Shown here: positions 1-63,118 of the stretch, in pieces | Layout: each line of letters begins with the position of its first letter | Numbering within the stretch: position 1 is the first letter of the stretch | Source: Chloroflexota bacterium | Lineage (GTDB): Bacteria > Chloroflexota > Anaerolineae > Anaerolineales > Villigracilaceae | Assembly (NCBI GenBank): GCA_016866215.1 | Contig: VGNE01000017.1 | Span: 1-63,118, forward strand | Direction: 5' to 3' | DNA: 63,118 nucleotides | Notes under the pieces: generated by a model | What the model was told of the DNA's origin: nothing | Databases searched by the model: none | Seen by the model: only the letters and a program-made list of their open reading frames with translations | Program-made: the position numbers and the translations under genes

Positions 1-1
1 C

Positions 2-73
2 TTTCGTATTGTCTGCGGCTTGGTCAATCGCCGCATCCTCTTACGCCCTTTGAAGCAATATAGCCCTGCCTAA
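2..73 (+). mobile_element. C-terminal end of a DDE transposase (partial)
   Basis: Reading frame 2 from the window edge encodes 23 residues beginning FRIVCGLVNRRI and ending PLKQYSPA before a TAA. The pattern of an FRIVCGLVN stretch followed by a short basic tail is what I recall at the C-terminus of IS4/IS5-type DDE transposases. Only the tail is present, so the family cannot be fixed. Its 5' part lies outside the window. The window also ends inside a transposase N-terminus, so the two could be the two ends of copies of one IS. Confidence 0.5.
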
Positions 74-140
74 AAACCGCTACCGAGGGGTGCTACGCGC
101 CTCCATTATTATTACACCACATATCTATTCCTTGAAAACG

Positions 141-218
141 GGTGGTCTCGATACATCCCGCGCACCGTCCTGACGTGCGGTGTCAGGAAAAACCATGCGG
201 GACTACTCGACCACCGAG
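141..218. repeat. Palindromic repeat, GGT-TCGATAC / GTACTCGACC family
   Basis: The left arm reads ggtggtctcgatacatcccg and the right arm cgggactactcgaccacc. They enclose a shorter inverted repeat (accgtcctgac / gtgcggtgtcagg). The same outer arms (ggttgagtag ... cgtatcgaaacc) recur at 48029-48070 and, inside a gene, at 55827-55862. The interval from about 74 to 310 holds no gene I can support, only this element and a short run of gtaac-type repeats at 244-287. Confidence 0.6.
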
Positions 219-310
219 TTGGAATGAAAATTTAATTCTTTCCTCTTTCCTTCGCCCCCGTAACCGTAACTTGTAACTCGTACCCCACTCCACGCAACAG
301 GAACTTACCC

Positions 311-520
311 ATGCCTCAAAAATCCCCTGAAAAATATCTTTTAGCAGTGGAACAAGCCGCCAAGGAAAAACCGCAGGGCAGGCTGAACGGTTTTGAGCAG
401 GAATGGAATCTGCTCGATGAAGACCTGCGCCCCCTCCTCACCGTGGGCTTTTTCAAGCGGTTGATGGAAGGGTTAATCACATTGAAAGGCCGAGTTTACG
501 AAAAATACACCATTAGATAA
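311..520 (+). pseudogene. Truncated duplicate of the 5' end of the GCL-M20 fusion gene
   Basis: The first 46 residues align without large gaps to the start of the 943-residue protein at 1797-4628. Roughly three quarters of positions are identical, including the FEQEWNLLDE and LRPLLTVG segments. After LLTVG the similarity stops abruptly and a 24-residue unrelated tail runs to a TAA. It therefore looks like a gene relic, cut where an AbiEii-like module now sits, rather than a working small protein. The divergence between the copies says the duplication is old. If translated it would lack nearly all of the ligase fold. Confidence 0.7.
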
Positions 521-575
521 AAGCGGCGCTCTCCTTCGACTACAAACCATCACGAGTGACTGTATGCGACTACGG

Positions 576-581
576 TATAAT
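576..581 (+). promoter_or_regulatory. -10 box (TATAAT) placed for a leaderless mRNA
   Basis: A perfect TATAAT ends 8 bases before the ATG at 590. Transcription would start at or next to the start codon, leaving no room for a Shine-Dalgarno site. No clear -35 hexamer is seen at the usual distance. The same arrangement occurs upstream of rarA, obgE, argS, the glycosyltransferase at 45926 and the EamA gene at 10009. Confidence 0.5.
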
Positions 582-589
582 TTTCATTG

Positions 590-1279
590 ATGAAAAACAT
601 TTCGCCGCGGCAACCATCCCGTCTATCGCCTTATGTGCGAATTTGTCTCGAAGCTTTGGTGAAGGCAAACCTCGCAAAGCGAATCTCGCTTGGCGGCGCG
701 CTGGGACTGTTCCATTACCTTGATTGCCGCCCAACTCATGATGTGGATGCGTGGTGGTCTGAAGCGCTGACAGAGACACAGCGGCAGGAGGTGACTCAGA
801 CTCTGGAGCAGACTCTAGTAACGCACGGTGATGTACGCGTTCGCGCATGGGGTGACGTGGTCAGTGTGGAGTTATTGCAGGGAGGAAAAACTATATTTAG
901 TTTTCAAATTGCCGCGCGTTCAGCCCGCCTGGAGGAAACCACTTCAGCAGGCTGGATTGATGTTCCCCTCGATAGCCTCGCTGACCTGGTGGCGAGCAAA
1001 ATGGTCGCCCTCGTGGAACGAGGAGCGCCGCGAGACTTTCTGGATATTTTCACAGTTTGTCGGGCTGGAGTGTTAAGTGTCAGCGAGTGTTGGGCGCTCT
1101 GGCAAAGGCGACAGTCCCTGGCTGGAAGCGACACGGACGCCTCGCGCGCCCGCCTTGCCATTGAAACTCATCTTGAACGAATCGTCTTGCATCGTCCCAT
1201 TGACCAGATTGCAGATTCGGCTCAACGTGAACAGGCGCAACAGGTGCGTGACTGGTATTTCAATGATTTCCTGCGATGA
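590..1279 (+). CDS. AbiEii/AbiGii-type nucleotidyltransferase (toxin-like)
   Basis: About 229 residues. Near residue 35 there is the GG(A/T)AL motif of the nucleotidyltransferase fold, followed by R-x-T-x-D-V-D, the pattern of the AbiEii/MenT-like family in which the Asp pair binds metal. A later K-x6-ERGAPRDFLDIF segment matches the conserved K...R.x.KD.xD region of the same family. Known members are toxins of type IV toxin-antitoxin or abortive infection systems and act by transferring nucleotides to RNA. Usually the antitoxin (AbiEi, a winged-helix protein) lies upstream. Here none is seen; instead a small unrelated ORF starts 3 bases after the stop. ATG at 590 is chosen because of the -10 box just upstream; TTG at 587 is the alternative. 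The module sits between a truncated and an intact copy of the GCL gene. Confidence 0.75.
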   Translation: MKNISPRQPSRLSPYVRICLEALVKANLAKRISLGGALGLFHYLDCRPTHDVDAWWSEALTETQRQEVTQTLEQTLVTHGDVRVRAWGDVVSVELLQGGKTIFSFQIAARSARLEETTSAGWIDVPLDSLADLVASKMVALVERGAPRDFLDIFTVCRAGVLSVSECWALWQRRQSLAGSDTDASRARLAIETHLERIVLHRPIDQIADSAQREQAQQVRDWYFNDFLR

Positions 1280-1282
1280 AGT

Positions 1283-1594
1283 ATGAATAACATCTCCTGG
1301 TTGGACGGCTCCTTATATCCCGATGTGGATATTCCAGAATCGCTGAATACCATCGCAGACCGCGTGGATTTCCTTGTCCGCCTATGCGCGGCTTGGGATT
1401 TTGGCATATTGCCAAATGCAAATACCATTGCTGAAATCCGCAGGGAAGACTGGCTGCCAGCAGTTCAAGCCTGCCGCCTCTTGACCTCCCCCGCCTACCA
1501 CCTCCTGCGCCGTTGGCATCACCTGCCAGCCCTTCCCTATCTGGGGCAGCAAATTGCATTTATTCGGGACGATCCTTGTCTGGCTCAAGTGTAA
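1283..1594 (+). CDS. Small protein of unknown function, partner of the AbiEii-like gene
   Basis: I do not recognise the family. The 103-residue product begins 3 bases after the stop of the AbiEii-like gene, so the two are almost certainly co-transcribed and probably translationally coupled. It is rich in Leu, Trp and Arg, has no signal peptide or membrane segment, and contains an L-C-A-A-W-D-F-G segment and an HHLPALPYL segment but no motif I can name. By position it may be an antitoxin or accessory factor (inference from context only). The next 200 bases contain an AT-rich inverted repeat (tctaaaaca / tgttttaga, 1633-1663) and a repeat fragment that recurs elsewhere in the window. Confidence 0.55.
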   Translation: MNNISWLDGSLYPDVDIPESLNTIADRVDFLVRLCAAWDFGILPNANTIAEIRREDWLPAVQACRLLTSPAYHLLRRWHHLPALPYLGQQIAFIRDDPCLAQV

Positions 1595-1796
1595 GCGGTT
1601 ATAAAATGTGATCCGATCAACGCGGGACACGTCTAAAACAGCGGTTTCTTTTGTTTTAGAAAACTTTGATTTTTACGGCATGGCGACTTCCGCCCTTCGG
1701 ACTCTCGCATCAAAACCGGCGTTTATCCGACTTTCACGAACTGCCTGCACATTGTCTTCATCCTTTTTATCTTTGTTCATCTGTGGTTAAAAACTT

Positions 1797-4628
1797 ATGT
1801 CCCCCCAAAAATTCGCCGATAAATACATGCTCGCCCTCGAACAAGCCATCAAGGAAAAACCCTCCAGCGGACTCAACGGCTTCGAGCAGGAATGGAACCT
1901 GCTTGATGAAGGCCTGCGTCCGCTCCTTACTGTAGGCGCGGGACCCAGCCAGCATTCCTTCGTGGATTACCTGCGCGCTGAGTGCATCCCGCCGTGGCAG
2001 GCGCAATTCAGCCAACTCGAAGTCTTTCACTGGATGATCGAGTGGGCAACGCGCCCGTATTACAGTCCGCGCGGGGCGATCTACGAAGCGCGCCTCATGG
2101 AAGCCTCCCTCCTCAACGCCCTGCATTGCGCGGGCATCAACTTCGGCGAGCGCCTCCATTATTGGCACGGCAATCTCCTCTTCCTCACCGACATCGGTCA
2201 TCATTCCATCCCCGGCAATTGGGGCATCGCCAAACGCCGCTACCTCGAAAAATGTGTTGACCTTTACGGCAATACGCTCGCGACCGCGGGCATTCACAGC
2301 AACCTATCCCTGCCCGACCCGCTCTTTGCCTGGGACTTCATGCACCTCACTCCCACCGAGCGTGGCGACCAGCACCTCGACGAATTCAAGTCTGAGTTCT
2401 ACATCACCGCCGCGCGGCTCCTACGCGCGTTCGCGTCGCTTTTCGTTACGACCACTGCGTCCACGCCGATGCAGGCTCAGGTCAAGGATGGACGCGCTGT
2501 CGTCGTCCTCACCGAGCATGATTCGATTCGCAATCTCACCTTCCCGAATCCGCCCGCGATTGATCTTCCCGATCTCTATCGTTCATACAGTGATTATCTG
2601 CAAATCTCTTATGACCTCGTGCGCCGCGGCGTCCGCTTTGGGAATAACAACTGGACTCCCGTCCGCGCCCGCAGTTTTGCCGAACCCGTCGAGCGGATCA
2701 TCTCCACGACGAGCGACCAGCTCGCCTCTCTCTACGCCCGCGGCTTGTTTGCCGTTGGTGAAGCGACTCCACCCGAGGAGATGGCTCTGCAAATCGAAAA
2801 GCAAAACCTGATGGCACGCATCAATCTGCCGATGGGACGTGTGGAAGTCCGCACTGATGAAGGTGGTCACAGCCTCGACCTGGATATCGCCAACCTGACC
2901 CTCAAACACCTCCTGCTTCTTCGCATCTACTCCGACCCAAAATTTGCGCGCGGCTTTCGATATGACCGTGAGGACATCACCCGCGCCCGCGCCAACGAAA
3001 ACCTCGCCGCCAAACACGGCTTGCGCGCTGAAATAGAAAATCCGCTGACAGGCAAACCCATCTCAACCCGCGCCTTCCTCAAATGGACTCTCAACGAAGT
3101 CAAGCCATTGGCTGAAGCCTTGAACCTGTGGAACGATTTGAATCCGCTCATCGAACTGTCCGAAGGCGGACGCAACACCGCTGAAAAAATTCGTGCCCGC
3201 CTGCACGCTTCGCGGGAACTCGGCGAAAACGACAAAGTCCCGTTGAGTGTGTTGAAAGAATTGTTCTATGAGCGTGAAGCGCAAGTGAAATCAGATGTCG
3301 AACACATCGCATCTGACTACAGTTCACTTGGCAGTGACTCAACCAAAATCGCCGAATTCATCCAACGCAGTCGCGATGCTGTCCGCCAGACTCCGACCGC
3401 TCCGATTCGCTTCCGCCCGCGCGCTCAGGCTGTGATCGAAGTTTCCTATCCCGATAAAACCAGCGAAATCCTCGACCTCGCCCAGCAACTGATTCGCATC
3501 CCGTCAGTCACGGCTTGCCCCAACGAACGGCTCGACGAAGTTCACCGCGCCGCCTCACTTATTGACGACTACCTCCGCAACATTGGACTCGAAACCAAAT
3601 TCTTCGACGGGAAGTATCCTGCCGTGTATGCAACGTTCCCCTCTCCCGCCGGGAGAGGGGTTAGGGGTGAGGGCGAGATCCTCCTCACTGGTCACTTCGA
3701 CGTTGTCGAACCCGAACCCAACGACTCCCAATTCACCCCCCGCATTGAAGGCGATTACCTGTGGGGACGCGGTTCTGCCGATATGAAAACCGTCGTCGCC
3801 ACCTATCTCGTCTGGATGAAAGATGCCCTGCGCGTAGGCAAATCAGGTTCTTCAGGCTCTTTTCCCAATATTGCCTTGTTGCTGGTCGGCAACGAGGAAA
3901 ACGGAGAAGCCGAAGCGTGGGGTACGCCGCATGTGTTGAAAGAGTTGGATTTGAAGCCTGCCCTCTTCATCGCAGGCGAACGCACAGGCGAAAAGGGCAA
4001 CGAACTCTTCGGCGAGATCTGTGTGGAGAATCGCGGCGTCATGCGCTTCGACGTGATCGCGCGCGGAGCAAAAGGACACTCAGGAATCACAGGTACAGGT
4101 GACCTGAGTGAAAAACTCGTCGCGGCGCGTTCTGCGTTGAATGAAATCTTTGCCAAATATCTCACGCTCAAATCCGCGGACGGATGGCAATCGCAGGCGA
4201 AGTTTCCGTTCATCAATGTCGGCACGCCGGGCGTATATAACGTCACAGCAGGGGAGGGGATTCTCGGCGTGGAAATTCGTCCTATTCCTCACGATAACAT
4301 CGAAGGTCTAAAGTCAAAGGTCGAAGAGTATTGTACAGTAAACGAACTGGAAGTTCGCTTTACGGTGATGGAAAACGGCGTTGCTTGCGACCCAAATAAT
4401 CCAGCGTTGATCGCGCTGATCGAAGCAGTCAAACAGGCGTCAGGTGGGAATGATCCGCGTATCGGTAGAAAGCTCCCAGGCACGAGTGCAAGATTCGCTC
4501 CAGATGGTCAGGCAGTTGTTTGGGGTCAGTCTGGTGTAGGTCCACATGCAAAAGATGAACGGCATTACATCCCCAGCATCGAGCCGTATTACAGATCGTT
4601 GAACGAGTTGGCAAAGTTGTGGATGTAA
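1797..4628 (+). CDS. Glutamate-cysteine-ligase-like / M20 metallopeptidase fusion
   Basis: Residues 1-520 resemble the GCS2 carboxylate-amine ligase family: an FEQEWNLLDE strand near residue 28, an IHSNLSLPDP segment near 167 and a long helical part. These enzymes ligate glutamate to cysteine or another amine using ATP. Residues about 545-943 are a complete M20 (ArgE/DapE/CPG2-like) peptidase: GHFDVVEP (metal His and Asp), GRGSADMKT (bridging Asp), NEENGE (catalytic Glu pair), GERT and a late GPHAKDERHYIPS (metal His). The two domains are usually separate, so one chain would both make and hydrolyse amide bonds, or the ligase half may supply a different substrate. Residues about 614-626 (PSPAGRGVRGEG) are encoded by an inserted palindromic repeat, placed in a loop just before the GHFD strand. 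The upstream pseudogene at 311-520 is a diverged copy of this 5' end. No strong ribosome site is visible before the ATG. Confidence 0.8.
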   Translation: MSPQKFADKYMLALEQAIKEKPSSGLNGFEQEWNLLDEGLRPLLTVGAGPSQHSFVDYLRAECIPPWQAQFSQLEVFHWMIEWATRPYYSPRGAIYEARLMEASLLNALHCAGINFGERLHYWHGNLLFLTDIGHHSIPGNWGIAKRRYLEKCVDLYGNTLATAGIHSNLSLPDPLFAWDFMHLTPTERGDQHLDEFKSEFYITAARLLRAFASLFVTTTASTPMQAQVKDGRAVVVLTEHDSIRNLTFPNPPAIDLPDLYRSYSDYLQISYDLVRRGVRFGNNNWTPVRARSFAEPVERIISTTSDQLASLYARGLFAVGEATPPEEMALQIEKQNLMARINLPMGRVEVRTDEGGHSLDLDIANLTLKHLLLLRIYSDPKFARGFRYDREDITRARANENLAAKHGLRAEIENPLTGKPISTRAFLKWTLNEVKPLAEALNLWNDLNPLIELSEGGRNTAEKIRARLHASRELGENDKVPLSVLKELFYEREAQVKSDVEHIASDYSSLGSDSTKIAEFIQRSRDAVRQTPTAPIRFRPRAQAVIEVSYPDKTSEILDLAQQLIRIPSVTACPNERLDEVHRAASLIDDYLRNIGLETKFFDGKYPAVYATFPSPAGRGVRGEGEILLTGHFDVVEPEPNDSQFTPRIEGDYLWGRGSADMKTVVATYLVWMKDALRVGKSGSSGSFPNIALLLVGNEENGEAEAWGTPHVLKELDLKPALFIAGERTGEKGNELFGEICVENRGVMRFDVIARGAKGHSGITGTGDLSEKLVAARSALNEIFAKYLTLKSADGWQSQAKFPFINVGTPGVYNVTAGEGILGVEIRPIPHDNIEGLKSKVEEYCTVNELEVRFTVMENGVACDPNNPALIALIEAVKQASGGNDPRIGRKLPGTSARFAPDGQAVVWGQSGVGPHAKDERHYIPSIEPYYRSLNELAKLWM
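3638..3672. repeat. Palindromic repeat (CCCTCTCC...GGAGAGGG family) inside the GCL-M20 gene
   Basis: The arms ccctctcccg / cgggagaggg are followed by ttaggggtgaggg. Further copies of this unit lie at 56937-56980 (intergenic) and 61064-61104 (inside the type III restriction gene). The insertion keeps the reading frame and adds about 12 residues. Confidence 0.85.
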
Positions 4629-4630
4629 AA

Positions 4631-4830
4631 ACGTAGCGCGACATTTTACAAATTTATCTAGCAATCCCGATGACGGCTTTTCAACGCGAAAGCCGCGAAT
4701 GGGGCGAATTTGCGCGAATAATTCAAAATCCTTTCGCGTTCTTTCGCATTTTTCGCGTAATTCGCGTTAAGATTTTGGGCGCAGTTTATTGTTCGATTTA
4801 TTTGTAAAGATTCAAAATGTCGCGCTACAG
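4631..4830. repeat. Nested repeat element with gtagcgcgacat arms
   Basis: The left arm gtagcgcgacattttacaaa and the right arm tttgtaaagattcaaaatgt plus cgcgctac form an inverted pair about 200 bases apart. Between them lies a second repeat type made of cgcgaat/ttcgcg words ending gcgttaagatttt; a close relative of that inner part is at 30335-30426. The element fills the gap between the convergent GCL-M20 and penicillin acylase genes and could act as a bidirectional terminator. Confidence 0.65.
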
Positions 4831-4833
4831 AAA

Positions 4834-7800
4834 TTACGGCACCAGCTTGAGCGTATGCTCCGCAGAGGCTTCCACGGCGGAAAGTGTAAACGGCAATTTG
4901 TGATATTCCACCGCCAGCCATGAGTCAATCTGGTCGGCGTAATACGGACTGAAGGGCTGACCCGATTCTCCGCTGGGGATGATGGAGAGCGAGGCGTCCC
5001 AATCGGCGGGGTCGGCGATGATGCGGTAGGCGGGTCCGAGTCCCATGCTGTAGGCTTTGTCGGCATAATACGCGCCGCTGTTGACCGTGTTCCAGTTGCC
5101 GCCTGCGAGGTATGGTCCGCGGTTGAAGATCGGAGCTAACGCGCCGACGCTCCCGAGCGGATGCGAGAAGGTGAAGGTGTGCAGGTTGCCCCATGTCCAT
5201 TTGGCGGGGTCACTGCCAACAATGGCGGTCAACTCGTCCATTGCGGCGGTGAGCGCGGCGCTCATCGTCTCGGCGCGTTTACCGTCCCACCAGGTATTGT
5301 TCGGGTCGTCAAGTAAATTTTGCAGGAACATGTAGGGGTATCCTGCCAGGGTGAGATAAGAGTCCGTCGTCGCAGAACCAAGTTTCGGGTCGAGGGTGAG
5401 GCGCAGGATGTGTCGCAGGGCAAGTTCACTGAGCGATGCTTCGCCGCTGTCGGGCGTCATCATCCCGTCCCAATCCCCCAGCATTTCAAGCATGACTTTT
5501 TCCTGCTTATTCGCGGGAGTGGCTTCTGCCGCAATCGCCCGCGCCACTTGAAAATTGATGTCGCTGTAGACGCTGGCTTGCAACGCGCCAAAATCAGCGG
5601 CAGTGACGTTTTGCGAATCGCGGATGGTCTCGCTGATGAGCGCGACGCGATAAGGTGGCTGGAAATAATGTGAGAGAAAATGCGGATAATCCTTGCCCGC
5701 GGGGCGGTTGTTGGCGGATGCGAAGAAATCACCTTTGGGATTCAATGCGGACGGGAGTTCATCGAATGCGACGAAACTCTGCCACTCGTGCGATCCATCC
5801 GCGCCCGAAACTGGTTGCAGACCTTTGACATCGTTGCTCGCCCGAACAGGGACCGCGCCCGACATCTGAAAGCCGATGTTGCCATCAATATCGGCGTAGA
5901 CGAAGTTCATGCCAGGCAGTTGCCAAAATGTGAGGGCAGCGCGGAACTCATCCCAATTTGCGGCTTGATTGAGCTGGATGATGGCTTGCGCGAGCGGGCG
6001 ACCTTCATCGAGTCCAGTCCAGCGCAAGGCGAGGGTATCCTCACTATCGGGCGTGGCATCGGTGATGATGGGACCGTGATGTGTAGCGCGCGCTTTGAGT
6101 GTGATGGGCGCACCATCTTTAACTTGAATGATCTCTTCGCGGACGGTAATATTTTTCCATTCATTATTAAATTGATATTGTGTGCCGTCAGCGTTGATGG
6201 TTTCAATGAACAGGTCTTGCACATCGGGGCGGGCGTTAGTGACAGCCCATGCAATATGAGCGTTGTGACCGATTTCAATTCCAGGCAAACCAGGCAATGA
6301 CGCGCCGACAACATCATATTGACCATCGGTTGTGTGCAAGCCAACTTCGTACCACAGTGTCGGCATGGACAATCCCTGATGCGGGTCACCCGCCAACAGC
6401 GGCAGTCCCGAAGCGGTGTGACTTCCGCCCGCGACCCAGGCGTTACTTCCCTGATCGGGTTTGGCGAGCGGCATGGCAGATTGCCAGTCCGCGCTGGCTT
6501 CGAGCAAGGCAGTGGCTGTAGTTGAAAGCGCAGCGGCATTCGCGTCGGGGATGACATCGGGTCCAGGATAATCGGGCAGGAGGATGCGAGTTTCGTCCCA
6601 CGAAAGGACAGCCGCCAGTTTCGTGACAACCAACTCATCCTGATAGTTATTGCTCAGTCCCCATGCCACAAGTTTGCCGAAGACAAGCGAGTCAATCGGA
6701 GTCCATTCCTGTGGCGTGATGCCGAGGATTTTGAACTCCAGCGGCAGTTTATTGCCCGCCTGCGCGAGATAAGCATTGACTCCATCCGCGTAGGCTTTCA
6801 GGGCAGATTGCGTTTCAGCGTCGAGAGTCTCCCAATCGGCTTCGGCGGATTCGGTCATGCCGAGGATGCGCATGAAGGTATCGTTCTTCAATCCGCGTTC
6901 GCCGACGATTTCGCTGAGTGTGCCGTGCGCGGCGCGGCGTTGGGATTCCATTGACCAGAGTCTGTCCTGTGCGGTGACGAATCCTTGTGCGTAATACAGA
7001 TCGTGAGCATTCTCCGCGACGATGTGTGGGATACCGCTCGAATCACGGTAGACGGTGACGGGTGCGGTCAAACCGTCGAGCGCGAGGTCGCCATCCAATT
7101 GTGGCAGGGCGGGGCGGACGACTCCGAAGTAGCCGAGGGTCGGCGCGGCGATGGCAATGACGAGCAGAAAGACAAGCAGGTAGAGCAGAATTTTTTTGAG
7201 TGTTTTCATCGTGTTGTCCTTTCGGGAAAGTAGCGCGACATTTATGTCGCTTTTTGGGTTGCGACGTTGCGACATAAATGTCGCGGTACGAAGTACAGCA
7301 AAAGCAAAAATTGCCAGAATCGAAATCACCGCCAGAGTCCATTTGATGGCGGCGGCGAGGGATGCGATAAAAACCAAAACGAACGGGGTGGAATGCAACA
7401 CTGCCAGCATAACCAGGTGCAGGGTGTTCTCAACCCAATCCAATAAACCCGCGATGAGCGGCAGGCTGAACAGAGTCAGGTGCCAGCGCGCGGGAGGTTG
7501 ATTCGGGCGGACAGTGAGCCATGCAATGAAACCTGCCAACGCAAGGGAATAAGCGACGGGATAGATGTAATCCATCCACATGCCTGTCACATAATTTTGC
7601 ATTGCCGCTTCGCCCCATTGTTCCATCACAAATTGAAAACGCTGCGGAGTGAATGCCAGCTGTAAATCGAAGATGCTCGGCGCGCCAGGGGGCAAAGCCG
7701 CCAATCCGCTGGCGAGACGGGAAAAGAGAAATCCTGCCAGTGCGCCAAAGACGAGCGCCAGCCAGGGGTTGGTTAGTTTATGGTAGAGGCGGATAAGCAT
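4834..7800 (-). CDS. Penicillin acylase family (peptidase S45) fused in frame to a membrane protein
   Basis: The open frame runs without a stop through two parts. The first (about 190 residues) is a polytopic membrane protein with four to five hydrophobic segments and no family I recognise. The second, from an internal ATG at 7209, is an N-terminal-nucleophile hydrolase of the penicillin acylase family (791 residues): a membrane anchor LLYLLVFLLVIAIAAP, the A-chain start VYRDSSGIPHIVAENAHD, a spacer, and the PDQGSNAWVAGG motif whose Ser (about residue 255 from the internal ATG) becomes the catalytic N-terminal Ser after self-cleavage. Such enzymes hydrolyse acyl amides, including acyl-homoserine lactones, outside the cytoplasmic membrane. 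The junction is an inverted repeat at 7231-7291. The internal ATG has its own ribosome site, so two products are more likely than one 989-residue fusion. ATG 7800 is preferred over TTG 7812. Confidence 0.85.
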   Translation of the reverse strand: MLIRLYHKLTNPWLALVFGALAGFLFSRLASGLAALPPGAPSIFDLQLAFTPQRFQFVMEQWGEAAMQNYVTGMWMDYIYPVAYSLALAGFIAWLTVRPNQPPARWHLTLFSLPLIAGLLDWVENTLHLVMLAVLHSTPFVLVFIASLAAAIKWTLAVISILAIFAFAVLRTATFMSQRRNPKSDINVALLSRKDNTMKTLKKILLYLLVFLLVIAIAAPTLGYFGVVRPALPQLDGDLALDGLTAPVTVYRDSSGIPHIVAENAHDLYYAQGFVTAQDRLWSMESQRRAAHGTLSEIVGERGLKNDTFMRILGMTESAEADWETLDAETQSALKAYADGVNAYLAQAGNKLPLEFKILGITPQEWTPIDSLVFGKLVAWGLSNNYQDELVVTKLAAVLSWDETRILLPDYPGPDVIPDANAAALSTTATALLEASADWQSAMPLAKPDQGSNAWVAGGSHTASGLPLLAGDPHQGLSMPTLWYEVGLHTTDGQYDVVGASLPGLPGIEIGHNAHIAWAVTNARPDVQDLFIETINADGTQYQFNNEWKNITVREEIIQVKDGAPITLKARATHHGPIITDATPDSEDTLALRWTGLDEGRPLAQAIIQLNQAANWDEFRAALTFWQLPGMNFVYADIDGNIGFQMSGAVPVRASNDVKGLQPVSGADGSHEWQSFVAFDELPSALNPKGDFFASANNRPAGKDYPHFLSHYFQPPYRVALISETIRDSQNVTAADFGALQASVYSDINFQVARAIAAEATPANKQEKVMLEMLGDWDGMMTPDSGEASLSELALRHILRLTLDPKLGSATTDSYLTLAGYPYMFLQNLLDDPNNTWWDGKRAETMSAALTAAMDELTAIVGSDPAKWTWGNLHTFTFSHPLGSVGALAPIFNRGPYLAGGNWNTVNSGAYYADKAYSMGLGPAYRIIADPADWDASLSIIPSGESGQPFSPYYADQIDSWLAVEYHKLPFTLSAVEASAEHTLKLVP
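7209..7230 (-). promoter_or_regulatory. Ribosome binding site and internal start of the acylase domain
   Basis: On the minus strand, cgaaaggacaacacg precedes ATG at 7209; AAAGGA is a fair Shine-Dalgarno match at normal spacing. Starting here gives a protein beginning MKTLKKILLYLLVF, a normal N-terminal anchor for this family. That argues the 5' membrane-protein ORF and the acylase were separate genes before the intervening repeat joined their frames. Confidence 0.6.
7231..7291. repeat. Inverted repeat with gcgacatttatgtcgc arms, coding in both directions
   Basis: The left half contains gtagcgcgacatttatgtcg and the right half gcgacataaatgtcgcggta, so each half is itself palindromic. It belongs to the same family as the elements at 4631-4830 and 10984-11016. 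Here it encodes a short linker and removes the stop codon that would be expected between the two ORFs. Confidence 0.8.
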
Positions 7801-7826
7801 GGCTTTTTCCAATTTGAGTTTTGCTA

Positions 7827-8459
7827 TTACTTTTTCTTTTCTTGCGCCAAAAAATCAAACGGCGGACGTTGATTCAGCTTCACCAAATTCGCGCCTGAGT
7901 CGCTGGCATGGATAGCCGTGAGTGAACCCGTGTCGCAACTCAAACGCTGAAAATGATCAAGCGGCAAACCCAGGAAATGCGACACCGCCAGTTTGATCGG
8001 GTCCGAATGAAAGACAACCACCACAATATCCTGCGGCTTGTTGTGTTTCTTAATAATGCGTTCAAGCGCATTTGCAATACGCGTTTGCATTTCAGGAAAC
8101 GACTCGCCGTCAGGAAAACGGAAACGGGAGGGGGAGTTCTGCACGATCCTCCACACTTTTGTTAATCGCAAAACCTTCCATGATTTGCCCTGCCATTTGC
8201 CGATGTCTGCCTCCATCACACCGGGTTCCTGAATGATCTGCAATTTGCGTGCGGACGCAATCGGCATGGCGGTTTCCATCGCCCGTTCCAGTGGACTTGA
8301 ATAAATGGCTTTGATCGGGATATCCTTCAACGCCTCGCCCAACGCCTGAGCCTGCTTCTGTCCCCGTTCATTTAAGTGTACCCCGGGCAGTCGTCCTGCC
8401 ATCCTGCTTGTTTTGACAAAGTCGTTTTCGCCGTGACGGATTAACAATAATAGAGGCAT
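7827..8459 (-). CDS. Histidine phosphatase family protein (phosphoglycerate mutase-like)
   Basis: 210 residues. The catalytic RHGE motif lies at residues 8-11 (LLIRHGEND), and a conserved second His in VVFHSDPIK near residue 150, as in broad-specificity phosphatases of the histidine phosphatase superfamily, which pass through a phosphohistidine. A PGVHLNERGQKQA segment (usual form LTxxGxxQA) supports the family. The substrate cannot be read from sequence. Its ATG overlaps the TAA of rarA (TAATG), so it is probably translated by coupling in the rarA operon. Confidence 0.85.
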   Translation of the reverse strand: MPLLLLIRHGENDFVKTSRMAGRLPGVHLNERGQKQAQALGEALKDIPIKAIYSSPLERAMETAMPIASARKLQIIQEPGVMEADIGKWQGKSWKVLRLTKVWRIVQNSPSRFRFPDGESFPEMQTRIANALERIIKKHNKPQDIVVVVFHSDPIKLAVSHFLGLPLDHFQRLSCDTGSLTAIHASDSGANLVKLNQRPPFDFLAQEKKK

Positions 8460-9868
8460 TATTTAATTTTCCTCTTCATCTCTTTGATTTCCTCTTCGCT
8501 CATATCAGGCAAATCTTCCCTGTTTTCGATTCCCAACGCTTTTCTCTGCGCTTCGCGCCACATTTCCAGCCTCGCAGTCACTTGTGACTCGTAGCCTTCC
8601 TGTGATGGTGCGTAAAAATAAGTTCCCAATAATCTTTTCGGCAAATATTGTTGCGGCGTGAAGTGACCTTCCATCTCGTGCGGATAGATGTAATCCTTGC
8701 CTTGCCCCGTTGCTTCGGCATCGCGATTGCCATCGGCGAGGTGACGCGGCACGGAGACTTGTCCCTCTTCTTCGATCTTCTTCATTGCCTTGAAATATGC
8801 GCCCGCACTGTTGGACTTGGGCGCAGTGGCGAGATAAAGTGTGGCTTCTGCGATGGGGTAGATGCCTTCGGGTAAACCGATGTAGTCGTATGCCTGTGCG
8901 GCGGCGGATGCAACGACAATTCCCATGGGGTCTGCAAGTCCGATGTCTTCACCTGCCAGAATAATTAATCGGCGAATAATAAATTTCGGGTCTTCGCCTG
9001 CATAGATCATTTTTGCGAGCCAGTATAAAGCCGCATCCGGGTCAGATCCGCGCACAGATTTGATGAATGCAGAAATGGTATCGTAATGCGAGTCGCCATC
9101 CTTGTCATATAAAACGGCGCGGCGTTGAATCGATTCCTGTGCCACATCCAATGTGATATGAATGACGCCATCTTTATTAGAGGCAGTGGATTCAACTGCA
9201 AGTTCGATTGCATTGAGGGCATTGCGCGCATCTCCGCTTGAAACTTCAATTAAATGGGAGCGGGCCTCGAGGTCCAGTCTGATGCGTTTGTCCCCGTAGC
9301 CGCGTTCCTTGTCACCGAGCGCGCGGTCAATGAGTATCCCCATTTCAATTTGATTCAAACTTCGTAATTGAAAAACACGCGAGCGCGAGATCAAGGCTTT
9401 GATAACTTCAAAGTATGGATTCTCTGTAGTCGCGCCGATCAGGGTAAATGTCCCATTTTCAACGTGAGGGAGGAGCGCGTCCTGCTGGGCTTTGTTCCAA
9501 CGATGGACTTCGTCTACGAAAAGAATTGTGCGGATGTTATGCAAGCGTCGGCGTTCGAGGGATTCGTCAATGATGAGGCGCAAATCAGCTTTGCCTGCGA
9601 GGATGGCGGAGATGGTGGTGAAGTGACTCTTGGTAGTGTTGGCAATGACTTGCGCAAGGGTGGTTTTGCCCGTGCCGGGCGGTCCCCAAAGAATGATGGA
9701 TGAAAAAAGTTTATCGGCTTCGATGGCCCGTCGCAGGAGTTTGCCTTCCCCCACGATATGTTCCTGCCCGATATATTCATCCAATGTGCGCGGACGCATG
9801 CGTGCGGCAAGCGGCGCTTCGGTTTTCAGGCGTTCGTGCATGGCGTGGTCAAAGAGATCGTTGGACAT
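8459..9868 (-). CDS. rarA: Replication-associated recombination protein A, AAA+ ATPase
   Basis: 469 residues, the usual size of RarA/MgsA/WRNIP1. Features in order: an N-terminal MRPRTLDEYIGQEHIVGEG segment, Walker A GPPGTGKTTLA near residue 61, Walker B LFVDEVHRWNKAQQD, sensor 1 IGATTENPYF, an arginine-rich ISRSRVFQL segment, and a C-terminal tetramerisation region with a YIYPHEMEGHFTPQQYLP motif. Family members act on stalled replication forks with the clamp loader and SSB. A TATAAT box 7 bases before the ATG and no Shine-Dalgarno site suggest a leaderless transcript. The phosphatase gene follows with overlapping stop and start. Confidence 0.95.
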   Translation of the reverse strand: MSNDLFDHAMHERLKTEAPLAARMRPRTLDEYIGQEHIVGEGKLLRRAIEADKLFSSIILWGPPGTGKTTLAQVIANTTKSHFTTISAILAGKADLRLIIDESLERRRLHNIRTILFVDEVHRWNKAQQDALLPHVENGTFTLIGATTENPYFEVIKALISRSRVFQLRSLNQIEMGILIDRALGDKERGYGDKRIRLDLEARSHLIEVSSGDARNALNAIELAVESTASNKDGVIHITLDVAQESIQRRAVLYDKDGDSHYDTISAFIKSVRGSDPDAALYWLAKMIYAGEDPKFIIRRLIILAGEDIGLADPMGIVVASAAAQAYDYIGLPEGIYPIAEATLYLATAPKSNSAGAYFKAMKKIEEEGQVSVPRHLADGNRDAEATGQGKDYIYPHEMEGHFTPQQYLPKRLLGTYFYAPSQEGYESQVTARLEMWREAQRKALGIENREDLPDMSEEEIKEMKRKIK

Positions 9869-9875
9869 GGTTGCG

Positions 9876-9881
9876 ATTATA
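9876..9881 (-). promoter_or_regulatory. -10 box of rarA, 7 bases from the ATG
   Basis: TATAAT on the minus strand followed by cgcaacc and then ATG. The expected transcription start falls on the A of the start codon. No purine-rich ribosome site fits between them. Confidence 0.6.
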
Positions 9882-9892
9882 GCAGGAAGGAT

Positions 9893-9930
9893 AAAAGGAA
9901 AAGACCACTCAACGATGGTCTCTTCCTTTT
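9893..9930 (-). terminator. Hairpin terminator between the EamA gene and rarA
   Basis: The arms aaaaggaaaagacca and tggtctcttcctttt pair with one internal mismatch around a short loop. On the minus strand the stem is followed by ttttatcc. It sits downstream of the EamA transporter gene and just upstream of the rarA -10 box. Confidence 0.7.
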
Positions 9931-10008
9931 AATATTTGTGAGGTTGTAGGGGAATTGACTGCGTTTGAGATGGCGTCTTGCACTTTTCAGTTCTATCGTG
10001 AATACTAC

Positions 10009-10899
10009 TCAAGCGTTTGGTGTTTCCGGCTGGCTTTGTCTGTGAGATTGATTAACAATATATATACCAGCCAATGCGATCGCACCGCCAGTCCATTGAA
10101 TTGAACTGGGTATTTCACCAAGCAGGGGAATTGCAAGCACGGCTGTGAGGATGGGTTGGCCTATCAGTGTCGGTGAGACGACCGAGGCCGGTAAATGTCC
10201 GAGGGCGTAGGTAATCGCGAGATAACCGATCATTTGTGAAACGAAGGCAGTTGCAAAGAAAATGAGCCATGTTTGCGTGGAATAACCTGCGAATGAATTG
10301 CCCAATACTATATTGATAACGAACATGCCAAGGGTTGCGCTGACTCCCACCAGCCATGTGTATCGAAACGGATCAATATGTCTACGACCGCGCTGGGTGA
10401 CCAGCTGGTAGGCTGCATAAAAGATGGCGGCTGTGCTGGCCATCAGGTCGCCCAGACCGAGCGTGGGATGGATCAGGAAGTCGCTTCCCATCACCAGAGC
10501 CGCACCTGCCAGGGCAAGGAATAACCCAGCCCAAAATGCGCTCTTTAATTTTTCCCGAAAGATCAGGACCGTAGCCAATGCAACCCACAAAGGAGCTGTA
10601 TTGCCAAGCAGGGTGGCATTTGCCGCGGTTGTAAATTTCAGGGATGAATTCCAGAATGCAAAGTCGAAGGCGGTGAACAGACCTCCGAGCAATGGAAAGT
10701 AAAGATATTTGCCATCAATGGGCGCAAGTTTTATTTGTTGTTTGAAAAAGAACGGAGTGAGCAGGAGCGTGGAGATGAGCAGACGATAGAATCCGGTCAT
10801 GGCACCCGGCGCATCCGCCCAGCGCACGAACATGGCAGAAAGACTCAACGCGCTGATGCCAATCGCGAGAGCGATGTATGGGAAAAATTTATTTTGCAT
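10009..10899 (-). CDS. EamA/DMT-family transporter
   Basis: About 296 residues with ten hydrophobic segments arranged as two five-helix EamA repeats, as in drug/metabolite transporters. Typical features are ALSLSAMFVRWADAPGAMTGFYR near the start, LLGNTAPLWVAL at the end of the first half and SPTLIGQPILTAVLA in the second half. The substrate is unknown; relatives export amino acids or other metabolites. The start is placed at ATG 10899 (MQNKFF), because the longer frame upstream adds a non-hydrophobic extension and TACAAT lies 6 bases before this ATG. A second EamA gene is at 54376-55305. Confidence 0.88.
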   Translation of the reverse strand: MQNKFFPYIALAIGISALSLSAMFVRWADAPGAMTGFYRLLISTLLLTPFFFKQQIKLAPIDGKYLYFPLLGGLFTAFDFAFWNSSLKFTTAANATLLGNTAPLWVALATVLIFREKLKSAFWAGLFLALAGAALVMGSDFLIHPTLGLGDLMASTAAIFYAAYQLVTQRGRRHIDPFRYTWLVGVSATLGMFVINIVLGNSFAGYSTQTWLIFFATAFVSQMIGYLAITYALGHLPASVVSPTLIGQPILTAVLAIPLLGEIPSSIQWTGGAIALAGIYIVNQSHRQSQPETPNA

Positions 10900-10905
10900 G
10901 GAAGG

Positions 10906-10911
10906 ATTGTA
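10906..10911 (-). promoter_or_regulatory. -10-like box (TACAAT) 6 bases before the EamA start
   Basis: TACAAT on the minus strand, followed by ccttcc and ATG. It fits the leaderless pattern seen elsewhere in the window. No ribosome site is present. Confidence 0.4.
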
Positions 10912-10983
10912 CCCCGATGTTGATGACGGAGTAGGCATCAGAGAGATAATGGTACCGCGACACGCTTTGCGATGTCGCATTGT

Positions 10984-11016
10984 TGAATATAGCGCGAGTT
11001 AAATCTCGAGGTACGA
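10984..11016. repeat. Short copy of the gtagcgcga / cggtacgaa repeat
   Basis: aatatagcgcgagttaaatc followed by tcgaggtacgaatcc has the outer words of the 7231-7291 element with a changed centre (gagttaaatctc). It lies between the HAD and EamA genes. Confidence 0.5.
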
Positions 11017-11026
11017 ATCCAGATCG

Positions 11027-11770
11027 TCAGCTGTGCGCGACGGAGATTCTTTCAAGGGTGGGCAAAAGCTCATTAAGATTTCGCAGGCTAAAGTCAGGTT
11101 TGATGCGGCGCATGTCTTCATCCTTGAATTTCGCGCGGCGCGTGATCCAGATCGTTGGCATGTTCAATTTTTTCGCGCCGTCAATATCCGCTTCGAGGCT
11201 GTCGCCGATCATCACAGCTTCATTGGGTAAGATATTCCATTGTGCGAGCGCAATCTCGAACGCGCGCGGATGCGGCTTGCGGTAAAAGCAGGCGGCGGAG
11301 GTGAGCACAAAATCAAAGTATGAACGAATGCCAAAATTTTCAGTGAGCTCCTGCACATCCTTGTCATCGCCCGCATTGGAATAAATACCGAGCATGTAAT
11401 TTTTGGATTTTAATTTTTGAAGGGTGGCGACTGTGTCATCTTCAAGCTGCCAGTTGGTTTGCGTGACGGAGTACATCGCATCCAGCGCGGACCTGAGAAC
11501 TGGTTCGGCCACTTCGGCATCTCCCAACTCTTTGAGCAGTTCGCGTAAAACGAAGTGATAGGTGGTTTCCTGAAAATCCTTATCGCGTTGTTCATAATAT
11601 TTGTGCAGACGCGCGCGAAATATTTTTGGTTCCAGCCTGATGTTTTGTTCAAGTAATTTTTCACCAAGCGCATGATCGGCACGTTCCAAAATCAGATCCC
11701 ACTCTTCGCGGGCGTGCATTAGCGTGCCGCCAAGATCAAACAAAATGTGGCGAATCGGAGTGGGGTTCAT
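11027..11770 (-). CDS. HAD-superfamily hydrolase
   Basis: 247 residues with a Rossmann-type core and an alpha-helical cap inserted after motif I. Motif I reads FDLGGTL near residue 10: the nucleophile Asp is present but the usual second Asp (DxD, general acid) is Gly. Motif II is GIYSNAG, motif III a Lys in a YRKPHPRAFE segment, and motif IV VMIGDSLEADIDGAKK with the Mg-binding Asp pair. The loss of the acid Asp is seen in some family members and makes the activity hard to predict. A good ribosome site (gaggtatacc) precedes the ATG. It follows the CoA transferase beta gene in the same direction. Confidence 0.85.
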   Translation of the reverse strand: MNPTPIRHILFDLGGTLMHAREEWDLILERADHALGEKLLEQNIRLEPKIFRARLHKYYEQRDKDFQETTYHFVLRELLKELGDAEVAEPVLRSALDAMYSVTQTNWQLEDDTVATLQKLKSKNYMLGIYSNAGDDKDVQELTENFGIRSYFDFVLTSAACFYRKPHPRAFEIALAQWNILPNEAVMIGDSLEADIDGAKKLNMPTIWITRRAKFKDEDMRRIKPDFSLRNLNELLPTLERISVAHS

Positions 11771-11836
11771 TAACTTTGGTATACCTCCTCTACCGTTTTG
11801 AGTAAAGGGGAATTTTGTGGGTTATTGCTGTTGAAA

Positions 11837-12613
11837 TTACGCCGCGCCTTTAAGATAGATTCCAGTTGGGTCGAGCTCTTCGCGCAAAATTTTCAGTTCC
11901 TTTTTTGTAACTAGTGCCGTGACCTTAACCTGCTCTGCAACTTTCAAGTCCCAGCCAGTGTTGGTTTTGGCTTCTTCCACTGTTTTCCCGGGATGCAGAG
12001 CAGTCAGGATCATTTCGCCAGTTTTATCGGGCTCCAGCATCCCAATATCGGTTACAACGCCAGCCATGCCGCCGCCGCGCAAACCCGCCCTGGCGCGGTC
12101 ACTGCCTCCGCCGATGTAGCCGGCAGATGTCATGAACTCCACTTTTTCAGGGAAGCGGCGTTTTTGATGCTGGGTCATGATGTAACAACGGTTTGCCCAC
12201 GCGGCAATTTCCTGTGAGCCGCCAGAACCAGGCAAACGGACTTTTGGATGTTCATATCCGCCGATCACGGTGGCATTGATGTTGCCGTATCTGTCAATTT
12301 GTGCGCCGCCCATGAAGCCCACATCCACGTTGCCGCGCTGCAGGTAGTTGGCGAAAATATCGTACATGCTCACCACCGAAAGCGCCCCGCTCACGAGAGT
12401 TGGGTCGCCAATGGAGAGGGGCAGGCGTTCAGGCTCGGCGCCGATGACTCCAGCTTCATAGATCATCACCAGGTTGGGAGCGTGTGTTCGCTTGGCGAGG
12501 TTACAAGCCAGGTTGGGCTGCCCCACGCCGACAAATACCACATCGTCATCCTTGAGCAGGCGGGCGGCATTGACGATCATCAGTTCGGCGGAGGTATATT
12601 TAATTTCGGTCAT
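11837..12613 (-). CDS. Family I CoA transferase, beta subunit
   Basis: 258 residues. The IYEAGVIGAEP segment carries the E-x-G motif in which the Glu forms the acyl/CoA thioester intermediate in glutaconate CoA-transferase-type enzymes, and GGAQIDRYGNIN and LPGSGGSQEIAAWA are typical beta-subunit segments. Together with the alpha subunit at 13583-14485 it should transfer CoA between carboxylic acids, or hydrolyse ring-derived acyl-CoA like the IpdAB relatives. The substrate cannot be told from sequence. Unusually, an alpha/beta hydrolase gene separates the two subunit genes. A ribosome site (caggag) precedes the ATG. Confidence 0.88.
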   Translation of the reverse strand: MTEIKYTSAELMIVNAARLLKDDDVVFVGVGQPNLACNLAKRTHAPNLVMIYEAGVIGAEPERLPLSIGDPTLVSGALSVVSMYDIFANYLQRGNVDVGFMGGAQIDRYGNINATVIGGYEHPKVRLPGSGGSQEIAAWANRCYIMTQHQKRRFPEKVEFMTSAGYIGGGSDRARAGLRGGGMAGVVTDIGMLEPDKTGEMILTALHPGKTVEEAKTNTGWDLKVAEQVKVTALVTKKELKILREELDPTGIYLKGAA

Positions 12614-12633
12614 GGATTCTCCTGTTATTAAAA

Positions 12634-12692
12634 ATCTGGAGTCAGGGAGCTTGCTCCCTAAAGCCTCGACAGCAAGCTGTCGGACTCCAGAG
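12634..12692. repeat. Palindromic repeat overlapping the 3' end of the hydrolase gene
   Basis: The outer arms tctggagtc / gactccaga enclose two small hairpins (agggagcttgctccct and cgacagcaagctgtcg). The element supplies the last ten codons (LESDSLLSRL) and stop of the alpha/beta hydrolase, so it has replaced that gene's original end, and it separates it from the CoA transferase beta gene. Confidence 0.75.
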
Positions 12693-13551
12693 TCTCTTTA
12701 AGAAATGATTGCATGATCTCGAATACTTCCTGAGGACGTTCCAGCGGCAGGATGTGCGTGGATTTTTGCATTGTTTCGATTTGTATTTTTGGATTTTTCT
12801 TTTTCACCAATTTCGCTGCATTTTCCAAAAATGCATCCGTCTCTGCGCCGCGGATGATCAGAGTGGGCACTTTGAGTGTGGGAAGGCCGCGCCAGAGATC
12901 GAAATCGTGCAGGCCTGTCAGGTAGATGTGGCTTTCCCATGCAGGGGTGTATGCCAGTTCAAAGCCGCCGCCAGCTTTTGGATTGACAATACCTGCAATG
13001 TACACGCGCAGACTTTCATCACTCATGTATCTGAAGACATCGCGTGTGCGGTATTCACGAAATACCATCTCCAAATCGTCAAATGTATTCCTGCGCCTCA
13101 ATGCGCCTGATATTTTTGGGTGGAATTTATTTCCCAATCCGATCGCGCGTTTGAAATTCCACATCACCAAAAATGACGGCACGAAAAGTACAGGGTCGAG
13201 CAGGATGATTGCCCGAAATTTCTTCGGATTGCATAATGCCGCCCGTAGAGTGACAATGCCTCCAATGGAATGACCCACTCCAATAACCGGGTCAGACTCA
13301 CCCTGAGTTTTATCGAAGGGTTGGTGGTCAGTGAGGAAGTTCAGCAAGTCATCAGAGAACGGGCGCCAGTCATTGATGTCTTCCAGTTTCGAATCAGGCC
13401 AGAGCGGGCGAAGCGTCATTCCGAAGAGATAATATTCAGTTTTTAATAGTTCAAACAATTGCTTGTAACATTCAGGCGGGTAGCCGTTGGCGTGAAGGAA
13501 ATGCAATGGCGCGCCGCTGCTGCCGTAATCAAAGTGAGGAATTGTTTGCAC
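12658..13551 (-). CDS. Alpha/beta hydrolase
   Basis: 297 residues. The N-terminal strand HFLHANGYPPECYKQL contains the oxyanion HxxG-like turn, the nucleophile elbow is GHSIGG near residue 97, an Asp is in the TLIIRGAETDAF strand and the catalytic His in KSTHILPLERP. It is therefore a complete Ser-Asp-His hydrolase acting on an ester or thioester. Its place between the two CoA transferase subunit genes hints at an acyl-CoA or ester substrate (inference). Residues about 78-86 (DKTQGESDP) come from an inserted repeat of the cttcgaTaaaactcaggGtga type just before the nucleophile strand, and the last ten residues come from a second repeat. Confidence 0.85.
   Translation of the reverse strand: MQTIPHFDYGSSGAPLHFLHANGYPPECYKQLFELLKTEYYLFGMTLRPLWPDSKLEDINDWRPFSDDLLNFLTDHQPFDKTQGESDPVIGVGHSIGGIVTLRAALCNPKKFRAIILLDPVLFVPSFLVMWNFKRAIGLGNKFHPKISGALRRRNTFDDLEMVFREYRTRDVFRYMSDESLRVYIAGIVNPKAGGGFELAYTPAWESHIYLTGLHDFDLWRGLPTLKVPTLIIRGAETDAFLENAAKLVKKKNPKIQIETMQKSTHILPLERPQEVFEIMQSFLKETLESDSLLSRL
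13291..13322. repeat. In-frame repeat inside the alpha/beta hydrolase gene
   Basis: gtcagactcaccctgagttt plus tatcgaagggtt is a member of the ccctgagc / cttcgacaggctcaggg repeat family found between genes at 18931, 25491, 28251 and 52785. It encodes the FDKTQGESDP stretch in the loop before the GHSIGG elbow without shifting frame. Confidence 0.75.
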
Positions 13552-13582
13552 GCATTTACCTGTTTACATTCTTACCTGTCTG

Positions 13583-14485
13583 CTAATACTGCCCGTAATT
13601 AATTTTTTCACTATAACGCGCTTTCACTTTAAGACGCTTGTGGGTTTTCTGGCCGAGTTTTTCCCAATACTCGTCGCGGTCTTTCACACCATACACCCAT
13701 TCATCGAGATATGCTTTTACGCTTTCCTTTGACTCGCTGATCTTATCCCACGCAAGATAGAACTCATTGTCGCGGTCGTAATATCCCTGCGAATAGGATG
13801 GGTGACTTGCAAAGGGGACATGGCAGACGGCGCTGACCACAATCCCGGGGATCATCGTGCGGTTCGGGTCGGATCGGATGACTGATTCGTCCACGATTTC
13901 TTCTGCCGTCAGGATGACTTCCTTCGCGGCGAAGGCGGCTTCCTTTTGTTCGCCGATGATGCCCCACAAATGCGCATTGCCGTTTTTATCCGCGCGCTGG
14001 ACGTGGACAATCGCTACATCGGGATTCAATGCAGGCACAACGATCACATCCTTGCCGCCATAAGGATTTGCGATTCGTTTGATAAGTGGATTGGCATGTT
14101 CGAGGCTGGTAGCGCCTGTTTGATTCATCGGCAAAAATGGCAAGCCAGCCGCGCCTGCCTGCAAGCGCGTGATCATGCCAAAGTGGGAATATTCCTCCCA
14201 TTCCAATTCACCTTTTTCAATGGCAGAACGGACGATGCGAAGCGACCCGACTCCAGGATTTCCCATGTAGGAAAAGATAACTTTCCTGGCACATCTCGCC
14301 GCCACCATTTGATCGTAGATCAGATCAGGTGTGGCGCGGGCGAGTGTGAGGTTTTTTTTGCCCTGACGTATGATCTCATGTCCTGCCGCAAATGGGATGA
14401 GATGCGTAAACCCGGCCGCGTAAACGACATCACCGTCATTTACTAATTCTGAAATTGCTTTTTTTAGTGGAATGAGTCTTGACAT
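13583..14485 (-). CDS. Family I CoA transferase, alpha subunit
   Basis: 300 residues. It has the N-terminal LKKAISELVNDGDVVYAAGF segment typical of CoA transferase alpha subunits, a YMGNPGVGSL glycine loop and a VVVPALNPDVAIVHVQRADKNGNAHLWG segment conserved in glutaconate CoA-transferase and IpdA relatives. It should pair with the beta subunit at 11837-12613. A C-terminal extension (YWEKLGQKTHKRLK) is common in this subgroup. It lies 37 bases after the small membrane protein gene, in one direction with the aldehyde dehydrogenase. Confidence 0.88.
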   Translation of the reverse strand: MSRLIPLKKAISELVNDGDVVYAAGFTHLIPFAAGHEIIRQGKKNLTLARATPDLIYDQMVAARCARKVIFSYMGNPGVGSLRIVRSAIEKGELEWEEYSHFGMITRLQAGAAGLPFLPMNQTGATSLEHANPLIKRIANPYGGKDVIVVPALNPDVAIVHVQRADKNGNAHLWGIIGEQKEAAFAAKEVILTAEEIVDESVIRSDPNRTMIPGIVVSAVCHVPFASHPSYSQGYYDRDNEFYLAWDKISESKESVKAYLDEWVYGVKDRDEYWEKLGQKTHKRLKVKARYSEKINYGQY

Positions 14486-14522
14486 ATTTATTCTTTTATT
14501 TGCATTGGATTTTTCTCATTTT

Positions 14523-14756
14523 TTACTTTTTGCGATTGCGCATTTTTCTAAAGGATTCAAATCGCCCGGCGGGCGGAGGCGGCGGTTTATTACGGCGGAA
14601 GACCCAGCCAATGAAAATCAGCAGCATCGCTGCGAACAGGTAGTCAAAATCCACCTGGCCAGCGATATCCGATGTTACAAAGAGGATGAACGCTGCACCA
14701 CCCATGATCATAAAGAATGTACCCACACGAACGATAAAAGGGTCTTCATTTTCCAT
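14523..14756 (-). CDS. Small two-helix membrane protein, function unknown
   Basis: 77 residues with two hydrophobic stretches (about residues 10-28 and 38-53), a KPPPPPAG segment and a strongly basic C-terminus (RKMRNRKK). The positive end should face the cytoplasm. I know no family. It is placed between the aldehyde dehydrogenase and the CoA transferase alpha gene on the same strand. Confidence 0.65.
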   Translation of the reverse strand: MENEDPFIVRVGTFFMIMGGAAFILFVTSDIAGQVDFDYLFAAMLLIFIGWVFRRNKPPPPPAGRFESFRKMRNRKK

Positions 14757-14799
14757 GTCTGTATTTTACCTTTGGGGAAGTCAGATGTATATATAGAAA

Positions 14800-14878
14800 C
14801 GAGTAAACAAAGTACACAGGTAAACAAGTTTTCACCCGTCTACCTGTGTACTTGCTTACCCTGTGTGCCTGCCTGTTC
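14800..14878. repeat. Inverted block of gtacacaggtaa / tacctgtgtac words
   Basis: aacgagtaaacaaagtacac and aggtaaacaag are followed by the reverse words (tctacctgtgtacttgc and ttaccctgtgtgcctgcctg). The same ten-base words occur at 37755-37845, 57534-57612, 13553-13590 and inside argS at 34800-34835. Here it sits directly after the aldehyde dehydrogenase stop. Confidence 0.65.
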
Positions 14879-16452
14879 TACTTAATCAACGTGCGGATTT
14901 GTTCGTGCATGTAAAGCGGAAGATAATAATGTCCGCCGGCGTTCTTGCCGCTGGAGCCGGAGCCTTTCCAGCCACCGAATGGTTGGAAGCCAGGCCATGC
15001 GCCAGTGGTTGCGCCCTGTGGACGATTCGCATACGTCACACCTGCTTCGATCTTATCGAAGAACCATTCGGTTTCTTCTGCTGAGCCGTAGAAACCGGCC
15101 GTAAGACCGTAGTTCACGTCATTGGCGATCTTCATCGCGTCGTCAAGATTCTTAACTTTGCCAATCGTGGTGATGGGCAGGAACATTTCTTCTTTCCACA
15201 AGTGATGGGTGAAAGGCAGGTCGGTGACAAAGGTGTTTTCGCAATAAAATCCTTTATCGAACATACCGCCTGTTTTGACATTACCGCCGATAAGGAATTT
15301 TCCGCCGGCCTGACTGATCTCTTCGCAGAAGTTCTTGAAATCATTGTAGGACGATTTGTTGACAACGGGGCCATTGTATGTGTTGCGTTCCGTCGGGTCA
15401 CCAAGCACCAATTTTGAAGCGGCATCTTTCAAACGGGCGGTCAAGTCGTCGTAAACAGAATCCTCTACAATCACGCGTGAAGCGGCGGAGCATTTCTGTC
15501 CCTGCAAACCAAACGCCGAGCGGATGATCCCGATCGTGGCGCGTTCCAGATCCGCATCCTTCGAAACGATGACAGGATTCTTTCCGCCGAGTTCCAAAAT
15601 GATCGGACGCACATAATTGCGTTTGCCGAAATCCTGGAACATCTTCATGCCCACATCGAACGAGCCTGTGAAGGTCACGCCGTCCACTTCCTTGCTGTCT
15701 ACAAGCGCCTGACCCAATGTGGAGCCGGGGCCGGTGACGAAGTTCACCACGCCATCGGGGATGCCCGCATCGCGGAAGCAATCCACAAGCAGGCGCACGA
15801 TCCACGCAGTATCTGTCGCGGGCTTGATCACAAGCGTGTTACCAGCCACGAGCGCCGCGCCGGAAGGACCACCAGTGAGCGCAAAGGGGAAGTTGAACGG
15901 CGATACGACAAGCCAAACGCCATACGGGCGAAGCACAGATACATTGCGGGCATCATAGCCTACGAGCGGGTCTTTGCCCATTTCAACAATGTAGCCTTCA
16001 TTCTTTTCCATTTGATGACACGAATAATAAATAAGATCGGCTGTTTCCTGCACGTCGCCCAAAGACTCCATGCGATTCTTGCCGACCTCCAGCGCCATTG
16101 CCGCACCAAGTTCAAAAATTCGCTCTTCAATTAATGAAGCCGCCTTGCGAAGCAATTCCACACGCTTTTGCCAGGGAGTATGGCTCCACATTGGGAAAGC
16201 CGCGCGCGCCGCCGCCAACGCTTCCTGCGCGTGTTTAGCGTTACCTTTCTGCATTTTTGCCAGTACCCAATCGGTGTTGACAGGGGAATGATCGTCGAAC
16301 TTCTCATCGGCTTTCACTTCCTTGCCGTTGATCAACATGCCATATTCCTGTCCCATATTTTTCTTGAGTTTTTCCACGGCTTTATCAAAACCAGTGTGTA
16401 ACTCTTCGGGTGGGTTGAACATGGTTGCGTATGTGAGTTTAAAGTCTGCCAT
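14878..16452 (-). CDS. Aldehyde dehydrogenase, L-glutamate gamma-semialdehyde (P5C) dehydrogenase type
   Basis: 524 residues, the length of bacterial P5C dehydrogenases (PruA/RocA). It has the NAD-binding FTGSFDVGMKM loop, the catalytic Glu in ILELGGKNPV and the nucleophile Cys in GQKCSAASRV. The N-terminal MADFKLTYATMFNPPEELH and the AETADLIYY-like segment also match this subgroup. The expected reaction is oxidation of glutamate semialdehyde to glutamate, the last step of proline breakdown. No proline dehydrogenase gene is nearby. A ribosome site (aggagg) lies before the ATG. It is the first gene of the minus-strand run that continues through the CoA transferase. Confidence 0.85.
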   Translation of the reverse strand: MADFKLTYATMFNPPEELHTGFDKAVEKLKKNMGQEYGMLINGKEVKADEKFDDHSPVNTDWVLAKMQKGNAKHAQEALAAARAAFPMWSHTPWQKRVELLRKAASLIEERIFELGAAMALEVGKNRMESLGDVQETADLIYYSCHQMEKNEGYIVEMGKDPLVGYDARNVSVLRPYGVWLVVSPFNFPFALTGGPSGAALVAGNTLVIKPATDTAWIVRLLVDCFRDAGIPDGVVNFVTGPGSTLGQALVDSKEVDGVTFTGSFDVGMKMFQDFGKRNYVRPIILELGGKNPVIVSKDADLERATIGIIRSAFGLQGQKCSAASRVIVEDSVYDDLTARLKDAASKLVLGDPTERNTYNGPVVNKSSYNDFKNFCEEISQAGGKFLIGGNVKTGGMFDKGFYCENTFVTDLPFTHHLWKEEMFLPITTIGKVKNLDDAMKIANDVNYGLTAGFYGSAEETEWFFDKIEAGVTYANRPQGATTGAWPGFQPFGGWKGSGSSGKNAGGHYYLPLYMHEQIRTLIK

Positions 16453-16762
16453 TGCGAGCCTCCTGAAATAATTTGGATGGTTTTATAATTTTGTGGTTGA
16501 GTAGTCAACGATATCTAACCGAACTAACCAAACCCAGTATAGCGTAGGATTTCACAACCGTCAAAGTAAAGCGACTGTTTTTCAATATGACGTATTTCCT
16601 GCTTAGAGTTTAGTGAGAGAATGTAAGAACGGATGAAAACGGACTGTCATTCATCGTAAATACTTCCTGCGCAGAACGTCCCGAAGGTTTGGCCAAGTCA
16701 ACTGTATTTTATAAGGGAGCCTTCGGAACGGTTCGTACATCCATTAATAGGAGAAATAATTG
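16453..16762. other. Divergent intergenic region with a hairpin repeat
   Basis: No gene is seen. The arms gaacgtcccgaagg (16674-16687) and ccttcggaacggttc (16720-16734) can form an imperfect hairpin about 30 bases upstream of the thioredoxin gene. A ggttgagtagtcaacg fragment at 16495-16510 resembles one arm of the 48029-48070 repeat. The region must hold the promoters of both the aldehyde dehydrogenase and the thioredoxin gene, but I find no convincing pair of hexamers. Confidence 0.4.
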
Positions 16763-17284
16763 ATGAAACCCCGCTTCATTTTTCTAGCCGTTGGCCTGGT
16801 CGCTGTTTTATTGGTATCGTGCGCCCCTCAAGTGCCTCAACCATCCGCGCTGCCCCAGGCGAATCTGCTTCAAGCGGCTACTCAAACCCCTGAAAGCCTC
16901 GCCCAGCTTCAAGTCACAAATGAAGCGCCGGCAGTTGTAGCTGTCGCAACCTCGCGCGGGCCCAACCTCGAAGCCACCGATCCTACGACGGTCAGTCTCG
17001 CTTCGGGTCAATTGCAACTTGTGGAATTCTTCCGCTTTACCTGAGGTACCTGCCGATCAATGGCGTCCATGGTTCATGGGCTTGAAGCAGAGTATTCTGG
17101 CAAAGTCAAATTTACCTATCTTGATGCAGATGACCCCAGCACTGATGTTTTCCAGCGCGAATTAGGTTTCTACTACCAACCTGAGTTTTATCTGCTAGCT
17201 GATGATGGAGAAGTGATCAAAAAGCTTGTCGGTTATATCTCGGAAGATGAATTTAGAAGTTTGTTCGAAGAAAATTTGCAGTAA
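16763..17284 (+). CDS. Thioredoxin-fold lipoprotein with in-frame TGA at the first active-site Cys (selenoprotein candidate)
   Basis: Read through TGA (17042-17044) as one residue, the frame gives a 173-residue protein. A signal peptide ends in the lipobox LLVSC (so it is lipid-anchored outside the membrane). A spacer, then the thioredoxin strand LQLVEFFRFT, the redox motif U-G-T-C (U = TGA), the helix RSMASMVHGLEAEY, and YLDADDP, then QPEFYLL with the usual cis-Pro position replaced by the QPEF turn, and VGYISEDEF. TGA stands exactly where the first Cys of C-x-x-C belongs, and the 80 codons after it are open and family-like, so this is not a random ORF split. A hairpin suited to be a bacterial SECIS follows. 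Alternatives: a Cys-to-stop mutation or a sequencing error. No selA, selB, selC or selD is in the window. A strong ribosome site (aggag) precedes ATG 16763. Confidence 0.72.
17042..17081 (+). promoter_or_regulatory. Recoded UGA and candidate bacterial SECIS hairpin
   Basis: After TGA, positions 17065-17081 can fold as a 7-pair stem: g-t-ccatg, loop gtt, catgg-g-c (one G-U pair). The loop starts 28 bases after the TGA and its first base is G. Bacterial SECIS elements lie within the coding region, roughly 16-37 bases from the UGA to the loop, with a G at the start of a small apical loop, so the position and shape fit. A short alternative stem (gcc / ggc, 17052-17064) also exists. Confidence 0.5.
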
Positions 17285-17338
17285 TAAGAACATGTAACCA
17301 TAGAAATGTCTACGGAGCTGTTTATTCGGGCAGATTAA

Positions 17339-17376
17339 ATAAAAACAGCGCGGTGACTTTCGCCGCGCTGTTTTTG
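17339..17376. terminator. Bidirectional terminator between thioredoxin and MFS genes
   Basis: aaaaacagcgcgg and ccgcgctgttttt form a 13-pair stem around a short loop, with A-run and T-run on the flanks, so it can end transcription of both convergent genes. Confidence 0.85.
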
Positions 17377-17393
17377 TATCTAAAAATATTATC

Positions 17394-18758
17394 TTACTGA
17401 TTTCCGTCGTACTTCCTGGCGTCTGCGATGGCTTTGTTTACATTTACAAATGGAAGCAGGATCAATCCCATGATGAAGAAGAAGATCAACGAAAGGATGG
17501 CATAGCGCAGATTTCCAAACCATTGATTTGCGAGTCCAAATATCAGCGGACCGATCCACGAAGTGCCGCGTTCGCTGATCTCATAAAAGGAAAAGAATTC
17601 CGCTTCCTTGCCCTTTGGGATCATTTGCGCAAACAGGCTGCGGCTAATGGCTTGCGATCCGCCCAACACAAGCGCAATGAAAATGCCGAGAATGAAGAAT
17701 TGGGCGGTTGCGCTCTCACCTTTTAATCCGCCATATGCGTAGATTACCACCGCTGACCAGACCACCAAACTGACAACCACCGATTGCTTCGCGCCGATCC
17801 AGCCTGCCAGTTTTCCCCAGAACAAGGCTCCGAAGAAAGCCACGAATTGGATCATCAAAATAACGGCGATCAAGGTTTGTTGTTCAAATTCCAGCCCGCC
17901 CTGAATCAGAGGCGCGGCGGCAAATGTGGAAGCTACTGCAATAACAGTCTGAATGCCGTCGTTATACAGGAAATAGGCGATCAGGAATCTAATGGTTTCG
18001 GGAAAATGCTTCACTTCGCTAACCGTCTTGCGAAGCTGTTTGAAGCCAATACTTACATAAGTTTCACCAGCGGGGAGTTGGCGCGCGGCGTGACGTGGGC
18101 GCAGTCTTTTCCATGTCAGGAAGGAAAATCCAAGCCACCATATACCTGCAGATGCAAGGTTGATACGAACCGCCAGATCCCCGGGTACACCGAGAGCGTC
18201 GCTAAAAGTGAAGAAAGCCAGGTTGAGCGCCAGCAAAATGCCGCCGCCCATATAGCCCATTGCCCAGCCATACGAAGAAACACGGTCTCTTTCATCTTCA
18301 CTTGCAATATCAGGCAGGTATGCATTATAGAAAACTATCGCCGCGCCAAAAGCGAGATTGGCAACGATGAAGAGCACACCACCCAGCCACCATAATCCAC
18401 CCGTGACGAGGAACATCAGAATGGTCGCCAGCGCGCCGATGGTGGCAAATATTTGCATCATGCGTTTTCGTAAATGCGAATAATCTGCTATCGCGCCAAG
18501 AATAGGCAGGAACAAAACCTGCATTCCTACGGAAAACGATATGCAGTAAGGGAGGAATGAATCGGGCGCAACAGGAATTCCAAAAAATGATACTGTTGCC
18601 GTCCCCGCTGCTTCCGCTGCGGTGCGTGCCAGTGATGCCACATAGGGCCCAAGAAACACAGTTCCCACTGTGGTGCTGAAGGCCGAATTGGCCCAGTCAT
18701 ACATGGCCCAGCCAAAAATCTCTTTTCTGTCGTTTACCATTGCTGATTCTGTTGACAT
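17394..18758 (-). CDS. MFS transporter, UMF1/Atg22-like family
   Basis: 454 residues with about twelve membrane segments. The opening FGWAMYDWANSAFSTTVGTVFLGPY is the signature of the UMF1 (Atg22-like) branch of the major facilitator superfamily, and the later GGSQAISRSLFAQMIPKGKEAEFFSFYEISERGTSWIGP segment also matches it. Yeast Atg22 exports amino acids from the vacuole; bacterial members are of unknown substrate. It is transcribed toward the bidirectional terminator and has no same-strand partner. Confidence 0.9.
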   Translation of the reverse strand: MSTESAMVNDRKEIFGWAMYDWANSAFSTTVGTVFLGPYVASLARTAAEAAGTATVSFFGIPVAPDSFLPYCISFSVGMQVLFLPILGAIADYSHLRKRMMQIFATIGALATILMFLVTGGLWWLGGVLFIVANLAFGAAIVFYNAYLPDIASEDERDRVSSYGWAMGYMGGGILLALNLAFFTFSDALGVPGDLAVRINLASAGIWWLGFSFLTWKRLRPRHAARQLPAGETYVSIGFKQLRKTVSEVKHFPETIRFLIAYFLYNDGIQTVIAVASTFAAAPLIQGGLEFEQQTLIAVILMIQFVAFFGALFWGKLAGWIGAKQSVVVSLVVWSAVVIYAYGGLKGESATAQFFILGIFIALVLGGSQAISRSLFAQMIPKGKEAEFFSFYEISERGTSWIGPLIFGLANQWFGNLRYAILSLIFFFIMGLILLPFVNVNKAIADARKYDGNQ

Positions 18759-18930
18759 GATTCCTCCACAAACTGAGATTGGTGTTTAGAAAGACAACAC
18801 GGGCGAGTATAAGTAGTTTCGCCTTCATTGTAAAGAAATATTCGATGTACTGCTGACTTTGATCCGATTCTTGCTTGACCCTCAACCTGCTACGCGCTAA
18901 AATGCTTGTCCTACACTGAAAAGGAATCGT

Positions 18931-19009
18931 GTCACCCTGAGGGGCGCCTCGCGCCCCGAAGGGTCTCTGAGATAATCGTAGAGATTCTTCGCTTCGCTCA
19001 GAAAGACAC
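18931..19009. repeat. ccctgag / cttcgctcag repeat upstream of ffh
   Basis: caccctgaggggcgcctcgc plus gccccgaagggtctctgaga, then tagagattcttcgcttcgct and cagaaagacac. It contains two nested hairpins and matches the elements at 28251-28318 and 52785-52848 in order of words. It lies directly before ffh and probably within its untranslated leader. Confidence 0.7.
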
Positions 19010-19023
19010 AATAAAGATAACCT

Positions 19024-20355
19024 ATGTTTGAAACACTCACTGGACGACTTAATCAAATATTTGATCAACTGCGCCGCCGCGGCAAACTCACCGAAGCGGA
19101 TGTGGATGCCGCCATGCGTGAAGTGCGCCTCGCGCTGCTCGAAGCGGACGTGCATTTTGGCGTGGTCAAAACTTTTATTGGGCGTGTACGTGAGCGTGCT
19201 GTTGGCGCAGAAGTATCGAAAGCGCTGAACCCCGGTCAACAAGTGATCAAGATCGTCAACGAAGAATTGATTGCATCGCTTGGCGAACCTGTCGCGTTGA
19301 ATCTGACTGGTCCGAAACCGCGTGTGATCATGATGGTGGGTTTGCAGGGCTCAGGTAAAACAACGGCCTCGGGTAAACTTGCGCGGTTGATGAAATCAAA
19401 AGGGGAGCGCATTCTGCTCGTAGCCGGTGACCCATATCGCCCGGCGGCTGTGAAGCAATTGCAACAACTCGGCGAGCGGTTGGATGTTGAAGTCGAAACG
19501 GACCTCTCACTCACCCCGCCTCAACTCGCCAAACGCGCGGTGGACAAAGCTGAAAAAGGTGGATTCAGCTTGGTGATCGTGGATACAGCGGGTCGGTCGC
19601 AGTTGGATGCGTCTTTGATGGATGAGTTAAAAGCCATCGCCGCGAACGTCAACCCCCCGGACATCCTGCTCGTGGTCGACTCCATGATCGGTCAGGAAGC
19701 GTTGAACATCGCGCAGGGATTCAAAGATGCGATTAATCTCACGGGTCTGATCCTTACCAAAATGGACGGAGACTCACGAGGCGGCGCGGCGATCTCCATC
19801 CGCTCGGTGACGGGCATTCCCATTAAATTTATTGGCACGGGTGAAAAACTTGACGCGCTTGAAACGTACGATCCCTCGCGTTTATCCTCCCGTATCTTGG
19901 GCATGGGCGACATGATCGGCTTGATCGAAAAAGCCGAAGCCGCCTATGACGGGCAGAATTTGGACGAGCAGGCTCGGCAGGCCCAGAAGATGATGAAGGG
20001 TCATTTCTCTTTGGAGGATTGGCTTGAGCAAATGAAACAAATGAAGAAGATGGGTCCGCTTGCGCAGATCATGGACATGCTCCCCGGCCAAATGGGACAA
20101 GCCGCGCGCGGCATTGACCCAACCGTCGTGGAAAAATCATTCAAGCAATCTGAAGCGATTATTAATTCGATGACATTGAAAGAACGCCGCGACCCTGATT
20201 TATTAAATGCATCGCGCCGCCGTCGCATCGCTGCAGGCTGTGGCACGGAGGTGCAGGATGTGAATCGCCTGATCAAGCAATTCCGCGAAGCGCAAAAGAT
20301 GATGAAGATGTTTCAAAAGACCGGGGGAAAGGGATTGGGAAAGTTGTTTGGGTAG
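19024..20355 (+). CDS. ffh: Signal recognition particle protein
   Basis: 443 residues. The N and G domains (about 1-295) hold the P-loop GLQGSGKTTASGKLA, DTAGRSQ (usually DTAGRL or DTAGRTH), and TKMDGDSRGGAA; the methionine-rich M domain (about 300-440) has the RNA-binding segment with SMTLKERRDPDLLNASRRRRIAAGCGT. It binds 4.5S RNA and signal peptides and docks with FtsY to target membrane proteins. The 4.5S RNA gene is not in the window. SecG, the translocon subunit, is 1.5 kb downstream. Confidence 0.97.
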   Translation: MFETLTGRLNQIFDQLRRRGKLTEADVDAAMREVRLALLEADVHFGVVKTFIGRVRERAVGAEVSKALNPGQQVIKIVNEELIASLGEPVALNLTGPKPRVIMMVGLQGSGKTTASGKLARLMKSKGERILLVAGDPYRPAAVKQLQQLGERLDVEVETDLSLTPPQLAKRAVDKAEKGGFSLVIVDTAGRSQLDASLMDELKAIAANVNPPDILLVVDSMIGQEALNIAQGFKDAINLTGLILTKMDGDSRGGAAISIRSVTGIPIKFIGTGEKLDALETYDPSRLSSRILGMGDMIGLIEKAEAAYDGQNLDEQARQAQKMMKGHFSLEDWLEQMKQMKKMGPLAQIMDMLPGQMGQAARGIDPTVVEKSFKQSEAIINSMTLKERRDPDLLNASRRRRIAAGCGTEVQDVNRLIKQFREAQKMMKMFQKTGGKGLGKLFG

Positions 20356-20552
20356 TAGTTGGATAGTGGGGTAGTTTTGTTAGTTGGGTAGTCGCGTGGT
20401 CGTGGTTCGGCGGACTAAAGTCCAGTCTCAGTTCGTGGAAGTGGCGCCTTGGCGCCAAAGCCCGCTCCAGTGTTTCGACAGGCTCAACACATCGCCTTCG
20501 GGATTTCACTTGTCACTCATTACTTTTTACTTGTTACTCTCACTCCCTACCT
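20353..20552. repeat. Cluster of short repeats after ffh
   Basis: Three repeat kinds are stacked between the convergent ffh and PHP genes. First, tagttgg/tagtggg-type heptamers (20353-20398). Second, a cggcggactaaagtccagtc element (20408-20460) that recurs at 62055-62105. Third, cacttgtcactcattacttt-type heptamers (20508-20545). The ffh stop codon lies inside the first block. Confidence 0.6.
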
Positions 20553-21608
20553 CACATAAATCGGATTGCTATAAATCCAGCCGCGCCGCTTGCCTAAATA
20601 TCTGCGATAGGCCTCGATCCGATATACACCCGGCTCTGTCGTGATGTGTGTGCAGGCAGTTTGATTCTTCCAGGTTTGGATCACCTCGCCGTCTTTCAAA
20701 AGGGACATCTCAGCATGGAACGGTAATTTCGCCTGCAGGGTCACGCCGCCTTTCGCGGGAATCTCATCGCCCATCGAAACGGATGCATCCCGTCCCTGCG
20801 CATTGAAGCGGAATCCGCGCGTGGCGGCGGGCAAGTCATAGCCGACGAAACAATGTCCTGCGGACAGGGCTTTATAGATGAGGGATTTGTCCTTGTTAAC
20901 TTCGCCGCTCAACGGTTCAGAGAGAAGCGCATGTGTGTTAACTGCCCGAAAGTGAAATTCATATGGAAATATCACGCGGTGGATCGGCCCCAGACTTATG
21001 TTCAAGGCATGTGCGTCCGAGCCGCCAATCGCTGTCACACGGTGACCGTGGGAAAGTAATTCATCCCATTTTGCCAGTGTCTTCGGAATGGGATGGTGGG
21101 CAACGAAAGCGGGAAAAAAACCATAAAATGCGCCATGAAGTTTTGTTGGAACAATGGTTTTTAATTCGCTCAAGGCATTCCATAACTCAATACCGGTGTA
21201 ATTTTGCACCGACCAATCCACCCAGGAAATGTCAATTTCCCTGAATGCCTGTGCTTCGGGGTCATCGGGGTGAGCCAGGAAGGACAGCCCGCCCGCTTCA
21301 CGTACCTGATTGATCAGGTTTTGCGGATTTTCTGCAAAGGCAGCCAGTTCACGATTTGCACCAAAAACGAGCAGGTGATTCTTTTGCGGGTCACGCACCT
21401 GGTCATGCACTTCTTCACCGATCAGCATCAGGAGCTTTTTATTTTTTTCCTTGTAATACCCTTCAAATCCATGCACGAGTACATTGTGGTCAGTGACGAT
21501 CACCACATCTACATCGGTTTTAAGGGCAACGGCGGCAATATCTTTGTGAAGACCGCTCCCGTCTGAATATCTTGTGTGCATGTGCAGGTTGATAATCACT
21601 TCGTGCAT
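20547..21608 (-). CDS. PHP-domain metallohydrolase, CehA/McbA-like
   Basis: 353 residues from ATG 21608, chosen because gaggag sits 6 bases upstream and the product starts directly with MHEVIINLHMHTRYSDG. That H-x-H-T-x-SDG motif and VVIVTDHNVLVHG, GEEVH, LAHPDD and GGSDAHAL supply the metal ligands of the PHP fold. CehA-like members are phosphoesterases or esterases of varied use. The last 100 residues form a beta-rich domain (YRIEAYRRYLGKRRGWIYSNPIYV), common in this subgroup. Substrate unknown. Confidence 0.85.
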   Translation of the reverse strand: MHEVIINLHMHTRYSDGSGLHKDIAAVALKTDVDVVIVTDHNVLVHGFEGYYKEKNKKLLMLIGEEVHDQVRDPQKNHLLVFGANRELAAFAENPQNLINQVREAGGLSFLAHPDDPEAQAFREIDISWVDWSVQNYTGIELWNALSELKTIVPTKLHGAFYGFFPAFVAHHPIPKTLAKWDELLSHGHRVTAIGGSDAHALNISLGPIHRVIFPYEFHFRAVNTHALLSEPLSGEVNKDKSLIYKALSAGHCFVGYDLPAATRGFRFNAQGRDASVSMGDEIPAKGGVTLQAKLPFHAEMSLLKDGEVIQTWKNQTACTHITTEPGVYRIEAYRRYLGKRRGWIYSNPIYVR

Positions 21609-21637
21609 AAAGCTCCTCGTGAATATGTCAGTTTTTT

Positions 21638-21742
21638 GAAAAACCATTAACACAAAGGGCACAAAGTACACAAAGGGGGAGGAGTCACAAATTTAAGCCT
21701 TTTCCCCTTAGTGACCTTCATGTACTTTGTGTTTAGTGCTCT
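21638..21742. repeat. Inverted repeat cacaaagtacacaaag / ctttgtgtttagtg
   Basis: aacacaaagggcacaaagta plus cacaaaggggg pairs loosely with cccttagtgaccttcatgta plus ctttgtgttt. Single arms of the same sequence occur at 1755-1790 and 31647-31672, close to gene ends. Confidence 0.55.
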
Positions 21743-21783
21743 TCTCCCAAAATTTTGACGCACACCCGTTTACAAGCCTCTTG

Positions 21784-21813
21784 TTGACGATTCACTTCCT
21801 GAACAGGTATAAT
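21784..21813 (+). promoter_or_regulatory. Promoter of secG
   Basis: TTGACG (21784-21789) and TATAAT (21808-21813) are separated by 18 bases, close to the sigma-70 consensus. The start codon lies about 30 bases downstream, after an aaggagg ribosome site. Confidence 0.8.
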
Positions 21814-21843
21814 TCCCCCGCTAATTTCAAGGAGGCATATTGT

Positions 21844-22068
21844 ATGACTAGATTTTTGGATATTTCGCTGATTATAACCTCGGTTGGTTTGATCCTCAGT
21901 GTGATCCTGCAAAGCAAGGGCGCAGGGCTGGGCGGACTGACCGGCGCGGATACCGGTGGTGTCTTCACCGCCCGCCGCGGTATTGAGCGCATCCTCTTCT
22001 GGGTGACGATCGTACTTTCAGTGGTTTTCTTCGGACTGGTGATCACCATTATTATTCTGGGACGCTAG
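21844..22068 (+). CDS. secG: Preprotein translocase subunit SecG
   Basis: 74 residues with two membrane helices flanking a glycine-rich loop (SKGAGLGGLTGADTGGVFTARRG), the hallmark of SecG, and the common L-x-x-x-V-I-L-Q-S-K segment at the end of helix 1. SecG sits beside SecYE and aids SecA-driven export. The start at 21844 is set by the aaggagg site 7 bases upstream; a longer frame upstream is not needed. A terminator follows directly, so secG is a single-gene unit. Confidence 0.93.
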   Translation: MTRFLDISLIITSVGLILSVILQSKGAGLGGLTGADTGGVFTARRGIERILFWVTIVLSVVFFGLVITIIILGR

Positions 22069-22084
22069 AAAAAAACAAACCTGT

Positions 22085-22142
22085 AAAGGCCGCCGGGCCA
22101 TTGCCCTACTTTGGGGTTGGCGGCGGCCTTTCTTTATTTTAT
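22085..22142 (+). terminator. Rho-independent terminator of secG
   Basis: aaaggccgcc and ggcggccttt pair around a 27-base loop and are followed by tctttattttatttt. Confidence 0.85.
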
Positions 22143-22234
22143 TTTCCAATGCAATATGGGCGACCCTTCATGATTTATCAAGAGGTTTTATTTTCGCTGG
22201 GCGGGTTGCCGCTACGGTACATTTATATAACCCT

Positions 22235-23923
22235 ATGAAAAAATTACGCTGGCAGATTCTTGTTGTGGCGGTCACGATTGTGATCGTGGCTTTGCTGTTG
22301 CTCAGCCAACAACCGGTAAGTATTATTACCTTACCCGAAGCCGCGCAAGGCGGTATTTATACCGAAGCCTTGATCGGCTCGCTGGGTCGGCTCAACCCCA
22401 TGCTGGATTGGAACAACCCTGCAGATCGCGATATCAACCGCCTCATATTCAGCGGGCTGATAAAATTTGATTCGCATGGTTTGCCCCAGCCTGACCTGGC
22501 TGAATCCTGGGGGACCTCTGCCGATGGCATGTTCTATAACTTTTCCCTGAGACCTCATGCGGTCTGGCACGACGGCCAGCCAGTTACCAGTGATGACGTG
22601 ATCTTCACCATTGAGCTGATCAAAAGCGCTGGCTCGCTCTTCCCGCAGGATATCAAAGACCTGTGGTCTAAGATTGAAATAAAACGCCTTAACGATAAAA
22701 CCTTGCAATTCAAATTACCGGAACCCTTTGCGCCATTTTTGGATTACGTCACCTTTGGCGTTTTGCCAAAACACCTGCTTGAAACCGTCCCCGCTGATCA
22801 ATTAGCCAACGCGGAATTTAATTTGCAGCCGGTCGGTTCGGGTCCATATAAGTTTGACCGCCTGCTGATCAGCGGCGGCCAGATCACCGGTGTTGTGCTG
22901 GTTGCAAATCCGGATTACTTCATACAACCTCCATTCATCGAGCAGGTTGTATTCCGTTTTTATCCGAATTCAGCCTCTGCATTTGATGCCTACAAACAAG
23001 GCGAGGTGCTCGGGATAAGTCAGTTGACCAATGACACTTTGGAGCCGGCTTTAAGAGAAACAACCCTGTCGGTCTATACCAGTCGTCTCCCACAAACAGG
23101 ACTGGTCTTCCTGAATCTCAATAACCCCAGTGTCCCTTTCCTGCAAAGCGAGAAGATCCGCCGCGCGTTGTTACTGGGGGTAAATCGCAACATGATTGTC
23201 TCGCATATTTTAAATGGACAAGCCATTGTTGCGGATGGACCCATCCTGCCGGGTTCGTGGGCTTATTATGAAGATATTGAACAACTTGATTATGACCCTG
23301 ATGCCGCTGCTGCGTTACTGATAAAAGAGGGATATGTCATTCCGGTCGGCGGTGGGGAGGTGCGCGCAAGAGACGGTCAATTCCTGACCTTTACGCTGGT
23401 TCATCCCGATGACACGATCCATACTCAGATTGCCCAAACCCTTCAATCGGATTGGGCATTGATCGGCGTAAAAATAGAATTACAGGCAGTTGCCTACAAC
23501 TCGCTTGTGAATGATTTTCTCTCCACCCGTAACTATCAAGCCGCGCTTGCAGATTTGAATACATCCCGCACCCCCGACCCGGATCCTTATCTTTTCTGGC
23601 ATCAGTCCGAAGCCACGGGCGGACAAAACTACTCGCAATGGGATAATCGCACAGCCAGCGAGTTTCTTGAAACAGCTCGTACCACTGCCGACTTTGCCGA
23701 GCGTGCGCGTTTGTATCGTAACTTTCAAGTTGTGTTCACAAAAGACATGCCTTCCCTGCCTTTGTATTACCCCGTTTATTCCTATGGGGTGGATGTGCAG
23801 GTTCAGGGTGTGCAGGTTGCCCCGATGTATGATCTCAGTGACCGCCTTGCCCTTATTACCGAATGGTATCTGATTACACGCCGTACCCTTGAGCAAACAC
23901 CAGCGCCAACCACTGGGCCATAA
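22235..23923 (+). CDS. Peptide/oligopeptide ABC transporter substrate-binding protein
   Basis: 562 residues. An N-terminal hydrophobic segment (ILVVAVTIVIVALLLL) serves as signal or anchor; no lipobox Cys is seen. The body has the SBP_bac_5 features: LIFSGLIKFD, LAESWGTSADGMFYNFSLRPHAVWHDGQPVTSDDVIFTIE, GSGPYKFDRL and the late FTKDMPSLPLYYPVYSYG. It should capture peptides or related compounds for an ABC importer, but no permease or ATPase genes are adjacent, so it acts with components coded elsewhere. TATATA lies 5 bases before the ATG and no ribosome site is visible. Confidence 0.9.
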   Translation: MKKLRWQILVVAVTIVIVALLLLSQQPVSIITLPEAAQGGIYTEALIGSLGRLNPMLDWNNPADRDINRLIFSGLIKFDSHGLPQPDLAESWGTSADGMFYNFSLRPHAVWHDGQPVTSDDVIFTIELIKSAGSLFPQDIKDLWSKIEIKRLNDKTLQFKLPEPFAPFLDYVTFGVLPKHLLETVPADQLANAEFNLQPVGSGPYKFDRLLISGGQITGVVLVANPDYFIQPPFIEQVVFRFYPNSASAFDAYKQGEVLGISQLTNDTLEPALRETTLSVYTSRLPQTGLVFLNLNNPSVPFLQSEKIRRALLLGVNRNMIVSHILNGQAIVADGPILPGSWAYYEDIEQLDYDPDAAAALLIKEGYVIPVGGGEVRARDGQFLTFTLVHPDDTIHTQIAQTLQSDWALIGVKIELQAVAYNSLVNDFLSTRNYQAALADLNTSRTPDPDPYLFWHQSEATGGQNYSQWDNRTASEFLETARTTADFAERARLYRNFQVVFTKDMPSLPLYYPVYSYGVDVQVQGVQVAPMYDLSDRLALITEWYLITRRTLEQTPAPTTGP

Positions 23924-23930
23924 TTATTTC

Positions 23931-24080
23931 GTCATTGCGAGGGCATTCCCTTCGACAGGCTCAGGGCGACGCTTGTTCTTAGCCCGAAGCGTCGCCGTGG
24001 CGCCGTGGCGACACAATCTCCGCCAATGATATGGAGATTGCTTCGCCGCCGAAATACAAGATCGGCGACTCGCAATGACG
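23931..24080. repeat. Long cattgcgag ... ctcgcaatgac inverted repeat
   Basis: The outer arms gtcattgcgag and ctcgcaatgac enclose inner arms (gacacaatctcc / ggagattgcttc) and a cttcgacaggctcagggcga unit. Related elements are at 55322-55420, 62544-62622 and 62921-62992. It separates the peptide-binding protein gene from the dipeptidase gene. Confidence 0.75.
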
Positions 24081-24111
24081 GATATAAGCTATCAATAAAG
24101 GAGAATCTATC

Positions 24112-25482
24112 ATGTCAGATGTTCAGAAAGCATTGGATTATGTCCGCTCGAATGGCGGGCGATACCTGGACGAGTTGAAGGAGTTTCTTGCCATCCCTTC
24201 CATTTCCACTCTGGATGAAAACAAAGGCGATGTTCAACGCGGCGCGGAATGGGTTGCCGCACAATTACGTTCTTTCAATACGGATAATGTCCAGATCATG
24301 CCGACAGGCGGACATCCCGTTGTGTACGGCGAGTGGCTGGGCGCGGGCAAATCCGCTCCCACTGTGATGATCTATGGACATTATGATGTGCAGCCTGTGG
24401 ACCCGCTGGAATTGTGGATATCGAATCCCTTCAAGGCGGTCGTCCGCGACGATTATCTATTCGCGCGCGGCTCATCGGACATGAAAGGCCAGGTGATGGC
24501 TTCTCTCAAAGCGGTAGAAGCCATCATCTGCACAACAGGCTTGCCCGTCAATATCAAGTGGCTGATCGAAGGCGAAGAGGAGATCGGTTCCGAGCATCTC
24601 GGCGACTTTATCAAAAATCATAAAGAACTGCTTGCCTGTGATTATTGTTTAAATCCCGATGCCGGCATGATGGGAATGGACAAGCCGACCATTACCACTG
24701 GTTTGCGCGGACTGGCTTATTTTGAATTGAAAGTCTACGGTCCGGGCAAGGATTTACACTCCGGCTTGTTTGGCGGAACGATCCATAATCCCGCGCAGGC
24801 GTTGATCGAGTTGGTTGCGGGCATGCACGATAAAAATGGAAAGATCACCCTGCCTGGTTTTTATGACAAGGTGCGCAAGTTGAGTAAAAAAGAACGCGAG
24901 GATTTTAAGCGTTTGCCAATCAGGGACAAGGAATTGATTTCAATCACAGGTGTGCCTGCCTTATGGGGTGAGCCGCAATTCATTCCCGCAGAACGCGTCG
25001 GCGCGCGCCCGACTTTGGAAGTAAACGGTTTGCTCTCAGGTTTTACTGGGCAGGGCTCCAAGACAGTCCTGCCTGCGTGGGCAATGGCGAAAATTTCCTG
25101 CCGCCTCGTGCCTGACCAAACTCCCGAAGAAGTTTACAAACAAATGAAGGCGTATCTCAAAAAGAATGCGCCCAAGACAATCAAATGGGAATTGATCAAC
25201 TTGCACAAAACAGGTGCGGCGTTGGTCGAAACGGATTCCGCTGGCGTGCGGGCTCTTGCGAATGCGCTTGAATCCGTTTGGGGCAAACGTCCCTATTTCA
25301 AACGCGAGGGCGGTTCGATCGGTTCTGTTGTTCTGTTACAGAAATACATTGGCGCGGATTCCCTCCTGACAGGCTTTGGCCTGCCGGATGACAACGTCCA
25401 CTCACCGAATGAACGCCTGCATTTGCCGACCTGGTATAAAGGCATCGAAGCCTTCACTCACTTTTTCTATAATTTCAAATAA
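24112..25482 (+). CDS. M20-family dipeptidase
   Basis: 456 residues. The metal site is complete: YGHYDVQP (His, Asp), GSSDMKGQ (bridging Asp), EGEEEIGSEHL (catalytic and metal Glu), LNPDAG (Asp) and a late VHSPNERLHLP (His). A dimerisation domain with LHSGLFGGTIHNPAQAL lies in the middle. This order is that of the dipeptidase/carnosinase branch (CNDP-like, also PepV-like), cytoplasmic enzymes that split dipeptides. It is preceded by an aaggag ribosome site. Its place after a peptide-binding protein suggests peptide use, though a large repeat separates them. Confidence 0.92.
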   Translation: MSDVQKALDYVRSNGGRYLDELKEFLAIPSISTLDENKGDVQRGAEWVAAQLRSFNTDNVQIMPTGGHPVVYGEWLGAGKSAPTVMIYGHYDVQPVDPLELWISNPFKAVVRDDYLFARGSSDMKGQVMASLKAVEAIICTTGLPVNIKWLIEGEEEIGSEHLGDFIKNHKELLACDYCLNPDAGMMGMDKPTITTGLRGLAYFELKVYGPGKDLHSGLFGGTIHNPAQALIELVAGMHDKNGKITLPGFYDKVRKLSKKEREDFKRLPIRDKELISITGVPALWGEPQFIPAERVGARPTLEVNGLLSGFTGQGSKTVLPAWAMAKISCRLVPDQTPEEVYKQMKAYLKKNAPKTIKWELINLHKTGAALVETDSAGVRALANALESVWGKRPYFKREGGSIGSVVLLQKYIGADSLLTGFGLPDDNVHSPNERLHLPTWYKGIEAFTHFFYNFK

Positions 25483-25490
25483 TTTATTCG

Positions 25491-25568
25491 CCCTGAGCGG
25501 AGCGAAGCGCAGTCGAAGGATATTTGCTCACTGCGCTTCGACTACGGTTGCACCTCCGCTCAGCGCGA
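25491..25568. repeat. gccctgagcggagcgaag repeat between dipeptidase and DUF1385 genes
   Basis: gccctgagcggagcgaagcg with cagtcgaagg and then ctgcgcttcgactacggttg and cctccgctcagcgcga form an inverted repeat. It belongs to the family at 18931, 28251 and 52785. Confidence 0.7.
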
Positions 25569-25581
25569 TCATTGGATAAAT

Positions 25582-26463
25582 ATGGAAGATCGAATTATCA
25601 CATACGGCGGACAAGCAGTGATCGAAGGGGTGATGATGCGCGGACAAAAAGCGTATGCGATTGCCATGCGCGCGCCCGACGGCAAAATTGTCGTCCACAC
25701 TGAAAAACTGGCGAATCTCTATCGCTCCGGCATTACAAAGATCCCCTTCTTGCGCGGCGGCATTTTGCTATGGGATGCGCTCGGCTTGGGGATGCGCGCA
25801 CTGACGCTTTCTGCGAACACCCAAACCGGCGAGGACGAAAAACTGGAAGGCCCGGCTCTTTATCTGACCATGGGACTTTCACTAGTCTTTGGCATTGGAC
25901 TCTTCTTTTTGCTCCCAGCCGGCATCGGCGGGTTAGCCGAACATTATCTTGGTTGGAGATCCTGGCTGAATAATTTGATAGAAGGTGTCCTGCGCCTTTT
26001 GCTATTGATCGGATATATCTGGGGCATCAGTTTCATGCCCGATGTGAAGCGCGTTTTTATGTATCACGGCGCAGAACATAAGACCATTAATGCTTTCGAA
26101 GCCGGCGCGGAGTTGACTCCTGAAATCGTGGCGAATTATCCCATTGAACATCCGCGCTGTGGGACGGCTTTTCTGCTTACGCTGGTTTTATTGTCCATTT
26201 TGGTATTCACTGCATTGGGCCCTATGCCGATCCTGTGGCGTCTGGTCAGCCGTATTTTATTCATCCCCATCCTGGCCGGGATCGCCATCGAATACATCCG
26301 CTGGACTGCAAACAACCTGGGTAATCCCATCGTTAAATTATTGATCAAGCCTAATCTTGCTCTACAGCGTTTAACCACACGCACTCCCGAACTTTCGATG
26401 CTGGAAGTGGCCATCCAGTCATTCCAGTCCATGCGGAAAGCGGAAAATGAAATCATAGCATAG
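25582..26463 (+). CDS. DUF1385 family membrane protein (YqhQ-like)
   Basis: 293 residues. The start [27 protein letters not shown] is the signature of DUF1385. Four or five membrane segments follow, with [16 protein letters not shown], a conserved histidine-rich segment that could bind metal, and [17 protein letters not shown]. The function is unknown; in Firmicutes the relative is YqhQ and in many genomes the gene lies near prfA or rpmE, which is not so here. It begins soon after the repeat with no clear ribosome site. Confidence 0.9.
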
Positions 26464-26533
26464 GGATTTCATCGGATCGGAGATACAATTAGGCCGCTAA
26501 GCCCATACATACATTAAACGGGAAGCAGTTCAG

Positions 26534-27043
26534 ATGAAGATAGAAGTGACGCAAGCCACTGTAGGTGACAAGTCCCTGATTCAGCGAATGATGGAGCTAT
26601 ACCAATACGACCTCTCAGAGTTTGAGAAAAACGATCTAGACTCGCACGGCTCCTTTGGCTATCCCTGGCTTGATCATTACTGGTGCGAAAATGGGCGCTA
26701 CCCTTTCATCGTTTATGTGGATGGGAAGATTTCAGGGTTCGTATTGGTGAATCAGAAAACTTACCTGCCGAGTAGTGAGTGGGCAATCTCCGAGTTCTTT
26801 ATTATGCGTAGATATCGACGGCAAGGTGTCGGAAAGGCAGTAGCATTTTCCATTTTCGACCGATTTCGCGGAAAATGGGAAGTGCATGAAATTGAAGATA
26901 ATGTACCATCCCAGCTTTTCTGGCGGAAAGTAATTTCAGACTATACTCATGGGCAATATTCCGAGACCAATTTGAGTGATGAACGATCTAGGGGACCCAT
27001 ACAATGTTTTGAAAATAGAGAGAAAAGTTTGCCGTTGAAGTAA
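26534..27043 (+). CDS. GNAT-family N-acetyltransferase
   Basis: 169 residues. The acetyl-CoA-binding motif A is present as ISEFFIMRRYRRQGVGKAVAFSIF (R-x-x-G-x-G-x-A), with strands FIVYVDGKISGFVLVNQ before it and a WEVHEIEDNVPSQLFWRKVI segment after it, as in GNAT enzymes. The acceptor substrate is not predictable. It stands alone between convergent genes. Confidence 0.88.
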   Translation: MKIEVTQATVGDKSLIQRMMELYQYDLSEFEKNDLDSHGSFGYPWLDHYWCENGRYPFIVYVDGKISGFVLVNQKTYLPSSEWAISEFFIMRRYRRQGVGKAVAFSIFDRFRGKWEVHEIEDNVPSQLFWRKVISDYTHGQYSETNLSDERSRGPIQCFENREKSLPLK

Positions 27044-27103
27044 GAGTCAAAGCGGCCTAACACATTTTATCCGCTTCACGGAGCAATCCGTTGCCAATAT
27101 TTT

Positions 27104-27982
27104 TCAAAACTCAATTTCCCCGATCTGTTCAAAATTAATATCGAACAATTCCTCGGCTTCGGTTTCCAATTCCGCGTCGGCGGCATCCCCCGCGCGGGCG
27201 CCTCGGTTGCAATAGGATCTGTAAGGGCAGTAATTGCACTTCGAGACATCATCAGTGAGCGGGAAGCCTGTGGTGAGCGAAGCGCCGCACTGAGCCTGTC
27301 GAAGTGTCGAACCAGATGAAGCGGATGCGATCTCCTCTGACAACCTTGTGAGCGCATCCCAATCCCGTTTGTATTGATCCGCTTTATAGATGAATCGCGC
27401 GGAGTCAGTGGGGAAGTCTGCGAACCAGTAGATCATTTCGATCTGTTCAGGCTCAAAAGGTTTGCCGTTATTGAAGTGCGCGCCAGCCTGCACAAGCAAA
27501 GCACGATAAACGCGCGTCTGCCAGCGGATCGCAAGCCATTCATTCTTTGGTCGTTTGCGATATGTTTTCCAATCGTAAATGGTAACTTTATTATTTTCAA
27601 TCGCGATCAAATCGTATTTTGCGACCAAACGAGATTTGCCAAGCGGCGCGGAGAGGGTAACTTCCGCGTGCAGACCTCCGAGTTTTTCAAAAACACGGAG
27701 GTCTTTTAGATCATTTGCATTAATATAATTCTCCCACCATCGTTGCAAATTATCTGTATTTGCCAATTTACTGACTTGCTTAGCGGGAATGCCGATAAGA
27801 TGCTGCTGCACGAGGCGATGAAAATATTCGCCTTCCCGTTGATGCTTCTCGTTTTCAAGCGCGGGTTCGGTTTCAACAGCGGGGTAAGCCAGTCGCTGAA
27901 GATAGCGCAATTCAAAGCGGCGCGGACAATCGTGATAATCCTGAAGGGAAGATTGGCTGAGAGTGTTGAGTTGATCGGGCAT
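27104..27982 (-). CDS. PD-(D/E)XK nuclease, RecB/Cas4-like, with Fe-S cysteines
   Basis: 292 residues from ATG 27982. The opening LSQSSLQDYHDCPRRFELRYL is typical of the RecB/AddB/Cas4 nuclease domain. The active site shows H in EGEYFHRLVQQH, D in VAKYDLIAIE and the D-W-K of VTIYDWKTYRK. Four Cys (one in YHDCPRRF, three in CNYCPYRSYC) fit the 4Fe-4S cluster of this group. Such enzymes are 5'-3' single-strand exonucleases in repair or accessory functions. No cas genes are near. Residues about 226-238 (SGSTLRQAQCGASL) come from an inserted cttcgacaggctcagtgc repeat just before the cluster cysteines, so the Cys in that insert is not part of the site. Confidence 0.85.
   Translation of the reverse strand: MPDQLNTLSQSSLQDYHDCPRRFELRYLQRLAYPAVETEPALENEKHQREGEYFHRLVQQHLIGIPAKQVSKLANTDNLQRWWENYINANDLKDLRVFEKLGGLHAEVTLSAPLGKSRLVAKYDLIAIENNKVTIYDWKTYRKRPKNEWLAIRWQTRVYRALLVQAGAHFNNGKPFEPEQIEMIYWFADFPTDSARFIYKADQYKRDWDALTRLSEEIASASSGSTLRQAQCGASLTTGFPLTDDVSKCNYCPYRSYCNRGARAGDAADAELETEAEELFDINFEQIGEIEF
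27270..27312. repeat. In-frame repeat inside the nuclease gene
   Basis: gtggtgagcgaagcgccgca plus ctgagcctgtcgaagtgtcg is the same unit as in the intergenic ccctgagc / gctcagg family. It adds about 14 residues without a frame change. Confidence 0.8.
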
Positions 27983-28000
27983 GACTATATTTTGCCACAT

Positions 28001-28327
28001 TTTTCAGTGATAATCGCGATCATGATTTACGATTTCAGCTTTGGCAAACCCCCACTTGTTATCGGTGTGCGTGGCTTTATCTTCGCAGGGCTTCCTCGAG
28101 TCGCGCCTATATGTTGAATTTTTATTTTAATTCCTGCTCAAACCGCCACCGAGAGAATAGTTTTGTAGTGTATTTAGTTTGGTCAACCGTGGACGTGTGG
28201 TTGAGCGTGATCTATTTGAAGGCTTGAAATAATCAACTTGTTAATACTATGTCACTATGAGCGGAGCTAAGGGTCTCGTTTGTCATGGAAGAGATTCTTC
28301 GCTCCGCTAGAATGACAAGTTAAAGTT
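28001..28327. other. Intergenic region with a repeat, no gene seen
   Basis: The region between the nuclease start and the permease remnant has a short open stretch after 28024 but no family signal or ribosome site. At 28251-28318 there is a ccctgagc-type repeat (ctatgagcggagctaagggt ... gattcttcgctccgctagaa). Two short inverted words (gtggtcaacc-like / ggttgagc) at 28177-28207 resemble the ggttgagtag family. Confidence 0.4.
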
Positions 28328-28435
28328 TCACTCATACCTAAATCTCATCACACCTATAGTAAAAAATACTGCCGCAAACCCAAGCAAGACTCCCGCTTCG
28401 GGAAGAATATCCATCAGCCCGCCGTTGTGTAAGTC
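28328..28435 (-). pseudogene. Remnant: C-terminus of an ABC-2 type permease
   Basis: Directly after the TAG stop of the P1 peptidase, in the same frame, 35 codons spell DLHNGGLMDILPEAGV, LLGFAAVFFTIGV and MRFRYE before a TGA. A last hydrophobic helix ending in R-F-R-Y-E is the standard C-terminus of ABC-2 permeases (often with an LPEAG... start). The rest of the gene is absent, so this looks like the end of a deleted permease now abutting the peptidase gene. Confidence 0.5.
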
Positions 28436-29506
28436 CTATCTATGATATTTCCTCAATAAATCCTTAACTTCTTTATGCGGCAAAGCTTTGATATCCAATC
28501 CGTTAAACCCTGTCATGTCCTCTGCCGCAACCATGGAATTGATGATCGCTTCTTCCGTTGCAAGCGCAGACGCGGATAATAATGGGTCAATGTGGTTGTT
28601 GGATAGCGTTTGAATATTCGCCAATCCCTTGTCATCCGCATGTGCCGCATTGGGACTGGCCGTTGAGAACGCGAGGAAAATATCACCGGAGCCGTTACCG
28701 CCCAGACTGCCCGTGCGTGCCATGCCGATGGTTGCGCGTTTTGCCAGTCGCTTGAGTTGATGGGGGAGCAGGGGCGCGTCCGTCCCAATGATGACGATCA
28801 ATGAGCCATCATCCTGTTTGAAAGGATTTTCCCCGCCCGTATAGGGTGCGTCGTTTTTAAAATGCTGACCCACTGGCGCGCCCGCGACGGTCAATTGATA
28901 GCGCTGGCCAAAGTTGGATTGCACCAGTACGCCCACGGTCCAGCCGCCAAGTTTTTCGGGCAGCTTGCGCGAAGAAGTACCTGTACCGCCTTTGAATTCA
29001 TAACAGATCATGCCTGTCCCGCCACCGACGTTCCCTTCCTCAATCGCACCTGACTTCGCAGAATCCAAGGCTTTCATCACGTGATTTTCTTTTATATGAA
29101 AACCGTTCATATCATTAAGCCAGCCATCCGCAGTTTCAGCGACCACGGGGCAGGACCATTTTTGATACATGGCATTATTCTTGACCTGCCATGCAATGAT
29201 CGTATCGCGCACTATGCCGACGCTGTGCGTGTTTGTGATTCCAATCGGTCCTTCGAGCAAGCCGCCTTCTTCGATCCATGCCGCGCCTGTCATCTCGCCG
29301 TTACCGTTGAATGAATGCACGCCCGCGTAAACGGGCTTGTGATCCTTGCTTCCGCGCGGATGGATGATCGTCACACCCGTCCGCGCTGTGTCACCCTCGA
29401 TAACGGTGGCATACCCAACGGCCACGCCAGAAACGTCTGTGATCGCATTGAATATTCCAGTGTCGCCTTCAAATGGAATTCCCAAATCTCGTGCGCGAGT
29501 TTTCAT
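28436..29506 (-). CDS. P1-family peptidase (DmpA/BapA-like aminopeptidase)
   Basis: 356 residues. The fold is that of the self-processing P1 (S58) aminopeptidases: NAITDVSGVAVGYATV at the start, PVYAGVHSFNGNGEMTG, GPIGITNTHSVGIVRD, and the nucleophile region SLGGNGSGDIFLAFSTA, in which cleavage before the Ser of GSGD makes the catalytic N-terminal residue. Known members cut N-terminal amino acids or beta-peptides. A ribosome site (aaagga) lies upstream of the ATG. The stop is followed at once by the permease remnant. Confidence 0.92.
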   Translation of the reverse strand: MKTRARDLGIPFEGDTGIFNAITDVSGVAVGYATVIEGDTARTGVTIIHPRGSKDHKPVYAGVHSFNGNGEMTGAAWIEEGGLLEGPIGITNTHSVGIVRDTIIAWQVKNNAMYQKWSCPVVAETADGWLNDMNGFHIKENHVMKALDSAKSGAIEEGNVGGGTGMICYEFKGGTGTSSRKLPEKLGGWTVGVLVQSNFGQRYQLTVAGAPVGQHFKNDAPYTGGENPFKQDDGSLIVIIGTDAPLLPHQLKRLAKRATIGMARTGSLGGNGSGDIFLAFSTASPNAAHADDKGLANIQTLSNNHIDPLLSASALATEEAIINSMVAAEDMTGFNGLDIKALPHKEVKDLLRKYHR

Positions 29507-29599
29507 TATTAATTTTCCTTTGCAATTATTCTGAAGTGAATGGCTATCATCTTATTGATCCCATCGAAAGTGCCATGTTTAAGGGAATGTAGTGATTAT

Positions 29600-29662
29600 A
29601 AATTAGGGGTTGGGAAATAGGAATTGGGAGATAGGAATTAGGAAATAGGAAGGTTGAGTTTT
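29600..29662. repeat. Heptamer-type repeat tract (gggaatagg / aattagg)
   Basis: attaggggttgggaaatagg, then aattgggagataggaattag and gaaataggaagg: loose head-to-tail repeats of 7-8 bases, like the short tandem repeats (STRR) known in filamentous cyanobacteria. It lies upstream of the SlyD-like gene. A tagacctttgaccttcaact tract follows at 29675-29705. Confidence 0.6.
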
Positions 29663-29752
29663 GTGGATTGAACTATAGACCTTTGACCTTCAACTCTTGA
29701 CTTGTTCAATCGCTGGTAAAATGGATGCACAAATTTTAAAAAAGGATAAATA

Positions 29753-30241
29753 ATGAGCAAAGATACAGTGCAGAATGGCCTGGTCGTTTCAATGGATTAT
29801 AAATTAACTGTTGATGGTGAAGTGCTTGATACTTCCGACGACGCGGGTCCCCTGCAATTCCTGGCAGGCTATGACAACATTGTCCCCGGACTTGAACGCG
29901 AAATGATAGGTATGAAGATCGGCGAGCGCAAGGATGTGGTGGTCAAAGCCGAGGATGGCTACGGTGAATTTGACGAGGACGCCTTCATCGAGATGCCGCG
30001 CATTGAATTCCCCGAAGATATAAAACTGGAAGAGGGCATGGAGTTATACCTCACCGATGAAGATGATCAGCCTCAAACCGCCTACGTGACCGATTTTGAC
30101 GATCAAACCGTACAACTTGATCTCAATCATCCGCTTGCGGGCGCGGAGTTGCACTTCACTGTGACGGTGGTGGCGCTGCGTGAACCAACTGAGGAGGAAC
30201 TCGATCACGGTCATGTGCACGAAGAAGGACATCCTCACTAA
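29753..30241 (+). CDS. FKBP-type peptidyl-prolyl isomerase, SlyD-like
   Basis: 162 residues. The FKBP core is split by an insert-in-flap domain as in SlyD: DYKLTVDGEVLDTSDDAGPLQFLAG and GLEREMIGMKIGERKDVVV flank it, and GYGEFDEDAFIEMPRIEFPEDIKLEEG is the insert. LNHPLAGAELHFTVTVVALRE closes the core. The tail ELDHGHVHEEGHPH is histidine-rich, which in SlyD binds nickel and other metals. It is a cytoplasmic folding helper and possibly a metal carrier. A TGgTAAAAT extended -10 at 29714-29722 may be its promoter. A terminator follows. Confidence 0.92.
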   Translation: MSKDTVQNGLVVSMDYKLTVDGEVLDTSDDAGPLQFLAGYDNIVPGLEREMIGMKIGERKDVVVKAEDGYGEFDEDAFIEMPRIEFPEDIKLEEGMELYLTDEDDQPQTAYVTDFDDQTVQLDLNHPLAGAELHFTVTVVALREPTEEELDHGHVHEEGHPH

Positions 30242-30252
30242 TTCAATTGTGT

Positions 30253-30303
30253 CCCGCAGGTTTTGGTAAGCCCACAACAACGCCTGCGGGAGGTTTTTCT
30301 TTT
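30253..30303 (+). terminator. Rho-independent terminator of the SlyD-like gene
   Basis: cccgcagg and cctgcggg form the stem, followed by aggtttttctttt. Confidence 0.8.
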
Positions 30304-30334
30304 AGCTCATGTGTAGACTCTGTGCGGCAAAGGT

Positions 30335-30426
30335 GAAACAGATTCAACGCGAATTGCGCGAAGAAGGCGAAAAACACGAATTTTTGCGTAATTCGCTCAT
30401 TTCGCGGCATTTGCGTTAAGAATTTT
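30335..30426. repeat. cgcgaat / ttcgcg repeat block
   Basis: ttcaacgcgaattgcgcgaa, gaaggcgaaaaacacgaatt, tttgcgtaattcgctcattt and cgcggcatttgcgttaagaa form an inverted set of words. The same set, ending in gcgttaagatttt, is nested inside the element at 4631-4830. Confidence 0.6.
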
Positions 30427-30486
30427 GACGTTTGAGAAAGACACTGACCATCCCTGCACAAACTTTACAGATGGGCCTTTTTTTGT

Positions 30487-31563
30487 ATGAAAACTAACAA
30501 AACCCCGCTTCCATTTCTGGCTTTGTCTGTGCTCGCATTTATTTTTGCGCTCTGGGCGGGACTTTTACGCTTGGGTTGGCGATTGCCAACGCCGGTCACT
30601 TCGCTTGCCGTGCTTCATGGTCCCTTGATGATCTCCGGCTTCCTCGGCGCGTTGATTTCGCTGGAGCGTGTGGTTGCGTTAAAAATCCGCTGGATGTATG
30701 GCGCGCCGCTTCTCGCGGGGATCGGTTGGCTGGTCATGTTATTGATGCCGAAGCAACCCTTTGGGCCGTTTCTGCTTACGCTTGCCAGTTTGGGCGGCGT
30801 CTTGATCCTTGGAACGATTGTGAGACGTGAGTTTGCGCTTCACACAGTGACCATGTTTTTGGGTGCGCTGGCGTGGTTTTTAGGAAACGTATTTTGGATA
30901 ACGGGTAGTGCGATCTTTCAGGTGGTGTATTGGTGGCAGGCGTTCCTGATCCTTACCATTTTCGGAGAGCGATTGGAACTTAGCCGCGTCCTAAAGCCAA
31001 CCCGAGTGGGACAGTATCTTTTTGCAGGGATCATTGCGGTGTTCATCATAGGTGTGATCACATCATTGGATAATATTCAACTTGCCGCGCGTCTCAGCGG
31101 AGTTGGTATGTTCGCGCTGGCGGTATGGTCTCTTACAAATGACATCGCATGGCGCAACCTGCGTCACCGCTTGCCGCTTACGCGTTATATTGCCTGGTGT
31201 CTTGCTTTGGGATTTGTATGGTTGGGTGTTGGCGGTGTGATCCATCTGGTTTATGGCGCTCAGGCCGCAGGTCCAAGATATGACGCGGCGCTTCATGTGG
31301 TCTTCGTCGGGTTTGTTATTTCAATGATCTTCGGTCATGCGCCGATTATCTTTCCCGCAGTTCTGGGCGTGCCGATCAGTTTTCGTCCAGCCTTTTATAT
31401 TCACCTTGTTTTATTGCATCTCTCACTTATCGTACGTGTGGCAGGCGACCTTGCGAATGCAAATACTGTCCGCATGTGGGGCGGACTTTTAAACGAAGTT
31501 GCGATTCTATTGTTTTTGGCGATGATGATTTATTCAGTTGGAACCTCCTTGAAAACGAGATAG
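30487..31563 (+). CDS. Polytopic membrane protein, NnrS-like
   Basis: 358 residues with ten to twelve hydrophobic segments and no signal peptide. LHGPLMISGFLGALISLERVVALK, ALHVVFVGFVISMIFGHAPIIFPAVLG and IHLVLLHLSLIVRVAGD recall the NnrS family, whose conserved histidines are thought to bind haem or copper in nitric-oxide-related metabolism. The match is partial, so the call is tentative. There are no denitrification genes nearby. Confidence 0.6.
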   Translation: MKTNKTPLPFLALSVLAFIFALWAGLLRLGWRLPTPVTSLAVLHGPLMISGFLGALISLERVVALKIRWMYGAPLLAGIGWLVMLLMPKQPFGPFLLTLASLGGVLILGTIVRREFALHTVTMFLGALAWFLGNVFWITGSAIFQVVYWWQAFLILTIFGERLELSRVLKPTRVGQYLFAGIIAVFIIGVITSLDNIQLAARLSGVGMFALAVWSLTNDIAWRNLRHRLPLTRYIAWCLALGFVWLGVGGVIHLVYGAQAAGPRYDAALHVVFVGFVISMIFGHAPIIFPAVLGVPISFRPAFYIHLVLLHLSLIVRVAGDLANANTVRMWGGLLNEVAILLFLAMMIYSVGTSLKTR

Positions 31564-31593
31564 CATTTGTAAGTGAAGGAAATAGCAGTCACT

Positions 31594-31628
31594 AAAAAAA
31601 CGCTGAAGCCTTAAGCCTCAGCGTTTTT
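31594..31628. terminator. Bidirectional terminator between the NnrS-like and obgE genes
   Basis: aaaaacgctgaagcctt and aagcctcagcgttttt form a long stem with A and T runs on the outer sides. Confidence 0.85.
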
Positions 31629-31678
31629 GTAAAATCGCTTTTTATTAACCTTTGTGTACTTCGTGTTTAAAGTCTTTC

Positions 31679-32941
31679 CTAATCCTTCCACTCCAACTCA
31701 AAATTGCCGATATAAACGGTGTCGCCTTCTTCAATGCCTGCTTCGCGCAGGGCATTATCCACGCCAAGTTTTTCCAGCATTTTTTGAAATCTGCGCAAAG
31801 AGCCATCGTGTTCGAAGTATGTCATCTTTGCAGAGCGTTCAATTGCCACACCTGTGACGCGCCAATTGCCGTCATCTTCGCGTTTGATCTCGAATAGATT
31901 CGGGTCAACATCAGGTCTGTATACTGGCAGAGTTTCGTCCACCGCTTCCACGGGTACTTCCGCCAGTTTTTGATACGCGGCAATCAGGGTGTCGCGTGTG
32001 TTCGTGCGCGCCATTGCAGAGATTGTGACCAACTCCACTTTTTTCTTTTTGAAACTTGCTTTGATGGCTTTCAAACGTTCCTGCACATCGGGCTGATCAA
32101 TTTTATTGAGCGCCACGATCTGCGGTTTGGTTGCAAGTTTAGGGTCGAAGAGCGCCAGTTCACTGTTGATCTGGCTATAGTCTGCGAGCGGATCTTCGGA
32201 GAGACCATCCACCATATGAATGAGTACGCGCGTGCGTTGAATGTGACGCAGGAAGTCGTGACCCAGGCCTGCGCCTTCAGCAGCGCCTTCGATCAAGCCT
32301 GGGATGTCTGCCATCACGACGGTTGTGTCATCGTCAATATTTGCCACGCCGAGGTTTGGCTCAAGCGTAGTGAATGGATAATCGCCGATCTTCGGTTTGG
32401 CATTTGTCAACGCGGCTAGGAGTGTGGATTTTCCAGCGTTGGGCAAGCCGATGATGCCGATATCAGCAATCAGCTTAAGCTCGAGGCGGATCAATTTTTC
32501 TTCGTGCGGTTCACCGCGCTCGGCAGTGCGAGGCGCCTGATTGCGTGAGGTGGCATAATGCTGATTACCCAGCCCACCGCGCCCGCCTTTGCATACCAAA
32601 AGCTGCTGGCCTGGATGGGTGAGATCACCAAGAAGCGCGCCTGTTTCCGCGTCGTAAATTATTGTGCCGGGCGGTACAGGGATGATGCGGTCTTTTCCAC
32701 TACGACCTGTCTTTTCGGAACCACCGCCGTTTTTGCCATCCTCTGCGGCGAATTTCTCGTTCTGCCGAAATGCTGAAAGTGTATTGAGCGTAGCTTTCAC
32801 TTCAAAGATGAGATCGCCGCCTCGGCCGCCATCACCTCCATCGGGTCCCCCAAGCGGTACAAATTTCTCGCGGCGGAAATGCACCATGCCGTCGCCGCCT
32901 TTGCCTGATCTTACGTGGATATTTACATGATCTATGAACAT
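31679..32941 (-). CDS. obgE: GTPase ObgE/CgtA
   Basis: 420 residues from ATG 32941. The glycine-rich Obg domain (MFIDHVNIHVRSGKGGDGMVHFRREKFV onward), the G domain with GLPNAGKSTLLAALT, DIPGLIEGA and NKID, and a C-terminal OCT domain are all present, so this is the long form found in Gram-positive-type and some deep lineages. It binds the 50S ribosome and links growth to stress. The frame is open 29 codons further upstream, but the start MFIDHV is the family start. TATAAT lies 6 bases before that ATG, which suggests a leaderless mRNA; the ggggg run next to the ATG is too close to be a normal ribosome site. Confidence 0.96.
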   Translation of the reverse strand: MFIDHVNIHVRSGKGGDGMVHFRREKFVPLGGPDGGDGGRGGDLIFEVKATLNTLSAFRQNEKFAAEDGKNGGGSEKTGRSGKDRIIPVPPGTIIYDAETGALLGDLTHPGQQLLVCKGGRGGLGNQHYATSRNQAPRTAERGEPHEEKLIRLELKLIADIGIIGLPNAGKSTLLAALTNAKPKIGDYPFTTLEPNLGVANIDDDTTVVMADIPGLIEGAAEGAGLGHDFLRHIQRTRVLIHMVDGLSEDPLADYSQINSELALFDPKLATKPQIVALNKIDQPDVQERLKAIKASFKKKKVELVTISAMARTNTRDTLIAAYQKLAEVPVEAVDETLPVYRPDVDPNLFEIKREDDGNWRVTGVAIERSAKMTYFEHDGSLRRFQKMLEKLGVDNALREAGIEEGDTVYIGNFELEWKD

Positions 32942-32947
32942 ACCCCC

Positions 32948-32953
32948 ATTATA
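32948..32953 (-). promoter_or_regulatory. -10 box of obgE, 6 bases from the ATG
   Basis: TATAAT on the minus strand, then gggggt and ATG. TTGGGG lies 17 bases upstream as a weak -35 candidate. Confidence 0.5.
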
Positions 32954-33055
32954 ACGTGCCTCCCTTCCTCCCCCAAATCCGCAAGGCAAATAAAAAAATT
33001 CGACAACACAAGTAAGCAGATAGCACAAAAAGAAGTCGGATGATTTCTATCACCC

Positions 33056-33100
33056 GACTCCCAACTACGAAACTACCGAAACTATCCAACTACCAAACTA
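33056..33100. repeat. Heptamer-type repeat tract (aactacc / aactatc)
   Basis: ccaactacgaaactaccgaa, actatccaactaccaaacta: head-to-tail repeats about 7-8 bases long, the reverse complement of the tagttgg type after ffh. The tract overlaps the end of the cDPGS-like gene. Confidence 0.6.
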
Positions 33101-34420
33101 TTTCTTCACCCTAAACTTCTTCATCAAAATATCCTGAAGAGTCGGTTGACCGATTTCCTGCAACTCATATCTGACACGCTGATAGGGTTTTTTGATCTTC
33201 ATCACGCGCGAAAGGTCAATTGGCGTACCGATGATGACCAGATCCACATCGGAATTATTAATCGTCTCTTCGAGGTCTTTTGTCTGTGCGTTACCGTAAC
33301 CCATCGCTGGCAAAATTGGCCCGGTTTTCGGGTATTTCACGTATGTCGCCGCGATAGACCTCACCGCAAACGGACGCGGGTCTACGATTTCTTTCGCGCC
33401 AAATCGTCGGGCGGCGATATATCCAGCGCCATAGGCCATTTCGCCGTGAGTCAGAGTCGGGCCGTCTTCCACAACCAAAACACGTTTGCCTCGAATCGCA
33501 GCGGGGTCATCCACAAAGAGCGGGGAGGCGGCTTCGATCTGGATCGCATTCGGATTCAGCTTGCGCAGTGACTCGCGCAGTTTGATCACATTCTCCGCGT
33601 CTGCCGTATCTACTTTATTGATCACAAAAACATCTGCCATGCGCACGTTTGTCTCGCCGGGATAATAGGTTGATTCATGCCCAAGTCTATGTGGATCAGC
33701 CACGACAATTTGCAGGTCGGGAATATAGAACGGGACATCATTATTACCGCCGTCCCACAAAATAATATCCACTTCCTGCTCAGCCTGGCGGATGATCTTT
33801 GTATAATCCACACCCGCGTACACGATCACGCCGTTATCCAGATGAGGTTCGTATTCCTCGCGCTCTTCAATTGTACAATCGTATTCATCGAGGTCGTCAT
33901 AATTTTCGTAACGCTGAACTTCCTGCGCCATGAGATTTCCATAAGGCATCGGGTGACGAATCGCCGCGACTTTGTAACCCATCTCTCTGAGGATTAAAGA
34001 CACGCGCCTCGTGGTCTGACTTTTGCCTGATCCCGTCCGAACGGCACTGATCGACACGACAGGTTTATTTGCCTTCACCTGAGTATTCTTCGTGCCCATG
34101 ATTCGGAAATCTGCGCCTGCCGCATTGACCATGCTAGCTTTGTGCATTACATATTCATGCGGCACATCGCTGTATGCGAATACAACTTGTTCCGCGCCAT
34201 GCTTCTTGATGAGATCGAGTAATTCCTCCTCGGCATGGATCGGAATCCCTTTCGGGTATTGCGCGCCAGCCAGTTCCGTTGGATAAACACGTCCTTCGAT
34301 ATCCGGGATCTGAGTGGCCGTGAATGCCACGACCTCATAATCCTTATTCCCGCGGAAGAAGGTATTGAAGTTATGGAAGTCACGGCCCGCCGCACCCATG
34401 ATGATTGTTTTGATAGGCAT
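33098..34420 (-). CDS. Cyclic 2,3-diphosphoglycerate synthase-like P-loop GTPase
   Basis: 440 residues. An N-terminal Rossmann-like part (IIMGAAGRDFHNFNTFFRG) is followed by a P-loop region VVSISAVRTGSGKSQTTRRV, DIILWDGGNNDVPFY and VINKVD. This layout matches the cyclic 2,3-diphosphoglycerate synthase family first studied in thermophilic methanogens, where the product is a solute and phosphate store. Many mesophilic bacteria carry homologues of unknown function, so the product here is not certain. The gene sits between obgE and argS on the same strand, with repeat tracts on both sides. Confidence 0.82.
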   Translation of the reverse strand: MPIKTIIMGAAGRDFHNFNTFFRGNKDYEVVAFTATQIPDIEGRVYPTELAGAQYPKGIPIHAEEELLDLIKKHGAEQVVFAYSDVPHEYVMHKASMVNAAGADFRIMGTKNTQVKANKPVVSISAVRTGSGKSQTTRRVSLILREMGYKVAAIRHPMPYGNLMAQEVQRYENYDDLDEYDCTIEEREEYEPHLDNGVIVYAGVDYTKIIRQAEQEVDIILWDGGNNDVPFYIPDLQIVVADPHRLGHESTYYPGETNVRMADVFVINKVDTADAENVIKLRESLRKLNPNAIQIEAASPLFVDDPAAIRGKRVLVVEDGPTLTHGEMAYGAGYIAARRFGAKEIVDPRPFAVRSIAATYVKYPKTGPILPAMGYGNAQTKDLEETINNSDVDLVIIGTPIDLSRVMKIKKPYQRVRYELQEIGQPTLQDILMKKFRVKK

Positions 34421-34429
34421 AATATTCTC

Positions 34430-34510
34430 CTGTTGAAAAGTTTGAAGGTTTGAAAGTTTGAAGGTTGAAGGCGCTAATCAACTTGGCAACCTTCCAACCT
34501 TCAAACTTGT
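34430..34510. repeat. Inverted block of ttgaagg / ccttcaa words
   Basis: aaaagtttgaaggtttgaaa, gtttgaaggttgaaggcg and then caaccttccaaccttcaaac: two arms of 7-8 base tandem words facing each other between the argS stop and the next gene. Confidence 0.65.
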
Positions 34511-34513
34511 AAC

Positions 34514-36346
34514 TCACATGACCTCCGGCGCCTGAATATCCAGCAGCCGCAAAGCATTCTCGATTGTCTGCTTTGCCGCCATCACCAACTGCAAACGCGC
34601 ATTCCTGATCTTTTCATCTTCCGTCTGCAGCACATTCACTGCATGATAGAACGAATGGAATGTATTCGCCAGATCGTACGCGTATGCCGCCATCACCAGC
34701 GGACGATACTCATTCGCGGCTTGCTCCACAGTCTGAGGAAAGCGTGAGATCTGCTCGATCAGTTCGATTTCATGCCTGGTCAATTCATAATTGAAGGATG
34801 TGTTTACCTGTGTACCTGCTGCCAGATTACCTGACTTCTTTAGAATCGAATTCGCCCGCACAAACGCATTTTGGATATACGGTCCCGTTCTGCCATCAAA
34901 CGACAAGGCTTCGTTGATATCAAAGACGATATCTTTGTTGTTGTCCACCGAAAGCATGGAATAGACTAATGCGCCCAGCCCGATCTGATTGGCGATCTGC
35001 TCCCGCTCGCCTTCCGGGATATCACCTCTTTTTTCAGATTCAACCGCGAGTACTCGTTTCACTGCTTCATCGGCCACGTTTTTGAACAGCACCACACGTC
35101 CGCGCCGCGCAGACATGGCTCCCTCAGGCAGGCTTACAAATCCATAGCCGAGGTGATGGCATTTCTCAGCCTGCGGGAAGCCCCATAATTTCAAGATCGC
35201 AAATGCTTGTTGCAAATGCAGGGACTGGCGCACGTCCACAACATAAATGGAACGGTCAACGTGGTATTGCTCGAATTTCACTTTGGCCAGTGCCAGGTCT
35301 TTCGTGAGATACAGCGTTGTGCCGTCTGAGCGCAGGATCACATTTGTACGAAATTTTTCTTTTGTGAGCCCCAGCTTCTCGTCAATCTTCACGATCACTG
35401 CGCCGCCTTGCGGACGTTCGTCAGTGGCAATACCCTTTGCGATCAACTCATCAACAATTATTTTGGATGGTTCGTCTACTTCACTTTCGTAGAACCACAC
35501 ATCTATTTTCGCATCGAGCATTCGCAGAATATCGCGCAGTTCTTCCATACTCCATTCGAGTAATGTTTTCCATAATTCACGCACATACGTATCGCCGACA
35601 TCCCATTTGCGATACATGTCACGGCGCTCGGTTTCATAAGATTCCCGTTGGGCTGTTTCTTCTGAAGTTTCGTTTTCTTTCTTTTCGAGCATTGCGGTTG
35701 CTTCGACGTAAATTTTCAGCAGCCATTGTCCGCGTTCGTGAATGCCTTCGGGCTCCAGTCCCTTATAAAATTTATCGTAAGCCCAAACAATAGTAATGAC
35801 GCCAAGCCCAATGTCGCCTGGATACGATGCGCGAATTGTTTCAAAACCAGCGAATTCCACTAATCTTGCAAGCACTTCGCCTAAAATCGTATTGCGTGCA
35901 TGACCAATGTGAAATGAATGAAGCATATTGGGTTGAGCATATTCGACCATGACTCGCTCATTTTTTTTCGCACCCCGCCCAAAGTCCAGACTGGAGGCGA
36001 GCACTTCATCCACAACCCGACTTGCGTATACGGCGGTCGAAAAATATAGATTGAGATATCCTTTGACTGCGTCAATGCGACTGATGCCATCCACGCTACC
36101 GTCCTGAGCGGCTAGTCGAAGGATGCCCTTGACCTGCTCGGCCATCTCCTGCGCTCTCTGCGGGATAGGTTTTCCGCCCTTGCCCGCGCGGGCTTCATTG
36201 GCGGCGGTTTGAAAGAAGGATGTAGCAAAACCCCATTCACCCGAAAAGGGGATGGGCTGCCATTTAAGTTCAGCCAGAGGAATATCATTCGAAATGCAGA
36301 ACTCTTTTATTTTTTTTTCGATAAGCTCTTGTTCTTTTTCAAACAT
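34514..36346 (-). CDS. argS: Arginine-tRNA ligase
   Basis: 610 residues. The class I signature appears as FHIGHARNTILGEV near residue 147, and MSARRGRVV stands where the KMSKS loop lies in ArgRS, in the common KMS-degenerate form. The C-terminal DALR anticodon-binding domain ends in LVMAAKQTIENALRLLDIQAPEVM. It charges tRNA-Arg. Residues about 505-516 (NLAAGTQVNTS) are encoded by an inserted run of tgtttacctgtgtacctg words between the catalytic and DALR domains. TATAAT lies 9 bases before the ATG with no ribosome site. Confidence 0.95.
   Translation of the reverse strand: MFEKEQELIEKKIKEFCISNDIPLAELKWQPIPFSGEWGFATSFFQTAANEARAGKGGKPIPQRAQEMAEQVKGILRLAAQDGSVDGISRIDAVKGYLNLYFSTAVYASRVVDEVLASSLDFGRGAKKNERVMVEYAQPNMLHSFHIGHARNTILGEVLARLVEFAGFETIRASYPGDIGLGVITIVWAYDKFYKGLEPEGIHERGQWLLKIYVEATAMLEKKENETSEETAQRESYETERRDMYRKWDVGDTYVRELWKTLLEWSMEELRDILRMLDAKIDVWFYESEVDEPSKIIVDELIAKGIATDERPQGGAVIVKIDEKLGLTKEKFRTNVILRSDGTTLYLTKDLALAKVKFEQYHVDRSIYVVDVRQSLHLQQAFAILKLWGFPQAEKCHHLGYGFVSLPEGAMSARRGRVVLFKNVADEAVKRVLAVESEKRGDIPEGEREQIANQIGLGALVYSMLSVDNNKDIVFDINEALSFDGRTGPYIQNAFVRANSILKKSGNLAAGTQVNTSFNYELTRHEIELIEQISRFPQTVEQAANEYRPLVMAAYAYDLANTFHSFYHAVNVLQTEDEKIRNARLQLVMAAKQTIENALRLLDIQAPEVM
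34800..34835. repeat. In-frame tacctgtgtac-type repeat inside argS
   Basis: gtgtttacctgtgtacctgc plus tgccagattacctgac consists of the ten-base words that form intergenic tracts at 14800, 37755 and 57534. It codes for a short linker between ArgRS domains. Confidence 0.65.
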
Positions 36347-36355
36347 GATGAGGAG

Positions 36356-36361
36356 ATTATA
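36356..36361 (-). promoter_or_regulatory. -10 box of argS, 9 bases from the ATG
   Basis: TATAAT on the minus strand, then ctcctcatc and ATG. It implies a 5' leader of only 1-3 bases. Confidence 0.5.
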
Positions 36362-36370
36362 TCAGGGTAA

Positions 36371-36408
36371 TAAAAGCGGGAGCGCCGATGGTATGGCGTT
36401 CCCGCTTT
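36371..36408 (-). terminator. Terminator of rpsT
   Basis: aaagcgggagcgcc and ggcgttcccgcttt pair with one mismatch. On the minus strand the stem is followed by tattaccc with a short T run. Confidence 0.75.
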
Positions 36409-36426
36409 GTTCTGTCAGTGAAAAGA

Positions 36427-36801
36427 TTACGCGTCTATTTTCTTGGCCGGTGTTTTTTTTGCTACCGTCTTTTTAGCCGCTGCCTTTTTAGGAACCGCAG
36501 CTTTCTTCTTCTTGGCAGCGACTTCTTCAACCGGCGGGGCGGCGATAAAAGCGGCGAGGCGCTTCATCAGGCGGCCTTTGCGGCGAGATGCGTTGTTCTT
36601 ATGGATCACGCCTTTTTCGGCGGCTTTATCCAATGCGCTGATCGCCTTCAAAACAACATCTTTCGTTTCGGGTTCATTCATTTCAAAAGCCGCGCGGGCA
36701 GTATTGACAGCAGTGCGAGCCGCGCCGCGGAAATTGCGGTTATGTACACGACGCTTTTCATTCTGGCGGTTTCGTTTGATCTGAGACTTAATGTTTGCCA
36801 A
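36427..36801 (-). CDS. rpsT: 30S ribosomal protein S20 with a basic C-terminal tail
   Basis: 124 residues. Residues 1-85 are S20 (ANIKSQIKRNRQNEKRRVHNRNFRG, then GVIHKNNASRRKGRLMKRLA), the helical bundle that binds 16S RNA early in assembly. S20 is usually 85-90 residues; here about 35 more follow, built of KKKKAAVPKKAAAKK and TVAKKTPAKK words like histone H1 tails. The tail is probably disordered and nucleic-acid binding. It lies upstream of argS and ends in its own terminator. Confidence 0.95.
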   Translation of the reverse strand: MANIKSQIKRNRQNEKRRVHNRNFRGAARTAVNTARAAFEMNEPETKDVVLKAISALDKAAEKGVIHKNNASRRKGRLMKRLAAFIAAPPVEEVAAKKKKAAVPKKAAAKKTVAKKTPAKKIDA

Positions 36802-36899
36802 GGTTTTTCTCCAAAAATGACATACTATTCAATTTGACAATGTTTAGATTTGCAGGATGCAAGAGCGGTATTTTACATGAGGGGTGTACATTTGTCCAG

Positions 36900-37679
36900 T
36901 TAATTGATAGGTGTAAATGTTAACGTTGGCAGTGTTGTGCCGGGTCCCGGTGGAATGGGGGTACTTGTGGGTGGGCGCGTAGCTGTGGCTGTGACGAGGT
37001 TCGCCGGGACGACCAGCAATTGCCCAACCTGAATAGCGTTTGGATCTGCGATGTTATTTTCCTTGATGATCTCCTCTGTGGTGCTATTGAAGAGCGCGGC
37101 AATGCCAGCCAAAGTATCACCGGTTTGGATGATGTATTGCAATTTGGTGCCGCGCGGCAGGCCGGGTGGGATGGGTGTTGCAGTGGGCAGTTCCATACCC
37201 GGGTTAGGCAGCAGAATGACCTGACCTGGATTGACGATGCCGGTTGCTGGATTAATCCCTATACCGGTCTCCGCGTTATAAGGGTTTAGGAGGTAGATCA
37301 GGGCGATGCCATTATCTCCAAGGTTGAACTTTTCAACAATGATGGCAAGATATTCTCCCTCTTGCACTATGTAGTTGAAGGGTGTTGAGGAAGTTGCGGT
37401 GGGAGTAATAGTATAGGTAGGCGTGATCGTTGGTGTTTCTGTCGGCGTGGAGGTGTTGGTCGGTGTGAAGGTCATTGTTGGTGTGGGGGTATCAGTGGCA
37501 AAGAGCGCATTTATCGGTTTGCTTGGACCCGCCAGCCAAACGATCAGCAATGCGATACCTCCCAGTATAAATAAGCCCGCGAGGATCGTAATAATATTGG
37601 GGGCGAAGCGATTTTTGCGTTTGCGATAGGGAATGTGCAAACCAGATGATGAAGATGAAATTGGAGATCTGTTTTTCAT
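36900..37679 (-). CDS. Membrane-anchored protein with two LysM domains
   Basis: 259 residues. A basic N-terminus (YRKRKNRF) precedes one membrane helix (ITILAGLFILGGIALLIVWLAG), so the rest lies outside. A Thr/Pro linker of TPTPT and TPTNTSTPTETP words follows, then LysM 1 (YIVQEGEYLAIIVEKFNLG ... LLPNP) and LysM 2 (YIIQTGDTLAGIAALFNSTTEEIIKENNI ... VVPANL), and a Pro/Thr end. LysM binds peptidoglycan or related glycans. LysM 1 is longer than usual. Such Thr/Pro-rich linkers are common in Anaerolineae. Confidence 0.9.
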   Translation of the reverse strand: MKNRSPISSSSSGLHIPYRKRKNRFAPNIITILAGLFILGGIALLIVWLAGPSKPINALFATDTPTPTMTFTPTNTSTPTETPTITPTYTITPTATSSTPFNYIVQEGEYLAIIVEKFNLGDNGIALIYLLNPYNAETGIGINPATGIVNPGQVILLPNPGMELPTATPIPPGLPRGTKLQYIIQTGDTLAGIAALFNSTTEEIIKENNIADPNAIQVGQLLVVPANLVTATATRPPTSTPIPPGPGTTLPTLTFTPIN

Positions 37680-37754
37680 TAATTATATCCTTTTCACAAA
37701 GCGCTCATCGGGGGGGCCAACCAACGCAATGTAAAATAATTCTACCTGAAAAAA

Positions 37755-37845
37755 GGAAACACGTACACAAGGAAACACGTAGACAAGTATACTTATTTTG
37801 AACAGCTCGTCTGCCTGTGTACGTGTTTACCTGTCTACTTATCTC
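37755..37845. repeat. Inverted block of acacgtacacaag / gtgtacgtgtttacc words
   Basis: gaaacacgtacacaaggaaa and cacgtagacaagtatac face gcctgtgtacgtgtttacct and gtctactt. It lies just after the uvrA stop and can form a long imperfect hairpin. Confidence 0.65.
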
Positions 37846-40778
37846 ATGTGTGCCTTCAAATACCTCCCCGTATAAGACTCTTTTACCTTCATCACCTGCT
37901 CAGGCGTACCTTCTGCGATCAATTCCCCTCCCCTGTCGCCGCCTTCGGGGCCAAGATCGATCAGCCAGTCTGCAATTTTGATGATGTCGAGATTGTGCTC
38001 AATGATCACAACCGAGTTGCCTGTATCCACCAACCTTTGCAGGACTTCGATCAACTTGTGCACATCTGCCGCGTGCAAACCAACGGATGGTTCATCCAAT
38101 ACATATAAGGTGCGGCCGGTTGCGCGTCGTGATAATTCCTTCGAGAGTTTTACACGCTGCGCTTCACCGCCGGATAATGTTGTCGCCGCTTGACCAATGC
38201 GCACGTAACCCAGACCGACTTCCTGCAATAATTTGAGTTTATTTTGCATTTGTGGATAGTTCTGAAATTCGCTCAAGGCATGGTCAACTGTCATATCCAA
38301 AATGTCGGAGATCGAATATTTATCGCGGAACAAAACCTGCAGGGTCTCGCGGTTGAAGCGCCTGCCGTGGCATACGTCGCAAGGCACATATACATCGGGT
38401 AAAAATTGCATTTCGATTCTCAGCTCGCCTTGTCCCTGGCAGGCCTCACAACGCCCACCGTGAACGTTGAAGGAGAAACGCCCCGGCTTGTATCCGCGCA
38501 CTTTGCTTTCGGGTAACTCGGCATATAACTTTCTGATTTCATCGAACAAACCTGTATACGTGCCAGGGTTCGAGCGCGGCGTGCGACCGATGGGGGATTG
38601 GTCAATGTTGATGATCTTGTCAAGATGTTCGATGCCCTCGATCTTTTCATATTCACCCGGGTTAGTGCGCGCGAACATCAACTTCGCGGCCAGCGCGTTA
38701 TACAAAATATCGCTCATCAAGGTGGACTTTCCTGAGCCGCTGACCCCCGTGATACAAATCAATTTTCCAAGCGGGATCGAGATATTAAGGCCCTTCAAAT
38801 TATTTGCTGTCGCGTTGGTGACCGTTAGCGATTTGCCGTTTCCCGCCCGTCTCTTCTTCGGGACTTCAACCTGTTTGCGCCCCGAGAGATAGGCTCCCGT
38901 CAGTGACTTTGGGTGCGCCAAAATCTGTTTGGGCGTGCCTTCAGCAATGATCTGTCCACCATGTTCACCAGCGCCTGGTCCCAGGTCAATCACCCAATCT
39001 GCCTCGCGGATGGTTTCACTATCATGCTCAACGACCAAAACGGTATTACCCAAGTCACGCAGACCCTTGAGCGTTTCCAGTAGTCTTGCATTGTCGCGTG
39101 GATGCAAACCGATCGAGGGTTCATCCAGGACATATAACACACCCACCAGACGCGAGCCGACCTGTGTAGCGAGGCGAATGCGCTGTGCCTCTCCGCCTGA
39201 TAAAGTTGTGGCCGAGCGATTCAAGGTCAAATAATTTAAACCGACATTGACAAGAAAATTAAGTCGTTCGTAAATTTCCTTGATCACTCTTTCAGAGATC
39301 GTCTTTTGTTTTGAAGTCAGCGGGGAATTCTTGCCAGAGATTTTCTTCACCCATTCCAGGGTTGTTGACACAGGCCATGAATTTGCTTCCACGATATTGA
39401 TGTCGTCTACAGTGACTGCCAGGGCGGCTGGATTGAGTCTTTTGCCCCCACAACTTGGGCAGGGGCGGTCTGACATGAACTCGGAGATCTTCTCGCGGAT
39501 ATAATCCGAATTTGTTTCTTTATATCGCCTTTCCATGTTGGTGATCACACCTTCAAAAGCGCGTGTGAACTTGAACTCATTTCCATTGGCACCCTGATAT
39601 GTCATCTGGATTTGCTTGTCCCCCGTGCCGTACAATACTATCTTTAAGTGCTCTTTGGTCAACTCTTTTACAGGTTTGTCCAGATCTATTTTATAAGCCT
39701 TCGAGACATTGATCAGACTTTGCCAGTAATAACCGCCTTCCACTTTCGGTCCACTCCATTCCATGCTGATGATTGCTCCCTCGTTCAGCGCCAGGCTGTC
39801 GTCTGGGATAATGCGAGCGGGGTCTATTTCCAGTTTTGAGCCGAGACCCTGACAGTCTGGGCAGGCGCCTTGCGGGGTATTGAAGGAGAAGGTGCGCGGC
39901 TCGACTTCTGTGATGCTCACGCCATGCTCGGGGCAGGCAAGGTGTTCGGAGAATTGCAAGTCGTCGGAGTCGAAAGTCGAAAGTCGAAGGTCGTCGCCCT
40001 GACCTTTGACTTTCGATCTTTGACCATCTTGACCATCCACCAAATTGACCGTTACATAGCCCTCGCCAAATTTGAGCGCTGTTTCAACCGACTCCGTCAA
40101 ACGAGTGCGGGCGGCTTTCTTTTCGTCTTTATTATCATGTTTCGAAATGACAAGACGATCCACAACCGCCTCGATCGTGTGTTGTTTGTAGCGATCCAGT
40201 TCGATTTCTTCATCCAGGGAAGAAACGCTTCCATCCACGCGGACGCGGGTGAAGCCAGCTTTGCGGATCTCTTCAAAGACAGCCTGATACGTCCCTTTGC
40301 GTGCGCGCACCAACGGAGAAAGGATCAGCACGCGTGTGCCATCGGGAAGTTTTTCGATCTTATCCACGATCTCCTGCGCCGATTGTTTGACCACTTCCCG
40401 TCCGCAGACCGGGCAATGTGGAATCCCAGCGCGCGCAAACAGCAAACGCATGTAATCGTAGATTTCGGTCACTGTACCAACCGTTGAGCGCGGATTGTGA
40501 CTCGTGGATTTCTGGTCAATCGAAACGGCGGGGGAAAGACCGTCAATGTAATCCACATCGGGCTTATCCATTTGTCCGATGAATTGACGGGCATACGCCG
40601 AAAGCGACTCAACATAGCGACGCTGACCTTCGGCAAAGATCGTATCAAACGCAAGCGACGACTTGCCCGAACCCGATAAGCCCGTGATGACCACGAATTT
40701 ATTACGCGGGATTTCAACGGTGATATTTTTTAAGTTATGAACGCGCGCACCAACGACGCGAATGACATTGGATGACAT
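37839..40778 (-). CDS. uvrA: UvrABC excinuclease subunit A
   Basis: 979 residues, slightly longer than usual (about 940). Two ABC ATPase modules are present: Walker [15 protein letters not shown] and [14 protein letters not shown], signatures [13 protein letters not shown] and [13 protein letters not shown], and Walker [15 protein letters not shown] and [14 protein letters not shown]. Zinc-finger cysteines appear as [21 protein letters not shown] and CEACQGQG. UvrA scans for DNA damage with UvrB. Residues about 247-270 ([17 protein letters not shown]) are coded by an inserted tract of gtcgaaagtc / gacctttgac words just before the [11 protein letters not shown] segment. A ribosome site (aaggag) precedes the ATG. 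Confidence 0.97.
39966..40037. repeat. In-frame repeat tract inside uvrA
   Basis: ggagtcgaaagtcgaaagtc and gaaggtcgtc face gccctgacctttgactttcg, atctttgaccatcttgacca. It is an inverted set of 7-10 base tandem words, like the tagacctttgaccttcaact tract at 29675, and it keeps the uvrA frame. Confidence 0.8.
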
Positions 40779-40984
40779 GGTTCTCCTTGGAAAAAATCAA
40801 TTGTAGCACAAATGTTTTATTATGAGACATCCTGCATTGCTTTGGGCGAACAACAAGAGCGCCCTCGCAATGACATAGCTTCTCAAAGGGAAAAAATGTT
40901 GACGGAGGCGAATCAAGCTCGGGTTAAGCGGGAAACGCTGCTTTTCATCCCATTGGTTTGAAATGAATCTGAAATCGCGCATGT

Positions 40985-40990
40985 TATACT
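40985..40990 (+). promoter_or_regulatory. Extended -10 promoter of the sigma factor operon
   Basis: TGtTATACT: a TATACT hexamer with the TG dinucleotide of an extended -10. TTGAAA at 40958-40963 is 21 bases away, too far for a standard -35. About 70 bases of leader follow to the ATG. Confidence 0.5.
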
Positions 40991-41061
40991 CGGTGTAACT
41001 TCTCAAATCCGGTGGTGTTATTTAATCAAACTCCACCGGTAAGGTTTTCAACTTGCCGGAT

Positions 41062-41625
41062 ATGGAATACAACGAAGAGGAAGTTCTCACTCGCGCTTCA
41101 CAGGGTGATCGCGACGCCTTTGGTCAACTGTATGAGCGTTATGTGGAACGCATCTTCAATTATGTGTACTATCGCACTGGCAATGTTCATGATGCAGAGG
41201 ATCTTACTGCGCGCGTCTTCCAGCGGGCCATGAATCACATAAAAAACTATACAGATCGCGGCGTTCCATTTTCTGCCTGGTTATACCGCATCGCCCACAA
41301 CCTGGTGGCGAACTGGCATCGTGATAGAAGCCGCAAGCAGGAAATCCCGCTGGATGACCTGCCCATCCTCCCGACCAAAGGCGACCATCCCGAAAAAAAC
41401 CTGGTGCGCTCACAGGAACAGGAAGCGCTGCTGCGAATGATCCGCAAATTGCCGCCTGAAAGACAGAGCCTGCTCATCTTGAAATTTGTCGAGGACATGT
41501 CCAATGCAGAGATCGGCGCAATTATGAATAGAAGTGAAGGAGCTGTGAAGAGTCTTTATCACCGTACGCTTCTGGCTCTTCGCGATCAATTGGAAGATCA
41601 AAACTTAAATCTTGAAGGAGAGTGA
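41062..41625 (+). CDS. RNA polymerase sigma factor, ECF type
   Basis: About 187 residues. Region 2 (residues 10-90) has QGDRDAFGQLYERYVERIFNYVYYRTGNVHDAEDLTARVF, the usual D-A-E-D-L core-binding segment, and region 4 (120-180) has LPPERQSLLILKFVEDMSNAEIGAIMNRSEGAVKSLYHRTLLAL, a helix-turn-helix for the -35 element. Region 3 is absent, as in ECF factors. ATG 41062 is preferred over TTG 41053. The DegV gene starts 3 bases after the stop and a small membrane protein follows, so it is a three-gene operon; no classical zinc-binding anti-sigma factor is present. Confidence 0.93.
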   Translation: MEYNEEEVLTRASQGDRDAFGQLYERYVERIFNYVYYRTGNVHDAEDLTARVFQRAMNHIKNYTDRGVPFSAWLYRIAHNLVANWHRDRSRKQEIPLDDLPILPTKGDHPEKNLVRSQEQEALLRMIRKLPPERQSLLILKFVEDMSNAEIGAIMNRSEGAVKSLYHRTLLALRDQLEDQNLNLEGE

Positions 41626-41628
41626 ACC

Positions 41629-42471
41629 ATGTTAAGAATAGTAACCGACAGCACCGCAGACGTCTTCCCCGAATGGGCAAAGGGATACGGCATTGATACG
41701 ATCCCTGTCAACATTTTGTTCGGGGAAAAATCGTATCTCCAGGGGGTGGAATTGGACAACGAAGGTTTCTACAAACTGGTGGATGATAGCAAGCGTATTC
41801 CAAAGACCTCCCAGCCTTCGCCTCATCAATTTGTCGAGTTTTACCGCAAGGTGGCTCAAAAAGGCGATACGATCCTTTCCATCCACATTACCGCCAAGCT
41901 TTCAGGGACGTATGCTTCTGCAGTTTCAGCCGCCGAGGAATTAAAAGGCGAATTCAATGTCATTCCTTTTGATTCCGCTTCCGGCTCGCTCGGCATTAGT
42001 TTGATGTGCCGTGAAGCCCGCAGGATGGAACGCGCCGGCAAAAGCGTGGATGAGATCATCAAATCCTTGGAGGCAATCAAATCCAAGGTGCGCGTTATTT
42101 TGACTTTGGATACATTGGAATACGCAAAAATGTCAGGACGTGTGGGAACACTTCAAGCCGCGCTTGCTTCCGTCCTACATGTAAAACCAATCGCTGTCTT
42201 GAGGGATGGCGTATTGAACATGACCGAAAAAGTTCGCACACGCAAAGCCTCGCTGGAGCGCGTGATTGCAATAGCGAAAGAGGAATTCGGAAACCAGCCG
42301 GTTTACCTAGCCGTCGTCCATGCGCGTGACTTGAAATCCGGACAGGCGTTGATGGAAGACGCAAAGGGTCACTTCAATTGCAAGGAAACCCTGATCAGCG
42401 AACTTTCCATTTCCATTGCGGCAAACCTTGGTCCGGGCACCGTTGGGTTAATTCTTTACCCCGCAGAATAA
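41629..42471 (+). CDS. DegV family fatty-acid-binding protein
   Basis: 280 residues. The start VTDSTADVFPEWAKGYGIDTIPVNILFG and the SQPSPHQFVEFYRKV and HITAKLSGTYASA segments define the DegV family. These proteins bind a fatty acid between two domains; in Firmicutes FakB members hand it to the kinase FakA. No fakA-like gene is in the window. A ggagag ribosome site overlaps the end of the sigma factor gene, which implies coupled translation. Confidence 0.93.
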   Translation: MLRIVTDSTADVFPEWAKGYGIDTIPVNILFGEKSYLQGVELDNEGFYKLVDDSKRIPKTSQPSPHQFVEFYRKVAQKGDTILSIHITAKLSGTYASAVSAAEELKGEFNVIPFDSASGSLGISLMCREARRMERAGKSVDEIIKSLEAIKSKVRVILTLDTLEYAKMSGRVGTLQAALASVLHVKPIAVLRDGVLNMTEKVRTRKASLERVIAIAKEEFGNQPVYLAVVHARDLKSGQALMEDAKGHFNCKETLISELSISIAANLGPGTVGLILYPAE

Positions 42472-42486
42472 ACCACAAGGAATAGA

Positions 42487-42762
42487 ATGACGAAGCGCAA
42501 GACTGACTCGACTCACAAAGAAAATTTGGATGCAATCGAAGCGCATCTGGCTGGGACTTTGAAGCCCGTTACGGCTCCGAATGATATTGTCCAACGCCTG
42601 CGCGCACGCATCCAAATGCCCAGCCGAAGGGAGATCGCATTGCGCCTGACAGATTGGCGCAGGTTATTCTTTGTATTTGGCGGTGTCATGTCTGGGTTAC
42701 TCGTACTCGTTACCATTGTGCGCATGTTCTATTATCTTTCTGGCCGCAAAGACACAATGTAG
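42487..42762 (+). CDS. Small single-helix membrane protein in the sigma factor operon
   Basis: 91 residues. A charged, mostly helical N-terminus (about 55 residues, with NLDAIEAHLAGTLKPVTAPNDIVQRLRARI) is followed by one membrane helix (LFFVFGGVMSGLLVLVTIVRMFYYL). The N-terminal half should be cytoplasmic. I know no family. A short cytoplasmic domain plus one helix, third in an ECF operon, is the layout of many anti-sigma factors, but it lacks the H-x3-C-x2-C zinc motif. The role is inference from position. Confidence 0.7.
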   Translation: MTKRKTDSTHKENLDAIEAHLAGTLKPVTAPNDIVQRLRARIQMPSRREIALRLTDWRRLFFVFGGVMSGLLVLVTIVRMFYYLSGRKDTM

Positions 42763-42775
42763 TTTGTTAAAAGAA

Positions 42776-42812
42776 TAGACCCTCAAGGTTTTTAAAACTT
42801 TGAGGGTCTATT
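42776..42812. terminator. Bidirectional terminator after the sigma factor operon
   Basis: tagaccctcaaggttttt and aaaactttgagggtcta form a stem with a small AT-rich centre, followed by tttgctt. It serves both the operon and the convergent gene at 42808. Confidence 0.8.
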
Positions 42813-43167
42813 TGCTTAATAACCAGTCACACAACAAACGCGCCTCGGCAATCAGATCCACTTCGACAGGAAGTTTGAATTGCTCGCTAACGCGCATTGT
42901 CAAATGGTCAGCGATTAGTTTCAAGTTAGCGGGTAGATGCTCCTCTTCCTTAAGTAGATTCAGCAGATCATAGGCGCTCACGCTCGGGGGGCGCCTGCCG
43001 CGGCGGGAGAGATATTCCCGAATTGCAATGCCTGCCGCACGTCTGGCACACACTCGCGCTTGTCCTTCATTATTTCGTGAGCGGGACTTCTCTGCGCGGT
43101 CGAATTCATTTTGTATTTGTAACTTCCATTCCATTTTTTCATTATACTTGGAGTTATAATTCCTCAA
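42808..43167 (-). CDS. Small helical protein of unknown function
   Basis: 119 residues, mostly alpha-helical and rich in Arg, Glu and Leu, with no membrane segment. The middle reads ARVCARRAAGIAIREYLSRRG and SAYDLLNLLKEEEHLP; the end reads AEARLLCDWLLSK. A four-helix HEPN-like fold is possible (helices of this order, ending in a polar W-L-L helix), but the HEPN R-x4-H ribonuclease motif is absent. I do not name a function. It is transcribed toward the sigma operon, diverging from the S41 protease gene with only 22 bases between them, so their promoters overlap. The first Met may be at MEWKLQIQNEFD (43134), since the ATG at 43167 gives a tail of low-complexity residues. Confidence 0.6.
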   Translation of the reverse strand: MRNYNSKYNEKMEWKLQIQNEFDRAEKSRSRNNEGQARVCARRAAGIAIREYLSRRGRRPPSVSAYDLLNLLKEEEHLPANLKLIADHLTMRVSEQFKLPVEVDLIAEARLLCDWLLSK

Positions 43168-43189
43168 ATTTTTTGAACAGGAGATAGAA

Positions 43190-45682
43190 ATGAAATCACG
43201 TTTATTTCAAATGATTTCGGTCGCGATTGCGATGAGTTTGGCACTCCTGGCTTGCAGGTTTGGGAGCGGACTAATTCCGTCACCTGCACCGGAAACTCCG
43301 GCCCAGAATAGCGGGCCAAAAATTGTTACTGGAACTGTTACCTATACCAATTCCTTTTTTACAATGGGCGTGGCTCAGCCGATTGTCATTCTTGAAGACC
43401 AGGGCGGCTTTGTAACTCGTGATCGCAAGTTTATTATCCCGGTTGAATCTCAGGTGATTGGACAGATCACTTCGGATTTTTACACATCGCCTTTCACATA
43501 CAGCCTTACTTTGCCGGAAGAACCCAAAGGGAGCCTGCACGATGTTGATCATGATGGCAACGATGAAATGGGTGTGATGGTTTTTGCGGTTGCCTATTGG
43601 ACCAACACCTGGGGCGATCCATTTCTTGAGCGCCGCGATCAGGGCGGCGGCGGATGGTCATCGGCATACGCCTCCACCAATGTCAGTGATGATCGTGATT
43701 CCTATCTTGAGGTCTTCGGCGGCAAGTATCTGGTGTACGCGCCGGAGGATGGGCAATCCTTCCCATCCGGGTTTGGCGGCGATAAAAAGTTATTCACAGA
43801 TGACGACCCGATCATGGACATTCCTGCCGGCTGGTCTGTGATCGATTTGGATCAGACTCCATTTGAGATTGACCGATCTGAAGAGCCTGAAATTGCCTTG
43901 ATCGAGCCTGAAGGTTCTGCCCTGGATGATTTCTCCTCGCTTTCCTATCCTGAGGCCTTCGATGAAATGCTTAAGAAATTCAGGAATGAGTATGCTTTTA
44001 CTGAACTTAAGGATATTGATTGGGATGCAAAGGCGGCTGAGTTCCGTCCGCGTTTTGAGGAAGCGGATAAGAATAAAGACAGCCATGCCTATGTGCTGGC
44101 CTTGCGCGATTTCCTCTGGTCCATTCCCGATACTCATATTGGGTTTGACACCACCCCGTTAAATGATGATTTTCAAGCGGATATTGCCGGAGGACTCGGC
44201 TTTGCCATGCGCGAAACGGATGATGGCAAGATCATCGCCAATTTCATCACAGCCGGCGGCCCTGCCGCACAGGCTGGGATGGTTTGGGGGGCGGAGATCA
44301 TTTCCCTGGATGGCGTTCCCACCGCGGATGTTGTGGATATGGTCGTTCCGTGGTCTTCTCCATTTAGCAACCTGGAAATTAAACGCTTGCAGCAATTACG
44401 TTATGCAACCCGCTTCAGGCTTGAAAAGGGTGAAGTAAAAGTGATCTTTAAGAACCCTGAAGGCACTGAGCAAACTGTAGTTTTGAAAGTGGTCAATGAA
44501 GTTGAGAGTTTTAACTCATCTTCATTCCGTGCAGGCGAAGACCAGACCGCGTTGCCGGTAGAATTCGAGCTACTGCCCAGCGGTTATGGTTATATTAAGG
44601 TTTCCAGTTTTTCAGATAATGACCTGCTTTCCATTCTGGTTTGGGAACGTGCCATGCGCTTCTTCAATGAAAATGAGGTTCCAGGCGTGATCCTTGACCT
44701 GCGGAATAACAGCGGTGGCAGCGGCTGGCTGGCAGACCAAATGGCGGCTTACTTTTTTAATGAGGAGATTGTGGTCGGACAAACCGCCTATTATGATGAC
44801 AGCACAGGCGAATTTTTCATTGACCCGGATTATGAAGAGTTGATGATTCCACCGAGCGAAGATTTGCAATACAACGGTCAGGTGGTTGTGATGGTTGGTC
44901 CCAACTGCGCCAGCGCCTGTGAATTCTTTTCCTACGATATGACGATCTATGACCGCGCTATGATCGTTGGGCAGTATCCTTCTGTTGGCGCGGGGGGCGG
45001 TGTGGAAGGTTTCAATTTGCCGGGTGATATTTACGCCCAGATGACAATTGGGCGCGCCATGGATGGAGACGGTAATATTCATATTGAAGGAAGCGGCGTG
45101 GCGCCCGATCTGCGGGTACCGGTCACTTTTGAAACCTTACTGCAACAAGCCAATGGCGAGGATGTGGTGCTGGCGTTTGCCGAAAAGGTGATCAGTCAGC
45201 CTTTGGGCGCTGGCATTACCCCGTCTGCGCCTCCCGAAATGGCAAGCCCGGCTGCGGCCTCGTCCGCATTATCGTCGGGAGATAGATTCCTTGAAGATTT
45301 GGCGCGTGAGGAATATCAGGACAATGACTTTGCCGCGCCAGGGACACTGACCTATACGATCCCGCTCACCAAAGAGGAAAATTTGATCTGGATCTATGCC
45401 TGGTGCACAACTTCCAAAGAGATCCTTGACCAAAACCTAAAGAACATCGAATTAAAGTTCACCCTCAATGGTGTCCCGGTGACTTTGGATAAGTTACGTC
45501 AGGAAGATTTTCAAACCGAGGCCCAGTGGTGCAAGCTGTTTTACACTTCCTTGAGCAAATGGGCGCCTGGCGAGCATCATCTTACGACCACGGCAACTTT
45601 CACTGCGCCAATCAATGACGGTATGGCTGATTATGAAGCAGGTAATTATGTTTTGGATTACACGGTATATGTGAAACCGTAA
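43190..45682 (+). CDS. S41-family protease, lipoprotein with PDZ domain
   Basis: 830 residues. A signal peptide ends in the lipobox LALLAC, so the protein is lipid-anchored outside. A beta-rich N-terminal part (to about 230) is followed by a helical cap, a PDZ domain (MVWGAEIISLDGVPTADVVDMVV) and the S41 core: GYGYIKVSSF, PGVILDLRNNSGGSGWLADQMA and VVMVGPNCASACEFFSYDM, whose Ser after CA is the nucleophile; the usual downstream Lys is replaced around DRAMIVGQYPSVGAGG. The last 150 residues form another beta domain with two Cys. Relatives are tail-specific proteases that trim exported proteins. A ribosome site (ggagatag) precedes the ATG. Confidence 0.88.
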   Translation: MKSRLFQMISVAIAMSLALLACRFGSGLIPSPAPETPAQNSGPKIVTGTVTYTNSFFTMGVAQPIVILEDQGGFVTRDRKFIIPVESQVIGQITSDFYTSPFTYSLTLPEEPKGSLHDVDHDGNDEMGVMVFAVAYWTNTWGDPFLERRDQGGGGWSSAYASTNVSDDRDSYLEVFGGKYLVYAPEDGQSFPSGFGGDKKLFTDDDPIMDIPAGWSVIDLDQTPFEIDRSEEPEIALIEPEGSALDDFSSLSYPEAFDEMLKKFRNEYAFTELKDIDWDAKAAEFRPRFEEADKNKDSHAYVLALRDFLWSIPDTHIGFDTTPLNDDFQADIAGGLGFAMRETDDGKIIANFITAGGPAAQAGMVWGAEIISLDGVPTADVVDMVVPWSSPFSNLEIKRLQQLRYATRFRLEKGEVKVIFKNPEGTEQTVVLKVVNEVESFNSSSFRAGEDQTALPVEFELLPSGYGYIKVSSFSDNDLLSILVWERAMRFFNENEVPGVILDLRNNSGGSGWLADQMAAYFFNEEIVVGQTAYYDDSTGEFFIDPDYEELMIPPSEDLQYNGQVVVMVGPNCASACEFFSYDMTIYDRAMIVGQYPSVGAGGGVEGFNLPGDIYAQMTIGRAMDGDGNIHIEGSGVAPDLRVPVTFETLLQQANGEDVVLAFAEKVISQPLGAGITPSAPPEMASPAAASSALSSGDRFLEDLAREEYQDNDFAAPGTLTYTIPLTKEENLIWIYAWCTTSKEILDQNLKNIELKFTLNGVPVTLDKLRQEDFQTEAQWCKLFYTSLSKWAPGEHHLTTTATFTAPINDGMADYEAGNYVLDYTVYVKP

Positions 45683-45688
45683 GTGACG

Positions 45689-45889
45689 ATGGAAGCCTCT
45701 AAAACAAAACCAATCGTTAAAACCGTCTGCGGCGGGGTTTTGGCCGAACCCGAAAAATACCCCAGTGTGATCTATCGCGGCGAGGTAATTTATTTTTGCA
45801 CGCGTGGATGCCTGCTTGCATTTGAGAAAGCCCCAGAAGCATTTTTGGCTGGGGAGATTGAACATCCACTCGATGATGATGAGGCATAG
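45689..45889 (+). CDS. YHS/TRASH-type metal-binding protein
   Basis: 66 residues from ATG 45689 (GTG at 45683, directly after the preceding stop, is the alternative). The pattern V-C-G-G-V, then YRGEVIYFCTRGCLLAFEKAPEAFL, gives one Cys followed by a C-x3-C pair and the F-x-x-x-P-x-x-F end of YHS/TRASH domains, which bind metal ions. It is probably translated by coupling from the S41 gene. An acidic tail (DDDEA) closes it. Confidence 0.85.
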   Translation: MEASKTKPIVKTVCGGVLAEPEKYPSVIYRGEVIYFCTRGCLLAFEKAPEAFLAGEIEHPLDDDEA

Positions 45890-45891
45890 AA

Positions 45892-45926
45892 TAAAAAAGA
45901 CGGGCATTCGCACCCGTCTTTTTTAT
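45892..45926. terminator. Bidirectional terminator
   Basis: aaaaaagacggg and cccgtctttttt form the stem between the YHS and glycosyltransferase genes, which converge. Confidence 0.88.
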
Positions 45927-46609
45927 TAATCAACAAACCTGTATTTGATCAAAGTCCACACCGCTTCAAAGGCATCGTGTAACTTGATCTTCTTGCCCTG
46001 CGCATAATCGCGTGGATTGAAGGTAATCGGCACTTCAAAAATACGGAAGTTGCGCTTAAGTATTTTTGCAGTGAACTCAGGTTCAAAGTCAAAGCTGTTG
46101 GCGCGCAAGACCATTCCATCAATGACCTCGCGGCGAAATACTTTGTAGCCTGTTTCCATATCCGTAAGAATTGTATTATATAGAATATTGGTCATCAGGG
46201 TCAGCATTTGGTTGGCGACCAAATGCCAGAACATGGTTACGCGGTGAGCGCGTCCGAGAAAGCGCGAGCCGTAGACCACATCTGCAAGACCTTCCTGGAT
46301 CGGCTTTATCAATTCAGGGTAATCGCGCGGATCATATTCCAGGTCGGCATCTTGAATGAGGAGCACGTCGCCTTTTGCGGCCGACATACCGGTGCGGACT
46401 GCTGCTCCCTTGCCTCGATTTTTTTCATGCAGGATGACCCGCACGCCCTTTTTTCTATCCAGTTTTTTTAGAATGGCGCGTGTGCCATCCATTGATCCAT
46501 CGTCAACCACAAGGATCTCATGGGCAAGTTTGGTGCCTTGCACCCGCTTCAGGATGGTTTCTATACTTTCGACTTCATTGTAAACAGGAATTATGACTGA
46601 AAGTTTCAT
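45926..46609 (-). CDS. Family 2 glycosyltransferase (dolichyl-phosphate mannosyltransferase-like)
   Basis: 227 residues. It has the GT-A fold start SVIIPVYNEVESIETILKRV, VVDDGSMDGT, the GKGAAVRTGM segment and the metal-binding IQDADLEYDPRDYPEL, with a later TDMETGYKVFRREV that is standard in the DPM1-like group. Such enzymes move a sugar from a nucleotide to a polyprenyl phosphate at the membrane. No C-terminal membrane helices are present, as in the short DPM1 form. TATAAT lies 8 bases before the ATG. Confidence 0.92.
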   Translation of the reverse strand: MKLSVIIPVYNEVESIETILKRVQGTKLAHEILVVDDGSMDGTRAILKKLDRKKGVRVILHEKNRGKGAAVRTGMSAAKGDVLLIQDADLEYDPRDYPELIKPIQEGLADVVYGSRFLGRAHRVTMFWHLVANQMLTLMTNILYNTILTDMETGYKVFRREVIDGMVLRANSFDFEPEFTAKILKRNFRIFEVPITFNPRDYAQGKKIKLHDAFEAVWTLIKYRFVD

Positions 46610-46617
46610 TTGGACGG

Positions 46618-46641
46618 ATTATAAACGAAAAGCAGTATAAT
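46618..46641. promoter_or_regulatory. Divergent promoter region: glycosyltransferase and AAA ATPase
   Basis: On the minus strand TATAAT (46623-46618) stands 8 bases before the glycosyltransferase ATG (leaderless type). On the plus strand TATAAT (46636-46641) stands about 30 bases before the AAA ATPase ATG. No obvious -35 pair is seen for either. Confidence 0.5.
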
Positions 46642-46671
46642 CAGTTTGAAATAAAAAATTCCCCACATGGG

Positions 46672-48015
46672 ATGGTGATTATTATGGCATCACACACAGG
46701 ACAAATGCCCGCACCTGTCGGCGGTTTTTCACCCCCGCAGATCAATAGCCTTGAAGACACAGGTCTCTCCCCGCTCTGGTTGCAGGACCTGATCCTAAAA
46801 GTCTTATATTTTCGTGGTTATTTGACCGGATTCAAGATCGCGGAAGAGATCAGCCTGCCTCTCGCAGGCGTGACCGACCAGTTGCTGACCATATTAAAGC
46901 AGGAAAAATTCATTGAAGTGAAATCTTCACAGGGTGGCTTGGGCGATGGCGCTTACACTTATGGAATTACCAGCGCCGGCATATTACGCGCGCGTGAAGC
47001 CATGGAACGCAGTCAATATGCCGGCCCGGCCCCCGTGCCTTTTGAAATGTATAACGAAGCCATTCGCCACCAGAAAAGTGGACGATTAACCGTTAACTCG
47101 CGCTCGATGCGCAAGATCCTTTCGCAATTGGTTATTTCAGAATCCACATTCCAAAGACTCGGTCCGGCGCTTAACTCGGGTTCATCCATTTTTATGTATG
47201 GACCGCCCGGGAACGGAAAGACCAGCATCGCCCGCGCTTTTGGCAACCTCGTCCTCAGCCAAAACATGTACATTCCTTATGCCTTGTATTTGGATGGACA
47301 GGTCATAAAAGTATACGATGCGGTCAGCCATACTCTTTCGCCAGATACCGACTTATCCAATGACAGCGGCTTTGCAGGCGGACTGCGCTCCAATATCCGC
47401 CATGATCCACGCTGGGTAAAAATTCGCAGACCGTTCATTGTCGTTGGCGGCGAATTAACCCTTGAAGGTCTCGATCTGGTCTTCGACGATACCACCAAAT
47501 TTTATGAAGCCCCATTTCAAGTGAAAGCCAATGGCGGCATTTTGTTGATCGATGACTTCGGACGCCAGCAGGTCCGTCCGCGCGACCTGCTAAATCGTTG
47601 GATCGTTCCACTTGAAAACCGCGTGGACTATTTGCGTTTGCATACCGGACGTAAAGTGGAAGTACCGTTCGATGTGCTGATTGTTTTCTCCACGAACCTG
47701 CCGCCCAAAGATCTGGTGGATGAGGCCTTCCTGCGCCGCCTGCGCCACAAAATTGAAATTGGCGATCCGTCCTTTGATGAGTATCGTGAAATCTTCAAAC
47801 GTGTTTCCAAGGATAGAAACATCGAATACAACGATCAGGGTTTGGCCTATCTTTTGCAGGAATGGTACATCAAACGCAACCGCAAATTGCGCGCCTCCCA
47901 TCCGCGCGATTTGTGCGACCAGATCATTGATATCGCCTCCTATCTTGCCGTGCCGCCCGTCATGTCCCGTGAGATGATTGACCATGCCGGCAAAGCCTAT
48001 TTTGTGGATATTTAA
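46672..48015 (+). CDS. AAA-family ATPase with N-terminal winged-helix domain
   Basis: 447 residues. Residues about 35-110 (LILKVLYFRGYLTGFKIAEEISLPLAGVTDQLLTILKQEKFIEV) look like a winged helix. The ATPase follows: Walker A FMYGPPGNGKTSIARAF near residue 180, Walker B GGILLIDDFGRQQVRP, sensor 1 IVFSTNLPPKDLVDEAFLRRLRHKIEI with the arginine finger, and a C-terminal lid. An odd long loop (VGGELTLEGLDLVFDDTTKFYEAPFQVKANGG) lies between Walker A and B. I do not know its client; genomic relatives are usually stand-alone. ATG 46672 or 46684 may be the start. Confidence 0.82.
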   Translation: MVIIMASHTGQMPAPVGGFSPPQINSLEDTGLSPLWLQDLILKVLYFRGYLTGFKIAEEISLPLAGVTDQLLTILKQEKFIEVKSSQGGLGDGAYTYGITSAGILRAREAMERSQYAGPAPVPFEMYNEAIRHQKSGRLTVNSRSMRKILSQLVISESTFQRLGPALNSGSSIFMYGPPGNGKTSIARAFGNLVLSQNMYIPYALYLDGQVIKVYDAVSHTLSPDTDLSNDSGFAGGLRSNIRHDPRWVKIRRPFIVVGGELTLEGLDLVFDDTTKFYEAPFQVKANGGILLIDDFGRQQVRPRDLLNRWIVPLENRVDYLRLHTGRKVEVPFDVLIVFSTNLPPKDLVDEAFLRRLRHKIEIGDPSFDEYREIFKRVSKDRNIEYNDQGLAYLLQEWYIKRNRKLRASHPRDLCDQIIDIASYLAVPPVMSREMIDHAGKAYFVDI

Positions 48016-48028
48016 ACCGCTTCGTACT

Positions 48029-48070
48029 TGGTGGTTGAGTAGTAGCGCCATGGCGCCACGTATCGAAACC
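48029..48070. repeat. ggttgagtag / tatcgaaacc palindromic repeat
   Basis: ttggtggttgagtag, then agcgccatggcgcc as a central palindrome, then acgtatcgaaacc. Copies with other centres are at 141-218 and inside the Ada-like gene. Confidence 0.75.
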
Positions 48071-48089
48071 AAACCGAAACCTGATACAC

Positions 48090-48842
48090 ATGTTTGAAAA
48101 TTTTCCCACCCCCATCATTCTCGCTCATCGCGGCGACCTGGCACATGCGCCGGAGAATACCCTGCCGTCATTTTCGCAAGCCATCCAAAAGGGCGCCGAC
48201 GGTGTCGAACTGGACGCGAAACTGACCCGCGATGGTCACGTCATCGTCATGCACGATTCCAGCGTTGACCGCACGACGAACGGCAAAGGAAAAGTTGCAT
48301 CTTTTTCGCTTGAAGCAATCCGCAAGCTGGATGCAGGCGCCTGGTTCAACGAAAAATTTACCGGCACAAAAGTCCCTTTGCTTGAAGAAGTATTTGAAAC
48401 CGTGAACAGGGATAAATTGATCAACATTGAATTGACTAATTATTCGACCCCGCGTGATGGGCTGACAGAAAAAGTATGCGAGTTGATCAAACATCACAAC
48501 AACCAAAGCCAGATCATCTTCTCATCCTTTTTCGCATCCAATTTGAAGAAGGCCGCTCTGCTCAGTCCTGAAGTGCCGCGCGGTCTGCTCGCCATGCCAG
48601 GCCTGATCGGTTTGTGGGCGCGCTCTTTTGGATTTATGTTTGGGGATTATCAAGCCCTCCATCCACATATCTCCAGCACAAGCAGGGAGCAGATGCAGCG
48701 CGCACATCGCCTTAAACGCCGTGTGCATGTGTGGACGGCGAATACGCCCGCCGAAGTAAATCAGCTCAAAGAGTGGGGTGCTGATGGCATCATTACCGAT
48801 GACCCCGAAACTGCATTGCGGGCACTCGGGAGGGGTGTGTGA
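48090..48842 (+). CDS. Glycerophosphodiester phosphodiesterase
   Basis: 250 residues, a TIM-barrel of the GDPD family: LAHRGDLAHAPENTLPSFSQAI (catalytic His and Glu), GADGVELDAKLTRDGHVIVMHDSSVDRTTNGKG (metal Glu-Asp pair and the second catalytic His), and VHVWTANTPAEVNQLKEWGADGIITDDPE. It splits glycerophosphodiesters to glycerol 3-phosphate and an alcohol. No signal peptide, so it is cytoplasmic. Confidence 0.95.
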   Translation: MFENFPTPIILAHRGDLAHAPENTLPSFSQAIQKGADGVELDAKLTRDGHVIVMHDSSVDRTTNGKGKVASFSLEAIRKLDAGAWFNEKFTGTKVPLLEEVFETVNRDKLINIELTNYSTPRDGLTEKVCELIKHHNNQSQIIFSSFFASNLKKAALLSPEVPRGLLAMPGLIGLWARSFGFMFGDYQALHPHISSTSREQMQRAHRLKRRVHVWTANTPAEVNQLKEWGADGIITDDPETALRALGRGV

Positions 48843-48948
48843 GTCACTGTTTCGTAGGATACCGGGATCAGGCTGGGGCGGAGAGCGAAGCGAATATCAG
48901 CGTGGCGCCGTTCATTGGGCGGCGTCCGTTTTATCTTAAAGTCAAGTC

Positions 48949-51699
48949 ATGTCACAAGAGAACTCATTGCGCTTAATCCGATTCTTAATGCTGGTTATCT
49001 TCATTGTCACGCTCGTGCCAATGCCGGTACAGGCTCAATCCCCCACGCCTCCTGCGGCGATTCGGCTTATATTGGATAGGATGACCCCGGAGGAACGCAT
49101 TGGGCAATTGTTCCTGGTATCTTTTAATGGAACGGATACGAGCGCGGCTTCACTGATCCATGATCTGATTGTCCGTTATCACGTGGGGGGCGTTATCCTG
49201 CAAGCCGGAAATGATAATTTCTCGGCCTCGAATACCTTAATACAAACTCACGAGCTTATTGATGGTCTGCAACGAATTGAATGGGATGCCACTGTACAAC
49301 CAGTGAAAGACCCTGTCACCGGGCAGATACTTAACCCTGCCTATGTTCCGCTGTTTATTGGAAGTACGGAAGAACAGGATGGTTATCCAACGGATCAGAT
49401 CCTGAATGGCTTGACTTCCCTGCCGAGTGAAATGGCCATTGGAGCAACCTGGAATACAGAACTCGCTGAAAGAGTAGGGCAGGTACGGGGAGGCGAGCTT
49501 GCCGCGCTTGGCTTTAATTTGCTCATTGGGCCTTCCCTGGATGTATTGGAAAATCCTTCAAGTTCAGGCGGCGACCTGGGCACGCGCGCCTTTGGCGGTG
49601 ACCCATTTTGGGTGGGAGAAATGGGACGCGCCTATGTGGCTGGTTTGCATCAGGCCAGCAACAATAAACTGCTGGTGATCGCCAAGCACTTTCCCGGTGT
49701 GGGCGGCGCTGACCGATTGCCTGAATTGGAGGTTTCCACTGTTCGAAAATCGCTTGAGCAATTGAAACAGATTGAGTTAGCTCCGTTTTTTGCAGTGACA
49801 GGCAATGCCGCTTCCCCGGAAACTGCGGTGGATGGTTTGCTTGTTTCACATATCCGCTATCAGGGTTTTCAGGGAAATATCCGTGCAACCACCCGCCCGA
49901 TTAGTTTTGACTCTCAGGCTTTGAATCAGATTCTGGCATTACCTCAGTTTTCCACCTGGTATTCCGAGGGTGGGTTATTGGTCAGTGATAACCTCGGCAC
50001 GAGCGCAGTCAGCGATTTCTATACTTCAGGGGGCGGCCAGTTTTCTGCGCGTGTCGCCGCACGGGATGCCTTTCTGGCAGGCAATGATCTTTTATATCTT
50101 GGCAATATTAAATCGAATGATGCTCCGGATACTCAAACAACCATCACCCGTATTCTCGATTTCTTTGCGCAGAAGTATCGCGAAGATTCGGCATTCGCTT
50201 CGCGGGTGGATGCGTCTTTGGCGCGCATCCTGGCCGCAAAATTGGATTTGTACGGAAATTTCACCCTTGGCAATGTAACCGTTTCTGATGCCGGACTGGC
50301 CGGGCTTGGCGCGGCAACGGATGTCACCTTTGATGTTGCCCGCAACTCAGCAACACTGATCAGCCCTGATCTGCAGGATATCACCGCCAGCATGCCGCTT
50401 CCGCCTCAACCTGACGAGCGGCTGGTCTTTATTACAGATTCTACAACCATAAAACAATGCACAGATTGTATTCCGCAGGCACTGCCGGCGGTGGATGCGC
50501 TAAAGAATGCCATTCTGCAACTTTATGGACCTCAGAGCGGAAATCAAATTGAAGATTTTAGAATGTCATCCTACTCACTTCAAAATTTACAGGACCTGCT
50601 CGATACCCCGGATAACAACCAATTCATAGCTGATGCATTGAGTGTCGCAGATTGGATCGTTATCTCCATCAACGATGCATCGCAAGGACAGCCCGCCCTC
50701 ATCAGCCGTTTTTTGCGCGAGCGCCCGACCCTTCTGCGTGATAAGTATGTGATCCTGTTTGCTTTTGGCGCGCCGAATTATTTTGATACGACCACCATTT
50801 CCAAATTCACTGCCTATTACGCGCTTTACAGCAAACAACCTCAATTCATAGATGTGGCCGCGCGTCTGCTTTTTCAGGAATTGACGCCCATTGGCGCTTC
50901 GCCGATATCCATTTCCGCTGTTGGATACGATTTGATCTCCGTCATGGCGCCGGATGCAGCGCAGATCATTCCGCTCTTTCTGGACCTCGCGCCTGTTCCT
51001 GTTACCCCCGGCTCTTCACTTACACCCGAGCCGACTCCGATTCCTCTCTTCCGAATTGGAGACACCATTGCCATACGCACCGGTGTCATCAAAGATAATA
51101 ATGGACACCCCGTTCCGGATGGAACGGTGGCGCAATTCTCAATGATGCTGACTGGGGATGGCGGCGGGATTCTAAAGCAGGTGGAAGCGACCACGACCCA
51201 GGGTGTAGCGCGTGCCGCATTCGGTTTGGACAAACCCGGTCTGCTCGAAATCCGGGTTGCCAGTGAACCTGCCGTCATTTCCGAAGTTCTTCAGTTGGAT
51301 GTCTCTCAGTCTGGCGCTGTGGCGGTTACGGTGGTCGTGCCAGAATTGACCCAATCTATAGAGCCGACTCCTGCTGCGCCGGTTGTTGAAGAAGAAGACG
51401 GCTATATTTCACTGGACGGCTATCCGCGATTCTCAGCCTGGCTGGTCACAATGTTCCTGGTCTTATCCAGCGCCGGTCTTGCTTACTGGGTTGCCATCCG
51501 GGTGACACAGCGCCGCTCTGCCTTGCGCTGGGCGTTGGGCGTCCTGTTGGGCGGGCTTATCGCTTATAACTTCCTTGCGTTCGGTTTGTTTGGAATAGCG
51601 AACTGGCTGATAAACGCGCAACTATCAGGGGTGATTACCTTCGTATTTCTGGGGGAATTGCTTGGTTTTGTGGGGGGCTGGTTGTGGTCGCGCAGATAG
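48949..51699 (+). CDS. GH3-type glycosidase-like exported protein with C-terminal membrane anchor
   Basis: 916 residues. After a signal peptide (LMLVIFIVTLVPMPVQAQ) residues 40-430 follow the GH3 barrel of NagZ-like beta-N-acetylhexosaminidases: MTPEERIGQLFLVSF, LTSLPSEMAIGATWNTELA, LIGPSLDVLENPSSSGGDLGTRAFGGDP, KHFPGVGG and GLLVSDNLGTSAV with the nucleophile Asp. NagZ enzymes carry an acid/base His in GDTxxDSH after KHFPG; here that loop reads VGGADRLPELEV without a His, so catalysis may be altered or lost. A middle GH3 C-domain, a bacterial Ig-like domain (about 690-790, VIKDNNGHPVPDGTVAQF) and two or three membrane helices at the end follow. The last 43 codons are duplicated at 52533-52662. 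Confidence 0.82.
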   Translation: MSQENSLRLIRFLMLVIFIVTLVPMPVQAQSPTPPAAIRLILDRMTPEERIGQLFLVSFNGTDTSAASLIHDLIVRYHVGGVILQAGNDNFSASNTLIQTHELIDGLQRIEWDATVQPVKDPVTGQILNPAYVPLFIGSTEEQDGYPTDQILNGLTSLPSEMAIGATWNTELAERVGQVRGGELAALGFNLLIGPSLDVLENPSSSGGDLGTRAFGGDPFWVGEMGRAYVAGLHQASNNKLLVIAKHFPGVGGADRLPELEVSTVRKSLEQLKQIELAPFFAVTGNAASPETAVDGLLVSHIRYQGFQGNIRATTRPISFDSQALNQILALPQFSTWYSEGGLLVSDNLGTSAVSDFYTSGGGQFSARVAARDAFLAGNDLLYLGNIKSNDAPDTQTTITRILDFFAQKYREDSAFASRVDASLARILAAKLDLYGNFTLGNVTVSDAGLAGLGAATDVTFDVARNSATLISPDLQDITASMPLPPQPDERLVFITDSTTIKQCTDCIPQALPAVDALKNAILQLYGPQSGNQIEDFRMSSYSLQNLQDLLDTPDNNQFIADALSVADWIVISINDASQGQPALISRFLRERPTLLRDKYVILFAFGAPNYFDTTTISKFTAYYALYSKQPQFIDVAARLLFQELTPIGASPISISAVGYDLISVMAPDAAQIIPLFLDLAPVPVTPGSSLTPEPTPIPLFRIGDTIAIRTGVIKDNNGHPVPDGTVAQFSMMLTGDGGGILKQVEATTTQGVARAAFGLDKPGLLEIRVASEPAVISEVLQLDVSQSGAVAVTVVVPELTQSIEPTPAAPVVEEEDGYISLDGYPRFSAWLVTMFLVLSSAGLAYWVAIRVTQRRSALRWALGVLLGGLIAYNFLAFGLFGIANWLINAQLSGVITFVFLGELLGFVGGWLWSRR

Positions 51700-51989
51700 A
51701 ATAGCTCATTCGTCCAGCCATTAATTTAGGGAAAAATAATAATATCCTGGCAGATCGTGAACCTCCTGCGTCAGTATTGTAAGGAAATTGTGACAATCAT
51801 TCCCCTTGAACGTACTTCCGTCGCAACCATGATTTGGCGGATTACCCCAAAGAACGCGATACGAGTAAATCCCTGACTAAGTTCATAGAACTTTTCTGAA
51901 GCGGACTCGCCCTCAGCCCGAAGTGTTACACTGAACCTGTCGAAGTGCGCCATCAAGGTTCTGAGCTGGTGAATTTAGCCCTGCCCACC

Positions 51990-52160
51990 TTAAACACAAA
52001 ACAATCCCGTTTCATCACCTTGTAACGTTTGATGTTGGATGAGTTCTGCGTTTTCCCCAATCCATTCCAATTTGTCGAGCAGACGCATTCGTGTGGCTGA
52101 CGCAAGGCCCCGCAAATCTGATTGCGCTTCGGGCGTTAGGAGGACTTGATATGGTTTCAT
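51990..52160 (-). pseudogene. RelE-like toxin gene, frameshifted
   Basis: The ATG (52160) overlaps the TGA of the upstream antitoxin-like gene (ATGA), the usual RelBE layout. The frame gives MKPYQVLLTPEAQSDLRGL, then LLDKLEWIGENAELIQHQTLQGDETGLFCV and a TAA. RelE/ParE toxins continue here with a strand like LFKLRVGDYRVIY; a plus-one shift continues as VFKVGRAKF and then decays. The product therefore lacks the last strands and catalytic residues. The decayed 3' end runs into a cttcgacaggttcagtg repeat near 51905-51955. Confidence 0.6.
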
Positions 52161-52393
52161 CCCTCCATCTCGTCGCGGAAGGATTTCAAATCCATGCCCT
52201 CGCTTGCCTGGGATTGCTTGATCGCCTTTCGCAGGGACTCGGCAAAATCGGGGCGCAGTTCGCTGGCAGGCTCGTCAATGCTGGTGAGCGCATCCATTAG
52301 TTGCGTCATCCACGCTTCGAGCCGCTTGTCCACGGCGCGCTCGATGAGAGTTTCAAACTCATTTGTTGATAATTGATTAACTGTTTTGTTCAT
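52157..52393 (-). CDS. Antitoxin-like small protein (RelB/ParD position)
   Basis: 78 residues. A short N-terminus (NQLSTNEFETLIERAVDKRLEAWM) is followed by a helical, acidic C-terminus ending ASEGMDLKSFRDEMEG, the kind of tail that wraps a RelE-type toxin. A gagagg ribosome site precedes the ATG. Its stop overlaps the start of the broken toxin gene. The product may still repress its own promoter (inference). The toxin has been lost, so it would be an orphan. Confidence 0.65.
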   Translation of the reverse strand: MNKTVNQLSTNEFETLIERAVDKRLEAWMTQLMDALTSIDEPASELRPDFAESLRKAIKQSQASEGMDLKSFRDEMEG

Positions 52394-52532
52394 AAGTACC
52401 TCTCAATATCTGCGTTAATTATATCCTGCTTTTCATTGTGTAGAAAATGCCCATCGCCAAGCCCTACCGCTTGCTACGCTCGGGTACTGTGTCTCCAAAT
52501 CCGCACCATATAAATTGACTAGCTTGTGCTAT

Positions 52533-52662
52533 CTTCCTTGCGCTCGGGTTGTTTGGAATAGCGAACTGGCCGGTAAATGCGCAACTTTCAGGCGTGATTA
52601 CCTTCGTATTTCTGGGGGGGAATTGCTTGGTTTTGTGGAGAGCTGGTTGTGGTCGCGCAGAT
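52533..52662 (+). pseudogene. Duplicate of the 3' end of the GH3 gene
   Basis: These 130 bases match 51570-51698 with about a dozen changes, including the common word tttggaatagcgaactggc and the end tggttgtggtcgcgcagata. An extra G in a run of seven breaks the frame. The copy lies beyond the RelBE-like module, so the module is bracketed by the intact gene end and this relic. The interval 52394-52532 contains no gene. Confidence 0.8.
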
Positions 52663-52784
52663 AAGAAAATACATCACGATTCTGGAGTTCATCAACATAT
52701 AAATTTTTGATTTGCCCCGCATTTTTATGGGAAAATGCAAAATAAAAAGTTATTACTGACTCACCTTACGCACCAAGCATGATT

Positions 52785-52848
52785 CCCTGAGCGGAGCGAA
52801 GGGTCTCTGAGATTGTCGTAGAGACCCTTCGCTGTCGCTCAGGGCGAC
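52785..52848. repeat. ccctgagcggagcgaaggg hairpin repeat
   Basis: ccctgagcggagcgaagggt ctctgagattgtcgtagaga and cccttcgctgtcgctcaggg form a long hairpin. It is the best-preserved copy of the family in this window and lies downstream of the glutamine synthetase gene. Confidence 0.8.
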
Positions 52849-52905
52849 ATCACTATAAAAGCGTGAAAGTGTGTTAGGTGAGTTACTGATCACTGATTCC
52901 TGCTC

Positions 52906-54246
52906 TTACGCCGTTTCCAAATACTTCGTGATCTCGTAATCTGTCACTCGCAGGCGGAAATCATCTGCCTCTTCGAGTTTCGCGCGCATGTAGGCTTCAT
53001 AAAGCATTGTGCCGAGCGCGGATTTCAACACTTCATCCTTCTCCAACTCGCTCAGGGATTCGGCTAATGAGCCAGGCAGTTCGGTCACACCCAACTTGGT
53101 GCGCTCTTCCTTGTCGAGATGGTACAGGTTGATGTTGTTCAATGGCTTGGGCGCGGCGAGATTCCTGTCAATGCCATCGAGGGCGGCGGCCAGCATCACG
53201 GTAAACGCCATATACGGATTGGATGAAGGATCAGGGAAGCGCAATTCAGCGCGCACGGCCTTGTCGCGTCCCTCGGTATAGCGCGGAATGCGGATCAAGG
53301 CCGAGCGGTTCTGCTGCGCCCAGCCGATATACACAGGCGCTTCATAACCAGGAACCAGGCGCTTGTAGGAGTTCACGGTCGGAGCAACCACGCCAGCCAG
53401 CGCGCGGGCATGTTCCAACTGACCTGCAATGAATGAATATGCCAGGGGCGATAGTTTAGCCGAATCCTTTGCATTGAAGAATAGGTTGTTGCCCGTTTTA
53501 ATATCGAAGAGAGACTGGTGGCAGTGCATCCCAGACCCATTAATGCCGTAAACAGGCTTGGGCATGAAAGAAGCGATCAATCCATGTTGCGCGGCAATTG
53601 CCTTCACGGTGTACTTCAAAGTCAGCACATTATCCGCGGCCTTGAGCGCATCTGCAAAGCGGAAATCAATTTCGTGCTGTCCCAACGCAACTTCGTGGTG
53701 ACCCACTTCCACATCGAGTCCCATTGCATCGAGCGCATCCATCAACGCAGTGCGTACCACAACGGCTTCATCGAAGGAAGAGAAATCAAAGTAACCGCCC
53801 GTATCGTGGGGGACAGGATGAACGCCTTGGCCATTCTCACCTTTGAACAGGAAGAACTCAGGCTCGGGTCCAATGTTGAGCATCCAGCCGCGATCGGCAA
53901 TTTTCTTGAGAATGCGCTTCAATGCCCCGCGCGGATCGCCTTCGAAAGGGTCGCCGCCTGGTGTAAAAATATCGCAGAACACGCGGGCGCGTTTTGACTC
54001 AGCCGCAGACCACGGCAGAACCGCATACGTATCAGGATCGATCTTCAGGCGCATGTCACTTTCCTGAATGCGTGCGAAACCTTCCACTGAAGAACCGTCG
54101 AACCACGCGCCATCGTTGAGCACATCTTCGAGGTGGCGAATCGGCATGTCCACGCTCTTGACCGCACCCATCACATCAGTAAACTGAAGAGACAGGAACT
54201 TGACATTATCTTCCTTCACTTTATTAAGCAGATCTTTTCCGTCCAT
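52906..54246 (-). CDS. glnA: Glutamine synthetase, type I
   Basis: 446 residues. The N-terminal beta-grasp segment VKFLSLQFTDVMGAVKSVDMP and DGSSVEGF precede the catalytic part: GPEPEFFLF and EVGHHEVALGQHEIDFRF (metal and ammonium sites), NGSGMHCHQSLF (ATP/metal), KRLVPGYEAP with YIGW (glutamate) and RIPRYTEGR. Length and lack of the long C-terminal adenylylation segment place it with the GSI-alpha type, which is controlled by feedback rather than by adenylylation. It makes glutamine from glutamate, ammonia and ATP. A strong ribosome site (aaggag) precedes the ATG. No glnB or glnR is nearby. Confidence 0.97.
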   Translation of the reverse strand: MDGKDLLNKVKEDNVKFLSLQFTDVMGAVKSVDMPIRHLEDVLNDGAWFDGSSVEGFARIQESDMRLKIDPDTYAVLPWSAAESKRARVFCDIFTPGGDPFEGDPRGALKRILKKIADRGWMLNIGPEPEFFLFKGENGQGVHPVPHDTGGYFDFSSFDEAVVVRTALMDALDAMGLDVEVGHHEVALGQHEIDFRFADALKAADNVLTLKYTVKAIAAQHGLIASFMPKPVYGINGSGMHCHQSLFDIKTGNNLFFNAKDSAKLSPLAYSFIAGQLEHARALAGVVAPTVNSYKRLVPGYEAPVYIGWAQQNRSALIRIPRYTEGRDKAVRAELRFPDPSSNPYMAFTVMLAAALDGIDRNLAAPKPLNNINLYHLDKEERTKLGVTELPGSLAESLSELEKDEVLKSALGTMLYEAYMRAKLEEADDFRLRVTDYEITKYLETA

Positions 54247-54375
54247 TTTCTAATTCTCCTTTTTGATTTTTGATTTACGATATTTCGACAACGTTTCGAT
54301 ACGGCTTCGCCAGTCAACGCGGCGGATCAACACAAGTTTACGATTGACATCCGACAACTGATCACTGATTACTGT

Positions 54376-55305
54376 TTACTGATTACTCTCCACTACAACC
54401 TCCTTCGCTTCATTCTTAACCTTGGGCCTGGTACTGTTAATGAACATGACCGCCCCGATGATGATCACAGTCGCCACCCCAATGCGCGGCTCGAGCGCCT
54501 CATTTCCAAACCAAGTCCCAAGCAAAACCGCAACGATCGGGTTGACATAAGCATACGTCGAAACCAGTGAGATCGGGGCATTTTGCAAAAGCCAGCCATA
54601 CGAAACAAACCCGATCAGGGAACCCAAAAAAATTAGATACAACAATCCATAGAGCGAGCGCGCTGATACTGCGCTGACCTCCCAACCATTCAATTCGCCG
54701 GAGATAATCGAAATGATAAACAAACTAATACTTCCCATTAACATTTGTGCGCCGGTATTCATCAATGATGATTTTGGCAAGTCTGCTGATTTGCTGTATA
54801 TGGAACCAATCGTCCAAAACAAACAAGCCGAAAGCAAAGCCGCCACGCCAAATGGATTTAACTTGGTAGTGCTTCCAGAAATTTCAGAAGGCCCGACTAG
54901 GATGAAGATGCCCACGAAGCCGATCAGTAATCCGACAATTCCCTGCCAGTTTGGTTTTACGCCGTTCGGCCGTATGGCTTCACCGATCACTAAAAACATC
55001 GGGACGGAAGCGATGATCAGCGCGGCAATCCCCGACGGGATGAACTGCTCAGCCCATGAGACCAGTCCATTGCCGCCTAACAAGAGTAGGATGCCGATGA
55101 TCGCAGTGGAAATCCATTGTCTGCGCGTAGGCATTTCCTGTTTTACCGCACGTTGCCAAACGACAAGGATGATGCCTGAAACAAGAAATCGAATCCCTGC
55201 ATGAAAAAAAGGTGGAATGGTTTCGATTGCGACCTTAATTCCCAGATAAGTCGAACCCCAGACTATGTATAGAGCTAATAACGCCAACCAGATTTTAGAT
55301 TTCAT
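54376..55305 (-). CDS. EamA/DMT-family transporter
   Basis: 309 residues with ten hydrophobic segments in two EamA repeats: ALYIVWGSTYLGIKVAIETIPPFFHAGIRFL at the start (WGSTY and the G-x-R-F turn are typical) and a second half with SLVSTYAYVNPIVAVLLGTWFGNEALEP, as in RhaT/YedA-like exporters of amino acids. The substrate is unknown. It is distinct from the EamA gene at 10009. A heptamer tract of ctgatcactgattactgttt type lies at its end (54355-54388). Confidence 0.92.
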   Translation of the reverse strand: MKSKIWLALLALYIVWGSTYLGIKVAIETIPPFFHAGIRFLVSGIILVVWQRAVKQEMPTRRQWISTAIIGILLLLGGNGLVSWAEQFIPSGIAALIIASVPMFLVIGEAIRPNGVKPNWQGIVGLLIGFVGIFILVGPSEISGSTTKLNPFGVAALLSACLFWTIGSIYSKSADLPKSSLMNTGAQMLMGSISLFIISIISGELNGWEVSAVSARSLYGLLYLIFLGSLIGFVSYGWLLQNAPISLVSTYAYVNPIVAVLLGTWFGNEALEPRIGVATVIIIGAVMFINSTRPKVKNEAKEVVVESNQ

Positions 55306-55321
55306 TTTTTCCTTCTTGTTT

Positions 55322-55420
55322 CATTCCATTGCGAGGAGGGTGATCTTCCCGACGCGGCGTCCTGAGCTGTTATCCTGAGCCTGTCGAAGGGCTGTCAAAG
55401 GGAAGCAATCCCATCTTTTC
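55322..55420. repeat. cattgcgag ... gaagcaatccc repeat
   Basis: cattgcgaggagggtgatct and gaagcaatcccatc are the outer parts; a ccttgacaggctcag-type unit (tcctgagcctgtcgaagggc) is nested inside. A separate hairpin, ttctctagtgcaacg / cgttagagaacgcc, lies at 55452-55490. The end of the Ada-like gene (NASASREAVPS) reads through another part of this family. Confidence 0.6.
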
Positions 55421-55516
55421 AGTAGATCACGAAAACCTCGCGTAGGTTGTGTTCTCTAGTGCAACGCTTTGCGTGGCGTTAGAGAACGCCAATTGCACTC
55501 TTTCGAGAAGTACTGA

Positions 55517-56500
55517 TTATGAGGGAACTGCTTCCCGCGAAGCGCTCGCATTGACATACTCTCTCGCGAGTAATGCCTTCTTCCTCGCCGCGCCATACCG
55601 ATAATTTCCGAATTCACCGCTCTTGCGGATCACACGATGACACGGGATCAAATAAGCAATTGGATTATGTCCAACCGCCGTACCGACTGCGCGTATTGCG
55701 TTTGGGCTGCCGATCTGTGCGGCGATGTGCTCGTAGGTGGTCACCATGCCAGTTGGGATGTTGAGCAATGCTTCCCAGACTTTGATCTGGAAATTCGTGC
55801 CGCGCAGGTGAAGCTTGAGCGGCGGGTTGAGTAGTCCCGCGCGATTTTCGCGGGACGTATCGCGAAGCCCTCGTAGGGGGAAACCATCCGCTTGATCGAA
55901 AGCTGCACCAGTTTCACGCGTTGCACTGAGCCGTGTCGAAGTGTCAGGAAAGATGCGGGCGATGAGCGGAGCAGTGGTTTTGTAATCTTCGATCATCTTC
56001 GCCTGTTTCCAATCTGTGACAAGGTTGTCAATCGCATTGCCTTCGCTGGTTTGTACAAATCCCAAATGGCAGATGCCACGCTCGGTTGTGGCGATCAGGC
56101 ACTTGCCAAACGGTGTGAGATGCAAACCGTACAGAATGGTTAATCCCGCGCCATGCGATTTGTATTCACCAGGCGTTACTGCCTCGGTGTTGACAAAAAG
56201 ATCATGCAAGCGCCCCAGGCTTGATAGCCCGACTTGATGCGTTGTATCAAGCAGGTTTTCAGAGTGGGCAAGTAATTCCTTGGCGTGTTCTTTTGTTAAG
56301 AACTGCATAAAGCGCTTCGGGCTGATACCCGCCCATTTCGTGAACAACCGCTGGAAGTGATATTCGCTCAAGCCGATGGCTGATGCGATTTCATCGAGTT
56401 CAGGCTGTCTCTGCGCATTGACTTCGATATATTGGATCGCCAGTTCGATGATTTGATACTGTTGCGAGTGTTCGTCGAATAGCTTAATTGTTGATTCCAT
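55517..56500 (-). CDS. Ada-like regulator: AraC helix-turn-helix plus O6-alkylguanine-DNA methyltransferase
   Basis: 327 residues from ATG 56500 (aaggag site upstream). Residues 10-110 are an AraC-type double helix-turn-helix (ASAIGLSEYHFQRLFTKWAGISPKRFMQFL). Residues about 120-320 are the methyltransferase: the linker domain, then FQIKVWEALLNIPTGMVTTYEHIA, IGSPNAIRAVGTAVGHNPIAYLIPCHRVI with the acceptor Cys of PCHRV. The zinc-bound phosphotriester domain of full Ada is missing. Between the linker domain and LHLRGTNFQIKVW about 45 extra residues are coded by two inserted repeats (DTSTRLSATRETG and SRENRAGLLN). It likely repairs alkylated DNA and may control genes for it. Confidence 0.9.
   Translation of the reverse strand: MESTIKLFDEHSQQYQIIELAIQYIEVNAQRQPELDEIASAIGLSEYHFQRLFTKWAGISPKRFMQFLTKEHAKELLAHSENLLDTTHQVGLSSLGRLHDLFVNTEAVTPGEYKSHGAGLTILYGLHLTPFGKCLIATTERGICHLGFVQTSEGNAIDNLVTDWKQAKMIEDYKTTAPLIARIFPDTSTRLSATRETGAAFDQADGFPLRGLRDTSRENRAGLLNPPLKLHLRGTNFQIKVWEALLNIPTGMVTTYEHIAAQIGSPNAIRAVGTAVGHNPIAYLIPCHRVIRKSGEFGNYRYGAARKKALLAREYVNASASREAVPS
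55827..55862. repeat. In-frame ggttgagtag palindrome inside the Ada-like gene
   Basis: ttgagtagtcccgcg, cgattttcg, cgggacgtatcg: the ggttgagtag / cgtatcgaaacc unit with a gtcccgcg / cgcgggac stem. A second unit, cactgagccgtgtcgaagtg, is at 55924-55950. Both leave the frame open. Confidence 0.8.
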
Positions 56501-56588
56501 ATTTATCTCCTTTGTCTTAGAGATATTGTATTGGCGGTCATATGCGGAAGCCACCCGATTCTTGCTCATTTTCTCCTTGTTATCTTCA

Positions 56589-56652
56589 AAACCTGACAGG
56601 TCTTCGAGATGTTCGATATAAAAAGTGTTGAGGCTGAGACCTGTCAGGTTTG
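56589..56652. repeat. aacctgacaggtc / gacctgtcaggtt inverted repeat
   Basis: The arms aaaacctgacaggtct and gagacctgtcaggttt are perfect over 13 bases and about 35 bases apart. It lies upstream of the Ada-like gene. Confidence 0.75.
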
Positions 56653-56661
56653 CTTATGAAA

Positions 56662-56695
56662 TAAAAAAACAGACATGCGCGGGCATGTCTGTTTA
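56662..56695. terminator. Hairpin terminator
   Basis: aaacagacatgc and gcatgtctgttt around gcgg, with an A run before and a short T run inside the right arm. No gene clearly ends here, so it may end an unseen transcript or serve readthrough. Confidence 0.6.
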
Positions 56696-57123
56696 AATAC
56701 ACATGGTATTAAAAAGAAACGCCCTTCCAGAAACTTACAAGCCATGAGATAAAACCATTGTTTACCTTGTACTTGTAATCACCGCGTTCACCTTGTCCCA
56801 AACATCGCTGTCTGGTTTTCGGTGACGAGCAATAGAGTTTTTTAAACACCCTTGCTCATAACGCTTGCTTTGGAAGGGAGAAGGAAGCCAGTGATCTGGC
56901 TTCGAAGGCATCCGCTGATCTGTCCGATTTTCTCACCTCACCCCAACCCTCTCCTTTTAGGAGAGGGAGAAGGAAGGTGATTAGCGTCCCGTTCGCACGG
57001 GAGAACCTTCACCTCGTGATCCCGCCGCAGGCGGGACCCAGCCGCTTTTATCTCCGTATGTAATTTATCTTACAATGGGGCGTATTGTATACGCACCCCG
57101 TCAACTCGTCAAGTTAAATAAAA
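56696..57123. other. Intergenic region without a protein gene
   Basis: I see no coding signal. At 56937-56980 is a ctcaccccaaccctctcctt / ggagagggagaaggaaggtg repeat, the intergenic form of the unit that has entered the GCL-M20 and Res genes. At 57020-57040 there is a short gatcccgccgcaggcgggac hairpin. The region 57060-57120 should hold the promoter of the 6S RNA candidate; ttaaata just before it is a weak -10. Confidence 0.5.
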
Positions 57124-57295
57124 GACCCCGCTTATGCCGTGTACCGCCAGGTTTTGAACCTGCATGAGCAGGTGGTCTCGGATTGGGAAACGCCGCCTTG
57201 GCTCAGGCCTATCGCGTTATTTCTTCAAAATAAGAGACCGTTCAAAAGATGTTGGCCCAAAACGTGAGGGCGATATCACGCGCACAGCAGGGTTA
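57124..57295 (+). ncRNA. ssrS: 6S RNA candidate
   Basis: About 172 bases that can fold into a long rod. The ends pair as accc..gc..tgc.cgtg with cacg.c.gca.gc.gggt. Inside are accgcc / ggtggt and ggtctc / gagacc stems, small hairpins (aggttttgaacct; cctgcatgagcagg; ttatttcttcaaaataa) and a central open part. The words tgccgtgtaccgccaggttt, tgaacctgc and cttggctcaggcctatcg match what I recall of 6S RNAs outside the gamma-proteobacteria. 6S RNA binds the housekeeping RNA polymerase in stationary phase. The call rests on fold and memory, not on a covariance search. Confidence 0.65.
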
Positions 57296-57494
57296 TGATT
57301 CTTATACCATATTCCAACAGGCAGGGATAGATAAATATTAAACATTGAAAATGCAGCCTTTTAATAAAGCAATTGATTTTATGAAAGTATTGTGCTACGC
57401 TAAGCATGTTGTGCCCAAACTAATACCAGGGCGGTAAATATGGCAAGCAGACGGATTATTTCATTGGCTCGGCCCTGAAACCTATAGACACATA

Positions 57495-57534
57495 TAAAAA
57501 AGACTCTGAGCGTTTGAATCAGAGTCTTTTTTAC
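57495..57534 (-). terminator. Terminator of asnS (bidirectional)
   Basis: aaaaaagactctga and tcagagtctttttt form a 14-pair stem around a short loop. Confidence 0.88.
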
Positions 57535-57612
57535 TTGTGTACCTGTATACCTGTATACCTGTATACCTGTATACCTGTATACCTGTATACCTGTATACCT
57601 GTGTACTTTTTT
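57534..57612. repeat. Tandem array of the ten-base word acctgtatac
   Basis: About seven near-perfect head-to-tail copies of acctgtatac lie between an opening acttgtgtac and a closing acctgtgtac. It is located between the asnS stop and its terminator. Shorter runs of the same word with changes are at 14800-14878, 37755-37845 and in argS. Confidence 0.92.
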
Positions 57613-57615
57613 ACA

Positions 57616-58959
57616 TTACGGATACACCCTCTTGATGGTCCTCGGGAATGCAATCGCCTCGCGGATGTGTTCGATGCCGCAGATCCATGAGGTGACTCGT
57701 TCCGTTCCCATGCCGAACCCTGAATGGGGGACTGAGCCATATTTGCGTAATTCCAAATACCATTTGAAGGCATCCTCGGGAAGTTTCTCTTTGCGGATGC
57801 GCGCCAGTAATGTGTCATGGTCGCTCATGCGCTCGGAGCCGCCGCAGATTTCGCCGTAGCCTTCGGGTGCGAGTAAGTCCACGCTTTTGCAGATTTCGGG
57901 TCTGCCGGGCCACGGTTCCATGTAAAAGGCTTTGACCGCGCTGGGATAGCCATAAACGAAAACGGGTTTGTCAAATTGACTGGTAATGGCGGTCTCGTGC
58001 GGCGCGCCAAAATCCATGCCCCATTCGAAGGCGAGTAATTCCTTCTTCTCAGGATCAGTTTCTTTCTCGCGTAATTCTTCGATCATCTTTGCCGCGTCAT
58101 CGTAGGAAATGCGCGGGAAGGGAGCGACGGTCTTTTCCAGCCTGGAAATGTCACGCCCGAGGGATTTCAACTCAGGCAGACGGTCACGCAGGACGCGCTG
58201 GATGATGTGCGTGAGCATCTGCTCTTCGACTTCCATCAGCCCATCCAGATCGCAGAAAGCGATCTCAGGTTCGAGCATCCAGAACTCGGTCAGGTGGCGG
58301 CGCGTTTTTGATTTCTCCGCGCGGAAGGTGGGACCGAAGCAGTAGACTTTTCCAAACGCGAAGATATTCGCTTCGTTATAGAGTTGACCAGTTTGCGCGA
58401 GATAGGCTTTGCCCTCGTCGAAATATTCAGTTTCAAACAGAGTGGTTGTGCCTTCAGCGGCGGCAGGCGTGAGGATGGGTGTGTCCATCGCGATGAAGCC
58501 GTTGTTGTCGAGCCATTCGCGGGTAGCCGCCATCACCGTGGCGCGGACACGCAGGATCGCCCATTGACTCTGCATCCGAATCCACAGGTGACGATTATCG
58601 AGCGCGAAATCCACGCCGTGATCTTTGAGCGACATGGGATAATCCAAACCCGCCTCTTGCACAATTTCAATTTGCTTCACGCCGATTTCATATCCGCCAG
58701 GGATACCAGGCGCGCGCTTATCCTCGCGGACGGGTCCCGTGATAATGACAGACGACTCTTGCGGCAGGCGCATGACCCTGTCAAAGACTTCTGGTTCAAG
58801 GTCACCTTTGAAGGCGACGCATTGCACAAAACCCGAGCCGTCGCGCACGAGCAGGAAGACCAACTTGCCCTTGTCGGTGCGGTTATAGACCCAGCCTTTG
58901 ATGGTAACTTCTTTTTCTACGTAATTTGAAATTTTTGAAACGCTGATGGTTTCAGCCAT
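57616..58959 (-). CDS. asnS: Asparagine-tRNA ligase
   Basis: 447 residues from ATG 58959 (aagga site upstream). The N-terminal OB domain (VTIKGWVYNRTDKGKLVFLLVRDGSGFVQCV) binds the anticodon; the class II core shows motif 2 (FRAEKSKTRRHLTEFWMLEPEIAF) and motif 3 (GFGMGTERVTSWICGIEHIREAIAFPR). The FPRTIKRVYP end is that of AsnRS rather than AspRS, and no AspRS insertion domain is present. It charges tRNA-Asn, so the window's organism need not rely only on transamidation. Confidence 0.95.
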   Translation of the reverse strand: MAETISVSKISNYVEKEVTIKGWVYNRTDKGKLVFLLVRDGSGFVQCVAFKGDLEPEVFDRVMRLPQESSVIITGPVREDKRAPGIPGGYEIGVKQIEIVQEAGLDYPMSLKDHGVDFALDNRHLWIRMQSQWAILRVRATVMAATREWLDNNGFIAMDTPILTPAAAEGTTTLFETEYFDEGKAYLAQTGQLYNEANIFAFGKVYCFGPTFRAEKSKTRRHLTEFWMLEPEIAFCDLDGLMEVEEQMLTHIIQRVLRDRLPELKSLGRDISRLEKTVAPFPRISYDDAAKMIEELREKETDPEKKELLAFEWGMDFGAPHETAITSQFDKPVFVYGYPSAVKAFYMEPWPGRPEICKSVDLLAPEGYGEICGGSERMSDHDTLLARIRKEKLPEDAFKWYLELRKYGSVPHSGFGMGTERVTSWICGIEHIREAIAFPRTIKRVYP

Positions 58960-59367
58960 GAATTGAGTCCTTAAATGAATTGGTTGGCCCAATTATAGCA
59001 GATGCATAATGCCACTCCGTTGGAGAATATTTTTGTGCGTGTAAACACGAGATTTTAAAGCGCGAGAAAAAAACACAGCATCCCATAGTACCTTATTCAA
59101 GCCGCCGCGAATTTATTGACGAACGACGCGCTCGACCCGGAGGCGAAAATCCCTGAGTTCAAGGCGTGTGCAGTGCAGGTGTTCCCTGCAAGGGAGGAGG
59201 AGTTGGCGAATCCTGAGGTTGAGGTGAGGAGGGGGAGGTATTAGGGTTACGAGGTACGGGATACGTGTTACGTGGTGAGTGTTTCGTATTGCGTACTGCG
59301 TAAAATGAGAACTCGGAGATTCTGGAAGGCTCCGAGTTCTTTGTTGTGTATCTTGGGTTGTGCGTTT
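58960..59367. other. Intergenic region: hairpin and repeat tract, no supported gene
   Basis: TATAAT at 58989-58994 (minus) could serve asnS. At 59238-59300 is a tract of ggttacgaggtacgggatac and gtgttacgtggtgagtg words of the heptamer type. A hairpin agaactcggag / ctccgagttct at 59308-59340 may end the Res transcript. A 45-codon open stretch (59102-59242, plus) shows no family. Confidence 0.45.
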
Positions 59368-62013
59368 CTAAAACAATTTTTGCTGTGCAAACACTGTCAA
59401 ATCTATAAACTCGTTTGGCTCCAATTGCTCGTATTCCTTCTGCGGCACTTTGATGTATTGCCAGTTTGTTCCTGTTAATCGTGTGGCGTTTTCGCACCAG
59501 AGAATTGCGGCGCGGTCTTTGTTGGCGACATCCACATCTTCACGCCCTTTGGTTTCGACAAGGTAATGCGCGCCTTCTTTGTTTATGGCGACAAAATCAG
59601 GTTCATAGTAACGCAGGTTGTTTCTTGAGTCGGTGTATTCAATGACAAAGCCAAATTGTTCGGGAAGTTTGGCGAAACTCTCAATGTCTTTGGCTTTTTC
59701 AAGGAATTTGGCGAAGTTGAGTTCAAACTCATTGCCAGCCGCGACAAGGTTGTAAACAGTTTTACGTGCGGGCAACGTTTGACGTGAATATGGGAACGCA
59801 GGAGTCTCTGAAAGTTTTCGACCTTCCGTGAGGAGTTGTGGTTCAAGTTCCTGCACAACCAACGGACGTAACGCTTTGACAAAAGTCTGCACCGTCACAT
59901 ACGCGGCTACTTTGGTGGAGATGGCTTCGATAATGACAGCGTCATCAAGATTGATTGCTTCATTGAAAGCGCGGAAGCGTAAAAACTCCTGTACCTTCGG
60001 CACAAGCGCGGCAAATTGCGAGGGTAGTTTAACGTCGCTGGCGATTTTCTTGGCGTAATACGAAATGACTTCCTGCGAAGTCTGCGCTTCGGGCAAGGTG
60101 TACGTTCGGTCAATTTCCTTTTGTAGGGTCAGCAGGTCATAGCCTTCATACTGAAATGTCTTGGCGGTTTTGTCGTCAGATTTTTTGGGCAGGGTTGGGC
60201 ATTGGAAGGACATTACATCCAACGCGGCGATTTCCTCAGCAAGTGTTTTCTTGCGCGCTAAAGCGGGACTCAAAACTGGCATGATGATATCTTTGTCCAT
60301 CTTGTCGGGGTCTGGCATGATGGTTGTAATGACCAGTTTATCTTTGCCGACCTGGAAGGTCTCGAAGGCAATTTCTTCTTCCCGCTCCAAATCCTCAACG
60401 AATTCGATAAACGCCTTGTTGCCAATGACATCCACGCGCTCGATGTAATCTATGGCGACGTTGCGGAACATGCGCCGCAAGCCGCGCCCAATCGTTTGTT
60501 CTGGAAGGATATTTGCCTTTGATGTGTACGGGCGCAAGCCAACCACAACCGTTACGTTCTGAACATCCCAGCCTTCGCGCAACATCAATACACTGACGAT
60601 GGCTTTCACGGGACTATTCAAGTCGTCCACTTCCCGTGATGCCTTGCGGGCTTTGTCCAAATCTTTTTTGGTGATTTCACCTTTGGTGTCGGTGTGAATG
60701 ACCAGCAAGCCTTTGCCGCCGAATTCCGATGGATATTTCTTTTGCAGATAGTCGCCCACATCATCGGCTTCGGTTGTGTCATTCATCATCACGAACAACA
60801 CAGGCTTTTTACCGAGCGGTTTCAATTGCTCAACGTATTCCTTCCAGCGTTCCACGCCAGCGGTCAGATAGGCTTCATACTTGCGGCTGGCAATCGTGGA
60901 CTTGGCTTCGGCAATGCCGTGAGTAATCCCTTTGATGGGACGCTTGACGATGCCGTCAATGATGGCTTGTTTGAGCGGGTAATCAAAAATCGTCCAGGTG
61001 AAAAGCGCGCCTTTGGAATAGCGCGGGGTGGCGGTGAAATCGAGTTGAAGGGCGAGTAATCCGACCTCACCCCCGACCCCTCTCCTGGAAGGAGAGGGGG
61101 GAGCGGAAGAGGGGGAGGCGTGGAGTTTGCGAATGATTTTGTTCCATTCGCTTTCTTCATCATGAGTATGATGCGCTTCATCATTGATAACCATTGTTGC
61201 GTTGCCGCGTGCAATAATGTGCTTGTCGAAATCTTCGATTTCCAATTTTTGCGCTGGCGGTTTGCTTCCAAGAACCGCCGTCATGATGTCAGGCTCATCG
61301 TCGTTGGAGGTATCGGCGCGTTCGTAGAACTGCTGGATATTGGTGAGATATAACGCGCCAAGTGAGTGAGCGCGTTCGGCGTCGCCGCGCATATAACAAT
61401 CAAAGTCCCAATAAATCCTGAGTTCTTCGGGGATGACAGGGTCGGCGCGGAAGATGAGACCATTGGCAAAATCTGTGCGGAGACGTTCAAAGACAATGAC
61501 GTTTGGAGCAAAAATCAAAAAGGTCTTGGCGTAATCGTCGCGCCCCTCGGCAACCGCATTGAAGTATTGCCATGCAATCGCCAGCGACATGACTTTGGTT
61601 TTTCCCGAACCTGTCGCCATCTTGATACAGTAGCGAGCAAAGTCGTCGTATTGTAAGAGACGTAAATCTTTATTCGACCCTGCGTAATTCTCGACCAAAT
61701 CCTTATGGCGGCGGACATTGGCAACTTCGTAAAGATAGATGAGCGTTTCAATCGCGAACTTTTGCGAGTCGTGATAGATGAATGTCTTTCCATTGGGCAA
61801 ACGATGGTCGGTATGGAACCAATAGTTGAGCAAAAGCCTGCTGGTATCTGTTGCTCCCTTGTAATCAGAATCACGCCAGGCGTCCACCGCTTCTCGAATG
61901 GCTGGCACGCACGGCGCGGTCTTGACCTGCGGTTGCAGGAAGTTCAATTGCCCTTTGGTCTTTTTGCGGGCGGATGATTTCTTTATTGCAGTTGTCTTTG
62001 TGTTGCGCGGCAT
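59368..62013 (-). CDS. Type III restriction enzyme, Res subunit
   Basis: 881 residues from ATG 62013 (aaagga site upstream; the frame upstream is coded by a repeat). The superfamily 2 helicase part has MATGSGKTKVM (motif I), MVINDEAHHTHDEE (motif II), LDFTATP (motif III), LREGWDVQNV and EQTIGRGLRRMF (motifs V, VI). Near the C-terminus YEPDFVAIN and YLVETKG give the PD-(D/E)XK nuclease. Such subunits need the Mod methyltransferase to recognise DNA. Residues about 303-316 (SPSSAPPSPSRRGVGG) come from an in-frame palindromic repeat after the DEAH motif. Only a relic of mod is present, so activity is doubtful unless another mod acts with it. Confidence 0.92.
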   Translation of the reverse strand: MPRNTKTTAIKKSSARKKTKGQLNFLQPQVKTAPCVPAIREAVDAWRDSDYKGATDTSRLLLNYWFHTDHRLPNGKTFIYHDSQKFAIETLIYLYEVANVRRHKDLVENYAGSNKDLRLLQYDDFARYCIKMATGSGKTKVMSLAIAWQYFNAVAEGRDDYAKTFLIFAPNVIVFERLRTDFANGLIFRADPVIPEELRIYWDFDCYMRGDAERAHSLGALYLTNIQQFYERADTSNDDEPDIMTAVLGSKPPAQKLEIEDFDKHIIARGNATMVINDEAHHTHDEESEWNKIIRKLHASPSSAPPSPSRRGVGGEVGLLALQLDFTATPRYSKGALFTWTIFDYPLKQAIIDGIVKRPIKGITHGIAEAKSTIASRKYEAYLTAGVERWKEYVEQLKPLGKKPVLFVMMNDTTEADDVGDYLQKKYPSEFGGKGLLVIHTDTKGEITKKDLDKARKASREVDDLNSPVKAIVSVLMLREGWDVQNVTVVVGLRPYTSKANILPEQTIGRGLRRMFRNVAIDYIERVDVIGNKAFIEFVEDLEREEEIAFETFQVGKDKLVITTIMPDPDKMDKDIIMPVLSPALARKKTLAEEIAALDVMSFQCPTLPKKSDDKTAKTFQYEGYDLLTLQKEIDRTYTLPEAQTSQEVISYYAKKIASDVKLPSQFAALVPKVQEFLRFRAFNEAINLDDAVIIEAISTKVAAYVTVQTFVKALRPLVVQELEPQLLTEGRKLSETPAFPYSRQTLPARKTVYNLVAAGNEFELNFAKFLEKAKDIESFAKLPEQFGFVIEYTDSRNNLRYYEPDFVAINKEGAHYLVETKGREDVDVANKDRAAILWCENATRLTGTNWQYIKVPQKEYEQLEPNEFIDLTVFAQQKLF
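61064..61104. repeat. In-frame palindromic repeat inside the Res gene
   Basis: cctcacccccgacccctctc ctggaaggagaggggggagc: the same unit as at 3638-3672 and 56937-56980. It adds about 14 residues. Confidence 0.85.
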
Positions 62014-62341
62014 GTGTTCGTCCTTTAGGAGCGCACAAAGTTTGTTTGGCGCGCTTGGTTTCGGCGGACTGAAGTCCTGCCTCAGTTCGTGAAAGTCGGA
62101 TAAATCCGACTCGTCGGAGACGCGAGTCCGAAGGACTTCCATGTACTGAGCAGGCGGCTTCCCTGGCACCGCCCGCCAGGGCAGGTGTAGCCCCGCTTGT
62201 CAAAATTCATTCACATCTACAACATTTTCGCGCGCCTTTGCAACGTGCTACAATGTGGTTGCGCCAGTCGGCTGCATGGCGAAAGTCGGCTCCAAGCCGT
62301 GCGCTCGAAATCCGAGCCTAGCCTACAGAGGGCTGGTTTTT
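62014..62341. other. Region upstream of Res with repeats
   Basis: No gene is supported. At 62055-62130 a cggcggactgaagtcctgcc, tcagttcgtgaaagtcgg and tccgactcgtcggagacgcg set forms two small hairpins; its first part recurs at 20408-20460. It gives the Res frame an artificial 52-codon upstream extension. gccgactttc-like and gaaatccgagc words at 62262-62320 form another weak inverted pair. Confidence 0.45.
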
Positions 62342-62512
62342 CTATTCCACATTATCATCGGGTTGTTCATCGAGGTCATCTATATCAGGGACATAATAAA
62401 AGCGGGCAGGTCGAATTTCCCTGATGATGAGGGTAATCTGCTGAGTGACTAACGGGCGCAGGTCGAAAACATCGGGAATTTCCAATTCGTTTTCTTCATC
62501 TTCAGGGTTCAT
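62342..62512 (-). CDS. Small acidic protein in the restriction operon
   Basis: 56 residues from ATG 62512, chosen for the cgaggacg site upstream. It is strongly acidic at both ends (EDEENELEIPD and PDIDDLDEQPDDNVE), with a core DLRPLVTQQITLIIREIRPARFYYVP. I do not recognise the family. It lies between the mod relic and res on the same strand and may be a small partner of the system. Confidence 0.55.
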   Translation of the reverse strand: MNPEDEENELEIPDVFDLRPLVTQQITLIIREIRPARFYYVPDIDDLDEQPDDNVE

Positions 62513-62543
62513 ATTCGTCCTCGTCGTATCATTATGATATGTC

Positions 62544-62622
62544 ATTGCGAGACCGAAGGTCGAAGCAATCTCCTGGTTCGAGGGGATTGCTTCGTCGGGA
62601 AGAACACCCTCCTCGCAATGAC
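62544..62622. repeat. cattgcgag / ctcgcaatgac repeat
   Basis: tcattgcgagaccgaaggtc and gaagcaatctcc face ggattgcttcg and ctcgcaatgacat. It separates the mod relic from the small acidic gene. Confidence 0.75.
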
Positions 62623-62623
62623 A

Positions 62624-62953
62624 TTACTCCACTTTCACCTTCAACGTCTTCGTCGTGTCATTCCCAAGTATATCAATCACCTTGACCACAACAGTGTATT
62701 CCCCCGCCGCTTCGTAGACATGACTTGCCGACTTCTGCAAATCGGGATTCTTGCGCGTGCGATAGGTTTGCCACTGGTTGTGGAAGGTATCGCCTTTGAA
62801 GTCCCAATCCACTGCCCAGTAATCTACCCACTGTGACCAGTGCTTGATGGCTTTCTGCACATCCTTTGGAACGTCATCGGGCGGGATGACAAAATCACTC
62901 AGGGTCAGGGAGACAGTCCTGTCATTGCGAGGCGAAGCCGAAGCAATCTCCAC
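62624..62953 (-). pseudogene. C-terminal fragment of a type III methyltransferase (Mod) gene
   Basis: The segment DRTVSLTLSDFVIPPDDVP, KHWSQWVDYWAVDWDFKGDT, HNQWQTYRTRKNPDL and VVKVIDILGNDTTKTLKV matches, as I recall, the end of DNA methyltransferases paired with such Res proteins; the last 60 residues look like a PKD-type beta domain. The catalytic motifs (DPPY, FxGxG) are absent. The ORF start (GTG at 62953) lies in a repeat, and an IS starts about 40 bases further on, so the 5' part has been removed or displaced. Confidence 0.55.
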
Positions 62954-62992
62954 TTTGCCAGGTGATTGCTTCGCCGCTGCGCGGCTCGCAAT
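62921..62992. repeat. cattgcgag repeat, cut by the IS
   Basis: tcattgcgaggcgaagccga agcaatctcc faces gattgcttcgccgctgcgcg and gctcgcaat. The right arm stops at cgcaat, where other copies go on to cgcaatgac; the next base begins the IS side. Confidence 0.65.
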
Positions 62993-63118
62993 AGACTTTA
63001 TCGGAAATAGGGTTATGATAGGCGAATGCTGACATACGATGAACTCAAAGAAAGCCCGAGGAAATTTGTTTCGTTCACCAGTCTGACACCCGACGAATTT
63101 GATTTGCTTCTACCAGCC
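62993..63118 (+). mobile_element. Start of an IS5-like element with transposase N-terminus (partial)
   Basis: From ATG 63026 the frame reads MLTYDELKESPRKFVSF and TSLTPDEFDLLLPA to the window edge, the N-terminal helix-turn-helix of IS5-type transposases (DDE_Tnp_4 group). The left boundary near 62993 is inferred from the truncated repeat. No terminal inverted repeat can be confirmed since the right end is outside. Confidence 0.75.

Follow-up and report, generated by a model that had tools for sequence, protein, structure and literature searches.

The 63,118-nucleotide stretch of DNA analysed here (the window) almost certainly carries a selenoprotein gene, in which the UGA codon at 17042-17044 would be decoded as selenocysteine (Sec) at the first redox position of an exported, thioredoxin-like lipoprotein. 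A first-pass annotation of the same DNA had offered this interpretation, which is now supported by the Sec machinery of the genome, by a TGA column conserved among relatives and by conservation past the TGA. The features of the gene are listed below.

16749-16753, + strand: likely ribosome-binding site AGGAG, 9 bases 5' of the ATG (from the sequence)
16763-17284, + strand: putative selenoprotein gene for an exported thioredoxin-like lipoprotein of 173 residues, with TGA read as Sec and a TAA stop at 17282-17284
16763-16822, + strand: predicted lipoprotein signal peptide MKPRFIFLAVGLVAVLLVSC with lipobox LVSC, Cys20 at 16820-16822 (from the sequence and the lipobox pattern of family members)
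16952-16984, + strand: conserved motif SRGPNLEATDP, residues 64-74, ahead of the thioredoxin domain (alignment A1)
17042-17044, + strand: predicted Sec codon TGA for residue 94, the first of the two redox residues in UxxC (from the sequence and the alignment of relatives)
17051-17053, + strand: codon for the resolving Cys97, invariant in the 62 rows of alignment A1
17180-17182, + strand: codon for Pro140, invariant in the same 62 rows

The TGA is the sole interruption of the open reading frame, and it replaces the first Cys of a CxxC motif (FFRFT-U-GTC-RSM), which bears out the earlier description of a single frame split at exactly this residue. When both strands of the window were scanned for TGA-split frames with 60 or more codons on either side of the TGA and less than half overlap with long ORFs, this was the only one. 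When the TGA was read through, residues 82-167 matched the Pfam Thioredoxin family (PF00085; E 1.3e-9; 38.4 bits against a cut-off of 23.5). The segment 3' of the TGA alone scored 25.1 bits against this cut-off, in agreement with the earlier claim that a thioredoxin is retained past the TGA. Pro140 would occupy the position of the thioredoxin cis-Pro. TGA terminates 6 of the 36 long ORFs in the window and is therefore an ordinary stop elsewhere in it, as had been claimed; genome-wide recoding of TGA was ruled out on this ground.

A Pro/Ala/Thr-rich linker lies between the signal peptide and SRGPNLEATDP. A lipobox downstream of a hydrophobic stretch was detected, using a simple pattern and not SignalP, in 68 of the 73 family members with a match that begins close to the N-terminus. 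From its N-terminal sequence, the product is very probably anchored by a lipid at Cys20 on the outside of the membrane.

The genome that includes the window as its contig C17 measures 3.74 Mb and is 97% complete. The first-pass annotation had proposed a search for selA, selB, selD and the gene for tRNA-Sec (selC), and all four were found in this genome over their cut-offs: the tRNA-Sec, with anticodon tca, at 66.4 bits (cut-off 47), SelA at 560.3 bits, SelB at 354.3 bits and SelD at 345.6 bits. The SelD gene itself contains one internal TGA, in the motif CAG-U-ASK, which fits the UxxK motif given for Sec-containing SelD (PMC13188914) and makes it a second likely selenoprotein gene in the genome.

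Distribution of Sec and Cys forms among relatives

We searched 151 genomes, comprising the source genome and 150 relatives. Some thioredoxin match at an E value of 1e-3 or better was present in 139 of them, and family membership was assigned to matches up to E 2e-14. The alignment of homologues, which the first-pass annotation had called for, revealed TGA in the same column in 88 of the 151 genomes, with Cys as the alternative in eight; the remaining 55 had no clear copy, although one of these (G104) contains a disrupted copy. Counted over 113 distinct stretches, the codon at this site was TGA in 100, TGC in 7 and TGT in 6, figures that take in paralogues, four ordinary thioredoxins and the misanchored locus L142 (one of the seven TGC). 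Thirteen of the 27 named loci are named as Anaerolineales, and the rest as Chloroflexi/Chloroflexota, Anaerolineae, Anaerolineaceae, Anaerolinea, Brevefilum or Herpetosiphon. Of 400 genomes drawn from the phylum, 19 contained the family at E 1e-12; 17 of these were from the same taxonomic family as the source genome and two were others of the same class. Each of these 19 best matches contains one TGA, its column having been checked for those among the 151 genomes.

We then compared synonymous and non-synonymous change in the 40 codons past the TGA. dS was defined in 13 of 14 comparisons, with dN ranging from 0.07 to 0.26 and dS from 0.37 to 1.83, and dN was lower than dS in all 13. The homologues are thus conserved beyond the TGA, a point on which the earlier interpretation had been staked, and on these rates the codons downstream of the TGA are evidently under purifying selection.

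A change from TGC or TGT to TGA takes one base, and Cys occupies the same column in eight genomes, which could suggest that the gene is a pseudogene whose Cys codon became a stop, or that the TGA is a sequencing error. Since the same TGA is found in 88 of the 151 genomes, this is very unlikely, to the point of being negligible; the purifying selection past the TGA, the small number of Cys forms and their position among Sec forms, and a hairpin kept in Sec genes and not in Cys genes (see below) also speak against it. In a quick tree of 116 rows, built from few columns, the Cys forms lay among the Sec forms. A minimum of three changes of the Cys label was required on this tree, one of which is forced by well-supported branches. 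The active site in the lineage of the window gene reads T-U-[GS]-T-C-R, and the motif ahead of the domain reads SRGxxLxATDP across the family.

The Sec reading was next set against the machinery of each genome. SelA exceeded its cut-off in 83 of the 88 TGA genomes and SelB in 82; 77 had both proteins and all 88 had at least one, whereas the eight Cys genomes comprised three with both proteins (G116, G132 and G150) and five with neither, all five from a single taxonomic family (f9). The presence of at least one of SelA and SelB differed between TGA and Cys genomes with a Fisher P of 9e-7, relatedness being ignored. Five Sec genomes fell below the SelA cut-off, one of them with a fragment, and six below that of SelB, which may be due to incomplete assemblies. 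SelA or SelB was also present in 45 of the 55 genomes without a clear copy. The Cys forms of G116, G132 and G150, which occur despite SelA and SelB, indicate that Sec is not indispensable. As a separate observation, two SelB-like proteins over the cut-off were found in each of two genomes, G109 (contigs C41 and C30) and G039 (contigs C167 and C445), and in several others the SelB match was confined to the first ~350 model positions; perhaps there are two SelB types among the relatives.

The motif SRGxxLxATDP, which lies 5' of the UGA, is likewise conserved, and this would be in keeping with a selenium-controlled switch in which low selenium leads mainly to a 93-residue lipopeptide with a role of its own. 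However, the motif adjoins the thioredoxin domain and could belong to its fold, and in the five Cys genomes that lack both SelA and SelB a UGA-free ORF runs across that domain. We regard such a switch as very improbable.

The hairpin downstream of the TGA

17065-17081, + strand: candidate SECIS-type hairpin, in which 17065-17071 and 17075-17081 form 7 pairs, including one U-G, around the loop GTT at 17072-17074 (from folding and comparison with relatives)

The 7-pair hairpin with a G-first loop that the first-pass annotation had described is present, with the loop GTT 27 bases past the TGA and the hairpin as a whole at bases 21-37 past it. Folding of 63 bases of the window gave -20.1 kcal/mol (z = -1.30), and 25 of 200 shuffled sequences were equally stable. 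Elsewhere in the window, 89 of 2527 TGAs were followed by a hairpin of the model type at least as stable as that of the gene. Taken alone, the hairpin of the window is an unremarkable fold, and it becomes convincing because of the comparison with relatives.

The published bacterial SECIS model requires 16-37 nt to the loop, a G in loop position 1 or 2, a loop of 3-9 nt and a stem of 4-16 bp, with an energy limit of -7.5 kcal/mol or lower (PMC13188914). Our scoring was a re-implementation of these published rules (PMC13188914). The window hairpin fits the geometric rules (27 nt, loop GUU, 7 bp), and in this respect the SECIS assignment proposed earlier stood; scored alone, its energy was -7.2 kcal/mol, 0.3 short of the limit. 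The complete rules were passed by 80 of 90 Sec genes, one of eight Cys genes and 71 of the 2527 other TGAs of the window. The 90-gene set omits L142 (from G104, with a disrupted frame), five genes with a UxxU motif and five further TGA paralogues, and includes the tandem genes of L111 as two rows.

In the Sec genes, the consensus is a hairpin that begins after 20 bases past the TGA, with seven pairs around a three-base loop, which is GTT in 63, GTG in 26 and GTC in one of the 90. The last pair is broken in 22 of them, leaving six pairs that enclose five bases. Standard pairs filled 604 of 630 cells in the 90 Sec genes, compared to 34 of 56 in the eight Cys genes. All seven pairs were intact in 68 of 90 Sec genes and none of the eight Cys genes, and the first five in 87 of 90 and none of eight, respectively. 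Three genes outside the set (L073, L082 and L117) each have the TGA and all seven pairs, and their addition brought these counts to 71 of 93 and 90 of 93. None of 2000 same-column synonymous shuffles, which do not keep relatedness, reached 604 standard cells (maximum 585), and random synonymous codons gave a mean of 370. Both sides of the stem had changed in a compensatory way at four of its seven pairs: two went from C-G to T-A, one from A-T to G-C and one from G-C to A-T. A chance hairpin was ruled out by the pairing in Sec genes compared to the shuffles and the Cys genes.

These results bear on whether a suppressor or near-cognate tRNA might insert Cys or Trp, and not Sec, at the UGA. Cys is the natural replacement at residue 94, and the evidence on the inserted residue is comparative. 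Such readthrough is nevertheless highly improbable: SelA or SelB accompanies all 88 TGA genomes and both are missing from five of the eight Cys genomes, the covarying hairpin accompanies TGA and not TGC or TGT, and TGA serves as a normal stop both in those 6 of 36 window ORFs and at the end of the first tandem gene of L111. One family provides a natural experiment, in that it lacks the machinery, has Cys at the site and shows decay of the hairpin.

Fold, gene context and proposed function

An AlphaFold2 model computed with 62 family sequences had an N-terminal part of low confidence and, from about residue 71 onwards, a confidently predicted thioredoxin fold, in which pLDDT averaged 94-98 over each ten residues. 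The best matches of the model in the PDB, identified by Foldseek, were thioredoxins, the first with a TM score of 0.84 by target length. The 50 Foldseek matches listed were thioredoxins, thioredoxin complexes or fusions, or designed thioredoxins, except for 6gd1, whose title names only HuR RRM3. A profile search of PDB sequences gave 274 matches, and the 60 listed were mostly thioredoxins and protein disulfide isomerases. In the model, residue 94 immediately precedes the first long helix (95-110), as expected at the redox site. The fold, this placement and the lipobox make an extracytoplasmic thiol-disulfide oxidoreductase the natural reading, and we consider it rather probable that the product is an envelope thiol-disulfide reductase.

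We infer the actual insertion of Sec, the lipidation and the function. In the mechanism that we propose, SelB and Sec-tRNA(Sec), steered by the hairpin, would decode the UGA at 17042-17044 as Sec, and the exported product would be held by the lipid at Cys20 on the outside of the membrane. A disordered linker would lead to the thioredoxin domain with Sec as its N-terminal redox residue (U94-G-T-C97). Sec94 would attack disulfides of substrates, Cys97 would resolve the selenenyl-sulfide, and a membrane carrier of the CcdA/DsbD type could supply the electrons. Four DsbD_TM matches over the cut-off were found in the source genome.

The gene is flanked by two genes outside the system:

14878-16452, - strand: divergent neighbour, aldehyde dehydrogenase PF00171 (Pfam)
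17394-18758, - strand: convergent neighbour, ATG22/MFS-type transporter PF11700 (Pfam)

No operon partner was found in the window; both neighbours are unrelated and lie on the opposite strand, and the context in the window is therefore uninformative on the partner of the gene. A scan for promoters and terminators yielded no more than chance would (one promoter-like site with 1.7 expected, and no terminators with 0.9 expected). An inverted repeat, AAACAGCGCGG / CCGCGCTGTTT, with a T run, is located at 17343-17373 between the convergent genes; its 9-base loop places it outside the limits of the terminator scan, and from its sequence it is likely to be a terminator.

Gene context was also examined in 96 loci from all families, using mechanically called ORFs, with fewer than four neighbours near contig ends. 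The same aldehyde dehydrogenase was among the four nearest upstream ORFs in 46 of these, mostly adjacent. Downstream of the gene, nine loci encode proteins that we take to be P-type ATPases from sequence motifs and not from Pfam, four with the Sec form (L112, L113, L115 and L116) and five with the Cys form (L121 of family f14, and L126, L130, L135 and L136 of f9). A CsoR-like repressor lies between the gene and the ATPase in L112, L113, L115, L116 and L121 (PF02583 tested in L112). Upstream and on the other strand, L112, L113, L115 and L116 have LGT-like and ResA/TlpA-like genes, the latter with an AhpC-TSA/Redoxin match (both tested in L112). In L123, L133 and L138, a YkuD-like protein is followed by one that resembles the membrane protein CcdA (PF03734 and PF02683, respectively, tested in L123). 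The context in relatives points to thiol redox in the envelope and perhaps to the handling of copper. Some relatives may have a connection with copper or thiol stress; overall, a copper link is conceivable but rather unlikely. As a tentative general picture, Anaerolineae may deploy a family of selenocysteine envelope thioredoxins, lipid-anchored and of the UxxC type, fed by CcdA-type carriers, with ties to copper efflux (CsoR-CopA) in some lineages, a change from Sec to Cys upon loss of the machinery, and diselenide-capable UxxU forms elsewhere.

Known thioredoxins and sister branches

As far as is known, the Sec thioredoxins that have been characterised are cytosolic proteins and belong to the classical W-C-G-P-C type. 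TlpA and ResA are exported, membrane-attached thioredoxin-like reductases that normally use Cys. The product of the window gene shares with Sec thioredoxins (PF00085, UxxC) the fold and Sec as the N-terminal redox residue, but adds a lipoprotein signal, the SRGxxLxATDP linker and, in its lineage, T-U-[GS]-T-C-R. Unlike TlpA and ResA, it scores best in Pfam as a plain Thioredoxin, with AhpC-TSA absent and Redoxin below the cut-off. A UxxC motif in a thioredoxin-like fold is also common to SaoT (NF040730) and other catalogued thioredoxin-like selenoproteins. However, the protein scored below the cut-offs for both SaoT (12.3 bits, cut-off 65) and classical TrxA (TIGR01068; 32.7 bits, cut-off 96.8). 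No NCBIfam model was over its cut-off, and no other selenoprotein-named model was among the 10 matches listed. Because it falls below every NCBIfam cut-off, the subfamily would probably appear in annotations as a truncated lipoprotein.

Sec-containing thioredoxins form an established family, which PMC13188914 gives as experimentally verified and which is also treated in PMC9312934. The main texts of these two reviews do not mention Chloroflex or Anaerolin, and those of PMC12013277 and PMC5029168 do not mention thioredoxin, Chloroflex, Anaerolin, lipoprotein, UxxC or Trx. Single-cell genomes of Anaerolineales are described as using Sec for formate dehydrogenase, along with a Sec translation factor (PMC4959059), and a survey from 2006 gives three selenoproteins for Chloroflexi (PMC1794560). 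In the titles, abstract openings and passages covered by our literature search, there was no exported or lipid-anchored selenothioredoxin, and a prior description is conceivable. The principle of a Sec thioredoxin is thus known, while the subfamily, its location and the UxxU branch appear to be new. With these results, one bacterial order gains a well-supported and common subfamily of selenoproteins, which would place selenocysteine chemistry outside the membrane. The natural Sec/Cys pairs, together with the UxxU branch, offer test material for what Sec gains a thioredoxin.

The UxxU branch comprises five genes, which are spread over three genomes from the same genus (G099, G124 and G136; family f10). 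All five copies (L144, L145, L147, L148 and L149) have two in-frame TGAs, in the motif [FY]ADW-U-x-x-U, and the proteins start with a lipoprotein-like signal. They form a single clade (SH-aLRT 99), and their hairpin has about five pairs, with none of the five reaching the energy limit. By its motif, the UxxU form could possibly be a diselenide thioredoxin; Prx-like proteins with UxxU motifs are already known (PMC13188914; PMC2398784).

Other arrangements were observed among paralogues. Locus L111 (4001-4915) has tandem genes for Sec-thioredoxin lipoproteins, in which TGA stops the first gene and the second starts with its ATG three bases further on; TGA would here stand for Sec twice and for stop once within 1 kb. 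A thioredoxin-like group found in L151, L153, L154 and L103 (1899-2408) carries a membrane stretch at the N-terminus and a TGA in the motif QSP[YF]-U-x-x-C, and forms a separate clade with a hairpin past the TGA in folds. Finally, a paralogue that adjoins the Sec gene of L116 (from about 3485, 335 aa) has lost both redox residues (ATWAPDSDVMAP), and is apparently a redox-dead thioredoxin lipoprotein, judging from its sequence.
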